A stretch of DNA of 64,000 nt from Acidithiobacillus sp. HP-2 (lineage in GTDB: Bacteria; Pseudomonadota; Gammaproteobacteria; Acidithiobacillales; Acidithiobacillaceae). The notes under the pieces are model-generated. The model was not told the origin of the DNA, ran no database searches, and saw nothing but the letters and a program-made list of their open reading frames with translations. Position numbers and translations under genes: made by a program. Below are positions 1 through 64,000 of this stretch, one piece after another (position 1 is the first letter of the stretch; every line of letters begins with the position of its first letter). The stretch covers positions 124,001 to 188,000 of the forward strand of contig NZ_JACKZA010000004.1 of assembly GCF_015100155.1 (NCBI RefSeq). The letters are read 5' to 3'.

Positions 1-357
1 GTGGATATCAAAGTACAGGGGCCAGGCGCCGTTAAAGCCTTTGAAGAAGGGAAGGCCAATTACTTCATGAAACGCGGACAACTCAACTTCAGTTGCGCGA
101 CCTGTCATGTGGCTTATGCTGGTAAGTATCTGCGAGCCCAGATTATTTCTCCATTGTTGGGCCAAAGTGCGCATTATCCGACTTATCGGGCCGCTTGGGG
201 AGCAGTCAATACCTTTGAAAAACGTTTCCAGGGCTGTGACAAAAAAGTGGGTGCGATGCCGCAAAAACTGGAAAGCGTCAATTATCGCAATCTGGAATAT
301 TTTATGTCCTACATCAGTAATGGCATCAAAATCAATGTGCCTGGTTACCGCCCTTGA
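1..357 (+). CDS. soxA: Sulfur-oxidation c-type cytochrome SoxA, C-terminal part (truncated by window start)
   Basis: SoxA is the cytochrome subunit of the periplasmic SoxAX complex, which joins thiosulfate to the SoxY carrier. The visible 118 residues hold a haem motif CATCH (residues 32-36) and a later single cysteine in RFQGCDKK (Cys79), placed as the axial cysteine ligand of SoxA haems. The C-terminus YISNGIKINVPGYRP is also SoxA-like. The GTG at base 1 is only where the window opens; the signal peptide and N-terminal domain lie upstream. The gene is followed after 68 bp by resC, an order known from Acidithiobacillus sox clusters. The family call is strong; whether a soxX lies upstream cannot be seen. 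Confidence 0.85.
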   Translation: MDIKVQGPGAVKAFEEGKANYFMKRGQLNFSCATCHVAYAGKYLRAQIISPLLGQSAHYPTYRAAWGAVNTFEKRFQGCDKKVGAMPQKLESVNYRNLEYFMSYISNGIKINVPGYRP

Positions 358-425
358 TAACTCATTTAATGTGAATGGATGCTGAACGATCAGGTTAATC
401 TGTCAGCATCTGCAGGAGTATATAT

Positions 426-1607
426 ATGTCTACCGAAAGCTCTGAAATCCGACACCTACTGACCTTTGGTGGTATGCGTGCTGAAGGACGTCTTGCCGCT
501 CAGTTATGGGCAGCTTTTCTGACCATCGGTGCTTTTTTGGTCTGGTATTTGTTTCGGGCCGATTTTTGGATGTGGCAGTTTATTGTTTTGGGTCTGTGGT
601 ATGTGGGCCTGATGTGGTTTGGAATCCGCTGGCCGGCCTTCAGAATCCTGTTTTTGACCGTTATAGGGATTGCGGCGATTGGTGTGGCGCTTTATCAGTC
701 AGGATACACAGCCGCAAATAATGCGCTGCTGTATTATGTGCTCCAAAGTAACGCCATGTTTTACTGGATGAGTGGGGCGATACTGATCAGCGCCATAGGA
801 TATTATCGTTATTTATTCAGCGGTAATCAATCGGCTGGGGACTGGGGGCATCGTTTTGCCTGGATTACTGTAGCTCTGGGTTTTGCGGGCCTCGCCATTC
901 GTTGGCAGCAGACTTACGTCGGTCATCCCTCCTGGGGACATATTCCGGTAACCAACATGTACGATGCGATGGTTCTCTTGTGTACGACTACGACCCTTTT
1001 TTACCTGTATTACGAAGGCCAGAGTAAAAATCGGGGGCTGGGTGCTTTTGCCATGCCGATGATTCTTGTTGCCGATATTTTTCTGGTCTGGGTGGGTGTC
1101 GCCTATCATCAGAATCAGATTCAGCCCGTGATTCCGGCGTTGCAGAGCTTCTGGATAAAACTGCATGTTCCCTGTGAATTTGTTGCCTATGCCAATTTTT
1201 ATCTGGCCGCCATGGTGGGTGTTGCTTATTTGTTGAGAGATCGGGCGGAACGTACCGGAAATGCTTTGGTGCGGCGTCTTCCGGACTTGAACCGGCTGGA
1301 ACGCATTATGGGTTCCATGGTGATGTTCGGGTTTCTCTTTTTCACGGCAGGCACCATTCTCGGCGCCGTGTGGGCCGCCAAAGCCTGGGGCGGTTTTTGG
1401 TCCTGGGATCCCAAGGAAACCTGGGCCTTGATTGTCTGGTTGAATTACGCGGCTTATTTGCATATGCGCAGTAACAAGTCTTTTGGGCAACATAACAAGG
1501 GACGCAAACTGGCTTGGTGGGCGGCTATCAGTCTGGTCACGGTCACGTTCTGCTTTATTGGTGTGGATCTTTTCCTGGGCGGGCTTCATTCTTACGCCAA
1601 GCTGTAA
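426..1607 (+). CDS. resC: Cytochrome c biogenesis protein ResC/CcsA (CcsB-type haem handling protein)
   Basis: A polytopic membrane protein of 393 residues that with ResB forms the system II machine exporting haem and ligating it to apocytochromes c outside the membrane. The tryptophan-rich WWD signature is seen at residues 321-336 (WGGFWSWDPKETWALI), preceded by conserved histidine regions (around His167 and His247) and several hydrophobic segments. AGGAG lies 7 nt before the ATG. It follows soxA, as in Acidithiobacillus sox loci, so its likely clients are the Sox cytochromes. The reverse strand carries a long open frame (813-1631) that is a shadow. Confidence 0.92.
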   Translation: MSTESSEIRHLLTFGGMRAEGRLAAQLWAAFLTIGAFLVWYLFRADFWMWQFIVLGLWYVGLMWFGIRWPAFRILFLTVIGIAAIGVALYQSGYTAANNALLYYVLQSNAMFYWMSGAILISAIGYYRYLFSGNQSAGDWGHRFAWITVALGFAGLAIRWQQTYVGHPSWGHIPVTNMYDAMVLLCTTTTLFYLYYEGQSKNRGLGAFAMPMILVADIFLVWVGVAYHQNQIQPVIPALQSFWIKLHVPCEFVAYANFYLAAMVGVAYLLRDRAERTGNALVRRLPDLNRLERIMGSMVMFGFLFFTAGTILGAVWAAKAWGGFWSWDPKETWALIVWLNYAAYLHMRSNKSFGQHNKGRKLAWWAAISLVTVTFCFIGVDLFLGGLHSYAKL

Positions 1608-1901
1608 GGTATTGTGGTTTATGTTGGACATCGCTCCGGTCGGCGTTGCCTAATGGTTTGTTAATGATTTTAAAAGACTAAATGCTTCAGTATAGGGGTT
1701 CTAAAAAATAACTATATTATTATAATAATATATACTGCTTATTCTACATTCATATATTCACAATCCTATTAAAAAATTTATTGTTGTTATCAGGGAATGC
1801 ATAAGCTATAAACTAGATAACAGTATCTCATGTGGATGAATAATATTTCATTCCAAAAGCGATGATACTGCGTAATAGCTCTGATAAAAAGAGGTGTCGA
1901 T
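1608..1901. other. AT-rich intergenic region with a perfect 20-bp AT palindrome
   Basis: A 294-bp stretch without a convincing gene between resC and hdeD. It is much more AT-rich than its surroundings. A perfect palindrome of 10-nt arms made only of A and T lies at 1713-1732, roughly 170 bp before hdeD. AGAGG precedes the hdeD ATG. No tRNA, no GC-rich terminator hairpin with a T-run and no ORF with a ribosome site were seen. It probably carries the hdeD promoter and the end of the sox transcript. Confidence 0.5.
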
Positions 1902-2519
1902 ATGAATTCACAAGCATTAACGCAGCCAGCCCGCCTGACCCTGTTCTCCTGGCCATTACTCGCCGCACGGGGTGCTGCCGCCTTATTATTTGTAATTGCA
2001 TCACTGATTGATTTTGGTGATACCATGAATTTGCTGGTTTGGTTTTTTGCCATTTATGTGTTTTTTGATGGGGGTTACTCTGCCATTCGTCTTGCCCAGA
2101 AAGGGAGTGGCGCCTGTCCAAAAGTGCTGATTGCCATTAAGGCCGTCATTGGGATTGCGGCTGGTATCGCGGTCATAGTTCTTTCACAGGGTGCCAGTTT
2201 GTTACCTACATTACTGACCATTTTTGCCTGGGTGGCGATCGTCGGGGTGATTGAAGGCATCTGGGTACTGCGTAACGTGCGCAATAAAGAAGCGGTGATG
2301 ATTATTGGTTCTACGGCTTATCTGGCCCTGGCCGTTGCCCTGCAATTCATCTTTGCGCTGGCGCCGGATGCCGGTCCTTCCGTGTACAACTGGATCATTA
2401 TCGGGTTCTCAGCCGCATTTGCTGCAGCCATGTTTGGTATGGCCTGGGCCATGCGTCGTAACCTTCTGAAGATGGGTGGTGGTACATCATCCTCTTCTGC
2501 ACAGGCTCATTCTGCCTGA
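1902..2519 (+). CDS. hdeD: HdeD family acid-resistance membrane protein (DUF308)
   Basis: A 205-residue protein made almost entirely of hydrophobic helices, about six segments, with the DUF308 layout: a short loop around YVFFDGGYSAIRLAQK, a central glycine/valine-rich pair of helices, then IEGIWVLRNVRNKEA and a final helix pair ending in a basic Ala/Ser-rich tail. E. coli HdeD protects dense cultures against acid, and the family is common in acidophiles. AGAGG lies ahead of the ATG. It stands alone between the sox end and the Rrf2 gene. Family assignment is good; the exact function in this organism is inferred. Confidence 0.8.
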   Translation: MNSQALTQPARLTLFSWPLLAARGAAALLFVIASLIDFGDTMNLLVWFFAIYVFFDGGYSAIRLAQKGSGACPKVLIAIKAVIGIAAGIAVIVLSQGASLLPTLLTIFAWVAIVGVIEGIWVLRNVRNKEAVMIIGSTAYLALAVALQFIFALAPDAGPSVYNWIIIGFSAAFAAAMFGMAWAMRRNLLKMGGGTSSSSAQAHSA

Positions 2520-2529
2520 ATTAACCAGC

Positions 2530-2612
2530 ACTGCAGAAAACAATCCGTCATTTCTGCAGTAGTTTGATGAACGTCATCAAGAGCTGCACTGTAACAAGTG
2601 TGGCTCTTGTTA
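2530..2612. promoter_or_regulatory. Three consecutive inverted repeats upstream of the Rrf2 regulator gene
   Basis: Three perfect inverted repeats follow one another in 83 bp. The first has 10-nt arms ACTGCAGAAA at 2530-2539 and 2551-2560. The second has 7-nt arms TTGATGA at 2564-2570 and 2574-2580. The third has 7-nt arms TAACAAG at 2592-2598 and 2606-2612. They sit between hdeD and the Rrf2-type regulator, 26 bp before its start. None is followed by a convincing T-run, so operators (perhaps for autoregulation) are more likely than terminators. Confidence 0.45.
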
Positions 2613-2637
2613 TATGTAAAAAAATAGGGGAAGACCC

Positions 2638-3063
2638 ATGGTATTGAGCAAAGCCACCGAACAGGCCCTGCGCGGCCTGATATATATTGCCGCACAACAG
2701 CGCGGAGAGCCGGTACTGAGTCGTGAAATCGCTGATTATCTCGGGGTTCCCGTTCAGTGTATTACCAAAATCATGCGGAGCCTCGCCAAGCGCGGATTTC
2801 TGGGATCGGTAAAAGGCCGGGGAGGAGGGTTTTTGCTGCTTCCAGCAGCTGAGTCCCTGAATATTATGGATGTGGTTGAGGCTGTTGAGGGGCATCCTTT
2901 ATCGCCACATTGTGTTTTGGGTTTGAAGGTGTGTGCGGATGAAACGGCCTGCCCTTTGCACCGCCAGTGGACGGACTTGCGTCGTCAGGAAATGGACTGG
3001 TTACGTACCCAGACCATTTGTGAGTTGGCAAAAATGACCTTTTCCAAGATGCAGGTGGCTTAA
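2638..3063 (+). CDS. Rrf2 family transcriptional regulator with three-cysteine cluster
   Basis: A 141-residue winged-helix regulator. The N-terminal helix-turn-helix is seen in MVLSKATEQALRGLIYIA and the following VLSREIADYLGVPVQCITKI. The wing GRGGGFLLL is typical of Rrf2 proteins. Cysteines near residues 92, 99 and 105 (CVLGLKVCADETACPLH) match the three-cysteine pattern that binds an iron-sulfur cluster in IscR, NsrR and RsrR. It therefore probably senses NO, redox state or Fe-S supply. The start follows a weak AGGGGAAG ribosome site. Its targets are unknown; the inverted repeats just upstream are candidate autoregulatory sites. Confidence 0.85.
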   Translation: MVLSKATEQALRGLIYIAAQQRGEPVLSREIADYLGVPVQCITKIMRSLAKRGFLGSVKGRGGGFLLLPAAESLNIMDVVEAVEGHPLSPHCVLGLKVCADETACPLHRQWTDLRRQEMDWLRTQTICELAKMTFSKMQVA

Positions 3064-3091
3064 TGCCAAAGCGGAAACGGCTTGAGCAAAT

Positions 3092-3296
3092 GATCCTAAA
3101 AATGGCAGTTGCCGTGGGTGCTTTGCAGCGACTTTTGTTTCGAGCCGTTGTTGTTCTTGGCGAAATCCTGCGCCCGTCAGGAGAGCTGTTTGAGCCCGTA
3201 GGGCGAGTTCTCTCCTGACAGCAGGATGAGCCTTAGAACAACAGGCGAGGAACAACGGAGCAAAAAGCACCCACGGCAACTGCCGTTTTTAAGATC
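3092..3296. repeat. Palindromic intergenic element, copy 1 (multi-stem structure, unknown family)
   Basis: A 205-bp element filling the gap between the convergent Rrf2 and NFACT genes and touching the NFACT stop codon. Outer arms 3092-3124 and 3264-3296 are inverted repeats; 21 nt pair perfectly (3104-3124 with 3264-3284). Inside are CCGTTGTT/AACAACGG and GTTGTTC/GAACAAC, then a core hairpin: ATCCTGC and GTCAGGAGAG at 3165-3185 pair with CTCTCCTGAC and GCAGGAT at 3210-3227, capped by GCCC-gta-GGGC. A second copy at 17836-18035 keeps the core but has different, still complementary, outer arms. TTTTT follows the stem on both strands, so a bidirectional terminator is one possibility. Confidence 0.85.
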
Positions 3297-4842
3297 ACCC
3301 CTCATCGTGCGCGTCGCGGCGTACCCGAATAGTCTGAAAATGGCGGTAAATAACCTGACCCGGTCCAGCGCCGGGCTTACGTTGCACATGCCGGACTTCT
3401 GTCCAGTCCACTTCGGCACTGAATGCCCGTGACTGACTGTGTTGCAAGGCCAGGCGGGCAGCCGCTGCAATAACCTGTTCCGGGACCAGGGTACTGGTGT
3501 TTTCCCGGCGAAGAATCACATGACTTCCGCCCAGGTCCTGCACATGAAACCAGATATCCCAGTCTTTGGCGAAACGAAAGGTGAGGCGATCATTTTCCCG
3601 TGCATTATTTCCCCAAAAAATATCGAATCCCGCAATCATCGTGTGGTGAAAGGGCTCTGCCAACCCGCGCGCGCTTCGCTCCTGGTCCTTATGTCGAACG
3701 GGTGCATTTTGCGTTTGCGGAAGTCTCTGCGTCAGGAGGAGTGCCTCCTGTCCCCTGGACAGCAATTCGTCGAGCAGCTTTTCACTGTCCTGCAGGCGCT
3801 GCTGAATTTTCTGAACGGCACGTTGGCTGCGCAAGGCTTTCTGCATGTATTTCTGGGCTTGCTGGTGCAGCGACTTGCCTGGTGTGACAGCGATTTCCAG
3901 TATCCTGCCATCCCCATGGGTATGATCAGTAGCCTGAATGCTGGCGACTCGGGCGATGGCGTCCGGTACCGCAAACAGGGCAAAGGCCAATGTCCGATAG
4001 TATTCTGGGGCTTCCCATTGTTGCAGATCGTGACGCATTTTCTGGATGCGTTGGTGCAGGCGGTTTTTTTCTATGGCGAGTGCATGTTCCGCTGGCGATG
4101 GGGCCTGGGTAAGGGGGGAGGCAGGGAGTTGCAGGGCAACATCCGGGGATAAGGCCTGCATGGGCGGCCCGTCCGGCAAGCGCAGGGGATAAAGCAGATT
4201 TTGCCCCGCTTCGGTTTTTGCCTGCCACCAGGAGCTGGTAGCTGAACGCGCAGCCCATTGTTCCTGAATGAATGCTTGTGTTGCAGGGCTGCCGGGGCGA
4301 TAGCGCGGTGCCATACACTGTAACCAGATGGTCGGATCAGACCGGGATTCTTCAAAAGGACGGGCAGATTCTGGTGGATGGTAAACAATTCCCGGTAGAA
4401 AGCGGGGCACAGCAGGTCCATCAAGACTATCCCAACGCCAGGCCCAGCGAATTTGTTCCTGGGCATCCAGCAGGGCCAGATTGCCGCGCCCTCCGAAACA
4501 CTCGGCAATGAGACTGAGCTGATCTACCCGCTTGCTGATATGTATTCGGCTGAAGTCCAGGCGCACAATCCGGTCAGCCCAGGGAACGGCAATCCGTTCT
4601 ATCCGAAAGCTTTTGAGCCGCTGCTGAAGAAGGTTGCTCCAATGGCCCTGTTGTTCCTCTGGTGCTGCACTTTCCGGTGCCAGCCAGAGCCCCAGCGGTG
4701 TACGCTGAACCATGCAGGCCAAGGTCTGCTTGCCCGTGTGCAAGTGGAGGCCACCTGCTGCCGCACTGATTTTATGAATGCTTTGTCCTGCCAGCTGTTG
4801 CTGGAAAAATTGCGCAGCGGCGGCCAGTTGCAGTGTATCCAT
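3295..4842 (-). CDS. rqcH: NFACT family protein (RqcH/Rqc2/FbpA homologue)
   Basis: About 515 residues with an NFACT-N like N-terminal domain, a central helical coiled-coil part (roughly residues 260-400), and an NFACT-R domain near the C-terminus with DIWFHVQDLGGSHVIL. Bacterial RqcH binds stalled 50S-peptidyl-tRNA and adds alanine tails that mark unfinished chains for degradation. The start is placed at the ATG at 4842 (MDTLQLAAA), 11 bp after the sat-cysC stop; the open frame runs further upstream but that part lies inside sat-cysC and looks unlike the family. It is probably co-transcribed with sat-cysC. Its stop touches the palindromic element at 3092-3296. Confidence 0.8.
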   Translation of the reverse strand: MDTLQLAAAAQFFQQQLAGQSIHKISAAAGGLHLHTGKQTLACMVQRTPLGLWLAPESAAPEEQQGHWSNLLQQRLKSFRIERIAVPWADRIVRLDFSRIHISKRVDQLSLIAECFGGRGNLALLDAQEQIRWAWRWDSLDGPAVPRFLPGIVYHPPESARPFEESRSDPTIWLQCMAPRYRPGSPATQAFIQEQWAARSATSSWWQAKTEAGQNLLYPLRLPDGPPMQALSPDVALQLPASPLTQAPSPAEHALAIEKNRLHQRIQKMRHDLQQWEAPEYYRTLAFALFAVPDAIARVASIQATDHTHGDGRILEIAVTPGKSLHQQAQKYMQKALRSQRAVQKIQQRLQDSEKLLDELLSRGQEALLLTQRLPQTQNAPVRHKDQERSARGLAEPFHHTMIAGFDIFWGNNARENDRLTFRFAKDWDIWFHVQDLGGSHVILRRENTSTLVPEQVIAAAARLALQHSQSRAFSAEVDWTEVRHVQRKPGAGPGQVIYRHFQTIRVRRDAHDEG

Positions 4843-4853
4843 GGAGAGCGAAT

Positions 4854-6509
4854 TCAGCGGTCGGCTGCGGGGTCGCTTACGGCTCCCGAGCGGTGCAGCA
4901 AATCCATCAGGCATGCCAGGGCTGCTGCAGGCTCCTGCTGGGCGTGATTCACTACGCAATCCGGGTGTTCGGGTTCTTCGTAGGGATCATCTACGCCCGT
5001 AAATCCTTTGATTTCTCCGCGCAAAGCTTTGGCGTAAAGCCCTTTAGGGTCGCGTTCGGCACAGAGCGCCAAGGGTGTCGCTACATGTACCTCCAGAAAA
5101 AGTCCGCCCGCTTCTTCCACCAGGCGTCGGGCTTCGGCACGTGCCTGTCGATAAGGAGAAATGGCTGCTACCACCGCAATGCCGCCGTGACGTGCGACCA
5201 GACTGGCCACAAAACCAATACGGCGGATATTTTCATCGCGATCGTCGCGACTGAAGCTTAAGCCCTTGGACAGAAAACGGCGGATAATATCGCCGTCGAG
5301 CATGGTTACCGCACGTTCATCCTCCGCTTCGAGCTGTCGCACCAACATCCCCGCCAGCGTACTTTTGCCACTGGCGGAAAGGCCCGTAAACCAGATGACC
5401 AGCCCGCGTCGATCCGCGCCACGATAAGCCTGACGCAAAATTCTGATCACCTCCGGGGGGGAAAACCATTCGGGAATCTCTTCACGGTTGGCGAGCTTGC
5501 GGCGTAATTCGGTACCCGAGATGCCTGCCAGGGCTTCGCCATTGGCTTCGCTGACCGGGACATATTGCTGCCGGGTAGGGGAATAGGCGAATTCCGGAAG
5601 GAATATGCCGGAAATACCCATTTCCTGTGCGTGCCGGGCAAACAGTTCCTGGGCAGCAAAAGTGGGATAAAACAGGCCACCAACCGGCGCGCCAGGGTCT
5701 GCATGGCCCCGCCCGATAATGAAGTGGGTCGCACCAAAATTGCGCCGGATCAGAGCGTGCCACAGAGCTTCCCGAGGCCCAGCCATCCGCATGGCCAAGG
5801 GCAGGGGGGAAAGCAGTGCCCGCCCCTGCGGATAATGATCCAGAACGGCGCGATACACCCGCATGCGATAGGCGGCCTCTATGTCTCCGGGTTTGGTGGG
5901 CCCGATGGCGGGGTGCAGCAAGAGTTTGGCACCGGTTCCGGCCTGTTCAAGACCGGCCCGGGTGACGGCAATGTGGGCATGGTGCAGAGGATTGCGGGTC
6001 TGGAAGGCAACCACCGGATGCTGTTCCGTCCACTGTGCGCGCAACTGCGCGGGAGTCTGATATTCTGGCGGAAATTCTACCGCTGCAGCACGGCTGAGCG
6101 TCTGGGCATCCCAAGGTGTGACAGCACCTCCCACATACCAGGAACCCCGGCCAAACAGTTCTGCTACCCCGGGATGGTTTCTGTCCGCGCTGCCGTAAAC
6201 CGCCTCGGCCTCCAGTTTTTTGTCTGGTTGATAACACTCCGAGACCGTCAAGGCGGCGAGTGGTGTGCCGTCGCTGCGTTCCAGGCGCAAACGGTCACCC
6301 GCGCGCAAAGTAGTGCCCAGCGCATCCTCTACATCCAGCACGACGGGAATGGGCCAGAGTGTCCCATCCTGAAGGCGCATATTTTCCACCACCGATTGCC
6401 AGTTGGCCTGATCCAAAAAGCCTTTCAGTGGTGCAAAAGCTCCCGTCAGGAGCAACTCAAGATCACAACGCTGGCGCAGCGTCAGTACGTGTACGGCATC
6501 ATTTTTCAT
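4854..6509 (-). CDS. sat/cysC: Bifunctional sulfate adenylyltransferase / adenylylsulfate kinase
   Basis: A 551-residue fusion. The N-terminal ATP sulfurylase domain carries QTRNPLHHAH (residues 170-179, the HxxH nucleotide motif) and GRGHADPG (around 267-273). The C-terminal APS kinase has a P-loop GLSASGKS (376-383), LDGD near 404 and SRDDRDENIRRIGF. ATP sulfurylase makes APS from sulfate, or ATP and sulfate from APS in sulfur oxidisers; the kinase makes PAPS. Both active sites look intact, so the protein may serve assimilation, or link to cytoplasmic sulfite oxidation. It lies 10 bp downstream of the apt gene and ahead of the NFACT gene on the same strand. Confidence 0.93.
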   Translation of the reverse strand: MKNDAVHVLTLRQRCDLELLLTGAFAPLKGFLDQANWQSVVENMRLQDGTLWPIPVVLDVEDALGTTLRAGDRLRLERSDGTPLAALTVSECYQPDKKLEAEAVYGSADRNHPGVAELFGRGSWYVGGAVTPWDAQTLSRAAAVEFPPEYQTPAQLRAQWTEQHPVVAFQTRNPLHHAHIAVTRAGLEQAGTGAKLLLHPAIGPTKPGDIEAAYRMRVYRAVLDHYPQGRALLSPLPLAMRMAGPREALWHALIRRNFGATHFIIGRGHADPGAPVGGLFYPTFAAQELFARHAQEMGISGIFLPEFAYSPTRQQYVPVSEANGEALAGISGTELRRKLANREEIPEWFSPPEVIRILRQAYRGADRRGLVIWFTGLSASGKSTLAGMLVRQLEAEDERAVTMLDGDIIRRFLSKGLSFSRDDRDENIRRIGFVASLVARHGGIAVVAAISPYRQARAEARRLVEEAGGLFLEVHVATPLALCAERDPKGLYAKALRGEIKGFTGVDDPYEEPEHPDCVVNHAQQEPAAALACLMDLLHRSGAVSDPAADR

Positions 6510-6519
6510 GGGAATGTGT

Positions 6520-7089
6520 TCAGGCGCTTAGTGGAAAAACGGGCAGGTGGGCCAGAGCGATGACTTCTGCCCATTGCTCTGCATTGCCCTCGGTGCAAAT
6601 GGCGGCGACGACAGCGACTTCGGCTTCAGCCTGAGCCATTAGCGTGCGCATGGCCGCCAAAGTAGAGCCGGTACTCACCACATCATCCACCAGGGCTACC
6701 TGCCTGCCCTGAATCGCCGCGCGGTCCTTGGCATCCAGATACAGGGTCTGGGTTTTGCCGGTGGTAATGGACAGTGTCTCGGTCGATAACGCCTCACCCA
6801 TGTAGGATTTGTAATTTTTGCGAAGCACCACATAGGGGCGACCGCTATGCACGGACAGTGCATAAGCCAGTGGAATGCTCTTGGCTTCTGCGGTGACAAT
6901 CACATCAAAATCAATATCCGCCATGCGCTGTTGAAGGGCGGCAGCCGCAGCTTCGGTGAGCTCGGTATCACCAAGAATATTGAGGACAGCAATGGCTAAA
7001 TCCGGCTGTACCTTGAACAGGGGAAGGTGACGCTGTACCCCATTAATATTGAGAAGATGGCTGTTGGAATGGGAATCTGTGGGGTTCAT
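6520..7089 (-). CDS. apt: Adenine phosphoribosyltransferase family protein
   Basis: A 189-residue type I phosphoribosyltransferase. The PRPP-binding loop is VALVDDVVSTGSTLAAM, and the family strand-loop segments around FDVIVTAEAKSIPLAYALS and PYVVLRKNYKSYMGE match adenine/xanthine phosphoribosyltransferases. It would salvage a purine base with PRPP to give the nucleotide. The N-terminus (about 20 residues) is polar and less conserved. It is followed 10 bp later by sat-cysC and preceded, after 71 bp, by jetD on the same strand, so it may be transcribed with either. The exact base specificity cannot be read from the sequence. Confidence 0.82.
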   Translation of the reverse strand: MNPTDSHSNSHLLNINGVQRHLPLFKVQPDLAIAVLNILGDTELTEAAAAALQQRMADIDFDVIVTAEAKSIPLAYALSVHSGRPYVVLRKNYKSYMGEALSTETLSITTGKTQTLYLDAKDRAAIQGRQVALVDDVVSTGSTLAAMRTLMAQAEAEVAVVAAICTEGNAEQWAEVIALAHLPVFPLSA

Positions 7090-7160
7090 GAATGCTCCTT
7101 TTGCGACATTTTGCCACAGGGGGAGGGGGGTGGGTAGTTGGTAGGATGATCAGGCTAAGA

Positions 7161-8372
7161 TTAACTGGGGGAAGTGTCAGGATTGGGCGTGGTCATGTCA
7201 TCCAGCTGTTGAAGGTGGTCAGTCAGCCACTGGAAACCGATGTGTTCCTGTTCCAATCTGAGTCCAGGGCGAATGTGCGCGTCGCGCAGGTCATCGTAGA
7301 GGGATTGCTCTGCGCTTGTGAGTCGGTGCAGGTCAATCCGCAAGGGCTTGTCCTCACAGCCCCACAAGGCAGCGTGGGCATCCAGCGTGGCCCTGTCCAT
7401 CAGGAAAGAATCCACATGGTCAAAGTGGCCGCGAAGCTGATCCAGAATGCCAAAACCATGGGTGTCAATATCTCCCCAATAATGGATTTTGCATTTGTTA
7501 AGCCAATGACTACGAGCCAGTGCATCCCAACCATAACCTGCACCAAAAATCACGATGGCATGATGCATTGGTGGGAAGACCAGGAAGTTGGTCTCATTTT
7601 CCGTAATGAATACCCGCTGCACAGCGAGATCCAGGCGACTGAAGCTGTCCGCATCCAGCGTCACATCGGGTGATGACGAACCGGGCAAAAGACAAATATT
7701 GGGGTCCAGCACGCGAAAGCGAATGCGCGTCGGTTTTTCCAGGAAGCCATAGCGGGCGGCGAACTGGCTGATTCCGGTTTTGCTGGCGTCCACCACATTT
7801 GTCGGTAAGGCCAGGTCGAGTAACTCGGTGAGCACTCCGCGATGATTTTCGATGAATTTGCTGTGTACGCCTGGTAAATCCACCTGCCGCAAGTAGATGC
7901 CCGGGCGGGGATGTTCGACCAGCCAGGTCAGCACTGCCAACAGTCGGGGCCAATCGCTGGACAGCGCCAGCGCCTGGAGAGGACGTCTTTCCAGCCAGGG
8001 CAGCAAGGCGGGATGGGTTTGCCGGGTGACGGAAACCTGCTCCATAAAGCGGTCCCAATCTTTGCGCTTGCCCAGGCAATTCAGGGCATCTTCCAATGTC
8101 TCGACCCACACGCTAGCTGGCAGGTTCTGCGTGCCCTGAACGTGATGGCGAAGCGCCTGCCACTCCACCCGCACGAATTTGGTCGATGCCAATTCGGTGG
8201 CCCAGGCGCGCACTGCCTCAAAATGATTGGTGATGTCCGCCGAGTTGGGGGTCTTGAGAGCCAGGCGTAAAGGAAAACGCTCCCTGCCGGTCACTGCGTC
8301 CCGCAACAGTTCTCCGCGTTCCCAGAGCCGCATCAACTGCTTTTTCAATTGCTGCGGGTCAGTCCAGGTCAC
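7161..8372 (-). CDS. jetD: Wadjet anti-plasmid system protein JetD (DUF3322/DUF2220, Toprim nuclease)
   Basis: A 403-residue protein with an N-terminal DUF3322-like part and a C-terminal DUF2220 Toprim domain. The acidic motif [18 protein letters not shown] shows the DxDxxG pattern of the Toprim metal site. In Wadjet, JetD is the subunit that cuts plasmid DNA after the JetABC condensin complex has extruded and sized the circle. The ATG overlaps the jetC stop by 4 nt (ATGA), so translation is coupled. It is the last of four jet genes; apt follows after 71 bp. Confidence 0.9.
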
Positions 8373-11300
8373 GGCACTGACACCTGCACAGATTGGGCGG
8401 TCATGGCGGCTTTCTGCGCCCGATATTCTGCAATGGAGAGATTGCGGAGCTGCGAGGATCGCCCGCCCTCGTTATGAACGAATCCCACACTGGAAACAAA
8501 GGGTTCGATAATGTGGATTTTCTGCAGCGGAGTCACGATCAATAGTTGCAGGTTGAGTTGCTGGAATAATTTCAGGCCATATTGGGCAGATTCATCTGAA
8601 CCACGCCCGAAGGCCTCATCAATGACCACAAAACGGAAAGAACGGGAACGCACTGCGCCCCATTCCAGGCCAAACTGATAGGCCAAACTGGCTGCCAGGA
8701 TGGTATAGGCCAGTTTCTCCTTTTGTCCGCCCGACTTACCGCCGGAGTCCGAGTAATGCTCGTGCTCGCTGTTATCTTCCCGCCAGCGCTCACTGGCAGC
8801 GAAGAGGAACCAGTTACGTACATCGGTAACCTTGCTGGTCCAGCGTCGATCCTGCTCCGACAAACCCTCTCGGCCCCGGAAGCGGTCGATGATGGTTTTG
8901 ACCTGCAGGAACTTGGCCTCGGAATACTGGTTGTCGTCCGAACCGGTGACGGTACCCTCGGTGCAAGCGCGTAATTCCTGCTGGAAATCGCGGATTTCTG
9001 CATCGGGACTGGGCTGTGATTCAAGCACGATGTAACGGCCGGGATTGTAGTCGATCTCGCCCAGCGATTGGTTGATATGGGCAATACGTTCCTTGATGGT
9101 TTCACGCTCGCGGGCCAATTGGGCATTGAAATTGGCAATTTCGTTGATGGTGTTGACATTGAGCAGTTCTTTGAAGCGCGTCACAAAACGCGGCAGGTCG
9201 TCACGATTCAACTGGGTCAGCAGGTTTTCATATTCAAAAGCCGCATCAAGACTCGCATCGATCTCGGCGGTTTCGAGTTTGAACTGCTCTTTGAAGGAAA
9301 CCATGGCCTTGATGATTTTCTCAGCAAGATTTGCCAGTCGCCTTTGCTCGGCATCGAGTCGGTCCTGCAGCCATTTGCGTAGATCCTGCTCACGATTATC
9401 ACAAGACTCAATGCTGAGTTGGTGCTCACCCAGTGCTGCGGAGCGCATGGTTTCGAGCTTTGCCTGCAAGCTGTCGTCGATGCTCATATCCTGCAGCAGT
9501 GCTTCGGTTTGCTGACGCAACGCTTGCGCATCGGCGCGCCGCTGCTCTACTTTGGCACGTTTTTCGCGGGCTGCCTGCAGCGCTTCCCCCGTCTCTTTTT
9601 GCGTTTTCAGCAGGGTATGCAGGTTGTCGTTGAGCTGTTTGAGCACATCCGACGCGGATTCAAGCCGCTGGCGCTCATCCACCAGCTGGGCGATCTCGGT
9701 GGCGACGCTGGCCCAATCCAGTTCATCAAAGGCAGTGAATTCCTCAAGACGGGTCAGGGCATCAAGACGATCATTGAGCACATCACGTTCTTTCTGGATG
9801 GACGCAATCTGACTGCCAATTTCAGCCAGTTGCGCCTCAAGCTGGCGACGTCTGGCTTCCAGTGCGGCGATCTTCGCAGTATTGCTCCAGCCCAGCACAT
9901 AGCGGCTGCGATCATCAATGCGGTGACGGTCGTCCTTTTCATGCCGGCCACTTGGGTCTTTGATCTGCCCCGCGCGAGTGATGGCACGTGTTTCACGGCG
10001 AAACTGCTCTTGCGTACTGCAGCAGGCCACATCAAAGCGATGGGCCAGTTCGCGCTCCAGCCAGTCATAATAGGGCGAGTCGGGCTTGATGGTCAGTTTG
10101 CGGACCAGGGAATCCCGGTGCAGGTCCGGCAGTTCAGAGGTCTTGCGTGCGCGCACCTGAAAGTACACCAGGCGGCCACGCAGATGGGCCGCATCCACCC
10201 ACTCTGCCACTGCCTTGTAATGTACATCCGGCACCAGCAGCGCCAGACCGAAGCCGCGTAACAAGCGTTCGGCTGCGCCTTCCCAATCGCGTTCATCGTC
10301 ACGCACCTGGATCAACTCACCGATGAAAGGCATGTCATCCACATTCAGATTCAAAGCCGCACATAGGGCATCACGAATCTGGATCTGTTGATCATCGATG
10401 TTGCTGCGCCGCCGTTTGAGGCTGTCGATTTCCAGGCTTTGTTGGGCATGTTCCTGCTTGCCCTGGCGCATGGTTACGCCATATTCAGTGAGGGTGTTTT
10501 GCAGGTCGGCAGCGCTGTTGCGGGTTTCCTCCCGCCAGCTTTGATACTTGCCCCGTTGTACGGCGAAGTCGGCGGCCTCGTTGGCGGGTGCTTCGCCCAG
10601 TACGGCGGTCAGTTCCGCATAACGGGCAGCCTTGGCTTTGCGTACATCCCGCGACTTCTCTTTCTTGTGGATTTCGCTGGACAGCCATTCCAGTCGATCT
10701 CCACCGTTGGCATTGATGGCCTGCTTCAGTTCATCCACTTGCTGACCGTGCGCTTCATGTAACGCGCTCAGTTTTTGTATCTGGGCATCCACCCGATCCC
10801 AGTCTTCTGTCAGCGAACTCAGGCGTTTGTCGATCAGTCCGAGTTTCAGGCCAGCAAAATGGGAGCGCAGACCTTCCCGGCAGGCCCGCAAGCTGTCGGC
10901 CTCAGCCTGCATGGCCTTGTGGCGAACGCAGTCTGCGATCAGCGGCGTGAGTAGCTCCACCTGTTGGCGGGTTTTCAGTACAGCCTGATGGGCCTGGTTG
11001 AGATCATCAAAGTGACTGATCAAGTCTTGCAGGCGCTGGTCAACTGCAAAGGGTTCCAGCATATGGCTACGGACGAAGTCCGTCAGGTTACCTACCGATT
11101 TCATCGATACGGTCTGGTGGAACAATTCCAGCGCTTGATCGTTTTCAATACCGAAACGTCGACGAAACCATGCCGCATAGGGAGGAAAGCTGTCCTGTAA
11201 TTCTGCGCCCTTGGCGCGCAGATTTCTGCGCAATTGAGCGATGTCCGATCCGAATTGGGCGAAGTCGGCGGTAATGGACAGCGCCCCTTCCGCGCCCAGA

Positions 11301-11761
11301 AAAAACCGTGCGGGCTGCCCCTGGGAGTCTTTCATCCAGAACACCTGAGCCAGTGTCACCGTCTGGGCATAGCCGGCATTCTGGAATACGCCGAGAATGA
11401 CGGAGTAGCTATTTTGGTCCCGCAGGCTCACTGGTTTGGCTGCTCCGGTAATCTCATTGCGCTCGGATTTGTAATGCCCAAGCACATAAGAGCGCAGGGT
11501 GCGCTCCTTGTTGTCTGCTCCGGCTGCCTTGTTGTAGGCAACCCGGTTGGCAGGTACCAGCAGGGTAGTGATGGCATCCACCAAGGTGGATTTACCCGAA
11601 CCGATATCGCCGGTCAGCAGCCCGTTTTTGCCATCCAGTTGCAGCGTCCAGACCCGGCTGTCAAAGGTGCCCCAGTTAAACACTTCCAGCCTGGTCAGCC
11701 GGAATCCTGACAGGGTGTCATCAGCACAGAAGTCGAGGTCCAATAATTGTGGCTCATTCAT
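8369..11761 (-). CDS. jetC: Wadjet protein JetC, SMC/MukB-like ATPase
   Basis: A 1130-residue SMC-type ATPase. The Walker A GDIGSGKS lies near residues 51-58 just after the start, two long coiled-coil arms flank a hinge, and the C-terminal head holds the signature [14 protein letters not shown] and Walker [18 protein letters not shown]. It is the motor of the Wadjet complex, extruding DNA loops and recognising small circular plasmids. The ATG at 11761 ([11 protein letters not shown]) overlaps the jetB stop by 8 nt; the open frame extends to 11827, but those residues fall within jetB and are unlike the family. No frameshift or lost motif was seen. Confidence 0.93.
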
Positions 11762-12425
11762 GATCAGTTTCTTCCCTGCTGCCGGTCGTGCCAGCCAGTT
11801 GCTCCTGGTAACTGGCCAGACGTTCATCCAGTTCGGCTAGCCATTGAGCGTCTACAAAGGCCTTCAGAATACGTCGCACTTCATAATTGGCTGGTCCAGC
11901 GGTAGCACCACTGGCCGTTTTGAGTTTTTGTAGAAAGCCCAGTTCGACGACTTTGTTGATGGTGGTTTCAATCTGGTCAATCAGCCTGGCTTCATTCGGG
12001 CCATCGGGCAGAAATACCCGCACCAGATCCACGATGTTATCGCGGGACAGGACCAGTCGCGTGTCGCCCCCACCAGCGTCAAACTCGGCCAGTTTTTTGC
12101 GCAGCAAGGCAAGCAGTAAACTGACGGCAAAAGATAATGGCCGACGGGCCACCAGACGGGGTAAGCGCGGGGAGGGGTCATCCGCAGTCGGTTCGGGGCG
12201 GCTTTTCAGGAAGGCATAGCCTTCAGCCTCATCCAGTACCAGGTCGAGATTGAGCACGCCCACATAATCACGCACCCGCGCTTGCAGTTGCAACAGTGCG
12301 GCCCATTGGCGTTCGTCATTTTCACGATAGAGCACACCTTTGAGCAGGCCAATCAACAGCACCGACAAGTCAGCAGGCGGAGCAGCCGGTGTAGCCTGGG
12401 TTATGTTCAAATATTCCACTTCCAT
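11754..12425 (-). CDS. jetB: Wadjet protein JetB (DUF4194, MukE-like)
   Basis: A 223-residue protein between jetA and jetC. It has the DUF4194 features: a helical N-terminal half with [22 protein letters not shown] and a winged-helix C-terminal half that begins after [18 protein letters not shown]. It corresponds to the kite/MukE subunit that bridges JetA and the JetC heads. The stop overlaps the jetC start, and jetA ends 19 bp upstream. Assignment rests on gene order and on the sequence pattern together. Confidence 0.88.
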
Positions 12426-12444
12426 TTCTTGCCTCGATGCTTGT

Positions 12445-13902
12445 TCAGCGCATGAAAATCACGCGGGGTAGTCGCGCGCTGCGAATAAGTGTTTGCCCTT
12501 CCATATCTGTTGTCTGCCAGTGGATGGATTCAGTCGTGTCTTCATCCACTACGCTGCTGAATACTTCACTGCCCAACTGCAGGTAGGCAATTAATTCAGC
12601 TAGCCCTTGTTGCAAGGGCTGATTAGTGACCAGTTCGCGCAAGCTGATCTGGGTGTGGTTTTGCAAAGTGTTGCGAATATGACGGGTTAGCCGGGCCTTA
12701 TCAACGACGACCTGTTCAAAAAGCCTGGAGGGATCAATGTTTTCATCGCCAGCCTGGAGGATGATTTCGGTAATCATTGGTTTGCTGGCCGGAGTGAACA
12801 GTGGCCGTTCCATCGCCAGCACAACATCCGCGCTGGCCGCAGCCATTTCCATCACCGTGCCGGTCGGAGCGATGCTGCGGAGCGCCAGTGCCTTGCTTTC
12901 AATACCATGCAAAATATCCATGATGCGGCGGTTTTCCAGCCAGGCCTGGTCATCCAGAAAGCGGCGTAATTGCTGGGACAAGGCGGCGACGGTACGCTGG
13001 GTCTGTTCACCAGCTTCCATCCAGTCGTAGTGTACCCGGCGAGTCCGGGTGTCCGGGTTCAGTTCCGCCACAGCGGGTAGTGCCAGTACCTGATCCAGCA
13101 GATTGGTCAATTCTTCCTGCCGACGGCTGGATAACAGAAAATCCCAAAGGGCACGGAAACTCTTGCCCTGGTCGGAATCACCAATAGCATCGCGCTCACC
13201 CATGATGTCTTCCAGCAAATCCCCTTTGCTGCCCTCCCATAGCGCAATGCGTTCACGCACGCGGCGGTCCAGCTGGCGGAAGTTGTGCTCCACCTCACGA
13301 AAATCGGTGAGTAACTCGCGTGCGCCCTGCATGAATTGCTGAAAACGGTCCTTCACTGCCGTGTCATCCAGCAGTGATACCTCGCCCGCCAGCACCCTTG
13401 CAATTTCGGCATCAATGCCGTCACGCTTTTTGTGCAACTCGGCAATGCGTTTGGCAGGGTCGGCTTCGCTGCCCTCGCTCATCTGCTTGAGCAGGTCAAA
13501 GAGGGTAAGCAAGCGCGATTCGGTTCCGACAAATTGCCGTTCACTGAGTTGCGTCAACCAGGCAATAGCCTTTTCGGTAGCCGGGGTCAGATCAAACTGC
13601 GCCTCGTCCGTGCCCGTGCGGTAGAACTTGCGCAGCCAGCCCTTATCGGGTTCTGCCCAGTCGTTCAGGTATTCCAGTGCAGGTTTGGGGAATGCAGCCT
13701 CGCCCATATGCAGGCGTAGGGCATACAACTCATCTTCCAGTGCTTCGGCCAAATCCGCCGCTGCCATCACCCGCTCATTGGGCACTACGAATACCCGATG
13801 CAAAAAGCTTGCTATCAGCGGTGCATGATCTGAACGCAACAGGCGCCATGCGGGGTGATGGTTACGCAGACCGTCAAGGGTGGCGTAGTCGAGAGTTACC
13901 AA
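12445..13902 (-). CDS. jetA: Wadjet protein JetA (DUF3375, kleisin/MukF-like)
   Basis: A 485-residue DUF3375 protein, the kleisin-like subunit of the Wadjet complex. It starts with YATLDGLRNHHPAWRLLRSD, contains long helical stretches (for example RIAELHKKRDGIDAEIARVL), and ends with a small domain rich in charged residues before VIFMR. It heads the jetABCD operon; 64 bp upstream lies the vapC-type gene on the same strand. The four genes together match the type I Wadjet arrangement, which restricts plasmid transformation. All four reading frames are intact. Confidence 0.9.
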   Translation of the reverse strand: MVTLDYATLDGLRNHHPAWRLLRSDHAPLIASFLHRVFVVPNERVMAAADLAEALEDELYALRLHMGEAAFPKPALEYLNDWAEPDKGWLRKFYRTGTDEAQFDLTPATEKAIAWLTQLSERQFVGTESRLLTLFDLLKQMSEGSEADPAKRIAELHKKRDGIDAEIARVLAGEVSLLDDTAVKDRFQQFMQGARELLTDFREVEHNFRQLDRRVRERIALWEGSKGDLLEDIMGERDAIGDSDQGKSFRALWDFLLSSRRQEELTNLLDQVLALPAVAELNPDTRTRRVHYDWMEAGEQTQRTVAALSQQLRRFLDDQAWLENRRIMDILHGIESKALALRSIAPTGTVMEMAAASADVVLAMERPLFTPASKPMITEIILQAGDENIDPSRLFEQVVVDKARLTRHIRNTLQNHTQISLRELVTNQPLQQGLAELIAYLQLGSEVFSSVVDEDTTESIHWQTTDMEGQTLIRSARLPRVIFMR

Positions 13903-13966
13903 GTATTACAAACCTCATTTTCGTACTTAAACAATGTCGGCAAGTTTCCAGCATGATTTTTTGAAT

Positions 13967-14386
13967 TCATTGCTTGCCCGTTCCGGATGCCGGGCTTACC
14001 AGACTGACCCCGGAGAAATATGTGGAGTATCGCTGCCTGTCACGGGTCAGCACGGGGCAGCCAGCCACGGCAGCATGGGCGCCGATGAAGAAGTCGGCAA
14101 GCACGTTGTTTTTCTTTCCTCCCTGCCGGCGGTAGCGCACGAAGGCCTTGCCAGCCAGGAACAGCGCGGGCCGGGGAATCTCGAGCATCGTCAGACCCAG
14201 TTCAGCGACAGTGCGATCCAGGGCTTCGACCGTCGAGAACGTCAACGACAGTTCGGCATAGATGATCGGATTGATGACCAGGCGATGAATTTTGGACTGC
14301 GCCCGTAGCTGGCCGATGGACCAGTCCGCCCATTCCGGATCGTCCTCCAGAACGTCGACCAGCACATTGGTATCGACCAGCAGCAT
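13967..14386 (-). CDS. vapC: PIN-domain toxin, VapC family
   Basis: A 139-residue PIN-domain ribonuclease. The first acidic residue is in MLLVDTNVLVDVLED, the second region is NPIIYAELSLTF, and the third acidic cluster is LADFFIGAHAAVAG followed by LTRDRQRYSTYF. VapC toxins usually cut initiator tRNA or rRNA loops. The partner antitoxin gene ends 3 bp upstream, typical of a coupled toxin-antitoxin operon. The pair lies immediately upstream of jetABCD on the same strand, so it is part of the same defence cluster and may share its transcript. Confidence 0.88.
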   Translation of the reverse strand: MLLVDTNVLVDVLEDDPEWADWSIGQLRAQSKIHRLVINPIIYAELSLTFSTVEALDRTVAELGLTMLEIPRPALFLAGKAFVRYRRQGGKKNNVLADFFIGAHAAVAGCPVLTRDRQRYSTYFSGVSLVSPASGTGKQ

Positions 14387-14389
14387 CAG

Positions 14390-14626
14390 TTATTCACCGC
14401 GCAGCAGGGCCATCAATTCATCGGTGCGCCACTTTACGTCGGCCCTGCCACGGGCTATCTCGAAGCGATCCGGCTTGCGGCTGGGCCGGGCACCGACCTT
14501 GTGAATAACGACATCGCCTTCGCGATTGACCGCGAAATCAACAGAGCAGCCCGGCGCGAGATTCAGTGCGTCGCGAATCTGCTTGGGGATGGTGACCTGT
14601 CCCTTGCTGGTGAGTGTGGTTGCCAT
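14390..14626 (-). CDS. vapB: AbrB/MazE-type antitoxin (VapB-like)
   Basis: A 78-residue protein with the swapped-hairpin AbrB DNA-binding fold: LTSKGQVTIPKQIRDALNL followed by GCSVDFAVNREGDVVIHK. The C-terminal tail (residues 48-78) is charged and would wrap the PIN toxin. It precedes vapC by 3 bp. A ribosome site AGGAG lies ahead of the ATG. Such antitoxins usually repress their own promoter, expected within 14627-14744. Confidence 0.87.
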   Translation of the reverse strand: MATTLTSKGQVTIPKQIRDALNLAPGCSVDFAVNREGDVVIHKVGARPSRKPDRFEIARGRADVKWRTDELMALLRGE

Positions 14627-14744
14627 TTGATGACTCCTGACGTATTACGGTATCCGCGATTGTAATACTACCAAGACACGACGGCAATTTCCGAAAATTC
14701 GCAGCGCCCGTGAAGCCCTGCCACTGCTGGCCCTTCGCGGGCGT

Positions 14745-14772
14745 AAAAAAACCCGGAGCATGTCCGGGCTTT
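14745..14772 (-). terminator. Rho-independent terminator after tRNA-Ala
   Basis: On the minus strand a GC-rich hairpin with stem AGCCCGG/CCGGGTT is followed by a run of T residues (the A run at 14745-14751 on the plus strand). It begins 8 nt after the CCA end of tRNA-Ala and should end that transcript. Confidence 0.8.
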
Positions 14773-14779
14773 GGAATGT

Positions 14780-14855
<76 letters not shown>

Positions 14856-14937
14856 ATGAGCGCAAAGGATAAAGAGAAGCCTCGCGGAATGCAATGCTTG
14901 TAAACTGCTGGCAGGGCTAGGTGTCAGTTTTTGCTGC

Positions 14938-15945
14938 TCAGCAGCGCCCCACCACCATTACATCGCTGCCAAACGGGAAAATTTCTGGCCTTAGTCCGGC
15001 TTCTTTTAAGGCGCTGGCGATTTCCTCAGGATGCAGGAAATGATTCCCTTGGACATGCTCGGTGAGATTCTGGTAAGCCATGCCCCGCAAGGGTGCTTCG
15101 CGCAGGCGACGATGATCATCTGGCCATGCGGGTTCCCAAATGACTACGGCGCCTTCTGCTTTGAGATTGCTGCGCAGTTTGTCAAAAATGGCCCCACGTT
15201 TTTCCCAGACATGGTGAAGGGCACGATTCATGGCAATCAGATCTGCCGGTTCTGGCAGAGAAAACGCGTGGATGTCGCCCTCCGAAAAGTGCAGACGGTC
15301 ACCCAGACCCTCCTGTTGGGCTGTTTCCTGGGCCTGTCGCACATTTTCCGCAAAACCATCCAAACCTAGGCCCCGCAAATGGTTGCAGCGCTGTGCCAGT
15401 GCCCGTAAATACCAGCCATTTCCGCAACCGAGATCCACAGCAAGACCACCCCGGGCATCTACTTCGGCAAATATGGGAACCTGCGGGCAGATTTTTTCTT
15501 CAAAAGTCTTGCGGAAATTGTTTTCCAGCATCAGCCCAAACCAGGGCAGAATGGTTTCCCGTTCCGCCAGTACTTTTTCACCCGGACGTTCGCCCGTGCG
15601 CATCAGTCCTGCGGCGCGTTCAGCCATATGTGCCGACAGGACCGAACCAATAGCTGTTGCCATGCGGCTACCCGGAGCCTCGGGGCGCATGCTGTCGCCA
15701 TCTGCGCTGAGTTGCCACTGATCGTCGGAATTCAGTTCCAGCCAGCCAAAAGCATAAGCAGCATCGCACCAGCGGGTGACGTATCCTTCGTCCATGCCCG
15801 CTTGCTGAGCGAGACGTCGGGAATCAGCCTTCTGCAGTTGGTGCAGGGCACTGAACAGTCCATTGACGACACCTATGAAAGCAATATTCAGGGATTGTGC
15901 GCCCTGAGCCTGCTGCCTGAGTTCTTCCATGCTGCGTAAAGTCAT
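14938..15945 (-). CDS. Class I SAM-dependent methyltransferase with N-terminal winged-helix-like domain
   Basis: A 335-residue protein. Residues 1-100 look like the dimerisation/winged-helix domain of small-molecule O-methyltransferases (VNGLFSALHQLQ, MDEGYVTRWCDAAYAFGWLEL). The Rossmann domain starts with the SAM motif I AVDLGCGNGWYLRALAQ, then LRGLGLDGFAENVRQAQE and FSEGDIHAFSLPEPADLIAMNRALHHVWEKRG. The substrate is not evident. AAGGAG precedes the ATG. It lies 24 bp after a TauE/SafE exporter gene on the same strand, so the two are probably one operon. Confidence 0.8.
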   Translation of the reverse strand: MTLRSMEELRQQAQGAQSLNIAFIGVVNGLFSALHQLQKADSRRLAQQAGMDEGYVTRWCDAAYAFGWLELNSDDQWQLSADGDSMRPEAPGSRMATAIGSVLSAHMAERAAGLMRTGERPGEKVLAERETILPWFGLMLENNFRKTFEEKICPQVPIFAEVDARGGLAVDLGCGNGWYLRALAQRCNHLRGLGLDGFAENVRQAQETAQQEGLGDRLHFSEGDIHAFSLPEPADLIAMNRALHHVWEKRGAIFDKLRSNLKAEGAVVIWEPAWPDDHRRLREAPLRGMAYQNLTEHVQGNHFLHPEEIASALKEAGLRPEIFPFGSDVMVVGRC

Positions 15946-15969
15946 GTGGTCTCCTTGTCGCTCGATGCG

Positions 15970-16731
15970 TTAAATAAGGTATTTCAGGCCGACTACGGTC
16001 AGTAATCCCAATGTGCCTAATAAAAAAGCGCGTTGGTTGATACGTAGGTGTAAACGATTACCCGCCCAGAGACCCAGCAAAACTGGCGGAATCAACATTA
16101 AAAAACCTATGGCCAGCTGCCAGGTCAACAGCGCCAGGGCTACATACATGAACCCGCGCAACACATTGTCTGTGAGCGCAATCCCCTGAAAAGTGGCGCG
16201 AAAAGCGCGTTTGTCCAGATGCCGCATTTGCAGGTAGGCGACGATAGGTGGTCCACCCCCACCGTAGAGGCTGCCCACGACTCCCCCAAATATACCGAGC
16301 GGTGTGCCCCAGGGCAGACTGATGCGCGGCAGACGATCGGGCTTCATGGCAAGGGCGTACACCACGTAGGCGAGAATGAATACACCGAGGAATCGGGTCA
16401 GATTTTGGGCATTGGTATCAGCCAGTATGAAAGAACCGATTGCCAGACCAATGATGCTGCCGGGGATCAGCCAGCGTAACTCCGGCCAGCGCATTTCCCG
16501 AAAATCATAGGCACCCAGTAATACTGAACCGAGCAGATCCAGAAGCAATACGACTGGCACGACTTCCTTGATGGGAAATATAAGCGTGAGCAAGGCCACG
16601 GAAATTAGCCCGGAACCAAATCCGATCACTGCCCGGACGTAAAAAGCCAGGAGAATAATGAATCCGGCGATGGCCCAGAGGAGGGGGGAATGGATGAGGG
16701 TGGCATAAGAAAGGGACGCGTGTAAGTTCAT
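15970..16731 (-). CDS. Sulfite exporter TauE/SafE family membrane protein
   Basis: About 253 residues and around eight hydrophobic helices. The family's repeated motif is seen as FYVRAVIGFGSGLISVALL and, in the second half, GTPLGIFGGVVGSLYGGGGPPIVAYLQM. Members export sulfite, sulfoacetate or other organosulfur anions, a plausible need in a sulfur oxidiser, though the substrate is not proven. The ATG at 16731 (MNLHASLSY) was preferred over the open frame up to 16806, whose extra residues are basic and unlike a first transmembrane helix. It precedes the methyltransferase gene by 24 bp. Confidence 0.8.
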   Translation of the reverse strand: MNLHASLSYATLIHSPLLWAIAGFIILLAFYVRAVIGFGSGLISVALLTLIFPIKEVVPVVLLLDLLGSVLLGAYDFREMRWPELRWLIPGSIIGLAIGSFILADTNAQNLTRFLGVFILAYVVYALAMKPDRLPRISLPWGTPLGIFGGVVGSLYGGGGPPIVAYLQMRHLDKRAFRATFQGIALTDNVLRGFMYVALALLTWQLAIGFLMLIPPVLLGLWAGNRLHLRINQRAFLLGTLGLLTVVGLKYLI

Positions 16732-16894
16732 ACCGACCAGTCTATAAGTTTTGAGGAGTGTCTTCCAGATGCTGGGAATGCCCCGCTTCCAAGCAACTGC
16801 GCACATATAGGCATTTCAGAAAAAATAGCCTAATATGAAACTATCCTGAGAAATTGCTTTAACCTTGCATCCCGTTAAGGGGGAGGGCTAACCC

Positions 16895-17842
16895 ATGCTG
16901 CCGCATCCATCTGCAAATACTGCACCGATCACATATCGTTCCTACCGGCTTCATTTATGGTTCCTGGGCCTGTTTATATTGGGATGGACGTTCATTTTGG
17001 GTATTCCTGCTGCCCGCGCCAATACCAACAGCAGTGGTTTGCCGCCCATTGATGCCCGCGCTTATATTTTGATGAATGCCCAAACCGGTGCCATCATCGC
17101 CGCTAAAAATGCTTACCAACCCTATGCAATTGCCAGCATTACCAAGCTCATGACCTTGTATCTGCTGTTTAAGGACATTCACGCTGGTGGGTTGCAGTTG
17201 CACCAGGAGTTTGTACCCTGTCAGGCAGCACTGGAAACCGGTGGTTCCAGCATGTTCATGCATCCCGGATTGCGCTTTTCAGTAGCCCAGATGATTTTGG
17301 GAATGACAGTTCCTTCAGGAAACGACGCTGCCGTTGAAGCTGCGCATCTGGTGGCTGGCAGTGTCCCGGCCTTTGTGCATGAAATGAACCAGACGGCGCG
17401 TAAAATCGGTATGTTATCGACAACCTATTTTGATCCGGACGGCCTTCCCCATCCCAATAACACCGCCAGTCCCTATGATATCGCTATTCTCACCAGGCGA
17501 ATCATGACGGACTTTCCGCAATATATGCATTTTTTCAATCATGAGAATTTCACTTACGCAGGCATTACCAGTCCCAATCCTAACTTGCTGGTAGGTCGTG
17601 TGCCTTTCATCACCGGCATGAAAAGCGGTTATACCGACGCTGCTGGTCATTGCCTGGTGGCTACGGGCACCCAAAATGGAGTGCAACTCATTGCCGTGAT
17701 TCTGGGGGTTCCTTCATTTACCGATGAAAACCGTGGTTTCTGGAAGGCCTCCTGGCAAAGTCTCAAATTGCTCGACTGGGGTTTTGCCAGAACGCTCTGG
17801 CTGCCTGCCGTACCCCATCTGGAAAAAACCTCGGCACCCTGA
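16895..17842 (+). CDS. D-alanyl-D-alanine carboxypeptidase/endopeptidase (peptidase S11, PBP7-like)
   Basis: A 315-residue periplasmic penicillin-binding protein with an N-terminal signal segment (residues 20-42, ending ARA). All three active-site motifs are present: SITK (Ser81, Lys84), SGN (141-143) and KSG (243-245). It trims or cleaves peptidoglycan stem peptides. It is shorter than DacA-type enzymes (about 400 residues) and lacks their C-terminal beta domain, so it resembles PbpG. The ATG follows GGGGGAGGG. The last codons form part of the left arm of the palindromic element that starts at 17836. Confidence 0.87.
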   Translation: MLPHPSANTAPITYRSYRLHLWFLGLFILGWTFILGIPAARANTNSSGLPPIDARAYILMNAQTGAIIAAKNAYQPYAIASITKLMTLYLLFKDIHAGGLQLHQEFVPCQAALETGGSSMFMHPGLRFSVAQMILGMTVPSGNDAAVEAAHLVAGSVPAFVHEMNQTARKIGMLSTTYFDPDGLPHPNNTASPYDIAILTRRIMTDFPQYMHFFNHENFTYAGITSPNPNLLVGRVPFITGMKSGYTDAAGHCLVATGTQNGVQLIAVILGVPSFTDENRGFWKASWQSLKLLDWGFARTLWLPAVPHLEKTSAP

Positions 17843-18035
17843 AACGGCGGTGGGCCGGGAAGCTTTGCCGCGACTTTGGCCCGCGCCGTTGTTGTTCTTG
17901 GTGAAATCCTGCGCCCGTCAGGAGAGCTGTCTGAGCCCACAGGGCGAGTTCTCTCCTGACAGCAGGATGAGCCTTGGAACAGCAGGCAAGGGACGTTGGC
18001 GCAAAAAGCTTCCCGGCCCACCACCGTTTCAGGGT
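17836..18035. repeat. Palindromic intergenic element, copy 2 (multi-stem structure, unknown family)
   Basis: A 200-bp relative of the element at 3092-3296, again exactly between two convergent genes, reaching from the last codons of the carboxypeptidase gene to the stop codon of the emrB-like gene. Outer arms 17836-17866 and 18005-18035 pair over 31 nt with a single mismatch, but their sequence differs from copy 1. The inner core (GTCAGGAGAG/CTCTCCTGAC, ATCCTGC/GCAGGAT, apical GCCC-aca-GGGC) is almost identical. An additional GCGCC/GGCGC stem replaces the CCGTTGTT stem of copy 1. The changes in one arm are matched in the other. Confidence 0.85.
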
Positions 18036-19567
18036 TACTCCTGTACGGGTGGCGGAGTATTTTCTCCCTTTTCTGGAGCTGGCTTCTTGAGAAATAAAAT
18101 CAGCGGAATCATCACCAGAAAACCGTAAAATACCAGCACAAATGCATCGAGGGTGCCGCGCATGTTGGCCTGATTATACAGAACAACATTACCCAGAATC
18201 TGCCAGGTAGTCGGATTCTGGGTCATCCCAGCCGCTGCCAGATATTGGTGAAACGCCGGATTGAAGGGGTTGATGAACTTACTCATCTGGTTCCAGCCCA
18301 CTTGTGTTTCCTGACTCATGACGGTAGACACAATAGCGATGCCGACACTGCCACCGAGGGTTCTCATCAAATTGAAAATTCCCGACCCCTCTGCCTGCTG
18401 TGATTTCTTGAGGGTTGTAAAAGCCAGGGTAAACAGGGGAATAGTCACCAGGCCAAAGCCTATGCCGCGAATAAAGCTGGGCCAGATCACCCACTGTATA
18501 TTGATATTGAGGTTGTAAAGGGTGGTGAGGTAGGTTCCAAAAGCGCCGATTACAATACCGACCAGCACAATATCGCGGGGATTGATCCCCTTGCCGAGCA
18601 GGCGGCCAGCCAGCATCATCGCCAGCATTGCGCCGATTCCTTGAGGCGCCATAGCCAGTCCGGCCGTAAAGGCCTCATAGTGCATCAAAGTCTCCAGCAT
18701 GATGGGCAAAATCACCATGGTGCCAAACAGGGCGAGACCGAATATGCCGATTCCCATGCTGCCAATAGCCAGATTGCGGTCTTTGAGGAGCCGCAAGTCG
18801 ACAACCGGATGCTTGACACTCAGGGAACGCCACACAAAAAAGAGCAGCCCAAGGATGGTAATCAAAGTCAGGATGATGATGGTTTGTGAACTGAACCAGT
18901 CATCCTGATCCCCGAGGCTGAGAATGCCTTGCAGAGACCCCAAACCCAGGGCCATCAGCGCAAATCCAGTCCAGTCCACGGGCCGGGGGTTTGCGCTTTT
19001 GCCGCCGTCCGGCACGCTTTGCATCAGTAAAAAGGCGAGAATCCCAAAGGGAATGTTGACGTAAAACACCCAGCGCCAACTGAGCGTGTCCGTCAGATAA
19101 CCACCCAGAGTCGGTCCCAGAATCGGTCCCAGCATGATGCCCATACCGAGAATCGCCATGGCCTGACCGCGTTTATTGGCCGGATAGGCTCCGAGCATGA
19201 TGGTTTGCCCGACAGGTGCCAGGGACGCCCCGAAAATGCCCTGAAGAAAGCGCCAGAGGACAATCTCGGTAAGACTGTGGGATTGTCCGCATAGAGCCGA
19301 AGAAATCACGAATCCCACTACACTCCAAAGCATGATGTTGCGTTGTCCGTAACGTTCCACCAGAAGGCCGGTAAGGGGGAGTACAATGACGTTGGCCACC
19401 ATATAAGCGGTGAGCACCCAGGTGATCTGATCGCTATTGGCCTGCAGGGAGCCACGCATATAGGTCAGTGCCACATTGACAATGGTGAGATCCAGAACCT
19501 GCATCACTACTGCAAGCATGACCGCCACGGTGATGACCAGACGGGATGTAGACTGCTCTTGCGCCAC
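18035..19567 (-). CDS. DHA2 family MFS multidrug efflux permease, EmrB/QacA type
   Basis: A 510-residue, 14-helix major facilitator. DHA2 hallmarks are visible: LDLTIVNVALTYMRGSL in helix 1, VLTAYMVANVIVLPLTGLLVERYGQRN (motif A) and GPILGPTLGGYL (motif C). It exports drugs or other hydrophobic compounds by proton antiport. The start is GTG at 19567 with AAGGAG 9 nt upstream. There is no EmrA adaptor gene next to it. A promoter with a TetR-style operator lies at 19604-19650. The stop codon abuts palindromic element copy 2. Confidence 0.88.
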   Translation of the reverse strand: MAQEQSTSRLVITVAVMLAVVMQVLDLTIVNVALTYMRGSLQANSDQITWVLTAYMVANVIVLPLTGLLVERYGQRNIMLWSVVGFVISSALCGQSHSLTEIVLWRFLQGIFGASLAPVGQTIMLGAYPANKRGQAMAILGMGIMLGPILGPTLGGYLTDTLSWRWVFYVNIPFGILAFLLMQSVPDGGKSANPRPVDWTGFALMALGLGSLQGILSLGDQDDWFSSQTIIILTLITILGLLFFVWRSLSVKHPVVDLRLLKDRNLAIGSMGIGIFGLALFGTMVILPIMLETLMHYEAFTAGLAMAPQGIGAMLAMMLAGRLLGKGINPRDIVLVGIVIGAFGTYLTTLYNLNINIQWVIWPSFIRGIGFGLVTIPLFTLAFTTLKKSQQAEGSGIFNLMRTLGGSVGIAIVSTVMSQETQVGWNQMSKFINPFNPAFHQYLAAAGMTQNPTTWQILGNVVLYNQANMRGTLDAFVLVFYGFLVMIPLILFLKKPAPEKGENTPPPVQE

Positions 19568-19603
19568 CAGTTGGGCTCCTTGATGGGGAATGATAATCTG
19601 TCA

Positions 19604-19650
19604 GATACCGACCGTTCGGTCAGTATAGAGAGGAATATGCTTGCTCGCAA
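19604..19650 (-). promoter_or_regulatory. Sigma-70 promoter with TetR-type operator for the emrB-like gene
   Basis: On the minus strand, TTGCGA (19645-19650), a 17-nt spacer and TATACT (19622-19627) form a promoter. A palindrome centred on GACCGTTCGGTC (19610-19621) begins right at the -10 box, so a bound repressor would block transcription. A closely related site lies at the promoter of the RND efflux operon (48311-48318). No TetR gene lies in the window. Confidence 0.65.
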
Positions 19651-19722
19651 GAGCAGCTGATAGAGCGGTTAAGCAGCAGGGAAGGCCTCAAAACCGGCGC
19701 CGGGCACGCCGTTGTTCAGACC

Positions 19723-19750
19723 AAAAAAAACCGGCCATAAAGGGCCGGTT
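19723..19750 (-). terminator. Rho-independent terminator of the 50-residue small gene
   Basis: On the minus strand AACCGGCCCTTTATGGCCGGTT forms an 8-bp hairpin followed by a run of eight T residues (the A run at 19723-19730 on the plus strand). It lies 17 nt past the stop codon of the small gene at 19768-19920. Confidence 0.82.
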
Positions 19751-19767
19751 GTGGAGGATAAAAATGA

Positions 19768-19920
19768 TCAGGCGGCACGGGGAACCGCCAGATCCCGCAG
19801 ATCCTGATTGTTCATAAATGCCTGGTATAGATCTTCATCAGAAACGTCTGCAAAGCAGTAACCGGCTTCTTCCAGCTGGTAAACCAAGGCAATCATTTCA
19901 AATTCCTGTTCCATTTCCAT
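19768..19920 (-). CDS. Small acidic protein of 50 residues, unknown function
   Basis: An ATG-TGA frame of 50 codons, not recognised as any known family. The predicted protein is strongly acidic (12 Asp/Glu against 2 Arg, no Lys or His), begins MEMEQEFEMIALVYQLEEAG, has one cysteine (residue 22) and no transmembrane segment or signal peptide. It would be soluble and mostly helical. Gene status is supported by GGAG 8 nt before the ATG, a near-consensus promoter (19953-19981) and a strong terminator (19723-19750). It forms a stand-alone unit between emrB and an RsuA-type gene. Confidence 0.7.
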   Translation of the reverse strand: MEMEQEFEMIALVYQLEEAGYCFADVSDEDLYQAFMNNQDLRDLAVPRAA

Positions 19921-19952
19921 GATCGTTCTCCATCAGTAAATAAGGTATAACT

Positions 19953-19981
19953 AACATACATGGATATTATGACTATGTCAA
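19953..19981 (-). promoter_or_regulatory. Sigma-70 promoter of the 50-residue small gene
   Basis: On the minus strand, a perfect TTGACA (19976-19981), a 17-nt spacer and TATGTT (19953-19958) lie 33 nt upstream of the small gene's ATG. The surrounding DNA is AT-rich. This predicts strong expression. Confidence 0.6.
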
Positions 19982-20007
19982 TATAATAAATATCTAATAT
20001 ACTCTGC

Positions 20008-20778
20008 TCAGGGTACCAAAAGTCTTTCTTCGTCCGGGCTCAGCCAGCGCCACTGTCCACTGGACAGACTGCCCAAAAGCAGATCTCCTACAGCTACTCG
20101 AATCAGGCGTAACACTTCCGCATCGGCGCCTTGCAGCAGGCGACGAATCTGCCGGTTACGCCCTTCCTGAAGGACAATTTCCAGCCATTGGGTTTTTCCT
20201 CCGCAGCGCAGCTCACGAATTTGCATGGGTAGGCATGGCTTGCCGTCCAGGCTGGAGTGCTGGGCAATGTGCCGAAAAACTTCGGCAGGAAGAGGAGGGC
20301 GGATTTGCACGTGGTAGGTTTTGCTGACGTGCTGATCAGGATTCAGCAGAATCTGGGCCCATTCTGGATCGTTACTGAATAACAATAACCCGGAGCTGGC
20401 CTGATCCAGACGTCCTATGGGTGCCAGCCAATGGTCGGAGGGCAGTAAATCATAAACGGTGGGCCGTCCTCTTTCATCGGCGCGGGTACTGACAACGCCC
20501 CGGGGTTTATGCAGCATCAGCACCTTGCGAGCCTGTCCGGTCAGGCGTTGTCCCGCCACGGAAATCCGGGCATCGCGAAGTGAAAAACGGGCTTCCGGCT
20601 CGTAAATGATCTGCCCGTTGACGGTTACCTTGCCGGCCCGAATCCAATCGGCGGCCATGCTCCGCGAGCACAGTCCTGCTTTGGACAGGAGTCTTGCCAA
20701 TTCATGGCGCATTTCTCCCGGTCTGGTGTCACTTGGGTTTAGTGAACGCTTTGGGCTATGCTTGGAAGGATATTTCAT
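20008..20778 (-). CDS. RsuA/RluB/E/F family 16S/23S rRNA pseudouridine synthase
   Basis: A 256-residue (or 234-residue) protein with an S4 RNA-binding domain (RLLSKAGLCSRSMAADWIRAGKVTVNG) followed by the catalytic domain. The catalytic aspartate is in IGRLDQASSGLLLFSNDP, and KTYHVQ and EGRNRQIRRL are the later family motifs. It isomerises a uridine in rRNA. The family is clear but the member (RluB, RluE, RluF, RsuA) is not. The longest start (20778) lies 17 bp from the divergent ferritin gene; the alternative ATG at 20712 (MRHELARLL) sits closer to the S4 domain and would leave room for promoters. Confidence 0.85.
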   Translation of the reverse strand: MKYPSKHSPKRSLNPSDTRPGEMRHELARLLSKAGLCSRSMAADWIRAGKVTVNGQIIYEPEARFSLRDARISVAGQRLTGQARKVLMLHKPRGVVSTRADERGRPTVYDLLPSDHWLAPIGRLDQASSGLLLFSNDPEWAQILLNPDQHVSKTYHVQIRPPLPAEVFRHIAQHSSLDGKPCLPMQIRELRCGGKTQWLEIVLQEGRNRQIRRLLQGADAEVLRLIRVAVGDLLLGSLSSGQWRWLSPDEERLLVP

Positions 20779-20795
20779 CGTTAAAGGATCTCAAG

Positions 20796-21107
20796 ATGGC
20801 ACATGAAACAATGCACGAGCCTTTGGAGTCTCTGTCCAGTGATACGCTGGATATTCATCGGGCGATATCCTCGCTGATGGAAGAATTTGAGGCGGTAGAC
20901 TGGTACCAGCAGCGCGCGGATGCCTGCAATGATCTCCAGCTCAAAAAAGTGCTGGAACACAATCGGGATGAAGAAATTGAGCACGCGGCCATGGTACTGG
21001 AGTGGTTGCGCCGTAAAATGCCGCGTTTGGATAAAGAGTTGCGTGAATATTTGTTCAAGGATGGTTCCATTACCGGTCATGAAGCTGAGGCGATGGGCCG
21101 GGAATAG
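20796..21107 (+). CDS. Encapsulin-type ferritin (EncFtn family), no encapsulin-targeting tail
   Basis: A 103-residue ferritin-like half-domain. MEEFEAVDWYQQRADA (residues 28-43) and LEHNRDEEIEHAAMVLEWLRR (53-73) resemble the encapsulated ferritin of Rhodospirillum rubrum; Glu30, Trp36, Tyr37, Glu60 and His63 would be equivalent to its Glu32, Trp38, Tyr39, Glu62 and His65 at the ferroxidase centre. Known members form rings inside an encapsulin shell and oxidise ferrous iron. Here the protein ends about ten residues after the second helix pair, without the usual targeting peptide, and no encapsulin gene is nearby. AAAGGA precedes the ATG. It is convergent with hemW. Confidence 0.85.
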   Translation: MAHETMHEPLESLSSDTLDIHRAISSLMEEFEAVDWYQQRADACNDLQLKKVLEHNRDEEIEHAAMVLEWLRRKMPRLDKELREYLFKDGSITGHEAEAMGRE

Positions 21108-21117
21108 TATTGCCCAT

Positions 21118-22275
21118 TCAGGGAATGAAGCGGGCACACAATTCATTGTAAAAATTCATTCCCCGGGCGGTGGGCCGGATTATTTCGGTATCGGCATACA
21201 GTAAACCCTCGCGGCGGGCACGGCGAATCTGTGGCTCAATCAGCAGGCTGTCCAGGCCGGTGCATTCAGTAAACAGACGGCTTGAAAAACCTTCGGTCAG
21301 CCGCAGGGCATTCAGCATGAATTCAAAGGGGCGTTCTGCTGGTGGAACCGGGGTGTATTCTCCCAGGGTTTCCATATCACTGAGCGCGTCGGTCATGTAA
21401 CTCTCGGGTCGGCTGGGTTTGCGGCTGCGCCAGATGCCTTCCACCTGGGTGATTTTGCCATGAGCCCCGGCGCCAATTCCCAGATAGTCTCCATATAGCC
21501 AGTAATTGCGGTTATGCTGACATTTCTGTCCAGGGCGGGCATGCGCGGAGATTTCGTAGCGACCCAAACCGTGATGGTCCAGTTCACTGCGTAAAATATT
21601 TTCCATATCCGCAGCAGTATCCTCGTCAGGGAGATGGGCCGGAGGATGGCTGGCAAAGGGGGTGCCGACTTCCAGAGTAAGCTGGTAAAGGGATAAATGG
21701 GGAGGCTTATATTTTAAAGCCGCGTTCAGGTCTGCCAGGGCTTCAGCAGTGCTCTGGCCGGGCAGGGCAAACATGAGATCCAGATTAAAGCTGGCAAATT
21801 GCGCAGCAATGGCTTTTTCTACGGCCCGATGGGCTGCAGTAGCATCATGAATGCGTCCCAGGCGTTGCAGGTGCACATCATTGAAAGACTGGATCCCCAG
21901 AGACAGACGGGTAACCCCGGCCGCACGAAAATCAGCAAATGCTGCGGCTTCAATGGCGCCGGGATTAGCCTCCAGGGTCACCTCCATGGCAGACAGGGGT
22001 TGCAGGCGGGCCCGGATGTCGGAAAGCAGCTGGTTGATGATTTCCGGTGGAAACAGGCTGGGAGTGCCCCCGCCGATAAAAATACTGTGCAGACGTCGCC
22101 CCCAGATGCGTGGCAGTTCCCGATCCAGATCAGCAATCAGGGCGCGAGCATAACGCGCTGCAGGAATATGGTCTGCTGCATGTGAATTGAAGTCACAATA
22201 AGGACACTTGGCTTTACACCAAGGCAAATGTACATATAGTGAGAACGTGGAGGATGGTTTCAGGCTGGGATTCAT
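21118..22275 (-). CDS. hemW: Radical SAM protein HemW (coproporphyrinogen III oxidase-like, haem chaperone)
   Basis: A 385-residue radical SAM protein. The cluster motif CKAKCPYCDFNSH lies near residue 20 (CxxxCxxC), followed by IFIGGGTPSLFPPEIINQLL and LSLGIQSFNDVHLQRLGRIHD. The C-terminal HemN-like domain holds RPESYMTDAL and NALRLTEGFS. HemW inserts haem into respiratory proteins rather than oxidising coproporphyrinogen. The ATG at 22275 (MNPSLKPSS) fits family length better than the open frame to 22356. It lies 10 bp from the convergent ferritin gene, and 25 bp from the divergent LON-domain gene. Confidence 0.88.
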   Translation of the reverse strand: MNPSLKPSSTFSLYVHLPWCKAKCPYCDFNSHAADHIPAARYARALIADLDRELPRIWGRRLHSIFIGGGTPSLFPPEIINQLLSDIRARLQPLSAMEVTLEANPGAIEAAAFADFRAAGVTRLSLGIQSFNDVHLQRLGRIHDATAAHRAVEKAIAAQFASFNLDLMFALPGQSTAEALADLNAALKYKPPHLSLYQLTLEVGTPFASHPPAHLPDEDTAADMENILRSELDHHGLGRYEISAHARPGQKCQHNRNYWLYGDYLGIGAGAHGKITQVEGIWRSRKPSRPESYMTDALSDMETLGEYTPVPPAERPFEFMLNALRLTEGFSSRLFTECTGLDSLLIEPQIRRARREGLLYADTEIIRPTARGMNFYNELCARFIP

Positions 22276-22300
22276 GAATACTCGTGAGAGGAACAGCATA

Positions 22301-22858
22301 GTGACGGATACGCATACAATACCCCTATTTTTACTCCGAACCGTACTTTTTCCCAAGGCCTTAGTCGGATTGAGAGTGTTTGAACCCCGTTATCTGGACA
22401 TGGTCAGCAGCTCCCTGCGCAATGATCATGGTTTTGGAATCTGTTTGACGCACTCTCGGGGAGATGGTCATGCGGAGCCGGAACGGGTAGGAACACTGGC
22501 GCGAATAGTGGATTGGGGTGGTGAGCCAGGGGTTCTGGAAATTCAGGTGGAGGGGCAGCGACGCTTCAGTATTCAGGACTGGCATTATGCGGGGGCTCTG
22601 GCTATGGCCTCGGTGCACTACTGGCCGGAGGAGCCGGTAGTGCCCATGCGCCGGGAAGACGATACCCTGCGCGCCATTTTGAAGGAATTGCTGGGTGAAG
22701 AAGCGGCCCGGGACCTGGATGCCAGTACTGCAGGTATGGTGCTCGCTCAGGCATTGCCTGCTTCTCCAGAAGAAAAACAGGATCTGCTTCTGCTGCAGGA
22801 CCCCCTCGAACGTTTGCGGCGCATTCATCACCTGTTGCAGCGGCGTAGCGGAGCCTAG
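22301..22858 (+). CDS. LON peptidase substrate-binding domain protein
   Basis: About 185 residues containing only the N-terminal LON (PUA-like) domain: IPLFLLRTVLFPKALVGLRVFEPRYLDMV, FGICLTHS, GTLARIVDW and a helical C-terminal half. No ATPase or protease domain follows. Single-domain LON proteins are common in proteobacteria, and their role is not settled. The start is GTG at 22301 with AGAGGAAC just upstream; ATG at 22274 is an alternative. It overlaps the next, convergent gene by 4 nt. Confidence 0.82.
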   Translation: MTDTHTIPLFLLRTVLFPKALVGLRVFEPRYLDMVSSSLRNDHGFGICLTHSRGDGHAEPERVGTLARIVDWGGEPGVLEIQVEGQRRFSIQDWHYAGALAMASVHYWPEEPVVPMRREDDTLRAILKELLGEEAARDLDASTAGMVLAQALPASPEEKQDLLLLQDPLERLRRIHHLLQRRSGA

Positions 22859-23349
22859 TGCTTGCCCTTGCCGTAAATGTAAGTTGAAAAATCCGTATAA
22901 TTCTGGGAAAGATTCCGAAACAGGTGGTCCAGGCTGATGATAGCCTGTTCCAGAATGTTGACCGTGATGTAAGGTTTCTCTACTTTCAGTCGCTGATAAC
23001 GGGCGCGAGTCAGGACCAGAACCTGGGTGTCTTCGCTTTTGGCAAGGATGCGCGCGCTGCGTGGTTGCCGGTCAAAAAAAGACATTTCTCCTGCCATTTC
23101 TCCTTCCTTGACCCGCACGACCTCCATTTCATCGCCGTCGGCGGTATGGTGAATAATGGCCATTTCTCCTTTGACGCAGAAAAATAGGGCTTCACCCAAC
23201 GTGCCCCATTCGGCAATGACCTGATCGGCGCGAAACTGGGCATGAGTCACGTATTCCGCCAGAGTCTGAATTTCAGCAATGGTGAGTGACTGAGCCAGAT
23301 GGTGCTGCTTCAGAAATTGGGTGATTTCGACATGCGCGATGGCAGACAT
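22855..23349 (-). CDS. Cyclic nucleotide-binding-fold (CRP-like sensor) domain protein without HTH
   Basis: A 164-residue protein consisting of one cNMP-binding beta barrel: FRADQVIAEWGTLGEALFFCVKGEMAII, EGEMAGEMSFFDRQPRSARILAK and a C-terminal helix ending IYGKGKH. The GEMSFFD and RSARI segments match the phosphate-binding cassette, including the arginine that contacts the cyclic phosphate. There is no helix-turn-helix, so it is not a DNA-binding CRP. It may act through protein partners. It is convergent with the LON-domain gene, sharing 4 nt. Confidence 0.8.
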   Translation of the reverse strand: MSAIAHVEITQFLKQHHLAQSLTIAEIQTLAEYVTHAQFRADQVIAEWGTLGEALFFCVKGEMAIIHHTADGDEMEVVRVKEGEMAGEMSFFDRQPRSARILAKSEDTQVLVLTRARYQRLKVEKPYITVNILEQAIISLDHLFRNLSQNYTDFSTYIYGKGKH

Positions 23350-23454
23350 GAGGCGCTCCTCGTTCCTGGGGGTACGACTGCATTATAGGGGGTTATGGTG
23401 AAAGAAGGACAGGTCTACAATGCGCTCATCCTCCGTCATGATGAGTATCCGCAA

Positions 23455-24183
23455 ATGAATCGACCCAGTGGAAGAATGGCAGACGCTCTGCGCCCGATAG
23501 AAATTACCCGCAATTTTACCAAACACGCCGAAGGCTCTGTACTGATGGCCTGCGGGGATACCAAGGTGTTGTGTACCGCCAGTATTGAAGAAAAGGTTCC
23601 GCCTTTTTTGCGTGGGGCGGGGAAGGGGTGGGTGACGGCAGAGTACAGTATGTTGCCCAGAGCGACTCAGGATCGGATGCAGCGTGAATCGGCCAAGGGA
23701 AAAATCTCGGGTCGGACGCATGAAATTCAGCGGCTGATCGGGCGCAGCCTGCGTGCAGCCGTCGACTTGCAGGCCTTGGGTGAGCGCACCATCTGGGTGG
23801 ATTGTGATGTTTTGCAGGCGGATGGCGGCACGCGTACAGCCAGCATCACGGGTGCCTGTCTGGCGGTGGCCGATGCGCTGCAGACCCTGCGCCAAAACGG
23901 AAAAGTGCAGGGTAATCCGTTGCGCGACTGGGTAGCCGCCATCTCCGTCGGGATGTATCAGGGGCAGGCCGTACTGGATTTGGATTATGCTGAAGATAGT
24001 CACGCTGAAGTGGACATGAATGTGGTCATGACGGGTGCCGGCGCTTTTGTAGAAGTGCAGGGTACTGCTGAAGGCGCGGTTTTCAGTGATCAGGAAATGG
24101 CCGCCATGCTGGCGCTGGCGCGGCAAGGGATTCGTGATCTGATTGCTCGTCAACGTGAGGAAATTCCTGAGGCTTTGCCTTGA
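23455..24183 (+). CDS. rph: Ribonuclease PH
   Basis: A 242-residue phosphorolytic 3' exoribonuclease that trims tRNA precursors. Family motifs are intact: [17 protein letters not shown] at the N-terminus, [37 protein letters not shown] and the phosphate-site stretch [20 protein letters not shown]. The ATG at 23455 matches the usual length (about 238); the frame is open up to 23395 but that part is unlike the family. Its stop overlaps the rdgB start (TTGA). Confidence 0.93.
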
Positions 24184-24803
24184 AGCCCATCCTGCTGGCC
24201 AGCAGCAATGCCGGCAAAATCCGGGAAATGCGGACACTGCTCAACGCGCACGGCTACATCGTCCATGGGCAGGACGAGCAGGGCATTATAGGTGCTGAAG
24301 AAAACGGTAGCACATTTGTGGAAAATGCCTTGCTGAAGGCCCGTCATGCCGCGGCTATCTCAGGGATGGCCGCGCTTGCGGAAGATTCAGGCCTTTGTGT
24401 GCCAGCCTTGCAAGGTGCACCGGGATTGTTTTCAGCCCGTTACGCCGGTTCCGACGCGACGGATGCCGAAAATAATCAGCGCTTACTTGAACAGATGCGT
24501 GCTTTAGACGGAGCATCGCGTGCAGCCTATTATGTTGCCTGCCTGGTCTTTATGGAGTCAGCCGACGACCCTGCCCCCATTGTGGCTCAGGGATTCTGGA
24601 TGGGAACTATTGGTAAAACCCTTCAGGGGGAAGGGGGTTTTGGTTACGATCCGTTATTCTGGCCACTAGGCGGTGCGCGAAGTGCGGCTGAATGGACATT
24701 GGCAGAAAAAAATCAGGTGAGTCATCGCGCCCATGCTCTGCGGCGTCTGTTGGCTATGCTGCAGGAACGTCAGGCACCCCAGCCGCTATCAGAAAGTGAT
24801 TGA
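24180..24803 (+). CDS. rdgB: XTP/dITP pyrophosphatase (RdgB/HAM1 family)
   Basis: A 207-residue house-cleaning enzyme that hydrolyses ITP, dITP and XTP to keep them out of nucleic acids. [52 protein letters not shown] and FGYDPLFWP are the family motifs. It appears to start with TTG at 24180, overlapping the rph stop and so translationally coupled. Its 3' end overlaps the convergent sigma factor gene by 34 bp. Confidence 0.9.
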
Positions 24804-25627
24804 CGCAGTCGGGTCAGGGCTCTGACCTGTAACTGGCGGACTGCCTCACGGCTGACGCCCATACGTTCAGCCACGGCTTCCAGCGTCATGGGCGCATCTC
24901 CATGGATGCCGTAGCGGAAGATCATCACTTCCCGTTGTTTTTCATTCAGTTCCGCCAGATGCTCCCGGAGTGCCTTGCAGATGGACTCACGGTCGTAGTC
25001 CATGTCGGGGCTGGCGGTATCGCCAGGCACCTGTTCAACCCGACTGGGGCCATCGGTAAATTCTTCATCCAGCGAGCAGACACGAATATCGGCAAAATCC
25101 AGAGCGCGCATGGTACTTTCACGCACCCCCAGGGCTTCCCGGCGTTGCTCGCGCCGGACGTCTTCTGTCGATTCGGTTTCATCTTCACCTCGCTGCAGGT
25201 AGGCGTGCAGCGATTTTGCCAGATAGTCCGGCAGCCGGATGAAGCGGGAGCGGATGAGAGCACGTTGCATGGCTTCCCGAATCCACCAGGTGGCATAGCT
25301 GGAAAAACGGGTACCAAGACCTTCCCGGAAGCGGTCTGCGGCACGCAATAAACCCATGTAGCCTTCCTGAAGCAGGTCTTCCTGACTGAGACCCTTGTTT
25401 CGGTAAGCCCGGGCAACCGCTCTGACCAGAGGCATGTGCGCAGAAATCAGGGTGGCTCTGGCGCAGTCGTCTCCCTGACGCAGGCGGCGGATGAGTTGTA
25501 GTTCCTGATCCTGAGTGAGAAAGGGACTGCTCTGATCGCCTTCCATAAAATCAGCCAGGGGGGGCGGATCAATAGCCAGCGAGACATCGGGTAATGCTTC
25601 GTTTAATTCTCTCACTTCCGTTCGCAT
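24770..25627 (-). CDS. Alternative sigma-70 family factor (group 2, RpoS/RpoD-like)
   Basis: A 285-residue sigma factor with region 1.2 (LTQDQELQLIRRLRQGDDCAR), region 2 (LVRAVARAYRNKGLSQEDLLQEGYMGLLRAADRF, RFSSYATWWIREAMQRAL), region 3 and a region 4 helix-turn-helix (MTLEAVAERMGVSREAVRQLQVRAL). It lacks region 1.1 and the RpoH box, so it is a non-essential group 2 type; RpoS function is a guess. The segment IRLPDYLAKSL replaces the usual region 2.4-3.0 text (IRLPIHVVKEL), which may alter -10 recognition. It overlaps rdgB at the 3' end by 34 bp, and an AT-rich promoter region lies upstream. Confidence 0.85.
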   Translation of the reverse strand: MRTEVRELNEALPDVSLAIDPPPLADFMEGDQSSPFLTQDQELQLIRRLRQGDDCARATLISAHMPLVRAVARAYRNKGLSQEDLLQEGYMGLLRAADRFREGLGTRFSSYATWWIREAMQRALIRSRFIRLPDYLAKSLHAYLQRGEDETESTEDVRREQRREALGVRESTMRALDFADIRVCSLDEEFTDGPSRVEQVPGDTASPDMDYDRESICKALREHLAELNEKQREVMIFRYGIHGDAPMTLEAVAERMGVSREAVRQLQVRALTRLRQSLSDSGWGA

Positions 25628-25798
25628 GGGTATCCCCTGAAATCAAAGACCACAATCACTCCAACATTGTAATCTAATATTCTATATCTAAAAGAGTTTT
25701 TATGATTTCCCATATTAGCATTCTTTTTGATCGCCGTGTCAAGCAGATGCAACTATAGTTTCGTGTTTTTTACAACGACTGCTGAGCGTGGTTTCTTT

Positions 25799-25827
25799 TT
25801 GACTCGCGCCGTTGATCTGCCTATACT
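25799..25827 (+). promoter_or_regulatory. Sigma-70 promoter of the rpsU-yqeY-mutS2-dnaG-rpoD operon
   Basis: TTGACT (25799-25804), a 17-nt spacer and TATACT (25822-25827) lie 50 bp upstream of rpsU. The rest of the 25628-25877 gap, shared with the divergent sigma factor gene, is AT-rich and holds no gene. Confidence 0.7.
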
Positions 25828-25877
25828 CTGCCCCTTTCTCGCTAAGCTTTTATTTTTGATGAGGTCAGAAACCTTCT

Positions 25878-26093
25878 ATGCCAACTGTTCGTGTTAAAGA
25901 AAATGAACCTTTCGAAGTGGCGTTGCGGCGCTTCAAACGCTCCTGTGAAAAGGCCGGAGTCCTGACGGAAGTCCGTCGTCGCGAGTTTTATGAAAAGCCC
26001 ACCGAAGAGCGTAAGCGCAAGGCTGCTGCTGCGCGCAAGCGGGCTTTGAAGCGGATGCGCCGTCAGTCCATGCGTCTGGTTCGGATGTACTGA
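25878..26093 (+). CDS. rpsU: 30S ribosomal protein S21
   Basis: A 71-residue, very basic protein identical in layout to S21: [20 protein letters not shown], then [26 protein letters not shown] and an Arg/Lys-rich tail. S21 helps the 30S subunit select start sites. It is the first gene of the macromolecular synthesis operon and has a promoter at 25799-25827; GAGGT lies before the ATG. yqeY follows after 3 bp. Confidence 0.97.
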
Positions 26094-26096
26094 AGC

Positions 26097-26546
26097 ATGT
26101 CTTTACGCGAACGTCTTCAGGAGGACATGAAGGCGGCGATGCGCGCTCGTGAGTCTGATCGTCTTACCACTATTCGCATGCTTCAGGCAGCGATCAAGCA
26201 ACGTGAGGTGGACGATCGCCGCGAGTTGGACGATACCGAGGTTCTGGGTATCGTCGAAAAACTGATCAAGCAAAGAAAAGATTCTGCCAGTCAGTTCAGA
26301 GCGGGAAATCGCCCAGATCTTGCCGATAAGGAAGAAGCAGAAATTGTCATTCTTTCCGCTTATCTCCCCGAGCCTCTGAGTATGGAAGCCATTGATGCCC
26401 TGATTGCCGAAGCGGTTTCAAACACCGCCGCCAGCGGTCCCAAAGATATGGGTAAGGTGTTGAACAGCCTGAAACCGCAATTGCTGGGCCGGGCTGACAT
26501 GGCACTGGTTGCGGAAAAAGTAAAGGCGCGCCTGAATAACGGATGA
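26097..26546 (+). CDS. yqeY: GatB/YqeY domain-containing protein
   Basis: A 149-residue helical YqeY protein: LRERLQEDMKAAMRARESDRLTTIRMLQAAIKQREVD, then LIKQRKDSASQFRAGNRPDLADKEEAEI and LPEPLSMEAIDALIAEAV with the closing DMGKVLNSLKPQLLGRADMALV. It resembles the tail domain of amidotransferase GatB, which binds tRNA, but the free-standing protein's role is unclear. It often accompanies rpsU and dnaG. Its stop overlaps the mutS2 ATG (ATGA). Confidence 0.92.
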   Translation: MSLRERLQEDMKAAMRARESDRLTTIRMLQAAIKQREVDDRRELDDTEVLGIVEKLIKQRKDSASQFRAGNRPDLADKEEAEIVILSAYLPEPLSMEAIDALIAEAVSNTAASGPKDMGKVLNSLKPQLLGRADMALVAEKVKARLNNG

Positions 26547-28873
26547 AAAGCGCTGTGGCAGGGGCGGCTCCCCGGCAGGACAGCTTTTCCAGAGCCCTAG
26601 ATCTGGAAGCTATTTGTGCCGCCTGGCTGGTCAGATGTGCCCATGACTATGGGCAGCATTATGTAGAAAACCTCACCCCCTGGGTAAGCCTTGCTGAAAT
26701 TCAGCAGCGCCAGAATCTGGCGCTTGCGCTGGCGGAACGATCTGCCGCCGGCTTTTCGTTGCCCATCCACATTCTCCCGGACATTCGTTCCCTGCTGGAT
26801 CTGCTTGAGCGCCCCGGCGCTATCCTGAGCGGCCGCGAGTTGCAGCAGATAACCGGGGTTTTGCATGGCCAGAAGCACTATGCCTCGGCCTTGCGGGAAG
26901 TCAACGATACGCTGACGGAATGGGCAACAGACCTGGAGCCTTCACTGCCGCTGCTGCGGCATCTGCAGCAGGCCCTGGATGATGAGGGTGAACTTCTGGA
27001 TGCTGCCAGTGCAGAATTAAGCGCCATTCGCCGGCAGTTACGCCAGGGGCGCGCTGAAATACAACGCTTTTTGCAGGGATTTTTACGTAATCCCGACTGG
27101 CAGGATTACTGGCAGGATCAGCTGATTGTCCAGCGTAATGACCGCTATGTGTTGCCCCTGAAAACCAGCCACAAAGGCCGTATCAAGGTTATTGTGCATG
27201 ATCGTTCGGCGAGTGGTGAAACCCTTTTTGTGGAGCCCCTAACGGCGGTAGACCTGAATAACCAGTTGGTGCAGGACCGCCAGGCCGAACGTCTGGAGCA
27301 GGAAAAGGTGCTACGGGCCTTGAGTGCGGCCGTATGCCAGCAGGTGCCGTCCATGCGTCGCGCCTTAAAGTATATCGGACGGCTGGATGGAGTCCGCGCC
27401 GCCCTGGAACTGGGCAAGGATTATCAGGGTACGCTGGTTCAGGTGGATAATCGCCCGGCCTTTGATCTGCACAATTTACGTCATCCCCTGCTGTGTATGC
27501 AGCATCCGGGTCAGGTGGTTGGTAATCCTCTGGCTTTGGGCGAAAGCCATCATCAACTGGTGATTACCGGACCCAATACGGGTGGCAAAACGGCACTGCT
27601 CAAGGCTCTGGGGTTAAACCATCTGATGGCCTATTTAGGTATGCCGGTGGCGGCTGAAGGTCGTCTGGGATATTTTCGGCAAGGCTTTGCGGTTATCGGT
27701 GACACTCAGGATATTCGTACTGACCTGTCTACTTTTTCGGCACAGGTGAGTCGCTTGCGCAGGGTGCTGGAGCAGGCTGATCAACACAGCCTGGTGCTGT
27801 TGGATGAGCTGGGTAATGGAACGGATCCCCGCGAAGGGGGTGCCCTGGCCCAGGCCGTGGCTGAGGCGCTTCTGTCGGCGCAAGCCTGTACGGTGCTCAC
27901 CAGTCATCAGGAAATCATGAAACGTTATGCGCTCAGCCGCGCTGCCGTAGCTTTGGCAGGTATGGGCTTTGACGCAGAACGTCTTGCCCCGACCTATCGT
28001 CTGCAATGGGGAGTAGGTGGTGCCAGTCAGGGTTTGGCCATTGCGCGTCGGGTTGGCATGCCCGAAGCGCTGGTGCTGCGGGCCGAAGCCCTGTACGCGG
28101 ATGATCGTGAGGACTGGGAACGCTGGGAAGCACAACGGGAAGGCCTGTTGCGCGCGGCACAACAGGCCATGGATGAAGCGGCGCAGGCGCGGATGGAAGC
28201 TGACAAGTCGGCGAAACGTTTGCAGCGTGAACTGGATGCGGCACGTCAGGATCGGGAGCGGGCCGCTGAACAGGCTCGCAATGAGTGGACGCAATTGCTG
28301 CAGAATGCCCGCAGTGAAGTGCGGAAAACCATCGCCGCGCTCAAGTCTGGACGGGATACCCAGGCGGCCAGTGCGGCACTGGAGCAGTTGGATACGCCTT
28401 TTCAGATGGTCGAAGCCGTGTCAGTGGATTTGCCCGCAGTCGGCAGCAAGGGCTTGTTTCTGCCCCTCCGCCAGGTCACCCAGATTGTCCGTGTGGATGC
28501 TGCCCGGCAACGTCTGCAAATTCAGTTGCGCGGCAAGCAGGTGTGGATTCCCCTGGAGCAGTTCCGCGCGGATTCCGCACTGGAAATACCCAAGGAAAAG
28601 GGGAGTGCTCAGTATGCTTCACCAGAAAACCATCCGTGGCGTCTCGATCTGCGTGGTCAGCTGCGCGAAGATGCCTGGCAGGCTTTGTGCCGCCATGTGG
28701 ATGGCGCCATGGCTTCCGGTCGCCAGCACATTGAGGTGCTGCATGGTAAAGGCAATGGCGTCCTGGCTGAAATGGTCAGGGAATTTGCCCATCAGGATCC
28801 GCGCATCATCCAGTGGCGTATGGCCCGTCCCGAGCAGGGGGGTGGCGGTGTCAGTGAGTTGGAGCTACGCTGA
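26543..28873 (+). CDS. mutS2: MutS2 ATPase/endonuclease with C-terminal Smr domain
   Basis: A 776-residue MutS2, which in Bacillus splits collided ribosomes and feeds the RqcH quality-control pathway. The MutS-like core has Walker A GPNTGGKT (residues 343-350), STFSAQVSRL, Walker B SLVLLDELGNGTDPREGGAL and an ABC dimer interface. A long coiled coil follows, then a KOW-like stretch (KGLFLPLRQVTQIVRVD) and a C-terminal Smr domain with LDLRGQLREDAWQAL and HIEVLHGKGNGVL. Smr's key LDLRG and GKGxG are intact. No MutS1-type mismatch-binding domain is present. It sits between yqeY and dnaG, overlapping yqeY by 4 nt and ending 3 bp before dnaG. Confidence 0.93.
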   Translation: MKSAVAGAAPRQDSFSRALDLEAICAAWLVRCAHDYGQHYVENLTPWVSLAEIQQRQNLALALAERSAAGFSLPIHILPDIRSLLDLLERPGAILSGRELQQITGVLHGQKHYASALREVNDTLTEWATDLEPSLPLLRHLQQALDDEGELLDAASAELSAIRRQLRQGRAEIQRFLQGFLRNPDWQDYWQDQLIVQRNDRYVLPLKTSHKGRIKVIVHDRSASGETLFVEPLTAVDLNNQLVQDRQAERLEQEKVLRALSAAVCQQVPSMRRALKYIGRLDGVRAALELGKDYQGTLVQVDNRPAFDLHNLRHPLLCMQHPGQVVGNPLALGESHHQLVITGPNTGGKTALLKALGLNHLMAYLGMPVAAEGRLGYFRQGFAVIGDTQDIRTDLSTFSAQVSRLRRVLEQADQHSLVLLDELGNGTDPREGGALAQAVAEALLSAQACTVLTSHQEIMKRYALSRAAVALAGMGFDAERLAPTYRLQWGVGGASQGLAIARRVGMPEALVLRAEALYADDREDWERWEAQREGLLRAAQQAMDEAAQARMEADKSAKRLQRELDAARQDRERAAEQARNEWTQLLQNARSEVRKTIAALKSGRDTQAASAALEQLDTPFQMVEAVSVDLPAVGSKGLFLPLRQVTQIVRVDAARQRLQIQLRGKQVWIPLEQFRADSALEIPKEKGSAQYASPENHPWRLDLRGQLREDAWQALCRHVDGAMASGRQHIEVLHGKGNGVLAEMVREFAHQDPRIIQWRMARPEQGGGGVSELELR

Positions 28874-28876
28874 AAC

Positions 28877-30637
28877 ATGGTCAAATTTTCCCCCGCATTC
28901 ATAGATGCTCTCCTCGAACGGACCGATTTGATCCGTCTGGTGGAGGGTCGTGTTCCCCTGAAGAAAAAAGGCAAGGATTTTTGGGCCTGCTGTCCTTTTC
29001 ATCAGGAAAAAAGTCCTTCGTTTTCAGTGAGTCCGGAAAAACAGATTTACTATTGTTTTGGATGCCATGCCCATGGTAACGCCATTGGGTTTCTGATGGC
29101 CCATGATCGTCTTTCCTTCCCTGAGGCGGTAGCCTTGCTGGCGGAAGATGCCGGGGTGGCCTTACCTGAAGAGGCTGTTGGTCAGTCTGTCCAGGAAGAT
29201 CTCCGCCCTTTTCGGCAGATTCTGGATAAGGCGGTCAGCCTGTACCGTGATGCACTGGTAAAAAATCCGGCGGCCCAGCAGTACTGGCAGAGCCGGGGTC
29301 TCCATCCGGAAATCATTGCGCGCTTTGAATTGGGTTATGCCCCTCCTGTCGCGAATTTTCTCAGTCAGCAACTGGGTAAGGATGAAAATACCCGACGCGC
29401 ACTGATTGGTGCAGGTTTGGTGAGTAGCCGCGAAGATCATTCGGTTTATGACCGTTTTCGGGACAGGGTCATTTTTCCGATTCGGGATGGTCGCGGCCAT
29501 CTGGTCGGATTGGGGGGACGCAGTCTCGATGGTCGGGAGCCCAAATATCTGAACTCTCCCGAAGGTCCGCTGTACCATAAGGGGCAGGTGCTTTACGGCC
29601 TGCATCAGGCGCGGGATGGCCTGCGCCGGGTGAATCGTGCCGTGCTGGTGGAAGGCTATCTGGATGTCGTCACCCTGCATCAGGCCGGACTGGATTATGC
29701 CGTTGCTGCCAGTGGTACGGCACTCGGGGAAAGTCAGCTACAGATGCTGTTTCGTGCGGCTGCAGAGATTTTGCTGTGCTTTGATGGGGATGCTGCCGGC
29801 CGTAAGGCGGCCTGGCGGGCGGTGCAAATGGCGCCTGAGTTGTTGCGCGAGGGGCGTCTGCTGCGGGTACTGTTTTTGCCGGATGGGCAGGACCCGGATT
29901 CGCTGGTGCGCGAGCAGGGCGCAGCAGCACTGGAAGCTTTATTCCCGACGGCCCGGCCGGCCATCGATTTTTTTCTCGATGAACTGCAGCGCCGCTATAA
30001 TATTGCCGCAGAAGACGAAAAAGCCCAGTTTCTGCGGGAAGCCCGGGAATTCTTGCAGCGGATAAAGGATACCACTTTGCGAGAAGTTTACCTCCATAAA
30101 CTCCAGGAGTTATGTGGTCTGGCCTTTGCCACACCTTCCAAAACGCGTCGTCGGGATGCTCAAGTTGCAGCGTCAGTGCAACTGTCGCGGAGCAAAGAGG
30201 GACCCTCCCTCTTCAAAAACGCGATGCGCCTGCTCTTGAATCATCCCGATGACCCTGTCTGGCAGCAACTGGAAAAGGATCTGCTGCCTTTTGCGTCTGA
30301 CCCCATTGCAAAAAAACTCGATGCTACCCTTGATATTTTGGTAAACATGACCCATTTAAGTTCCCACGAGCTCTTGGCGAGACTGGCTGGCACTGACTTG
30401 GCAGAGTTTTGTTATGCCTTGGTCATGTCCGAGGCTGAAGAGCGCCAGGAGAGCGCATTGTTGCGCAATGAAATACCAGAATGTGTGCACAGGGTAAATC
30501 GGCGCCTGAGCGCCGCTAGGTTGGAATATATGGGCCATGCGGCGGATCGTTCGGGATTGGGCGCGCTGACGGAGCAGGAGCGGACCGAAATCGTGTTGTC
30601 AACGCGACGTGGTCGCCACAAGCGTTCCGAATCCTGA
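28877..30637 (+). CDS. dnaG: DNA primase
   Basis: A 586-residue primase that makes RNA primers at replication forks. The N-terminal zinc-binding domain has Cys39, His42, Cys60 and Cys63 (CPFHQEKSPSFSV, YYCFGCHAHGN). The core shows the RNA polymerase basic motif region and a Toprim domain (VLVEGYLDVVTLHQAGLDYAVAASGTALGESQL, CFDGDAAGRKAAWRA). The C-terminal part is a helical DnaB-binding domain. Length and order match the family. It precedes rpoD by 99 bp. Confidence 0.96.
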   Translation: MVKFSPAFIDALLERTDLIRLVEGRVPLKKKGKDFWACCPFHQEKSPSFSVSPEKQIYYCFGCHAHGNAIGFLMAHDRLSFPEAVALLAEDAGVALPEEAVGQSVQEDLRPFRQILDKAVSLYRDALVKNPAAQQYWQSRGLHPEIIARFELGYAPPVANFLSQQLGKDENTRRALIGAGLVSSREDHSVYDRFRDRVIFPIRDGRGHLVGLGGRSLDGREPKYLNSPEGPLYHKGQVLYGLHQARDGLRRVNRAVLVEGYLDVVTLHQAGLDYAVAASGTALGESQLQMLFRAAAEILLCFDGDAAGRKAAWRAVQMAPELLREGRLLRVLFLPDGQDPDSLVREQGAAALEALFPTARPAIDFFLDELQRRYNIAAEDEKAQFLREAREFLQRIKDTTLREVYLHKLQELCGLAFATPSKTRRRDAQVAASVQLSRSKEGPSLFKNAMRLLLNHPDDPVWQQLEKDLLPFASDPIAKKLDATLDILVNMTHLSSHELLARLAGTDLAEFCYALVMSEAEERQESALLRNEIPECVHRVNRRLSAARLEYMGHAADRSGLGALTEQERTEIVLSTRRGRHKRSES

Positions 30638-30707
30638 AGTGTCCAGACAAAAAGGATGGATGAATGCGGTCAATGAATTTAGCTTTTCATCTAGGTGGTT
30701 TTTCTTA

Positions 30708-30713
30708 TATAAT
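30708..30713 (+). promoter_or_regulatory. Likely internal -10 box ahead of rpoD
   Basis: A perfect TATAAT, 24 bp before the rpoD start, in the AT-rich dnaG-rpoD gap (30638-30736). The expected -35 position (30685-30690, TTTCAT) is a poor match, so an activator or another sigma factor may be involved. A separate rpoD promoter at this spot is known in E. coli. Confidence 0.4.
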
Positions 30714-30736
30714 ATGCGGCTTTCCGCGAGTGCAGG

Positions 30737-32635
30737 ATGGTTATGAGAGACGGTGAGAGTGTAGTGGACAATGAGTCTCAGCGGTCTGAGCTGAAGCGCC
30801 TGATCGCGCGCGGGAAAGAGCAGGGATACCTGACCTACGGGGAGATTAATGATCATCTGCCCGAAGAAGTTTTTGATCCTGAGCAGATGGAAAATGTCAT
30901 TTCCATGATTAATGACATGGGCATCGAAGTGTTTGAAGAAGCACCGGATGGCGATACTCTTCTGGACGGTGAAGGTAATGTCGGCGTGGCCGCCCAGGAA
31001 GCCGAAGAAGCTGCCGAGGAAGCCCTGGCTGTCGTCGAAGCGGATATTGGCCGTACCAGTGATCCGGTGCGTATGTACATGCGTGAGATGGGCACGGTTG
31101 AGCTTTTAACCCGGGAAGGCGAAATTGAAATAGCCCGCCGCATTGAAGATGGTCTGATGCAGGTTTTGCGTGCGGTTTCCACCTGCCCGACCACTATCTC
31201 GCTGTTGCTGGATGCTGCTGATCGGGTTGAGCGCGGAGAAACGCGCCTGGATGAAGTGGTGGATGCATTTATTGATCCCAACGCCTTGGATGCAGAGGCC
31301 GTCAGTGAAGACGAAGAGTCTGTTTTGCTGGAGGGCGAAGAGCCTGAAGACACGGATGATGCGGATGAAGAAAGCGAAGAAGGCACTCTTGAAGCGGATA
31401 AGGGCCCGCAGCTGGAAGAAGCCCTGGAGCGTTTTGCAGTCATTCGCGAAGCCTATCTGAATCTGCTTGCCAGTCATGCTGAAGGTGAAATGCATGACGA
31501 AAGCTATCAGGAAAAAAGACGCGAGCTGGCAGAACGCTTTCTGGAAATCAAGCTGAATGGTCGCCAGATTGATGTGATGGCCGATGCCTTGCGGGCTTTA
31601 ACTGACGGCGTACGTCATTGTGAACGTGAGCTCATGGAGATTTGTATTGAGCGGGCGCGTTTCCCCCGGAAGGAATTTGTGCGCAGCTACCCCGGTCATG
31701 AAAGTGATCTGGACTGGATAGACCATCAGATTAATGGTGGCTTTACTTATAGCGCACGGTTAGTGGAATATCGGGATGATATTCTCGCCATCATGAAGCG
31801 TTTGGCAGACATTGAAAAACGGGCGGGCTTGCCGGTCGCGGAAATCAAGGAAGCCAGCCGTTTGATGTCTATCGGTGAAGCAAAAGCCCGGCGGGCCAAA
31901 AAGGAAATGGTTGAAGCCAATCTGCGTCTGGTCATTTCCATTGCCAAGAAGTACACCAATCGTGGTCTGCAATTTCTGGATTTGATTCAGGAAGGCAATA
32001 TCGGCTTGATGAAAGCGGTGGACAAGTTTGAATACCGGCGTGGCTACAAGTTTTCTACCTACGCTACCTGGTGGATTAGACAGGCCATTACCCGCAGTAT
32101 TGCCGATCAGGCGCGCACCATTCGTATTCCGGTGCACATGATTGAAACCATCAACAAGCTGAACCGGATCAGTCGGCAAATGCTGCAGGAAATGGGTCGG
32201 GAGCCAACTCCGGAAGAGCTGGCGGAGCGCATGGAAATGCCCGAAGACAAGATTCGCAAAGTGCTGAAAATTGCCAAGGAACCGATTTCCATGGAAACTC
32301 CCATTGGCGACGATGAAGACTCCCATCTGGGTGACTTTATTGAAGATCGTAATGTCACCGCGCCAGCCGAATCAGCAGTCAATGCGGCTATTCGCGAAGT
32401 TGTTGAAGAACTTCTGGACAATGGTCTGACAGCCCGAGAGGCCAAAGTGTTGCGTATGCGCTTTGGAATCGGCATGAACACGGATCACACCCTTGAAGAA
32501 GTGGGTAAACAGTTTGATGTGACCCGTGAGCGTATTCGTCAGATTGAAGCCAAGGCGCTGCGGAAGCTGCGCCATCCTTCCCGCTCTGAGCGTTTAAAGA
32601 GTTTTGTGGACGGAGAAGTCACCATTCCTTCCTGA
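30737..32635 (+). CDS. rpoD: RNA polymerase primary sigma factor RpoD
   Basis: A 632-residue group 1 sigma factor. It has region 1.1 ([29 protein letters not shown]), region 1.2 ([30 protein letters not shown]), a long acidic non-conserved insert (about residues 170-260), regions 2 and 2.4 ([32 protein letters not shown]), region 3 and region 4 ([21 protein letters not shown]). It drives housekeeping transcription. It is the last gene of the operon and may also have its own promoter (TATAAT at 30708). Confidence 0.97.
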
Positions 32636-32689
32636 AGGGTAAATGTGGTAAAAATGCGGGCGCGGAAACAATTTCGTGCCCTCTCTTCA

Positions 32690-32766
<77 letters not shown>

Positions 32767-32963
32767 AATAAAACAATAAGTTATAAATTGTTTATTGACA
32801 GTCATCTGCTACTCAGGCGCAAATTTGGTACAGGGCCGAATATGGAGGGAAGTCTTGTCTTACGACTACGGTCGTCAAAAAACCGGCAGTAACTTGGAGG
32901 GGTGTGGTTCGGATGCTGTCAGCATTTTGTCGAGTTTGCAGCGGTCTTGCGCTTTTCTTCATG

Positions 32964-32979
32964 CTGTATAAAAATACAG
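32964..32979 (+). promoter_or_regulatory. LexA binding site (SOS box)
   Basis: CTGTATAAAAATACAG is a perfect match to the enterobacterial consensus CTGT-N8-ACAG, 31 bp before the lexA start and overlapping the AT-rich -10 area. It predicts that LexA represses its own gene. The rest of the 244-bp gap from tRNA-Ile to lexA has no gene. Confidence 0.85.
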
Positions 32980-33010
32980 AATCATACGTACCGATTTCTG
33001 GAGGCATGAC

Positions 33011-33631
33011 ATGGATAAACTGACGCCGCGTCAGGCCGAGATTCTGGCCTGGATTCGCACCCGGATGCTGGAAGACAATTTGCCGCCCACTCGTGCGGAA
33101 TTGATGAAAGCCTTTGACTTTCGTTCACCCAATGCGGCGGAAACCCATTTGCGCATGTTGGCGCGCAAGGGTTATCTGGAGTTGCAAAATGGTACCGCAC
33201 GGGGTATTCGCCTGCACGAAGATTTGAGCGAGACCATGGGCTTGCCTTTGGTGGGTCGGGTGGCCGCCGGACAGCCGATGCTGGCTGAGGAGTTTCGCGA
33301 AGGGCAGTTGCCGGTAGACCCTAAATTATTTTCGCCAGGGGCTGATTATTTGTTGCGGGTGCAGGGTATGAGTATGCGCGATGCGGGTATTCTCGATGGC
33401 GATATTCTGGCGGTGCGCCATGAAGCCGGTTTTGCGCCGCAAAATGGCCAGATTGTAGTGGCCCGAGTCAACGGAGAGGTTACGGTCAAGCGTTGGCAAC
33501 GGAAGCAGAGCAAAGTCAGCCTGTTACCCGAAAATCCGGATTTTTCTCCTATTGATGTAGATTTGTCGCGTGATGATTTGCAGATTGAAGGGCAGGTGGT
33601 TGGTCTGCTGCGCATTGGTAACCGCCTCTAA
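33011..33631 (+). CDS. lexA: SOS response repressor LexA
   Basis: A 206-residue LexA with a winged helix-turn-helix (LTPRQAEILAWIRTRML, PPTRAELMKAFDFRSPNAAETHLRML) and an S24 peptidase domain. The self-cleavage bond is Ala86-Gly87 in GRVAAGQPM, and the catalytic pair Ser121 (GMSMRDAGI) and Lys160 (VTVKRW) is present. It represses DNA-repair genes until RecA filaments trigger cleavage. GGAGG precedes the ATG, and an SOS box lies at 32964-32979. Confidence 0.96.
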   Translation: MDKLTPRQAEILAWIRTRMLEDNLPPTRAELMKAFDFRSPNAAETHLRMLARKGYLELQNGTARGIRLHEDLSETMGLPLVGRVAAGQPMLAEEFREGQLPVDPKLFSPGADYLLRVQGMSMRDAGILDGDILAVRHEAGFAPQNGQIVVARVNGEVTVKRWQRKQSKVSLLPENPDFSPIDVDLSRDDLQIEGQVVGLLRIGNRL

Positions 33632-33802
33632 AACGTCCATTTCGGGAACCATCACCGGCGTTGAAGGTCTTCTCTCAAGAGTTTGCCGCGTGTACGCAAC
33701 TCTGGTTTTTACGGATCTTGTCATTTCTGGTCTTGATGCTCTCAGCGGTTTACAATCTTCCTTTGTCACTTTTTTCAGAATTTACAGGATTAACTTTCAT
33801 AT

Positions 33803-34660
33803 ATGGACAAATCATCTATCGCTCTGGCAGTGGGTCTTTTAATTATTGGCGGCTTAACCGGGGCAGTTATCGAACGCTTTGCCATCAATCCTGACTCCGC
33901 TATGAGCAGCAGTCCGTTGAGTCTGAATGGCGCCAAGAAGCTGCTGAATGATGTTACCCACGGCCAGGCCAGTGCTGAAAAGGTTTTTCCTGGCCCTGGA
34001 GGTTTGACGGGGATTGAAGTCAGTATGGAAGGTCATCCAACCATTGCCTATGCGACGTCAGATGGACAATATCTGGTGGCCGGGCCGGTGCTCAATCAGC
34101 AAGGTCAGGATGCCGCCCATGCCGACATGATCAAGCTGGGGCTCATTCCCAAACCGGCATCGGCTGCGGTTTTGGCTGAAAAAGCCGCGCATGCCGACAG
34201 TTTTGTGCTGGGAACCAAAGGACCGGAGCTCACGGCTTTTGTGGACCCTAACTGCATTTACTGTCACAAGTTTTATGAAGAAGCCAAACCGCTCATTGCT
34301 GCAGGTAAATTGCGCGTCCGCTATGTGGTCGTGGCTTTCCTGAAGCCCAGCAGCGCCGGAAAAGCGGCGGCTATTTTGGGGGCCAGTGATCCTGCTGCCG
34401 CCATGGCAGAAAATGAAAAAGGCTTTGATGAGGCGACGGAAGAGGGCGGCATTTCTCCCGCTAAAACCCCTGATCCGGCGACACTGGCTGCAGTAGAAGA
34501 CAATACCAAGCTGCTGAGTGAAAGCGGAGAAGTGGCGACCCCGACCCTGATTTATTGTAATACACGTAATCAGGCCGTTCTGGCCCATGGGTTGGATCGT
34601 TCAAGTCTGGCCGATTTTGTTGATCATATCAGCAGCCTGGAAAATGGAGCTTGCCATTGA
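33803..34660 (+). CDS. Membrane-anchored thiol:disulfide interchange protein, DsbG/DsbC-like
   Basis: A 285-residue protein with an N-terminal hydrophobic anchor (residues 4-26), a small dimerisation-like domain (about 40-110) and a thioredoxin-fold domain with CIYC (FVDPNCIYCHKFYEEAKPLI) and a late cis-proline region (GEVATPTLIY). The layout matches DsbC/DsbG isomerases, which rearrange or reduce disulfides in the periplasm. CIYC replaces CPYC/CGYC. The first segment has no clear cleavage site, so a tethered form is likely. Its stop overlaps the pepN ATG (TGATG). Confidence 0.8.
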   Translation: MDKSSIALAVGLLIIGGLTGAVIERFAINPDSAMSSSPLSLNGAKKLLNDVTHGQASAEKVFPGPGGLTGIEVSMEGHPTIAYATSDGQYLVAGPVLNQQGQDAAHADMIKLGLIPKPASAAVLAEKAAHADSFVLGTKGPELTAFVDPNCIYCHKFYEEAKPLIAAGKLRVRYVVVAFLKPSSAGKAAAILGASDPAAAMAENEKGFDEATEEGGISPAKTPDPATLAAVEDNTKLLSESGEVATPTLIYCNTRNQAVLAHGLDRSSLADFVDHISSLENGACH

Positions 34661-37287
34661 TGATTGCCCAAGATAATAACGCGGTTATTCATCGCGAAGA
34701 TTATCAGCCGCCCCTTTATCGGATTACCGATGTTGCGCTGAATGTTCATCTGGACCCAGAAAACACCGAGGTGGAGGCCCGTCTGCATTTTCAGCGGCTG
34801 GGTTCCGAGCCGGTATCTGCGTTGCACCTGGACGGCGAATTCCTGGAACTGCTGAGTGTTTTGCGAGATGGTCAGCCCTTGGCGGAAAATTTGTTTCGTG
34901 CTGATGCGACGGGTTTGACCTTGTTGAACCCGGAGCCGGATTTTGTATTGGAAACCCGGGTTCGGATTCATCCTGCTGCCAATTCGACCCTTTCCGGTTT
35001 GTACTTTGCCGGTGGGCAGTTTTTGACGCAATGTGAGGCAGAGGGTTTCCGGCGTATTACCTATTATCTGGATCGTCCGGATTGTCTGGCCAAATTTACG
35101 GTGACTTTACACGCTTCCCGAAAAACCTGTCCGGTGTTGCTGGCCAATGGGAACTGCATTGCCCAGGGGGATGAAGGCAACGATTGGCATTGGGCGCGTT
35201 GGGAAGATCCTTATCCCAAGCCCGCTTACTTATTTGCGATGGTGGCCGGTGATCTGGCCGTACAGCGCGATGTTTTTGTTACACAATCCGGACGGTCGGT
35301 GACGCTGGAAATTTATGTGGCTGAACGGGACCTGGGAGCCTGCGACCAGGCCATGGAAAGCCTGAAGCGGGCCATGCGCTGGGATGAAGAGGTTTACGGG
35401 CGGGAATATGATCTGGATCGTTACATGATTGTGGCGACCGACAGCTTCAATATGGGGGCCATGGAAAACAAGGGCCTCAATATTTTCAACTCCAAATATG
35501 TGCTGGCCAGCCCTGAAACCGCCACCGATACGGATTATCAGGGCGTTGAATCGGTCATTGCTCATGAATACTTTCATAACTGGACGGGTAATCGGGTGAC
35601 CTTGCGGGACTGGTTTCAACTGAGCCTCAAAGAAGGTTTGACGGTATTTCGTGATCAGGAATTCAGTGCAGTTATGAATTCGCGCGGGGTGCAACGGATT
35701 GGCGATGTGCGACGTCTGCGTGCGGCCCAGTTTCCTGAAGATGCTGGCCCGCTGGCGCATCCGGTGCGTCCCGATGCCTATTCGGAAATCAACAATTTTT
35801 ACACGGCGACGGTGTATGAAAAGGGTGCGGAACTGGTGCGCATGATCCATACCCTGCTCGGCAAGGAAGGTTTTCGGCGGGGGACAGATCTGTATTTTGA
35901 ACGACATGATGGTCATGCGGTCACCATCGAAGATTTTGTGGAGGCCATGGAAGATGCCAACCACTATGATCTTTCCAGTTTTCGGCGCTGGTATTCTCAA
36001 GCCGGAACCCCACAAGTAAAGGCAGAAGGAAATTATGATCCCGCGAGTTGTTCCTACACGCTGACCCTACAGCAGTCCACCCCCGCCACGCCCGGACAGT
36101 CAAACAAGGAGCCGGTACCTGTTCCGGTGCGCATGGCTTTGCTCAACACCCAGGGAGAAAAAGCGGTTCTGGATAAAACAGGCGCAACCGAAAAGGTGAT
36201 TTTACTGGAGCAGGCCAGTCAAAGCTGGACTTTTGAGGACTTGCCCGATCCGGTGATCCCGTCCCTGTTGCGGGGTTTTTCTGCCCCGGTGCGCCTGGAT
36301 ATTGCTCTCGATGATCAGGCTCGCAGTTTTTTGGCCGGTGTGGATGATGATCCTTTCAATCGCTGGGAAAGCACCCAGGAGTTGGCCCTGAAATCTTTGC
36401 TGGAAGGGATGGAAAATCATAAGAAACTCGAGGCGTTGCCTGCGGCCTTGGCGCAGGCGCTGTCTGCCACACTGAAACAAAGCCAGATGGACCCGGCTTT
36501 TCGCGCGGAGTTGTTGACTTTGCCCAGCGAGGATTATATCGGTGAACAGATGGCGGTCATTGCGGTGGATGCCATTCATCAAGCGCGGGAGACCCTGCTC
36601 GATAAAATTGGCGCACATTTTCATGATGAATGGTTAGGATTGTATCAGGATCTTGCGGGCGCTTATGAGCGGGATGGGGCTTCCATTGGTCGTCGCCGTC
36701 TTCGGAATATGGCCTTGAGTTATCTGATTCATAGTGATCACAGTCGTCATGAGGACATGACCCTGCATGCGCGTCAGCAATATGTGCAGGCCGATAACAT
36801 GACAGACCGTCTGGCGGCTTTTCAGTTGCTGGTGCAGCATCCCAAACATGATGCCGAAGACATCCTTCTGGATTTTTACCAGAAATGGCAGGATTATCCG
36901 CTGGTGATCGACAAATGGTTCGCCATTCAGGCCATGGCACCGCGCCCCGATACCTTGCGCCAGATGCAGCATCTTTTGGTGCATCCGGCCTTTGACTGGA
37001 AAGTGCCCAATCGGGTGCGGGCGGTGTTGGGGGCTTTTTCCATGAATCCGACCTTATTTCATGCGGCTGATGGTTCAGGTTATGCTTTTTTTGCCGAGCA
37101 AATCCGTCGGCTGGATGATATCAACCCGCAAACTGCTGCCCGTCTGGCCACACCTCTCAGTCGTTGGCAGCGCTATGACAAGGTCCGCCAGCGAGGCATG
37201 ATGAATGCCCTGCAACTGTTGGCAGCAAAACCGAACCTGTCCCGCGACCTGACCGAGGTCATTCAGCGGTCATATCCTGCCGCTTAG
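34660..37287 (+). CDS. pepN: Aminopeptidase N (M1 family)
   Basis: An 875-residue zinc metallopeptidase that removes N-terminal residues from peptides in the cytoplasm. GAMENKGLNIFN is the exopeptidase motif, HEYFHNWTGNRVT with a later glutamate (LKEGLTVFRDQEF) forms the zinc site, and the C-terminal half is the helical DUF3458 domain. The ATG at 34660 overlaps the upstream stop; a TTG at 34651 is less likely. The end is convergent with the CYTH-CHAD gene, sharing 4 nt. Confidence 0.95.
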   Translation: MIAQDNNAVIHREDYQPPLYRITDVALNVHLDPENTEVEARLHFQRLGSEPVSALHLDGEFLELLSVLRDGQPLAENLFRADATGLTLLNPEPDFVLETRVRIHPAANSTLSGLYFAGGQFLTQCEAEGFRRITYYLDRPDCLAKFTVTLHASRKTCPVLLANGNCIAQGDEGNDWHWARWEDPYPKPAYLFAMVAGDLAVQRDVFVTQSGRSVTLEIYVAERDLGACDQAMESLKRAMRWDEEVYGREYDLDRYMIVATDSFNMGAMENKGLNIFNSKYVLASPETATDTDYQGVESVIAHEYFHNWTGNRVTLRDWFQLSLKEGLTVFRDQEFSAVMNSRGVQRIGDVRRLRAAQFPEDAGPLAHPVRPDAYSEINNFYTATVYEKGAELVRMIHTLLGKEGFRRGTDLYFERHDGHAVTIEDFVEAMEDANHYDLSSFRRWYSQAGTPQVKAEGNYDPASCSYTLTLQQSTPATPGQSNKEPVPVPVRMALLNTQGEKAVLDKTGATEKVILLEQASQSWTFEDLPDPVIPSLLRGFSAPVRLDIALDDQARSFLAGVDDDPFNRWESTQELALKSLLEGMENHKKLEALPAALAQALSATLKQSQMDPAFRAELLTLPSEDYIGEQMAVIAVDAIHQARETLLDKIGAHFHDEWLGLYQDLAGAYERDGASIGRRRLRNMALSYLIHSDHSRHEDMTLHARQQYVQADNMTDRLAAFQLLVQHPKHDAEDILLDFYQKWQDYPLVIDKWFAIQAMAPRPDTLRQMQHLLVHPAFDWKVPNRVRAVLGAFSMNPTLFHAADGSGYAFFAEQIRRLDDINPQTAARLATPLSRWQRYDKVRQRGMMNALQLLAAKPNLSRDLTEVIQRSYPAA

Positions 37288-38759
37288 CTATCCCAGGGGC
37301 GGGCCGTGGATTCCAGTCGCAGCCAGAATTTCTGGAATTTTTTACGCTGCCGGGCCTCACGGCCCTGCAGGAACCCCAATAACGCACCCGCCTGAAAAGC
37401 CACGCCGGCTTTGCGATTGTTGGCCAGGGGATGCAGATATTGGCCTGCCATGTCCGCATCGTGGATTTCTCCGGCAATACCCTGCAACGTCGCCAGTAAT
37501 TTCAGTAAGGCCTTGCTATCTTTTCCCGGCCATAACGGCGCCAGGGTGATCATCACATATCGCATGTTTTTGATACGGATGCGCAGGCTGTGTAAGGCTT
37601 CGGGATGATCCAGCAGCATTTTGCCGGCAGCCATCAGTTTGCGGTCTTCGCGATGTAATTGGGATTCGCTGAAATCCTGCAGATTTTTGGCGTGGGTCAA
37701 TGGATGTCGCATTAAACTGGCCCAGAGTTTCAGCAGGATGGCGACCAGTTGCGGTAATTGTTCGGCCTGCTGGGGTGCTTGCGCCGATAAAATATCCTGC
37801 AAGGGGGCGGGGTCCAGGGTCATGATCGCGGCAATGTCGGTCCAGTATCCCAGCAGGGCTTCATAATCACGTTTGTGGTTTTGCTGGTGAAACCATTCCT
37901 GAAGCGCGAGGCGGTAGGGTTGCAATAGATTGTCCGGGTCGAGCACGCGGCAAAAGCGCAAGGTTGATCTGAGGCTGCGCACGCTTTTACGCAGGTCATG
38001 AAAACTATCCGCAGAAGTTTTGGCCCAGTGTTTGCGTGTATCGTGAATAATTTGCTGGAGTTGCCAGGTCAGTATCTGGCTGAAAGCACTGCCAGCATTT
38101 TCCCGGCGGTGCAGAGGCCATGCCGTGTCGCGCGGTTTTTCATCGGCAATCAGACCGGCCAGGCGCAACCCGCGAAACAATTTGCTTTCCTGGTCGGGAA
38201 TCAGGGGAAGATCCTGACAGAGGGCTGCGCCCATTTCGAGCACTGCCGCTGCATTCCCCTGAGCAAGTTCCAGCTCCACCTCGCGGATGGGTTCGCTCTG
38301 GCCTCTGGCCAGAATTTCTCCGCGATCAAGCGCTACAATGATTTCACTGCCATCGGTGTGGGTAACCCGGCTTTCGTGGCGTTCGAAACGGGTTTCCAGA
38401 ATGACCTGCAAGTCCAGTTCCGTGAAGGGTGCAAGCATGGCGGCGGCTTCACTATCGGTGAAGACGCTCAGGTCGGGCTGGTTACTGGCGACCGGTACAT
38501 TCCACTCCGGACGTTGGTGCAGTCCGCCGGCGGACTGGCCGCTGGCCTTGAGGGTGGCTATCCAGGCCTCTCCTTCGCGGCGCACACGGTAGGCCAGACG
38601 CGCGCGCTGCAGGGCGCTGTCCCGACTATCAAAATAAAACGCATGCAACTGAAGTGGAGGTTCTTTGCTGATGGCCAGTAGAGGATGTTCGGCAATACGT
38701 TTCCAGACTGGAGCCGTATCGTCCATAATCTGTAATTTAAGTTCCTCTTCCACCACCAT
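37284..38759 (-). CDS. CYTH and CHAD domain-containing protein (inorganic polyphosphate-associated)
   Basis: A 491-residue protein. The N-terminal CYTH domain starts with the EEELKLQI signature (the ExExK motif) and continues with YFDSRDSALQRARLAYRVRREG and WIATLKASG; it resembles triphosphate tunnel enzymes. The C-terminal CHAD domain is helical with histidine/arginine-rich motifs (FHDLRKSVRSLRSTLRFCRVL, LHSLRIRIKNMRYVMI) that in other proteins bind polyphosphate. It ends the minus-strand run with a ParA-like ATPase and ppk1. It overlaps the ATPase gene by 23 nt and pepN by 4 nt. Confidence 0.88.
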   Translation of the reverse strand: MVVEEELKLQIMDDTAPVWKRIAEHPLLAISKEPPLQLHAFYFDSRDSALQRARLAYRVRREGEAWIATLKASGQSAGGLHQRPEWNVPVASNQPDLSVFTDSEAAAMLAPFTELDLQVILETRFERHESRVTHTDGSEIIVALDRGEILARGQSEPIREVELELAQGNAAAVLEMGAALCQDLPLIPDQESKLFRGLRLAGLIADEKPRDTAWPLHRRENAGSAFSQILTWQLQQIIHDTRKHWAKTSADSFHDLRKSVRSLRSTLRFCRVLDPDNLLQPYRLALQEWFHQQNHKRDYEALLGYWTDIAAIMTLDPAPLQDILSAQAPQQAEQLPQLVAILLKLWASLMRHPLTHAKNLQDFSESQLHREDRKLMAAGKMLLDHPEALHSLRIRIKNMRYVMITLAPLWPGKDSKALLKLLATLQGIAGEIHDADMAGQYLHPLANNRKAGVAFQAGALLGFLQGREARQRKKFQKFWLRLESTARPWDS

Positions 38760-39375
38760 CTCCCATCACAAAATTCAGTATGCGTACCCATTGCGGCAAT
38801 TCATTGCGGTTTTCTGTGGCACGCATGTCGGCAATTCCGGCACCACATTGGGCGGCACGGACGTAAATCTGACTATCCCGCAAGGTCGCCACCACGGGCA
38901 GGTTCCATTCACTCAGGACACTTTGCAGATGCTGGGCACCCCGGGTACGCGCATTTACCCGATTGGCAATCACCCCCATCCGCACTCTACCTTTACGGTA
39001 ACGCTTGATTTCTTCCAGTTTTTGCAAAAAGAGCTGGCTGGCATCCAGATCAAAAAGGGAGGGGCCGATGGGTACCAGCAGAACCTCTACCTCACCCAGC
39101 ATATCTTCAAGGCGTTTCTTTTTGAGTCCTGCAGGGGCATCCATGACCACATAGTCACTGGCGGGATAATCACGGAAGTCTCGTTCGGCATCTTCCACCA
39201 CATTCAGCCTGGGGAGCAGGGGAGAGCGGCGTTTGACCCAGTGGGAAGAAGACTGCTGGGTATCCAGATCGGCAAGGAGAACCGTCCCACGCAGCGCCAG
39301 AAGGCTGGCCAGATTGGTGGCCACAGTGGTTTTGCCTGCACCCCCCTTGCTGTTGAGGACCAGGATTCTGATCAT
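38737..39375 (-). CDS. ParA/MinD-like ATPase
   Basis: A 212-residue deviant Walker A ATPase (NSKGGAGKTTVATNLASLLA with the signature lysine), Walker A' LLADLDTQQSSSHW, and DYVVMDAPAGL as the Walker B part. ParA-like proteins place plasmids, chromosomes or large protein complexes in the cell. No ParB partner or parS-like repeats are present. It lies 15 bp after ppk1 and overlaps the CYTH-CHAD gene, so it may position polyphosphate granules; this role is inferred from context only. Confidence 0.85.
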   Translation of the reverse strand: MIRILVLNSKGGAGKTTVATNLASLLALRGTVLLADLDTQQSSSHWVKRRSPLLPRLNVVEDAERDFRDYPASDYVVMDAPAGLKKKRLEDMLGEVEVLLVPIGPSLFDLDASQLFLQKLEEIKRYRKGRVRMGVIANRVNARTRGAQHLQSVLSEWNLPVVATLRDSQIYVRAAQCGAGIADMRATENRNELPQWVRILNFVMGDGGGRGT

Positions 39376-39390
39376 CGCTATGGCTCCTTT

Positions 39391-41496
39391 TTAGCCATGA
39401 TGACTGCTGCGATCATAATGCCGCAGCAGGGTTTCCTGGGCGGATTGACAGTCATCTTCCGGGCTTCGGCGCAAATGTTCATAGCTGCCGTCCGCCTTCA
39501 TGAGCCAGGCGTTGCAGTCATCCTGCAGATAAAGCTGCAGGGTTTCCTCGAGAACCCGGGCGCGGAGGTCCGGGTCCTGTATTGGAACGGCAACCTCCAG
39601 GCGTCTAAACAGGTTGCGTCCCATCCAGTCTGCGCTGGAAATCCACAGCTTGGGATGCCGTCCATTGCCGAAATAATAAACCCGGCTGTGTTCCAGAAAG
39701 CGACCGACAATGGAGCGCACCCGAATATGCTCGGAAACGCCGGGGATGCCGGGACGCAGGGCGCAGGCACCGCGCACTACCAGATCAATTTCGACGCCCG
39801 CCTGAGAGGCCCGATACAGGGCACGAATCAACTCCGGGTCTACCAGTGCGTTGACCCGTGCCAGAATACGTCCTTCGCTACCCCTGCGGGTTTCTGCTTC
39901 AATGGCCTGAATAAGCGCGTTGAACAGCGTAAAAGGGCTTTGCAGCAGGCGCCGCAACTGAGGCACCTTGCCCATGCCGGTGATGTGCATGAACAGGTCA
40001 TTCATGTCGGCGGTAATGTCCGTATCGGCGGTCAACAGGCTCAAGTCGGTATAAATCCTGGCGTTGCGGGGGTGGTAGTTGCCCGTGCCGAGATGGCCGT
40101 AAAGGCGGATACCTCCTTCCTCACGGCGTAATACCAGAATCATTTTGGCATGGACTTTGTGGTTGACGACCCCGTACACGACCTGTACGCCTACTTCTTC
40201 CAGACGCTCGGCCATGTGGATGTTGTTGGCTTCATCAAAGCGGGCTTTGAGTTCAACCACGGCAGTGACCTGCTTGCCCGCCAGAGCCGCCTCAATCAGC
40301 GCCTCAATCAGGGGCGAGTCAGGGGTGGTGCGATAGAGGGTCTGCTTGATGGCAATAACCTGGGGATCACTAGCCGCCTGACGCAGAAAATCAAGCACCG
40401 GATTAAAGCTCTGGTAGGGGTGATGCAGCAAAATGGGTGCTTCACGCAGGCGCGCAAAAATATTTTCCGGCCGGGAACAGACGCTGGGAAGCCCCGGTAC
40501 GAAAGAGGGAAAGAGCAGGTCCTGGCGCGGCACCATGTCAATAATGGCCGCCAGCCTGGACAGGTTCACCGGTCCGGCCAGTGAATAGAGATTGTCATCC
40601 ACCAGTTCAAAGTGTTTGAGCAGATAATCGACGACTTCGCGGGGGCAGTTATTGGCGACTTCCAGGCGTACAGCTTCCCCGAAAGGACGCATGGGCAATT
40701 CGTCCACCAATGCGTCCAGAAGGTTATCCACTTCTTCCTCATCCACAAACAGTTCGCTGTTACGGGTGACCCTGAACTGATAAAAACCGAGAATTTTCAG
40801 GCCGGGAAACAGTGCGGTGACGTGTTCGTGAATGATGGAGGAAAGAAAAACAAAATCACTGGGACCCGCCAGGTGGGGAGGAATCTGGATGATTCGGGGA
40901 AGAATCCTGGGGGCCTGGACGATGGCAATGGGGCTGCGTCGTCCGTAAGCATCCTGTCCTTCCAGCACAATGGCAAAATTCAGACCCTTGTTTTGCACTT
41001 TAGGAAAGGGGTGCGCCGGGTCCAGGCTGAGAGGCGTCAGCAAGGGCATGACTTCGGTCTGAAAATAATTGCTGATCCAGCGCTTCTGTGCAGCTCGCCA
41101 TTCCTTGCGCCGCAGCAGCCTAATGCCTTCTTTGGCCAGAGCCGGGAGCAGACGCTGGTTCAGGCAGAGATATTGTTCCTGGATGATTTCATGGGCCATT
41201 TGCGCCACGGCTGCAATTTCCCGATCTGGTCCCAGCATGTCAGGCCCCAAGGGTCCGGCACCAAATTTGCGCCTTTGCAGTAATCCAGCCATGCGTACTT
41301 CAAAAAATTCATCAAGATTGCTGGAAACAATGGTCAGAAAGCGCAAGCGCTCCAGCAAGGGTACGCGTGGATCATCAGCCAGTGCCAGCACCCGCTGATT
41401 AAAGGCGAGAATACTCAGATCACGATTGAAATAGAGCTCTGCATTATCCAGAGATACCGGGTTTTCTGCGGATTCTGACTGATCGCTTTCAGTCAT
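39391..41496 (-). CDS. ppk1: Polyphosphate kinase 1
   Basis: A 701-residue PPK1 that makes long polyphosphate from ATP. The N-terminal helical domain is [20 protein letters not shown] and [19 protein letters not shown], followed by the head domain and two phospholipase D-like domains. The autophosphorylated histidine lies in [15 protein letters not shown], with [15 protein letters not shown] and the C-terminal [23 protein letters not shown]. The start overlaps the folD stop by 8 nt. Polyphosphate supports metal and acid tolerance in acidophiles. Confidence 0.96.
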
Positions 41497-42355
41497 GACG
41501 TTGGCGCATCCTCTGCTCGGCGGCTATTAACGTGTTTTGCAGGAGTGTAGCCACGGTCATGGGTCCGACTCCGCCGGGAACCGGTGTAATCCAGGCTGCC
41601 CGCTTTTCGGCTTCGGCAAAGTCTACATCGCCGGTCAGGCGACCATCAGGCAAACGATTGATACCAACATCAATGACCACCGCGCCTTCACGAATCCACT
41701 GACCAGGAATCAAACCCGGCTTGCCAGCGGCAGCAATCAGGAGTTCTGCCCGCTCCACATGGGCCTGAAGGTTGCGGGTAAAGCGATGACAGACCGTGAC
41801 AGTGGCCCCTGCCAGCAATAACTCCATAGCCATGGGTCGTCCGACAATGTTGGACGCACCAACAATCACCGCCTCTTTGCCGCGAACATCCAGGTCAATT
41901 TCATCAAGCAGGGTCATGATACCGGCAGGTGTGCAGGAACGCAGCAGGGGCGCGCGGAGGGCGAGACGCCCGACGTTATAGGGATGAAAGCCATCCACAT
42001 CTTTTTCGACGGCTATGGCTTCAATGATGACTTCAGGATCAAACTGGGGGGGGAGGGGTAATTGCACGAGAATACCATCAATGCTGTCATCAGCATTTAA
42101 CCCGGCTATTTTCTGGAGCAATTGTTCAGGACTGCTTGCAGCCGGGAGATTTACCGCCAGAGAATGGATCCCCACGCTTTTGCAGGTGTCGCGTTTTTTC
42201 TGGACATAAACTTCGGAGGCCGGATTGTTGCCTACCAGAACCACTGCCAGGCCAGGAGCCCGACCATGGTTTTTGAGAAAAGCACGACTTTTTTCGGCGA
42301 TTTCTGCCTGCAGTTTCTTGGCAATGGCTTTTCCATCAATGCGTTGCGCAGTCAT
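41489..42355 (-). CDS. folD: Methylenetetrahydrofolate dehydrogenase/cyclohydrolase FolD
   Basis: A 288-residue bifunctional enzyme interconverting methylene-, methenyl- and formyl-tetrahydrofolate. Motifs include [22 protein letters not shown] (with the catalytic lysine), [14 protein letters not shown] and the NADP-binding [17 protein letters not shown], plus the closing [19 protein letters not shown]. It overlaps the ppk1 start by 8 nt, so one transcript is likely. The 203-bp gap upstream (42356-42558) contains the solo palindrome arm. Confidence 0.95.
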
Positions 42356-42487
42356 TGCTTCCCCTGCGCTGAAGCTGAATGGCCTGGGGAAACCTTCTTT
42401 ATCATGAAATTAACCTTATGAATGATCTGCGTCGTTTTAAATACTCTAATATCCCAACATTCTTCTGTTCCCTCGATTTTTTGTCAA

Positions 42488-42522
42488 GCAAAAAGCTTCC
42501 CGGCCCACCGCCGTGTTCAGGG
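42488..42522. repeat. Solo right arm of the palindromic element (partial copy 3)
   Basis: About 35 bp matching the right outer arm of the element at 17836-18035 (GCAAAAAGCTTCCCGG then CCCACC and CCGT), with one substitution and one inserted base. The core hairpin and the left arm are absent from this 203-bp gap between folD and the RND permease gene, which here are in the same orientation. It ends 37 bp before the RND stop codon. Confidence 0.6.
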
Positions 42523-42558
42523 GGCCAGTATCCGGTCTGCTCCCTCCGAAGACCCGCT

Positions 42559-45500
42559 TCAGGAAGCAGGCTCAGCCGGGGTTTCGCTCCCCCGCAAATT
42601 CTTGGCCAGCACCATATACATGGCGGGTACCACGAACAGCGAGAATAGCGCGCCAATGCCCAAGCCGGTGAAAATGACCAGGCCCATCTGGAAACGACTC
42701 ACGGCGCCGGGTCCATTCATGAGGAGCAGGGGGAGAACCCCGAGTACCATGGCTCCGGTGGTCATCAGAATCGGACGCAGACGGATACTCGACGCCTTTT
42801 CCACCGCTTCGCGTTTGCCCAAGCCCTCGTGACGCTGGATTTCATTGGCAAACTGCACAATCAGAATACCCTGCTTGGCAATCAGACCGATCAGGGTAAT
42901 CAGCCCCACCTCCGTATAAATATTGATGGAGGCCAGCCCCAGGCTGACAAATATCAGTGCACCACTGATGGACATGGGAACAGTGATCAGCACAATCAAG
43001 GGGTCCCGGAAACTTTCAAACTGAGCCGCCAACAATAGGTAAATCAGTATGATAGCCAGTGCAAAAGTGGTCAGCAATCCACCACTTTCCTGCATGTACT
43101 CGCGCGACTGGCTGGCGTAATTGACCGAAAAGTCCTTGGGCATGATTTTTTCAGCCGTGCTCCGGAAGAAGTCCAGGGACTGCCCCATGGTTACTCCCGG
43201 CTTGGGAACCGCCTGAATGGTGACTGAGTTGAGCTGTTGAAACTGCGGCAGAAACTGGGGTTCAACCTTGGTTTCGATGGATACGACTGTTGACAGGGGC
43301 ACCATTTGACCCGTTGCCGTGGCAATATAATAGTCCTTGAGGGCCTCCGGGTCTGTGCGGAACTTGTCCGGCACCTGGGGAATAACCTTGTAGCTGCGTC
43401 CCTGCATGTCAAAGCGGTTGACATAGTTGCCGCCCAGCAAAGGTTGCAGATCCTGGGCAATTTCCGCCATGGTCAAACCCAGATTGGCGGCAATATTGCG
43501 ATGGATTTTCAGCACCAGTTCCGGATTGTCAATGCGCAGGTCCTTGGTCACATAGAAGAACATGCCACTCTGGTAAGCCTTGGCTATGACCTGATCGGCC
43601 ACCTGATCCATTTTGTCGTAGCTGCCGGGGCTCTGCAGAACAAATTGTACCGGCAGGCCGCCCGCAGATCCTGGTAAAGGTGGCGGTAAGAAAGAAGCCA
43701 CCTGCAGCCCAGGTACGCTTTGCAATTGCTGCTGCAATTTGGGCTGAATCTGCATGGCCGTAACCGAACGATCAGACCAGTTGGTCAAACGCATGCCTGC
43801 AAAAAGGCTATTGGTTCCACCACCACTGCCGACGGAAATTCCGGTGACCATGAAGGTCGCCTTTTTTTCCGGATAGTTATTGAACACCTTCAAAATCTGC
43901 TTGCCGTAATGAGCCAGTCGGTCCGGGGTGATAGTCGGACCACCAGTGCCGGCATTGAAAATAATGCCCTGATCTTCCTGTGGTGCCAGTTCCGATTTGG
44001 AAGTGGAGAACAGGAAGTAAATGCTGCCGAATACGACAATGGCAAAGAGCATGACTACGGGCACAAAATTCAGGACACCATGCAGAATACGATCATAAAA
44101 ACGTCTTAAACCTACAAAGCGCTGATCGATGAAGTGTTCAAAACCGTGTTCCTTGGTGGGCTTCAAGACCTTGCTGGAGAGCATGGGCGACAGCGTCAAA
44201 GCCACAATCATGGAGATCAACACCGCTGCTACCAGGGTAAAGGCAAATTCTCCAAACAGACTGCCGGTCAGTCCACCCATAAAGCCAATCGGCGCAAACA
44301 CCGCAATCAAGGTGGTGGACATGACGATAATCGGACCACCCAGTTCGCGTCCGGTCAGCAAGGCGGCATCAAAAGGGCTTTTGCCTTCATCAATATGCCG
44401 ATGCACGTTTTCTACAACGATAATGGCGTCATCCACCACCAGCCCAATGGCCAGAACCACTGCCAGCAGGGTCAGCAGATTGATGGTGAAGCCCATCGAC
44501 CACATGATCAGGCCCGCGCCAACAATGGACAGGGGAATGGCCACCGCCGGAATAACCACTGCCCGGAATGAGCCGAGGAAGAGGAAAATAACCAGCACGA
44601 CCACCGCCAGGGTGATACCAATGGTCATCAATACTTCATCGATGGAAGCCTTGATAAATGCACTGGCGTCATAAGGAATTTCTTCGTGCATACCCGGTGG
44701 CAGACTTTTTTTGAGTTTTGCCAGAGAGCTTTTGACACCGGCGGCTACATCCAGAGAATTGGCAGAGGGGGATTCCTGAATGCCGATGAACGCTGCCGGT
44801 TTACCATCATAAAATGCCTGGGAATCATAATTTTGTGCACCGAGTTCAACATGGGCGACATCTTTCAGGCGAATCAGAGTGTTGCCCGACTGTTTGATGA
44901 CCAGGTCACGGAATTCACTGACATTGTGCAGGCTGGTAGTGGCAACAATGGTGTCTTGTACGGTTTTACCCCGGGTCCGCCCGACGGCCGAGATGAAATC
45001 ATTGGCTGTCAACGCTTGAGAAACCTGGGCAGCGGTCACATTGAGTGCGGCCATTTTCTGCGGGTTCAGCCAGACGCGCATGGCATAGGTATTCCCATTG
45101 CCAGCACCAGGGGGCAAAATCTGTGCCTCACCAACACCATGTACCGAGGCCAGACGCGGTTGCGCCACGCGCAGCAAATAATCAGTAATTTGTTGCTGAC
45201 TGAGCTGATCTCCGTAAAAAGCGATATACATCAAATCCGTTGTGTCGCCCACTGTGACGTTGATCACGGGCAACTGGCTACCCGTGGGCAACTGATCAGT
45301 CACCTGCTGGACTTTGGACTGAATGTTGGCCACTGCGGCACTGGGGCTGTAATTCAGCTTCATGTACACCGTAATGGTGGAGGACCCCTCCGCACTGTTG
45401 GAGGTCATGTAGTTGATGTCCGGAGCGCTGGCAATGACCTTTTCAAGACGTGCAGTAATAAAGCCCTGCACGGTGCTGGGACTGGCACCGGGGTAAGCCG

Positions 45501-45645
45501 TGGTGACGGTGACGACGGTGTTGACCAGGGCCGGATATTCCCGGACGGTCATCATGGTGTAGGCATGGAGACCCAGCAGGAAAATCACCAGACTCAACGC
45601 CGTGGCGAGTACCGGGCGACGAACAAAAATATCCGTAAATTTCAT
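42559..45645 (-). CDS. RND efflux permease, HAE1 family (AcrB/MexB-like)
   Basis: A 1028-residue inner-membrane pump with 12 helices and two large periplasmic loops. VIFLLGLHAYTMMTVREYP is the first helix, the charged relay residues lie in VLAIGLVVDDAIIVVENVHRH, and GLIAKQGILIVQFANEIQR lies in the C-terminal half. It takes up drugs or lipophilic compounds from the periplasm and outer leaflet, driven by protons. The last gene of a three-gene operon with an adaptor and an outer-membrane factor upstream; the adaptor ends 9 bp before it. Confidence 0.93.
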   Translation of the reverse strand: MKFTDIFVRRPVLATALSLVIFLLGLHAYTMMTVREYPALVNTVVTVTTAYPGASPSTVQGFITARLEKVIASAPDINYMTSNSAEGSSTITVYMKLNYSPSAAVANIQSKVQQVTDQLPTGSQLPVINVTVGDTTDLMYIAFYGDQLSQQQITDYLLRVAQPRLASVHGVGEAQILPPGAGNGNTYAMRVWLNPQKMAALNVTAAQVSQALTANDFISAVGRTRGKTVQDTIVATTSLHNVSEFRDLVIKQSGNTLIRLKDVAHVELGAQNYDSQAFYDGKPAAFIGIQESPSANSLDVAAGVKSSLAKLKKSLPPGMHEEIPYDASAFIKASIDEVLMTIGITLAVVVLVIFLFLGSFRAVVIPAVAIPLSIVGAGLIMWSMGFTINLLTLLAVVLAIGLVVDDAIIVVENVHRHIDEGKSPFDAALLTGRELGGPIIVMSTTLIAVFAPIGFMGGLTGSLFGEFAFTLVAAVLISMIVALTLSPMLSSKVLKPTKEHGFEHFIDQRFVGLRRFYDRILHGVLNFVPVVMLFAIVVFGSIYFLFSTSKSELAPQEDQGIIFNAGTGGPTITPDRLAHYGKQILKVFNNYPEKKATFMVTGISVGSGGGTNSLFAGMRLTNWSDRSVTAMQIQPKLQQQLQSVPGLQVASFLPPPLPGSAGGLPVQFVLQSPGSYDKMDQVADQVIAKAYQSGMFFYVTKDLRIDNPELVLKIHRNIAANLGLTMAEIAQDLQPLLGGNYVNRFDMQGRSYKVIPQVPDKFRTDPEALKDYYIATATGQMVPLSTVVSIETKVEPQFLPQFQQLNSVTIQAVPKPGVTMGQSLDFFRSTAEKIMPKDFSVNYASQSREYMQESGGLLTTFALAIILIYLLLAAQFESFRDPLIVLITVPMSISGALIFVSLGLASINIYTEVGLITLIGLIAKQGILIVQFANEIQRHEGLGKREAVEKASSIRLRPILMTTGAMVLGVLPLLLMNGPGAVSRFQMGLVIFTGLGIGALFSLFVVPAMYMVLAKNLRGSETPAEPAS

Positions 45646-45654
45646 GAGCTAGCC

Positions 45655-46740
45655 TTACGCGTCGTGACTGATGGTAACAAGGCTGCCATTGACCAGCTTG
45701 ACCTGACCGGCGGTAACGATTCTGTCGCCTTGCTTCAATCCGGAGAGTATTTCCACCATGCCGTCGCGCTGCTTGCCGGGTTTGATGACCTGTTGCACGG
45801 CGGTTTCCTGGGTTTTGCCATCCTTTTTCTCTTTATGAATGACGTAAACATAATCGCCAAAGGTGTTATAGGAAATGGCAGATACTGGAATGACCAGGAC
45901 TTTTTCAGTGGTATCGCGCACCACCGTCAACTCCCCGAACAGTCCTGGCCGGAGCTGATTTTTGGGATTATCGATGGTGGCTTGTACTTCTATCTGCCGG
46001 GTAGTGCTGTTGACGGCAGAACCCAGAGCCGTCACTTTTCCGGAAAAGGTTTGACCGGGCAGGGCGTCGGTTTGGATCTGCACTGGAGTCCCGGCCTGAA
46101 TATTCTGGAGATCGCTTTGCGGCAACGTGAAGTTGGCGTAGAGCGGGCTCCAGGACTGCAGGTCCACTATTTTGGTGCCGGGAGTCAGATACTGACCCAC
46201 ATTCACCTGGCGGATGCCGAGATAACCACTGAAGGGCGCGCTAATGGTCAGTTTGTTCAGCGTCGCCTGAATATCCTTGATGGCAGCCTGATCCGTCTGA
46301 TAGGTCGCCTGGGCTGAATCCAGCTGGGCCTGGCTGGCGGCCCTGGTGGCGATCAACTCTTTGGTACGCTGCAAATTGCTGGAAGCCAGTCGCAGTTGCG
46401 CCTGATCACTGGCCAGTTGGGCCAATTGCGTAGAGTTGTCAATCTGCACCAGCGGCGTCCCTGCCTGTACATACTGGCCGGAGCGAAAATGAATGGCGGT
46501 CACATTGCCAGCAATCTGGGGCGTAACATCTACACCCTGAACGGCCGCCAGCGAGGCGACGGCGCGCAGTTGCGGGTGCCAGTGGGCAATTTCTGCTGTT
46601 GCGGCACTCACGGTGACTACCGGCTTGGGCATGTGCGCCATCGCTTCGGCAATTTTGCTGTTGACGAAGGCTTTAAACCCAAAAATTCCGCCAAAAACAA
46701 TCAGCAGGCCAATAATGACAATCACAAATGCTTTTTTCAT
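45655..46740 (-). CDS. RND efflux periplasmic adaptor subunit (membrane fusion protein)
   Basis: A 361-residue HlyD/AcrA-type adaptor. It has an N-terminal transmembrane anchor (AFVIVIIGLLIVFGGIFGF), a lipoyl half-motif (GVDVTPQIAGNVTAIHFRSGQYV), a coiled-coil hairpin (around 105-165), the second lipoyl half (ISAPFSGYLGIRQVNVGQYL) and beta-barrel domains. It lacks a lipobox, so it is anchored by its helix. It links the permease to the outer-membrane channel encoded 42 bp upstream. Confidence 0.93.
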   Translation of the reverse strand: MKKAFVIVIIGLLIVFGGIFGFKAFVNSKIAEAMAHMPKPVVTVSAATAEIAHWHPQLRAVASLAAVQGVDVTPQIAGNVTAIHFRSGQYVQAGTPLVQIDNSTQLAQLASDQAQLRLASSNLQRTKELIATRAASQAQLDSAQATYQTDQAAIKDIQATLNKLTISAPFSGYLGIRQVNVGQYLTPGTKIVDLQSWSPLYANFTLPQSDLQNIQAGTPVQIQTDALPGQTFSGKVTALGSAVNSTTRQIEVQATIDNPKNQLRPGLFGELTVVRDTTEKVLVIPVSAISYNTFGDYVYVIHKEKKDGKTQETAVQQVIKPGKQRDGMVEILSGLKQGDRIVTAGQVKLVNGSLVTISHDA

Positions 46741-46782
46741 ATTTCAGTCTCCGCAGAGGATGGCTGCGATCAATAAAAAGGT

Positions 46783-48282
46783 TTAAGAATGGGTAGGCGT
46801 AGTCGTTGACTTCTGATCCGGCTTGTTCCACCAGCCACCCCCCAAAGCCACGAGTAATGCGGCACTATCCTGATAACGCAGGGATTGTGTCTTGATCTCG
46901 GCAATTTTGGCGGTGTTGTACTGGACTTCAGCCGTCAGCAGGGTCAGATAATCACTGGCACCGGCGCGGTAACTGGCCTGCGCCAGTTTGAGTGCTTCCC
47001 GGGAAGCGGACAGCGCCTCACGCTGGGCGGCGAGGGCCTGGGCATCATGCTCCACCGCCCGCAACCCGTTGGCCACCTGATCAAAAGCATTGAGCACGGT
47101 GCTGCGGTAGTTGGCGTAGAGTGCGTCATAGGCAGCATGTGCCTCGGCTTTCTGAGCTTCCAGTTTGCCACCTTCAAACAAAGGCTGGGACATGGACCCG
47201 ACCAGGCTCCAGATGCTGCTGACGGGGTCAAAAAATATGTTGGGATTGCTGGCGGCATTGCCGAATGCGGCGGTCAGTTTGACGGTCGGATAAAACTGCG
47301 CACGCGCTTCCCCTATCTGCGCATTTGCCGCTTTCATCTGCGCCATTACGGCGCGGATATCCGGTCTTTGCTGGAGGAGCTGCGACGGTAAGCTGACGGG
47401 CAGTTTTCCCGGCAGTTTCAGATCGGTCAGTGTAAAATTCTGGCGTTTGGCATTCGCAGGAAATGCCCCAACGAGAATGGCGAGTTCATGGCGATAGACG
47501 GCCAATTGCTGTTCCAGCGGCGGCAGGGTGGCGGCTTCACTGGCCATCTGACTTTTTTGGGTCATGACCGTGCTGTAGTCGATGGCACCGGCACGATACT
47601 GATTTTCGGTCAGTTCCAGCAGCTTTTTTTCGTGGGCGATGATGGCCCTGGTAGCCTGGATTTGTTCTGCGGTAGCCGCTTCATCAATGGCGGTGGTGAC
47701 AATGTTGCCGGTAAGAGTCAGTTTCGCGGCTTCCAACTGCCACTGCTGGTATTTCACCAGCTCTTCGCTGTTGCGATACACCAGTTTATTGACGCCAAAA
47801 ATGTCCGGGTAATAAGACACCCCCAGTGACCCGTTGATCAATGCGTAATGGATACCCCCACTGCCACCAAAAGTGGCGGCGGTGCTTTTGCTGCGATTGG
47901 CCTGCAGGGTACCGGTAACCTGCGGATAAAAAATGCTGGCGTTGGCGCGCGCGGTGGCCTGGGCTTCCCGCATTTGTGCCTGGGCTGCCGCAATGGTCGG
48001 ACTGTTTTTCAGACCCACGCTGATGAGGGTATCCAGAGCTTTGGAGTGGAACAGTTTCCACCATTGTTCATGCAGCTCGGTGCCATACTGGATTTCCTGT
48101 GCTACTCCGGCCATACCGCCGGGCGTAACGGTTTTTACCGGACTTTTGCCCGCCGTATAAGCCATTTTGTCGGAAGGCGCGGGCGGCACCCGTAGCTTGG
48201 GTTCAAAGCTACAGGCTGCCAGGCTGCTGGCAACACCTAGGGCCAAGAGGGCCGCAACGGGTTTGGGTAGTGGTTTGTGCAC
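46783..48282 (-). CDS. Outer-membrane efflux lipoprotein (NodT/OprM family)
   Basis: A 499-residue outer-membrane factor with a lipoprotein signal (LGVASSLAACSFEP, lipobox LAAC, Cys24) and two repeated OEP halves rich in long helices (SPTIAAAQAQMREAQATARAN and ASYRAGASDYLTLLTAEVQY). It forms the trimeric exit channel. The first gene of the operon OMF-adaptor-permease. A promoter with a TetR-type operator lies at 48307-48350, and no regulator gene adjoins it. Confidence 0.92.
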   Translation of the reverse strand: MHKPLPKPVAALLALGVASSLAACSFEPKLRVPPAPSDKMAYTAGKSPVKTVTPGGMAGVAQEIQYGTELHEQWWKLFHSKALDTLISVGLKNSPTIAAAQAQMREAQATARANASIFYPQVTGTLQANRSKSTAATFGGSGGIHYALINGSLGVSYYPDIFGVNKLVYRNSEELVKYQQWQLEAAKLTLTGNIVTTAIDEAATAEQIQATRAIIAHEKKLLELTENQYRAGAIDYSTVMTQKSQMASEAATLPPLEQQLAVYRHELAILVGAFPANAKRQNFTLTDLKLPGKLPVSLPSQLLQQRPDIRAVMAQMKAANAQIGEARAQFYPTVKLTAAFGNAASNPNIFFDPVSSIWSLVGSMSQPLFEGGKLEAQKAEAHAAYDALYANYRSTVLNAFDQVANGLRAVEHDAQALAAQREALSASREALKLAQASYRAGASDYLTLLTAEVQYNTAKIAEIKTQSLRYQDSAALLVALGGGWWNKPDQKSTTTPTHS

Positions 48283-48306
48283 TAAAAATTACCTCTCAGA
48301 GGTCTG

Positions 48307-48350
48307 AACCGACCGGTCAGTATAATGGCTATTATTGGCAATTCTGTCAA
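48307..48350 (-). promoter_or_regulatory. Promoter with TetR-type operator for the RND efflux operon
   Basis: On the minus strand, a perfect TTGACA (48345-48350), a 17-nt spacer and CATTAT (48322-48327) are followed by ATACTGACCGGTCGGTT; the palindrome GACCGGTC lies at 48311-48318. The emrB-like promoter has ATACTGACCG in the same place, but with a longer centre. The two operators are related, not identical. Confidence 0.6.
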
Positions 48351-48526
48351 ACTCAGGCCTGTTCAAGCTATAGAACCATGACGGGCATCCTCTACGGTCA
48401 CCCCTGTCCAGTCATTCAAGCTAAATTGTGGCATGAATATAGAAGGTTACAAAATGCTACAGAACGCTTGATTCTTGCAGAATTTCACCCCATATTAACT
48501 CGGCAACATTTTTATTGGGGGAGCGA

Positions 48527-49333
48527 ATGAATAAAAAATTTTTGGGAACAAGCATCCTGCTTGTCAGTATAGTCACGGCACCATTAGCGTGGGCCGAACC
48601 TTCTGTCACACAGGTGACTCAAGCCATTCAAAGTGGTCATCTGGATCAGGCACAAAGCATGATGCAGGAGGTGCTTGGTACACATCCAAATTCTGCGGAG
48701 GCGCAATACCTGGAGGCGAGAATCCTGGCGCGTCAGGGTAAATGGTCAGAAGCCGCAGTAGCCCTGCAGAAATCTGAACAACTGGCTCCGGCCATGCCTT
48801 TCGTCAAGCCGGAAGTCTTGCAGAAATTCAAAAAATCCGTAAAGAGTCATAGTCAGGCCGTGACCAGGCCGACGACGGAAAAAAAGAGTTCCTGGGGTTC
48901 TGCTTTGGTCTTTTTTCTGGGTCTGATTTTGCTGATTGCGGTGATCTCCATGTTTTTACGGCGGCGTCGGCAGAATGCACAACTGATGTATCGGGGTGGG
49001 CCGACCCCGGGGCCTTTTGGCAGCATGAATGGTGGCTATGGACCCAATGGTCCGGGATATCCTGGCGGCCCGATGGGGGGTGTGCCTCAACAGGGTGGTG
49101 GCTTGGGCTCTAGTCTCGCATCGGGAATTGCTACCGGAGTCGGGGTGGGTGCCGGGCTGGCTGCCGGGCAGGCGCTTGCTGGAAGTTTGTTCGGTGGTCA
49201 CGAGGCTGCCGGAACACAAGCTAACGCATCAGGCAATGACGACCTGGGCCTGACCGATAATTCCTGGGGCAATGACCAGCTAGCCAGTAATGATGATTTC
49301 GGCATGGATGATGGCGGCGATGGCTGGGGCTGA
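48527..49333 (+). CDS. TPR-containing membrane protein with glycine-rich domain, unknown function
   Basis: A 268-residue protein not recognised beyond its parts. A signal peptide (residues 1-24, ending AWA) is followed by two TPR-like helical repeats (VTQAIQSGHLDQAQSMMQEVLGTHP, AQYLEARILARQGKWSEAAVALQK), a basic linker, one transmembrane helix (LVFFLGLILLIAVISMFL) with RRRR on its inner side, a Gly/Pro-rich segment, a Gly/Ala region and an acidic tail rich in Asp. The start is the ATG at 48527 after GGGGGAGCGA. The TPR domain would be periplasmic. A terminator follows at 49356. Confidence 0.75.
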   Translation: MNKKFLGTSILLVSIVTAPLAWAEPSVTQVTQAIQSGHLDQAQSMMQEVLGTHPNSAEAQYLEARILARQGKWSEAAVALQKSEQLAPAMPFVKPEVLQKFKKSVKSHSQAVTRPTTEKKSSWGSALVFFLGLILLIAVISMFLRRRRQNAQLMYRGGPTPGPFGSMNGGYGPNGPGYPGGPMGGVPQQGGGLGSSLASGIATGVGVGAGLAAGQALAGSLFGGHEAAGTQANASGNDDLGLTDNSWGNDQLASNDDFGMDDGGDGWG

Positions 49334-49355
49334 CCCTTTGTTATTTGCTTAAAAG

Positions 49356-49384
49356 AAAGGGCGACTGGATAAGTCGCCCTTTTT
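49356..49384 (+). terminator. Bidirectional Rho-independent terminator
   Basis: Arms AAAGGGCGACT and AGTCGCCCTTT around a 5-nt loop, followed by T residues on the plus strand and by TTTCTTTT on the minus strand. It separates the convergent TPR protein gene and maf. Confidence 0.85.
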
Positions 49385-49443
49385 GCTTCCTGGCTGGTCG
49401 GACCCGCTGCAAGGCATCCCACCCCGATTGTCAGTTTCTGATC

Positions 49444-50022
49444 TCAGGGCAATGCATATCCCCGGCGCCGCAACACTTCGGAAATGCTCAGCAGTGGCAT
49501 TCCCATCAGGGCGTTGGGGTCTGCTCCTTCCATTTTTTCCAGCAGGCTGATCCCCAGACCTTCAGAACGTAAACTTCCAGCACAGTCGAGGGGCTGATCT
49601 TTTTCAATATAGCGGCGAATATCCTCCGGGCTTAGTGCGCGTAAGGTCAGATAATAGGGAACGATGAACTGCTCCGCGCCGCTGGCATCAGCTATGGCAA
49701 CACCATTGAGGTATTCGACCCGACGACCTTGCATCCATTGCAGTTGTTCTTCGGCCCTGGCTGCCGATTCTGGCTTTCCCAGAACCCGACCGGCGCAACA
49801 AGCCATTTGATCAGCGCCGATAACCAATGCTTCAGGGTGGTGGACTAATACGGTGTGGGCTTTGGCCAAAGCCAGACGCGCCACCAGTTGTTCCGGGGTT
49901 TCCTCCGGAAGCGGGCTTTCATCAACCTGGGAAGCTACGCAGCGAAAGGGAATTTGCAGACGCTGCAGCAATGCCTTTCGGTACGGGCTGGTGGAGGCCA
50001 GAATCAGTTCAGGTAGTGACAT
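49444..50022 (-). CDS. Maf family nucleotide pyrophosphatase (YceF type)
   Basis: A 192-residue Maf protein. LILASTSPYRKALLQRL is the N-terminal signature, followed by DESPLPEETPEQLVARLALAKA, VIGADQMACCAGRVLGKP and GSLRSEGLGISLLEKMEGADPNALMGMPL. YceF-type members hydrolyse m7GTP. It lies 12 bp downstream of ppc on the same strand and is separated from the convergent TPR gene by a terminator. Confidence 0.9.
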   Translation of the reverse strand: MSLPELILASTSPYRKALLQRLQIPFRCVASQVDESPLPEETPEQLVARLALAKAHTVLVHHPEALVIGADQMACCAGRVLGKPESAARAEEQLQWMQGRRVEYLNGVAIADASGAEQFIVPYYLTLRALSPEDIRRYIEKDQPLDCAGSLRSEGLGISLLEKMEGADPNALMGMPLLSISEVLRRRGYALP

Positions 50023-50034
50023 GGAACACTTTTC

Positions 50035-52824
50035 TCAGCCGGTATTGCGTTGTCCGGCTGCGATGGCGTTGATGGTGCGCAGCAGGGGATCCAGCCATAT
50101 TTCCCGGAATTCCGGCGGTGCATCATCATTGCGGTAACGGCGGAGCAGGGCGAGCTGAATATGATTCAGGGGTTCCATGTATACGTTACGACGCTGCAAA
50201 GAAAAAGCGAGACCAGGATTATCGGAAAGAAGCTGCTCGGTTCCAGCCATGGCCAGCATTTCTCCAAGGCTCAGCTCAAACTCCCGGCGGATTTTCTGGA
50301 AAACTGACGTGGCGAGCTCCTGATCAAGCGGTAAACCGGCATATTCTCCTGCCAGCGCCATGTCGGTTTTAGACATGGCCATGCTGATGTTGCCCATCAG
50401 GGCGTGGAAAAAAGGCCAGTGCTGATACATGTCCTGAAGAATTTCCAGTCGTTCGGGTTTATCCACCCGCCATTGGGCAATAGCAGAACCCAGCCCGAAC
50501 CATGCCGGAAGAATATGGCGGGACTGTGCCCAGGCAAATATCCACGGAATCGCTCGAATCGAGCCCATGGAGCGGTCACTGCGCTGCCGATGGGAGGGGC
50601 GTGAGCCAATGTTCATGTGCGCTATTTCATTCAGCGGGGTCGCTTCGTAAAAATAATCCAGAAACCCCGGAGTGTTTTCCGTAAGGTCACGATAGGCCTT
50701 TTCGCCCAGATGGGTGAGCTCCGTCATGACCTTGAGATAAGCCGGGTTGTCGGGGGTGGCCGAGCGTACCAGGCCAATGCTGGCTTTGATGAGGCCGGCG
50801 GTGCCGACGGTTAACTCGTATACAGCGGTTTCGAGGTTGGCATATTTGAAGGACAGGACTTCACCCTGTTCAGTGATCTTGATTTGCCCACGAACGGTAT
50901 CAGGCGGTTGCGCCAGAATAGCTTCATAGGTGGGACCCCCACCGCGACCAACGCTGCCGCCACGACCATGAAACACGCGAATTTGGATATTACGTTTGTC
51001 AGCAATGGCGGCCAGGCGCAGCTGGGCCTGATACAGCGACCAACTGGACGATAAAATACCGCCGTCCTTGCAGGAATCGGAGTATCCGAGCATGACCTCC
51101 TGGGTGTTTTCCTGGCTGCTGAGGATTTCGGTATAAACCGGGTTATCGAGCAGCGTGGAAACGACGGCATCCATGCGCTCCAGATCGTGAATGGTCTCAA
51201 ACAGTGGGGTGACGGCAATTTCACTGTAAAGCCCCTGTCGCGACCAGCCTGCCAGCCCGAATTCCTTGGCCAGCACCAGCACTTCAAGAATATGACTGGC
51301 TTCGTGGGTCATGGAAATCACGTAATTTCCAAATCCGGAAGCACTGACTTCGCGACGAAGTTGGGCGATACAGCGAAAAATGGCGCAGGTTTCGGCAGCC
51401 AGTGGCGAAAGTTCAGGATGCTGCTCAACCAGCGGACCGGGACGTTTGAGGGCTTCCGTCAGGGTTGTCAGTCTGGCTTCTTCAGACATTTCAAGGTAAC
51501 CGGCAAAACCCGGGACACCTGCATATAGTTCAGAAATGGTTCGGGAATGCACGGTGGATTCCTGGCGAATATCGAGATTGGCCAGATGAAAACCAAATGT
51601 CTGTACCAGCCAGACTATATCCTGAATATCATGATCAGCGATGTAATCATCATTGTGACCGCGCAAGGAGTCACGGACCAGGAGCAGGTCATCCAGAAAG
51701 GCTTCGGCTGATCCATAAGCCGGGCCAGCGGATTCATTCATGATCTGGCCGTTTTCCAGCTGCCGCAGGCGCAAATCCAGCCGGGTCATCATGTAGCGCA
51801 GCTTGCGGCGGTAGGGTTCACTGGGGAAGCGCTGATCTACCCATTCGGCCAGTTCCGGAAAATCATCGGCGTCGCGTTCCAGAGAGGCGAGCAGGACCGG
51901 CGAAATGCCGCAAAACCGGCTGGAATGCCCCAACAATTGATAAAGCCCGCTAAGCCGTTGCTGATACTCCTTGAGGACCTCGACACTCTGGGTACGCAAG
52001 GCCCAACTGGTGATGGCGGCAGTGACGTTGGGGTTGCCATCCCGATCTCCGCCAATCCATGAACCAAAGCGAATAAACGCGGGAATGTCGATGTCAGTGT
52101 TGGCAAATACCCGTCGAGCAGCACGACGAGCGGCGCGATAGGTCATGGGTACGGCTTTGAACAGGCTGTCGCGAAAGAAGAATAAACCGTTCTCCACTTC
52201 ATCCTGAACCTGGGGTTTATTCGTGCGGACTTCTTCGGTTTCCCAGAGGATCTGGATTTGTGCCCGCAAATTGTCGATGACTTCTTTTTCTTCTTCGTCG
52301 TTCAGGCTGGGGTCATCAAGTGTTTGGCTGACCACGAAAATGCGGCGCAGTCCATGCAGGACCGTGCGTCTTTTGGATTCGGTGGGATGCGCGGTAAAAA
52401 CGGGGAGATATCGGGTTTGATCGAGCAAAAACTGAATCTGCCCGGAGGTGATGCCCTGTTGCTGGAGGGAGCGGAAGGTTTCTTCAAAGGATCCCGTCCA
52501 CAGTCCGTCGCCTTTTTGTAAAAGGCGACGGCGTTGCAGATGCTGGGATTCTTCTTCGGCAATGTTGGCCAGACTGAAATAGGTGTTGAAGGCACGAATT
52601 ACCAGGACCAGATCATCCTGGGGTAAGGCGTCTATGAAGCGGGCAAGCCGTTCCCGTAGGCGGGAATCTTCTTTTTTATGGAGGCGGATATAGCCTTGGC
52701 GAAGCTGTTCCACGGCGTTGAAAACCCGGGTTCCGGCCTGCTCGCGCAAGACTTCACCGAGCAGATTGCCCAGTAATTTCACGCGACTACGGAGCGCCTT
52801 ATCATCGATGGCCGTTTTGTCCAC
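50035..52824 (-). CDS. ppc: Phosphoenolpyruvate carboxylase
   Basis: A 929-residue enzyme carboxylating phosphoenolpyruvate to oxaloacetate, an anaplerotic step needed by an autotroph. The catalytic histidine lies in YLPVFTAHPTESKRRTVL, the glycine-rich loop is FHGRGGSVGRGGGP, and the C-terminal QRRNVYMEPLNHIQLALLRRYR plus the final NTG are typical. It starts with GTG at 52824, with AAGGAGA 9 nt upstream. Confidence 0.96.
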   Translation of the reverse strand: MDKTAIDDKALRSRVKLLGNLLGEVLREQAGTRVFNAVEQLRQGYIRLHKKEDSRLRERLARFIDALPQDDLVLVIRAFNTYFSLANIAEEESQHLQRRRLLQKGDGLWTGSFEETFRSLQQQGITSGQIQFLLDQTRYLPVFTAHPTESKRRTVLHGLRRIFVVSQTLDDPSLNDEEEKEVIDNLRAQIQILWETEEVRTNKPQVQDEVENGLFFFRDSLFKAVPMTYRAARRAARRVFANTDIDIPAFIRFGSWIGGDRDGNPNVTAAITSWALRTQSVEVLKEYQQRLSGLYQLLGHSSRFCGISPVLLASLERDADDFPELAEWVDQRFPSEPYRRKLRYMMTRLDLRLRQLENGQIMNESAGPAYGSAEAFLDDLLLVRDSLRGHNDDYIADHDIQDIVWLVQTFGFHLANLDIRQESTVHSRTISELYAGVPGFAGYLEMSEEARLTTLTEALKRPGPLVEQHPELSPLAAETCAIFRCIAQLRREVSASGFGNYVISMTHEASHILEVLVLAKEFGLAGWSRQGLYSEIAVTPLFETIHDLERMDAVVSTLLDNPVYTEILSSQENTQEVMLGYSDSCKDGGILSSSWSLYQAQLRLAAIADKRNIQIRVFHGRGGSVGRGGGPTYEAILAQPPDTVRGQIKITEQGEVLSFKYANLETAVYELTVGTAGLIKASIGLVRSATPDNPAYLKVMTELTHLGEKAYRDLTENTPGFLDYFYEATPLNEIAHMNIGSRPSHRQRSDRSMGSIRAIPWIFAWAQSRHILPAWFGLGSAIAQWRVDKPERLEILQDMYQHWPFFHALMGNISMAMSKTDMALAGEYAGLPLDQELATSVFQKIRREFELSLGEMLAMAGTEQLLSDNPGLAFSLQRRNVYMEPLNHIQLALLRRYRNDDAPPEFREIWLDPLLRTINAIAAGQRNTG

Positions 52825-53111
52825 TAATTGCTTCTCCTTGAATTTAGGAACCTTCCACCGTCATGACTATCCGGATGACAGGCAGGTTTCGATTCTAAGC
52901 TAATGGCAAGCAGGCTGCAGGTCAATCATTCACGGCTGGATCGCTGGCCGCAGTCACTTCAGTCCATCATGAATATGAATGAATGAGTGGACCTTATAAG
53001 CATGGCTTTCCCGTCTATTTTGAGCTAGTCTAAGTTCCATGCAGTGAAATCTGTCCCGCAGGCTTTTCACTACCCTAAAAGCGCCATGAAGCATAGTCAA
53101 GGAGATAAAAA

Positions 53112-53381
53112 ATGGCCGGTCAACAAAAAGGACAAATTCTTCAGGATCCTTTTCTTAATTTGCTGCGTAAGGAACACGTTCCCGTCGCCATCTATCTGGT
53201 CAACGGGATCAAGTTGCAGGGATTTGTCGAATCCTTCGATCAGTTCGTTGTTTTGTTGCGGAATAATGTCAGCCAAATGATTTACAAACATGCCATTTCT
53301 ACGGTGGTTCCCGGTCGTGATGTACGCTTGCCTTTGCCTGAGGGCGAAGGTGAGGCGACGGCGACAGAAGAAGAGGCCTGA
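53112..53381 (+). CDS. hfq: RNA chaperone Hfq
   Basis: An 89-residue Sm-like protein: [31 protein letters not shown] is Sm1 and [15 protein letters not shown] is Sm2 with the YKHA motif. The C-terminal tail is short and acidic (ends EEEA). Hfq hexamers pair small RNAs with mRNAs. AAGGAG lies before the ATG. The 287-bp gap from ppc (52825-53111) is divergent promoter DNA without a clear gene. The stop TGA overlaps a possible non-canonical hflX start. Confidence 0.96.
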
Positions 53382-53440
53382 TTCTGACCCATAGTGCAGT
53401 TGCAGTAGACGCGCCCCGTGAGCGGGTCCTTCTGGTCCAT

Positions 53441-54730
53441 GTGATATTACATGGCGAAGTGGATCTCGACGACGGGGCCGAATTTTTTCATCTGGCTACC
53501 GACAGCGACGCGGATGTTCTGGAGTTAATCCCTGTGACCCGCAATCGCCCTGATCCGGCAACTTTTATTGGTAGTGGCAAAGTGCAGGAACTGGCCGAAA
53601 AGGTGCGTGAAGTGGCAGCGGATCTGGTTTTGTTTGATCGATCGTTAAGTCCAGTGCAGGAGCGCAATCTGGAGCGGGCCTTGCAGTGCCGGGTGATTGA
53701 TCGGGTCGGGTTGATTCTGGATATTTTTGCACGGCGTGCCCGGACTCATGAGGGCAAATTACAGGTCGAGCTCGCTCAATTGACCCGCTTGCGGACGCGC
53801 CTGATTCGTGGCTGGACCCATCTGGAGCGGCAACGCGGAGGCATTGGCTTGCGCGGTCCTGGTGAAACACAGCTGGAGACAGACCGTCGCCTGATTGGAG
53901 ATCGTATTCAGTCCCTGCGGCACAAGCTGGTCAAGGTAGCTGCCCATCGGGCGACCCAGCGCCGGGCCCGGCAGCGCGCTCCGTTGCCGACCGTGGCTTT
54001 GGTGGGCTATACCAATGCGGGTAAATCCACTTTGTTCAATGCCCTGACCGAGCGCAGTAATTATGCGGCAAATCGTTTATTCGCGACCCTGGACCCGGCT
54101 ATTGGCCGTTTGCAGGTTGCCGGGCAGGATGCGGTGTTGCTTGCCGATACGGTGGGCTTCATGCGTGACTTGCCGACGGATCTGATTGCTGCATTTCGGG
54201 CAACGCTGGAAGAGGTGAATCAGGCGCAATTGCTCTTGCACGTAGTAGATGGCAGCGCGGTGGACCGTGATACGCAAATGGCTGCAGTCGAATCAGTCCT
54301 TAAAGAAATTGCAGCGGATACTCTGCCGGTGCTGGTGGTTTTCAACAAGGTTGACATGACGGGTGAAGCGATTGGAGGTCTGTATGATGCTTCGGGAACA
54401 TTGATTGCGGTGAATGTCAGTGCCCGGAGCGGTGCAGGTCTTGATGCGTTGCTGCAAGCTATTCTCGAACGGGTTGGTCGCTCTATTTTGCGCGTCGAGC
54501 TGCTGCTGAGTCCTGAGGAGGGCGCTTTGCGTGCCTGTTTGCATCGTCTGGCCAGTGTCATCGACGAAGATTTTGACGAGGAAGGTAAAACCCGGATGGT
54601 TTTTGATATTGATGATCTGGCATGGCGTCGTCTGCGCGCGCAAATGCGTGACCATGGTTGTCAGGCGCAGGACCCGACCTCTACAATACCCGAAATAATC
54701 AAGGAAGGAGATTGGTATGCCGTGGAGTGA
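53441..54730 (+). CDS. hflX: GTPase HflX (start uncertain)
   Basis: A 429-residue (or longer) GTPase that splits stalled or inactive ribosomes. It has the HflX N-terminal domain (VTRNRPDPATFIGSGKVQELAEKV), a GGxGxRGPGETQLETDRR motif region (GGIGLRGPGETQLETDRR) and a G domain with G1 GYTNAGKSTL, G3 DTVGFM and G4 NKVD. GTG at 53441 is the first ordinary start, but it has no ribosome site and drops the conserved first strand; the frame is open upstream for at least 20 codons (RERVLLVHVILHGE). The true start may be a non-canonical codon at 53381 or 53384. It overlaps hflK by 14 nt. Confidence 0.9.
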   Translation: MILHGEVDLDDGAEFFHLATDSDADVLELIPVTRNRPDPATFIGSGKVQELAEKVREVAADLVLFDRSLSPVQERNLERALQCRVIDRVGLILDIFARRARTHEGKLQVELAQLTRLRTRLIRGWTHLERQRGGIGLRGPGETQLETDRRLIGDRIQSLRHKLVKVAAHRATQRRARQRAPLPTVALVGYTNAGKSTLFNALTERSNYAANRLFATLDPAIGRLQVAGQDAVLLADTVGFMRDLPTDLIAAFRATLEEVNQAQLLLHVVDGSAVDRDTQMAAVESVLKEIAADTLPVLVVFNKVDMTGEAIGGLYDASGTLIAVNVSARSGAGLDALLQAILERVGRSILRVELLLSPEEGALRACLHRLASVIDEDFDEEGKTRMVFDIDDLAWRRLRAQMRDHGCQAQDPTSTIPEIIKEGDWYAVE

Positions 54731-55922
54731 TCCGGGCGGAAACGGAAACAACAACAATAATAATAACAACCCCTGGGGACGGCGTCCCAACCCACAAAAG
54801 CCTGCTTTTGACATTCAGAAAATTACCCAGGAGTTGAAAAAACTGGGTGCTTTGCTGGGTTCCGGCAAAGGTCGGGGTTCTGGAGGTCCCAAGTGGGATC
54901 CGCGCTGGCTGCACCGTTTGCCCATCATTATTATCGGCGTACTGATTTTATTCTGGATTGCATCGGGCATTTATATTGTCGGACCCAATGCCGAAGGCGT
55001 GGTGCTGCGTTTTGGCAAGGAAGTCGGCATTACCCAGCCGGGCCTTCATTATCACTTGCCTGTGCCTTTTGAAAGCGTTTCCTTACTCAGAACCGCAGAG
55101 AATCAGCGGATTGTTTTGGGTTACAGTGGCGCCGTGGATACCCTGAATCCAGGAATGATGCTGACGGCCAATGGTGACGTGGTGGATGTTCACTTTGCCG
55201 TGGATTACCGTATCAGCAATGCCAGTCATTACCTGTTTTCCAGCACCAATCCAGAGCAGTTGATTCGCTATGCGGCTTTGTCTGCCATGCGCAATGCCGT
55301 GGGGAAAAGCCAGTTGAAAGCCTTGATGCATGTGGATCAAAGCGCCATGGCCCAGCAGATCCAGCAAAGTAGCCAGAATTTGCTGACGGGATTACATGCT
55401 GGCGTGACGATCAACGCAGTGCAGATTCTCAGCATTCATCTTCCCAAACCGGTGCAGGCTTCCTACACCGACGTGATGACTGCCCGCGAGGATATGGCCC
55501 GATCCCGGCGTGAGGCGGAATCCTATGCCAGCAGCATTATTCCCAAGGCCAAGGGTGAAGCCGCCACTATGGTGACAGCGGCCGAAGCCTACAAGTTGCA
55601 GGTGGTAGATCGTGCCAAGGGCGATGCTGCCCGCTTTACGGATTTGCTGCAGGCTTATCAGAAGAACCCCCAGGTGGTGAGTGAGCGTATGTATTTGCAT
55701 ACCATGCAGGATATTCTTGGCAGCACGCAAAAAGTCATTATGGATAGTCATGGAAAAGCAGTGATTTATTTGCATATGCCCGAAAAAACTGCCGCTCAGA
55801 CCAGTGCGAGCACACGCTCGGTAGCGTCGGCCACCGCTGCAGATCGCAGTACGGCTCCGGTCGCTAATACCGACAGTGCTGCCAGCCAACCGGTGCTGCC
55901 GGTTTCAGGAGCGCGCTCATGA
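54717..55922 (+). CDS. hflK: FtsH protease modulator HflK
   Basis: A 401-residue SPFH-domain protein that with HflC forms a membrane cage around FtsH. The N-terminus is glycine- and asparagine-rich (GNGNNNNNNNN, encoded by repeated AAY codons), a transmembrane helix (IIIIGVLILFWIASGIYIV) follows, then the SPFH domain and a helical part with DMARSRREAESYAS, and a Ser/Thr/Ala-rich C-terminal tail. Its ATG lies inside the end of hflX. It overlaps hflC by 4 nt (ATGA). Confidence 0.94.
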   Translation: MPWSDPGGNGNNNNNNNNPWGRRPNPQKPAFDIQKITQELKKLGALLGSGKGRGSGGPKWDPRWLHRLPIIIIGVLILFWIASGIYIVGPNAEGVVLRFGKEVGITQPGLHYHLPVPFESVSLLRTAENQRIVLGYSGAVDTLNPGMMLTANGDVVDVHFAVDYRISNASHYLFSSTNPEQLIRYAALSAMRNAVGKSQLKALMHVDQSAMAQQIQQSSQNLLTGLHAGVTINAVQILSIHLPKPVQASYTDVMTAREDMARSRREAESYASSIIPKAKGEAATMVTAAEAYKLQVVDRAKGDAARFTDLLQAYQKNPQVVSERMYLHTMQDILGSTQKVIMDSHGKAVIYLHMPEKTAAQTSASTRSVASATAADRSTAPVANTDSAASQPVLPVSGARS

Positions 55923-56790
55923 AAAACTGGATATGGGCTGTACTGATTGTTTTTCTCGCGGTGCTGCTGCTGGCCTCTGCCAGTTTTTATACGGTCAATC
56001 AGTCACAAAATGCCTTGCTCATGCAATTTGGCAAGCAAATCAGTGTGCAGAAGGCCCCCGGTCTTTATTTGAAATGGCCGGTTTTGCAAAATGTGGAGTA
56101 TGTGGATAAACGCTTGCAAAATTACAGTCCGCAACCGGAGTCCTTTCTGACCCAGGACAAAAAGCCCTTACTGCTGAGTTATTTCGCTGAATGGCAGGTG
56201 GTGAATCCTGGAGTTTATTATGCGCGGCTGCATGATCAGGCGAATGCCCAGACCCAAATTGGCGATGTTCTGCGCGCGGCTTTGCGCAGTCAGATTGCGA
56301 CGATGTCCATGGAGGCACTCATTGCTGCCCGGCAGCAGGAAATTTCCAGTCCGGTCATGCAGGCGGCAGACCAGCACTTGTCAACTTTTGGCATTCGCCT
56401 GGTGGACTTGCGGATTTTGCAGGTAGGCTTGCCCCCGGAACTGCTGCAGGCAACTTACAAGCGCATGGAGGCGGAGCAAACTCAGCAGGCCAATACCTAC
56501 CATTCCCAAGGTAAAGCTGATGCGGAGCAAATTCGTGCCAGCGCCGAGAAAGAAAAAACCAGCATTCTGGCTGATGCTTATCGTCAACAGGAGCAGATCA
56601 AGGGGCAGGGTGATGCCGAAGCGGCCTCCATTTACGGGGATGCTTATGGAAAGGATCCGAAATTTTTTGCCTTTTATCGCAGTCTTGAAGCGTATCGTCA
56701 CGCTTTGAGTGATAAAACCGTGCTGGTACTCAACCCGGATTCTCCATTTTTCAAATATTTTCGGCATTCCTTGAATGAGGCGGGAAAATA

Positions 56791-56791
<1 letters not shown>
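55919..56791 (+). CDS. hflC: FtsH protease modulator HflC
   Basis: A 290-residue SPFH partner of HflK. It has one N-terminal membrane helix (WAVLIVFLAVLLLASASFYTV) and a typical VNQSQNALLMQFGKQI start of the SPFH domain, then a charged helix (EQIRASAEKEKTSILADAYRQ) and GDAEAASIYGDAYGKDPKFFAFYRSLEAY. Its stop overlaps the hisZ ATG (TAATG). Confidence 0.94.
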
Positions 56792-59321
<2,530 letters not shown>

Positions 59322-59332
59322 ATAGGAAATAT

Positions 59333-59368
59333 AAAAAAGGGCAGACCCTGAAGTCTGCCCTTTGCTTT
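59333..59368. terminator. Bidirectional terminator between purA and tRNA-Leu
   Basis: Hairpin GGGCAGAC-cctgaa-GTCTGCCC with TTTGCTTTT after it on the plus strand and a run of six T residues after it on the minus strand. It can end purA mRNA and, from the other side, the tRNA-Leu transcript, which starts its 3' end at the next base. Confidence 0.85.
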
Positions 59369-59455
59369 TGGTACCGGGGACTGGATTCGAACCAGCACAA
59401 GCTTTCGCTCACTAGGACCTGAACCTAGCGCGTCTACCAATTCCGCCACCTCGGC
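59369..59455 (-). tRNA. tRNA-Leu (anticodon CAG)
   Basis: An 87-nt class II tRNA with a long variable arm. The D arm GTGGCGGAATTGGTAGACGC, the anticodon stem CTAGG-TTCAGGT-CCTAG (anticodon CAG) and the T loop TTCGAAT are clear, with CCA encoded. The acceptor stem GCCGAGG/CCCCGGT contains an A-C mismatch at pair 5-68 and a G-U at 1-72, which is unusual. It lies between purA and rnr, on the opposite strand. Confidence 0.93.
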
Positions 59456-59492
59456 GTGGACGGAATGATCTTTGATTAAGGAGTAGTTGTCA

Positions 59493-61736
59493 ATGCCTGA
59501 AAACCAGGAGCCCGCAGCACTGAGTGAACGTGATCCCATGTTCGAGCGGGAAAAAGAAAAATATGAACGCCCTATCGTCAGTCGGGAATACATTCTTCAG
59601 TATCTGGAAGAAGCGGGACAGCCTCTGACGCTGGAAGATTTTTTTGCCGAGCTCGAAATCGAGGAAGAAGACCAGGAAGCCTTGCGTCGCCGCCTGCGTG
59701 CCATGGAAAGAGATGGTCAGTTGGTCCGCAACCGACGCGGAGCCTACGGTATTGTCGAAGCCATGGAATTGATTCGGGGGAGTGTCAGCGCCCATCCCGA
59801 TGGTTTTGGCTTTTTGATTCCTGAAGCCGGGGGCAAAGATCTTTTTTTATCACCCCGGGAAATGCGCAAAGTTTTTCATGGAGATACTATTCTTGGCCGG
59901 GCGGTGGGCGAAGATCGGCGAGGACGGATTGAAGGTACAGTTGTCCGCATCCTGGAGCGGGCTCTGAAACAGATTGTGGGCCGTTATTTTGCCGATGGTG
60001 GCAGCCATTACGTGGTGCCTGAAGATCGGCGGATTTCCCATGAATTCGGGGTGGTGGAGGGAGGTGAACTGGCGCCGGTGCATGGGCAGATTGTGACGCT
60101 AAATATTACCCAGTATCCGGATGGTCGCAATATGCCCCAGGGATCGGTTGTGGAAATTCTTGGCGAACACATGGCACCCGGTATGGAAGTGGAAATTGCG
60201 GTGCGTAATTACGGCCTTCCTTATCAATGGTCGCAGGCGGTTCTGGACGAGGCTGCGCGTTTTTCCGAAGTGGTACCCGAGGATATGAAAGCAGGTCGCC
60301 GCGATTTGCGTGATCTTCCCCTGGTTACCATTGATGGTGCCGATGCCAAAGACTTTGATGATGCGGTTTTTGCGGAAGAAATTGCCGACGGTTTTCGCCT
60401 TATTGTCGCCATTGCCGATGTGGCCAGTTATGTTCAGTCGGGCTCCGCTCTGGATAAAGAGGCGGTTGCCCGGGGTAATTCCGTGTATTTCCCGCGTCGG
60501 GTCATTCCGATGCTGCCGGAAATCCTTTCGAACGGCTTGTGCTCCCTGAATCCCCATGTGGATCGGCTGTGTATGCTTTGCGAAATGGAGATGAATGTGG
60601 CCGGTGAGGTTCAGCGTTTTCGTTTTGCCCGGGGGGTCATGCGCTCCCAGCGCCGCTTTACCTACGACGAAGTGGCCGCCATTCTTGATGGGGATGAGGC
60701 GTTGCGTACTCAGGATGCAGCTATGGTGCCGCATCTGGAGGCGTTACACCGCCTGTATCAAAGTTTTGCCGGGGCCAGGGAGCGAAGAGGGACCATTGAG
60801 TTTGATTCCCAGGAAACGCGCATTATCTACAATGACCAGTTACGCATTGAAAAAATTGTCGCCGTTACCCGTAATGTAGCGCATCGTATTATCGAAGAAT
60901 GCATGCTCGCGGCCAATGTGTGTGCTGCCCAGTATTTCCGGATTCATGACTTGCCCATGTTGTACCGGGTCCATCCAGAGCCTTCCGCAGACAAGCTGGA
61001 GGATTTACGCCGTTTTCTGGGAGAGCTTGGGGTACCCTTGCGCTTGCCGGAGCGTCCGCGTAGCGCCGATCTGGCGAAGATCATTGAAGAAACCCGTGAC
61101 CGTAGTGATTCCAGTCTGATTCAGACCGTGATTTTAAGGAGCCTGTCGCAAGCATTTTATACCGTGGATACCGGAATGCATTTTGGTTTGGCTTTTCCGG
61201 CTTATACCCACTTCACCTCACCCATTCGCCGCTATCCCGATCTGGTGGTTCATCGCGGTATCCAGGCATTGCTGGATGCGGGTATCCAGGAACCACGCTG
61301 GTTGGCTAAAAAGGAATTGCAGGAGTTGGGGCAGCACTGTTCCATGACCGAACGCCGTGCAGATGAAGCCAGTCGTGAAGCAGTAAACTGGCTCAAATGT
61401 GAATTCATGATGGATAAAATTGGTGAAACATTTACCGGTATTATTACCGGCGTGACCGGTTTTGGCCTGTTTGTTGCCCTGCGCGAGGTGTATGTGGAAG
61501 GTCTGATTCATATCAGCACCCTTGGTGAAGATTATTTCCATTTTGATGCGCAGCATTACCGTATTATTGGTGAGCACAGTAAGGAAACATTCCAGTTGGG
61601 TGACGCCATAGAAATCCGGGTGATGAATGTCAACCTGGACGATCGTAAAATTGACTTTGAACGAGTAGTGCCAGAAGGACAGGCTACGGGTGGTAAATCC
61701 CGTCGTCCCCGGCGTTCACGCAAAGAGTCCTCCTGA
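59493..61736 (+). CDS. rnr: Ribonuclease R
   Basis: A 747-residue 3'-5' exoribonuclease able to degrade structured RNA. It has a winged-helix domain (YLEEAGQPLTLEDFF), cold-shock domains (VSAHPDGFGFLIPEAGGKDLFL), the RNB catalytic domain (LPLVTIDGADAKDFDDAVF, with the acidic metal site) and a C-terminal S1 domain (FTGIITGVTGFGLFVALREVYVEGLIHI), then a basic tail. ATG at 59493 has AAGGAG 9 nt upstream. Confidence 0.96.
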   Translation: MPENQEPAALSERDPMFEREKEKYERPIVSREYILQYLEEAGQPLTLEDFFAELEIEEEDQEALRRRLRAMERDGQLVRNRRGAYGIVEAMELIRGSVSAHPDGFGFLIPEAGGKDLFLSPREMRKVFHGDTILGRAVGEDRRGRIEGTVVRILERALKQIVGRYFADGGSHYVVPEDRRISHEFGVVEGGELAPVHGQIVTLNITQYPDGRNMPQGSVVEILGEHMAPGMEVEIAVRNYGLPYQWSQAVLDEAARFSEVVPEDMKAGRRDLRDLPLVTIDGADAKDFDDAVFAEEIADGFRLIVAIADVASYVQSGSALDKEAVARGNSVYFPRRVIPMLPEILSNGLCSLNPHVDRLCMLCEMEMNVAGEVQRFRFARGVMRSQRRFTYDEVAAILDGDEALRTQDAAMVPHLEALHRLYQSFAGARERRGTIEFDSQETRIIYNDQLRIEKIVAVTRNVAHRIIEECMLAANVCAAQYFRIHDLPMLYRVHPEPSADKLEDLRRFLGELGVPLRLPERPRSADLAKIIEETRDRSDSSLIQTVILRSLSQAFYTVDTGMHFGLAFPAYTHFTSPIRRYPDLVVHRGIQALLDAGIQEPRWLAKKELQELGQHCSMTERRADEASREAVNWLKCEFMMDKIGETFTGIITGVTGFGLFVALREVYVEGLIHISTLGEDYFHFDAQHYRIIGEHSKETFQLGDAIEIRVMNVNLDDRKIDFERVVPEGQATGGKSRRPRRSRKESS

Positions 61737-61750
61737 TTATTGCGGGATGT

Positions 61751-62329
61751 TCAACCCAAATGATGCGCCAATTCCCGGGAGAGTCTTTCCAGTAACTGGC
61801 TCATTGCAGTCGCCTGCACTGTGGGGTTGGACGCGACATGGTCCCGATAAAAATGACTGCGTCCCTGAGTTTGGAGATGACCATCGGGCATGCGGCTGAT
61901 AAACCAGTCGGCCTGCAAAAAGACCTTGCCATCATTACTGGGGATGAAACTCTGGACGTTGATTTTGACCAGAAGATAAGGGCCATTCGGTATGGGATCC
62001 CCGGGCATGAGCACGGTTTTATCCGGCAATGCGCTTGCCAGATCCTGGGCCAGCACTTTTTGCGCCATACCGCCCAGAGGCGCCGCCCAGCGGACATGAC
62101 CGGCAACGTCCAGGCGATGTTTACCCTGGAGCGTGGTGAGGTAAAGACGGTCAATATCTGCGGGCATCTGCACATGCGCAACGACTATGGGCAGTCCTTG
62201 GCCCTGCAAGGATTGTCTGGCCGCAACAGGAGATGGGGAGGATAGGGTCAGATACTGGGTGGGTACGGAAGCGCAGCCAGCGAGCGCCGCCACCATTCCC
62301 AACAAGAGGAGTTTTCTGTGCAATGTCAT
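61751..62329 (-). CDS. pqiC: PqiC family lipoprotein (ABC-type auxiliary, DUF330)
   Basis: A 192-residue lipoprotein with signal and lipobox LAGC (Cys19). The DUF330 pattern is seen in PTQYLTLSSPS, VVAHVQMPADIDRLYLTT, WAAPLGGMAQKVLAQDLASAL and WFISRMPDGHLQTQGRSHF. PqiC sits in the outer membrane and interacts with the PqiB tunnel in phospholipid traffic. Its ATG overlaps the upstream pqiB stop by 4 nt. Confidence 0.85.
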   Translation of the reverse strand: MTLHRKLLLLGMVAALAGCASVPTQYLTLSSPSPVAARQSLQGQGLPIVVAHVQMPADIDRLYLTTLQGKHRLDVAGHVRWAAPLGGMAQKVLAQDLASALPDKTVLMPGDPIPNGPYLLVKINVQSFIPSNDGKVFLQADWFISRMPDGHLQTQGRSHFYRDHVASNPTVQATAMSQLLERLSRELAHHLG

Positions 62330-63987
62330 GGTCTTTTTCCAAAAATCAGGGCATTGGGGTGACTGTTCAAATAATCGGTCAATTCCCGCAATGACTGGGC
62401 GGTTCGTGATAATTCATACAAAGCGCGTGGGAGGGTCGTGGATTCTGGCGCATTGGCGGCGCTTCCCTGGCTATGGAGCAGGGCATTGCCTGCCTGCAAG
62501 GCGGCATGGGCCTCCTGGCTGGCCCCTTTCAGTGATTTCAGGATGGCCGGTAATTTCTGGTTGGCCGTGCGCGTTAACGTATCCAGATGGGCCATGGTCT
62601 GCTGCACATGTTGCAAGGTCTCGCGGGTTTGCGGAGAGCTGCTTACGGTCGCCAGATTCTGGCTGAGTTGATCCAGATTGGCGGCAATTTTCTGCAGAGG
62701 AAGTGCATGGATTTTGGTCAGTATGTCATTCAACTGGTGAATACTGTCCTGAATGCCTGCTTCATGGACCATGGGAATGATGGGTGGGTGTCCCGGCAGC
62801 AAACGGGCTGCTTTTGCACCTGGAACCAGACTGAGATCAATCACCCTGGAACCCAGCATCGGAACAGTGCTCCCCAGTTGCGCCCGTAAGCCCTGGGCAA
62901 TCAGGTGGCGGAGAATCCCGTTCATTTGTGCGGAAGGATGGGCCATGTCCCAGGCTTGCCCACCCTGGAGCGGAATCGCCTCGGGGTTGATTTTAATATC
63001 GATATCCGTCAGGAGTGCCTGGCGCTTGGTATCAAAAAACATATGCACAGCCGTGACGCTGCCCACACGGGCCCCTTCCAGCATGACGGCGGCACCGGTT
63101 TTCAAGCCCTGTGGACCTCCGGGCATGCGCATTTGATAGGCCACGGCATTTTCGACCGGCGCATTTTTAGCCGCAGTAGCACTGGCATAAAGGGGAAATT
63201 GCGCATTATTGTCCACGCTGCCGCCGGTTTTGGGGGTGGAAAAACTGATGGCCCCGCTGATTAATGCCGGAATGGCAGGAATGTGCACGCCGGGGTGTTC
63301 ACCAAACAGACTGACCGCAATGTTACCCGAACTCCAGAAACGGCTGCGCGTATTGACCAGATGCCGGTTTGTTTCGGGAATGAAGGCATAAATATCGAAT
63401 CCATCCCCATTTTTTTGCAAGGTTTCCCCGCGTATTTCGCCGACTTGTTCCCCCCGGAACAAAATGGGCGCTCCGCGAGAAATATTGCCTTTTTCCGGTG
63501 CGTGCAAAATGAGGGTAATACCTTTGGATTCGCTTTTCAGCACAGGTTCTTCATTCAGTCCGATGACATGATGGAGTGTGGGACCACGATGCGGATCAAT
63601 GCCTATGTAGGGGCCGGCGATGATGGATTTCAGGGAGCTGAGGTTGGAAAAGCTGACTTCCTCCCCGGCAATCCAGTAGCGTGTGCCTTTGCCCAGATGA
63701 TGCGCCATGTAATTATCGAAACGCATGGTCACCGAAATCTGATCCAGGGATTTTGACAGTTTGACAGCGGTAACATGGCCAACCGTAACACCTCTATATT
63801 TCACTACGGTATGGTCAGCTTTGATGCCACCCATAGTCGCAAACTGTACGGTCACCGTCGGACCCTGGTCCATATAGCTGCGTAGGGCCAGCCAGACCAC
63901 AATGGCAAGGGCCGCCAAGGGCACGGCCCAGATTAGACCAGGCCAGCGGGAGCGTCGTATTTGTGCGCTTGGCAAAGGATTATTCAT
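62326..63987 (-). CDS. pqiB: MCE-domain protein PqiB
   Basis: A 553-residue protein with one N-terminal membrane helix (WPGLIWAVPLAALAIVVWLAL) and repeated MCE/MlaD domains (VTVQFATMGGIKADHTVVKYRGV, GITLILHAPEKGNISRGAPILFRG, and a third near residue 300: GLKTGAAVMLEGARVGSV). A long helical C-terminal part forms the needle. It spans the periplasm and carries lipids between membranes. A pqiA partner would lie past the window end, where bases 63988-64000 allow an overlapping upstream stop (ATGA). Confidence 0.9.
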   Translation of the reverse strand: MNNPLPSAQIRRSRWPGLIWAVPLAALAIVVWLALRSYMDQGPTVTVQFATMGGIKADHTVVKYRGVTVGHVTAVKLSKSLDQISVTMRFDNYMAHHLGKGTRYWIAGEEVSFSNLSSLKSIIAGPYIGIDPHRGPTLHHVIGLNEEPVLKSESKGITLILHAPEKGNISRGAPILFRGEQVGEIRGETLQKNGDGFDIYAFIPETNRHLVNTRSRFWSSGNIAVSLFGEHPGVHIPAIPALISGAISFSTPKTGGSVDNNAQFPLYASATAAKNAPVENAVAYQMRMPGGPQGLKTGAAVMLEGARVGSVTAVHMFFDTKRQALLTDIDIKINPEAIPLQGGQAWDMAHPSAQMNGILRHLIAQGLRAQLGSTVPMLGSRVIDLSLVPGAKAARLLPGHPPIIPMVHEAGIQDSIHQLNDILTKIHALPLQKIAANLDQLSQNLATVSSSPQTRETLQHVQQTMAHLDTLTRTANQKLPAILKSLKGASQEAHAALQAGNALLHSQGSAANAPESTTLPRALYELSRTAQSLRELTDYLNSHPNALIFGKRP

Positions 63988-64000
63988 GCGGTTCCATTAA

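What the first reader, a model, noticed from the sequence alone, without database searches (positions are those of the whole stretch)
3092..18035. Undescribed ~200-bp palindromic element at two convergent gene junctions, with covarying arms
The copies 3092-3296 and 17836-18035 share an almost identical core hairpin (about 63 nt, including GTCAGGAGAG/CTCTCCTGAC) and flanking text. Their outer arms differ in sequence yet each is self-complementary: 21 nt perfect in copy 1, 30 of 31 nt in copy 2. A second inner stem also changes in a compensatory way (CCGTTGTT/AACAACGG versus GCGCC/GGCGC). Such matched changes imply that the folded form is selected or that arms are copied by strand switching. Each copy fills the whole gap between two stop codons. 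Options: a bidirectional terminator, a structured antisense or small RNA, a non-autonomous mobile element (MITE/REPIN-like) that settles in 3' ends.
Basis: seen in the sequence. Interest (0 to 1): 0.82.

Follow-up and report, generated by a model that had tools for sequence, protein, structure and literature searches.

The report
Stop-codon-seeking mobile palindrome that flips
The two long hairpins are copies of an apparently undescribed, roughly 200-letter hitch-hiking DNA element that lands on gene ends in acid-loving bacteria; its matching arms are best explained by DNA copying between the arms, which also turns the middle around, rather than by selection on a folded RNA.

Summary
The hairpins belong to a dispersed family: 48 covariance-model hits in the own genome, hits in 8 of 39 relatives. 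It is a non-autonomous transposable element (MITE): terminal repeats CCTRAAAACGGC, 5-bp target duplications (z 8.4; 16 of 61 perfect), and clean empty sites in sister species, including for window copy 1 (8 of 20 fetched). Ends (14-17 of 19 bases) and target WTNAW resemble those of IS1380-family insertion sequences of the genus. WTNAW contains a stop triplet, so insertion at a gene end duplicates the stop codon; both window copies sit this way on their right side.

The covarying arms are real, but evidence favours DNA template switching over RNA selection. At orthologous loci the core is inverted in 23 of 34 pairs, with both orientations at 18 of 24 loci. Arms share matched insertions and diverge faster than the core yet stay paired. 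Terminator activity is not shown. A weak G-U excess in the core (p about 0.05) leaves room for an RNA role. Limited paper searches found no description.

The parts
3090..3094 (.). left copy of the 5-bp target duplication of copy 1 (ATGAT)
   Evidence: sister species G003 and G010 have one ATTAT here and no element
3095..3121 (+). left terminal inverted repeat / outer arm of copy 1 (CCTAAAAATGGCAGTTGCCGTGGGTGC)
3122..3266 (+). conserved core of copy 1, 145 nt, long hairpin; inverted at the orthologous locus of genome G004
   Evidence: inversion (L021 vs L212)
3267..3293 (+). right terminal inverted repeat of copy 1
3294..3298 (.). right copy of the target duplication (ATCAC, decayed, 3 of 5 match); holds the stop codon of the minus-strand gene (TCA, 3295-3297)
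17833..17837 (.). left target duplication of copy 2 (GGCAC, decayed, 3 of 5 match)
17838..17863 (+). left terminal inverted repeat of copy 2 (CCTGAAACGGCGG...); its TGA at 17840-17842 is the stop codon of the upstream gene
17864..18007 (+). conserved core of copy 2, 144 nt, second subfamily
18008..18033 (+). right terminal inverted repeat of copy 2
18034..18038 (.). right target duplication of copy 2 (GTTAC); holds the stop codon of the minus-strand gene (TTA, 18035-18037)
42488..42514 (+). relic: right arm only of a third copy

Best explanation
The hairpins are copies of a ~200-bp MITE, probably moved by an IS1380-type transposase. It inserts at WTNAW sites and duplicates 5 bp. Because WTNAW always contains TNA (TAA or TGA on one strand or the other), an insertion at a gene end leaves a complete stop codon on that side; the terminal repeat CCTRA can also supply one. 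Copies therefore accumulate at gene ends, convergent ones above all, with little damage to the genes. Once in place, the long inverted-repeat arms act as templates for each other during replication. Such template switching makes the arms complementary, with locus-specific sequence, and inverts the core between them. Shown here: dispersed family, target duplications, empty sites, stop-codon placement, arm matching, matched insertions, core inversion between species. Inferred: the IS1380 transposase acting in trans, template switching as the process, and weak or no selection on the fold.
For: Copies: 48 hits in the own genome, hits in 8 of 39 relatives. Target duplication: 5-mer identity 0.613 vs 0.431 shuffled, z 8.4, no signal at 4 or 6 bp. 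Clean empty sites, 8 of 20 stretches fetched: L022 in G004 and G010, L024 in G004, L020 in G003 and G010, L071 in G010, window copy 1 in G003 and G010. IS1380 relation: ends match 14-17 of 19 bases; a complete IS in L157 is flanked by ATGAT twice and its transposase is best matched by NF033539 IS1380 (E 1.3e-43, 149 bits, below the curated cut-off of 180); WTNAW at 14 of 16 perfect duplications and 12 of 13 hand-copied flanks of IS-like ends, vs 1.6% of all 5-mers of the window. Placement: 30 of 61 copies at convergent junctions, which hold 19% of intergenic bases (p 6e-8); stop codon at target positions 2-4 in 14 of 75 facing gene ends, anywhere in the target in 23 of 75. Template switching: core inverted in 23 of 34 orthologous pairs, both orientations at 18 of 24 loci (forward identity 0.88-0.99, reverse 0.56-0.66); 6 of 18 loci inverted between G000 and G004; matched insertions in both arms at L003/L109 and L081/L118; in the 71 more diverged of 101 copies own-arm pairing 0.931 vs 0.645 with shuffled partners (0.952 vs 0.915 in the other 30), and arm/core/flank divergence 0.132/0.056/0.070.
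Against: No IS1380 copy with ends identical to the MITE was found. IS1380 does not track the MITE: G001 and G016 carry the MITE but gave no PF13701 match, and G014 has PF13701 matches but no MITE hit. Only 16 of 61 duplications are perfect, 15 of the 16 in one subfamily, and some of these are orthologues of one locus. Of 20 fetched stretches 11 lack the element but are too changed to be clean empty sites and one holds a remnant; none is a clean empty site for window copy 2. Arms also show unmatched change: of 918 compared pair positions 139 differ on one side, 68 on both sides with pairing kept, 35 on both sides without (ungapped). Common wobble states in the core are G-U in 5 of 5 cases while rare ones are balanced (13 vs 15; p 0.049), a hint of RNA-level selection on one strand. 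The orthologous pairs are not independent. No experiment was available.
Confidence: 0.82

Rival explanations
1. Selected bidirectional transcription terminator or mRNA 3'-end stabiliser: the arms covary because the RNA hairpin is needed by both convergent genes.
For: Placement next to stop codons and at convergent junctions. One subfamily has A-tract/T-tract ends around a G+C stem. A remnant in G004 leaves a small hairpin with a T-tract (L199).
Against: Arms show matched insertions and core inversions, and no G-T over A-C bias (29 vs 28; use of both strands would hide such a bias). The simple terminator scan, limited to loops of 3-8, finds 2 sites per region against 0.7-0.8 by chance, only one of them inside an element. 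Sister species lack the element at orthologous sites. 3' enrichment is also expected from the target preference and from harm elsewhere.
Confidence: 0.3
2. Structured non-coding RNA with a conserved core and a variable closing stem.
For: Core similar in all copies with conserved bulges; strong covariation; common wobble states all G-U on one strand (p 0.049).
Against: No Rfam match; between orthologues the core diverges about as much as flanking sequence (0.056 vs 0.070); it flips relative to its neighbours; copy number, target duplications and empty sites are those of a mobile element.
Confidence: 0.12
3. A site-specific recombinase, not template switching, inverts the core.
For: High inversion frequency; core borders (GCTTTGC / GCAAAAAGC) are conserved inverted motifs.
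Against: Arms differ between loci, so there is no shared crossover site outside the core border; it would not explain the matched insertions in the arms. No search for recombinase genes was made.
Confidence: 0.12
4. The flips are assembly artefacts of a repeated palindrome.
For: Most assemblies are fragmented and some contigs end in or near copies.
Against: Arms of 25-33 bp are shorter than reads (general knowledge); G004 is one contig and shows 6 of 18 flips against G000; flips occur among several assemblies and at loci with unusual arms (L006/L113, L097/L011).
Confidence: 0.05

Closest known systems
Bacterial MITEs in general, e.g. ERIC, Correia and RUP elements (recalled; of PMC2229807 and PMC3049150 only the listing with the start of the abstract was seen)
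   Same: short, many copies, terminal inverted repeats, target duplication, intergenic, palindromic
   Different: ends and 5-bp WTNAW target of IS1380 type; arms locus-specific yet complementary; core orientation flips at orthologous loci (not compared with ERIC or others here)
IS1380-family insertion sequences (NF033539 / PF13701) of Acidithiobacillus
   Same: terminal repeat 14-17 of 19 bases, WTNAW target, 5-bp duplication
   Different: no transposase gene in the MITE; interiors were not compared
Template switching between short inverted repeats in yeast (PMC8604942: first of seven parts of the text and passages read)
   Same: arm homogenisation and spacer inversion, reported there as joint outcomes
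   Different: there arms of 7-16 bp and inverted spacers of a few bases in genes; here 25-33 bp arms and a ~145-nt spacer, repeated at many bacterial loci
Template switching that creates and maintains RNA hairpins (PMC8794818: abstract and start of introduction read)
   Same: multi-base compensatory changes without stepwise selection
   Different: there RNA genes; here a dispersed mobile element with core inversion as a second signature
Small flip-flop inversions at chloroplast hairpins (PMC12928735: passages, citing Kim and Lee 2005)
   Same: loop between inverted repeats inverts recurrently
   Different: 5-50 bp plastid inversions, not a mobile family

Membership tests
MITE (non-autonomous DNA transposon) | many dispersed copies, no transposase gene | tested here: met
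   longest closed ORF inside copy 1 is 38 aa and inside copy 2 is 28 aa
MITE (non-autonomous DNA transposon) | terminal inverted repeats and target-site duplication of fixed length | tested here: met
   5 bp, z 8.4, 16 of 61 perfect
MITE (non-autonomous DNA transposon) | empty sites with a single target copy | tested here: met
   8 of 20 fetched stretches
IS1380-mobilised MITE | ends and target shared with an autonomous IS | tested here: inconclusive
   14-17 of 19 bases, WTNAW, 5 bp; no IS with identical ends, and IS1380 presence does not track the MITE
IS1380-mobilised MITE | transposase moves the element in trans | not testable with these tools
   needs an experiment
Template switching between inverted-repeat arms | spacer inversion with unchanged flanks | tested here: met
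Template switching between inverted-repeat arms | multi-base matched changes in both arms | tested here: met
   L003/L109, L081/L118 (indels read by eye)
REP/REPIN with RAYT transposase | GTAG/CGTC-type tag at the hairpin foot | tested here: not met
   any one tag and side in at most 6 of 103 copies; tag known from recall and a title listed; RAYT genes not searched
Intrinsic bidirectional terminator | terminates transcription from both sides | not testable with these tools
   scan weak; no RNA data
Known structured RNA family | Rfam gathering-score match | tested here: not met
   only three tRNAs in the window

The most novel reading that the evidence does not exclude
The element is a self-maintaining invertible module. 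Its core is an RNA hairpin functional on one strand, and frequent arm-mediated flipping, without any dedicated recombinase, switches which of the two convergent genes receives the functional strand in its 3' end.
Probability: 0.1. Interest if true: 0.85.

Novelty: new variant of a known kind. Interest (0 to 1): 0.6.

Why it matters
The family is a natural replicate experiment. Two dozen loci compared between related bacteria show arm homogenisation together with spacer inversion, the two joint outcomes of template switching. It warns that strong base-pair covariation, often taken as proof of a functional RNA, can arise at the DNA level; inversion of the loop at orthologous sites is a simple check. 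A target that contains a stop triplet is a neat way for a mobile element to insert into gene ends with little harm.

Tried and rejected
Known RNA family: Rfam found only tRNAs. Core as the mobile unit inserted into pre-existing terminator loops: rejected, because the duplications lie outside the arms, one subfamily shares its arms at many loci, and clean empty sites lack the arms. Short forms as ancestors: by eye, L035/L103 and L037/L141 look like core deletions at orthologous loci. An IS1380 copy with ends identical to the MITE was sought by pattern in the own genome and not found. One regular expression for IS end flanks matched nothing; the 13 flanks counted were copied by hand (L167 left out as a twin of L166; L168 and L171 are ends of uncertain identity).

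Rows dropped: of 166 blast pieces, 150 were over 120 nt; 22 lacked one of the two anchors and duplicates were removed, leaving 110, of which 59 have cores of 144 nt, 42 of 145 and 9 other lengths, some by mis-set anchors. Of the 110, 61 had recognisable ends and 101 entered the arm test. In one search, 27 of 30 own loci and 35 of 36 fetched G004 loci could be parsed; G004 has 56 hits in all; two further loci matched by one flank only, both flipped, are not counted. Orthologous copies of one locus are counted separately, and gene calls there are crude ORF calls. The ungapped comparison over-counts unmatched changes where arms differ in length. The G-U test was prompted by the table. The model search reported 9 of 40 genomes including the own one.
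Full report
What is there. The two palindromes exist as described, with arms of 34 nt (94% complementary) and 31 nt (97%) and folding z-scores of -13.0 and -10.5. Both lie between convergent ORFs. Rfam has no match. A blast search of the own genome found 30 long matches (115 nt or more) and shorter ones. A covariance model from 26 copies gave 48 hits in the own genome and hits in 8 of 39 relatives: in all, 7 of 17 genomes of the genus, the own one included, and two genomes of a second genus of the family. An exact-pattern scan of 84,980 species genomes returned 82 stretches, all titled Acidithiobacillus: A. sulfurivorans, A. concretivorus, A. marinus, A. montserratensis and a MAG labelled A. 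ferrivorans. That scan needs an exact 28-nt match, so distant relatives would be missed.

It is a mobile element. With copies cut at their terminal repeats (CCTRAAAACGGC...), the flanking 5-mers match in direct orientation: identity 0.613 against 0.431 for shuffled partners, z 8.4, with 16 of 61 perfect and no signal at 4 or 6 bp; 15 of the 16 belong to the 145-nt subfamily. I removed 11 elements and one target copy in silico and searched 17 genomes of the genus. Of 20 stretches fetched, 8 are clean empty sites: L022 in G004 and G010, L024 in G004, L020 in G003 and G010, L071 in G010, and window copy 1 in G003 and G010 (there the target reads ATTAT). Eleven lack the element but are too changed to be clean, and at the L020 locus G004 keeps a 30-odd-bp remnant hairpin. 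No clean empty site was seen for window copy 2.

Likely partner. Guided by the 5-bp AT-rich target, which I recalled for IS1380, I searched PF13701 in 11 genomes. The Acidithiobacillus elements found end in CCTAAAAACAGCAGTTACC and similar, 14-17 of 19 bases like the MITE. The complete copy in L157 is flanked by ATGAT twice, and its protein's best NCBIfam match is IS1380 (E 1.3e-43, 149 bits, under the 180-bit cut-off). WTNAW fits 14 of 16 perfect MITE duplications and 12 of 13 flanks of IS-like ends, against 1.6% of 5-mers in the window. Against this, G001 and G016 have the MITE without a PF13701 match, and G014 has PF13701 without the MITE. A genus-wide IS survey reports IS1380 as rare and its main text has no occurrence of 'MITE' (PMC10214660, passages). 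That the transposase moves the MITE is inferred.

Stop codons. Every WTNAW contains TNA, i.e. TAA or TGA on one strand; the 16 perfect duplications all hold such a triplet. Facing gene ends have their stop codon exactly at target positions 2-4 in 14 of 75 cases and somewhere in the target in 23 of 75. Both window copies show this on their right side; copy 2's left gene uses the TGA inside the terminal repeat. By crude ORF calling, 30 of 61 copies lie at convergent junctions, which make up 19% of intergenic bases (p 6e-8); another crude count gave 40 convergent, 44 tandem, 11 divergent and 1 unclear, with a median of 9 nt from stop codon to element.

Why the arms covary. Covariation is strong: 97.3% of cells paired (90.0% in shuffles) and 115 two-sided changes against 32.6, 105 of the 115 in the two outer helices. 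Selection on a fold is one explanation; arm-to-arm copying is another. Four results bear on this. (a) Inversion: among 34 pairs of orthologous copies with both flanks matched, the core is inverted in 23; 18 of 24 loci show both orientations; core identity is 0.88-0.99 forward and 0.56-0.66 reversed. Between G000 and G004, 6 of 18 loci are inverted, window copy 1 among them. (b) Matched insertions: TAG/CTA in L003 against L109, and 4-5 nt in both arms of L118 against L081. (c) Arms diverge more (0.132) than core (0.056) or flanks (0.070), yet in the 71 diverged copies own-arm pairing is 0.931 against 0.645 with another copy's arm (0.952 against 0.915 in the other 30). (d) Arm mismatches are G-T 29, A-C 28, other 42, no sign of one-strand RNA selection, although use of both strands would hide it. 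Spacer inversion and arm homogenisation are joint outcomes of template switching in yeast (PMC8604942), and template switching can maintain RNA hairpins (PMC8794818). Not everything fits: of 918 pair positions compared between orthologues, 68 changed on both sides with pairing kept, but 139 changed on one side and 35 on both without pairing, partly because the comparison was ungapped.

Function. Termination is plausible from the T-tracts of one subfamily, but the scan gave 2 terminator-like sites per region against 0.7-0.8 by chance, with one inside copy 1. In the core (129 distinct sequences), common wobble states are all G-U (5 of 5), rare ones are balanced (13 G-U, 15 A-C; Fisher p 0.049, one uncorrected test prompted by the data). 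This is a hint, not a result.

Novelty. Searches for Acidithiobacillus with palindromic/intergenic repeats (11 papers listed), Acidithiobacillus with MITEs (none), IS1380 with MITE (10 of 1,021 listed) and Acidithiobacillus with IS1380 (3 listed) showed no description in listings or passages. Subscription papers are not in the library. The element type and the mutational process are known; their combination, with a stop-triplet target, appears new.

Noticed in passing
L028, L030/L031, L106, L128, L139 (left junction); L031, L139, L173 (right junction): An IS110-family element (NF033542 RNA-guided transposase, E 4.5e-90) sits at exactly the same position of the palindrome core (GAGCCTTA | TTAGAACAAC) in copies of two genomes; IS621 is reported to do so in E. 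coli REPs (title in the reference list seen). By eye its non-coding end holds stretches resembling both junctions.
   Followed up: partly
L135 against L002 and L072: One copy in a MAG joins the left flank of one locus to the right flank of another: recombination between copies, or a chimaeric assembly.
   Followed up: no
L034, L035, L036, L037, L199: Short derivatives that lost the core but keep matched arms; L037 arms differ from those of L141 on both sides.
   Followed up: partly
L166, L167, L169, L170: Stretches of IS1380 left end without the rest of the IS, about 145-150 bp in three of the four.
   Followed up: no
core pairs, alignment of 129 distinct cores: Common wobble states are G-U only (5 of 5) while rare ones are balanced.
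   Followed up: partly
L142 against L013: The palindrome extends several bases past the terminal repeat into the flank, where the direct target repeat is replaced by an inverted one.
   Followed up: no
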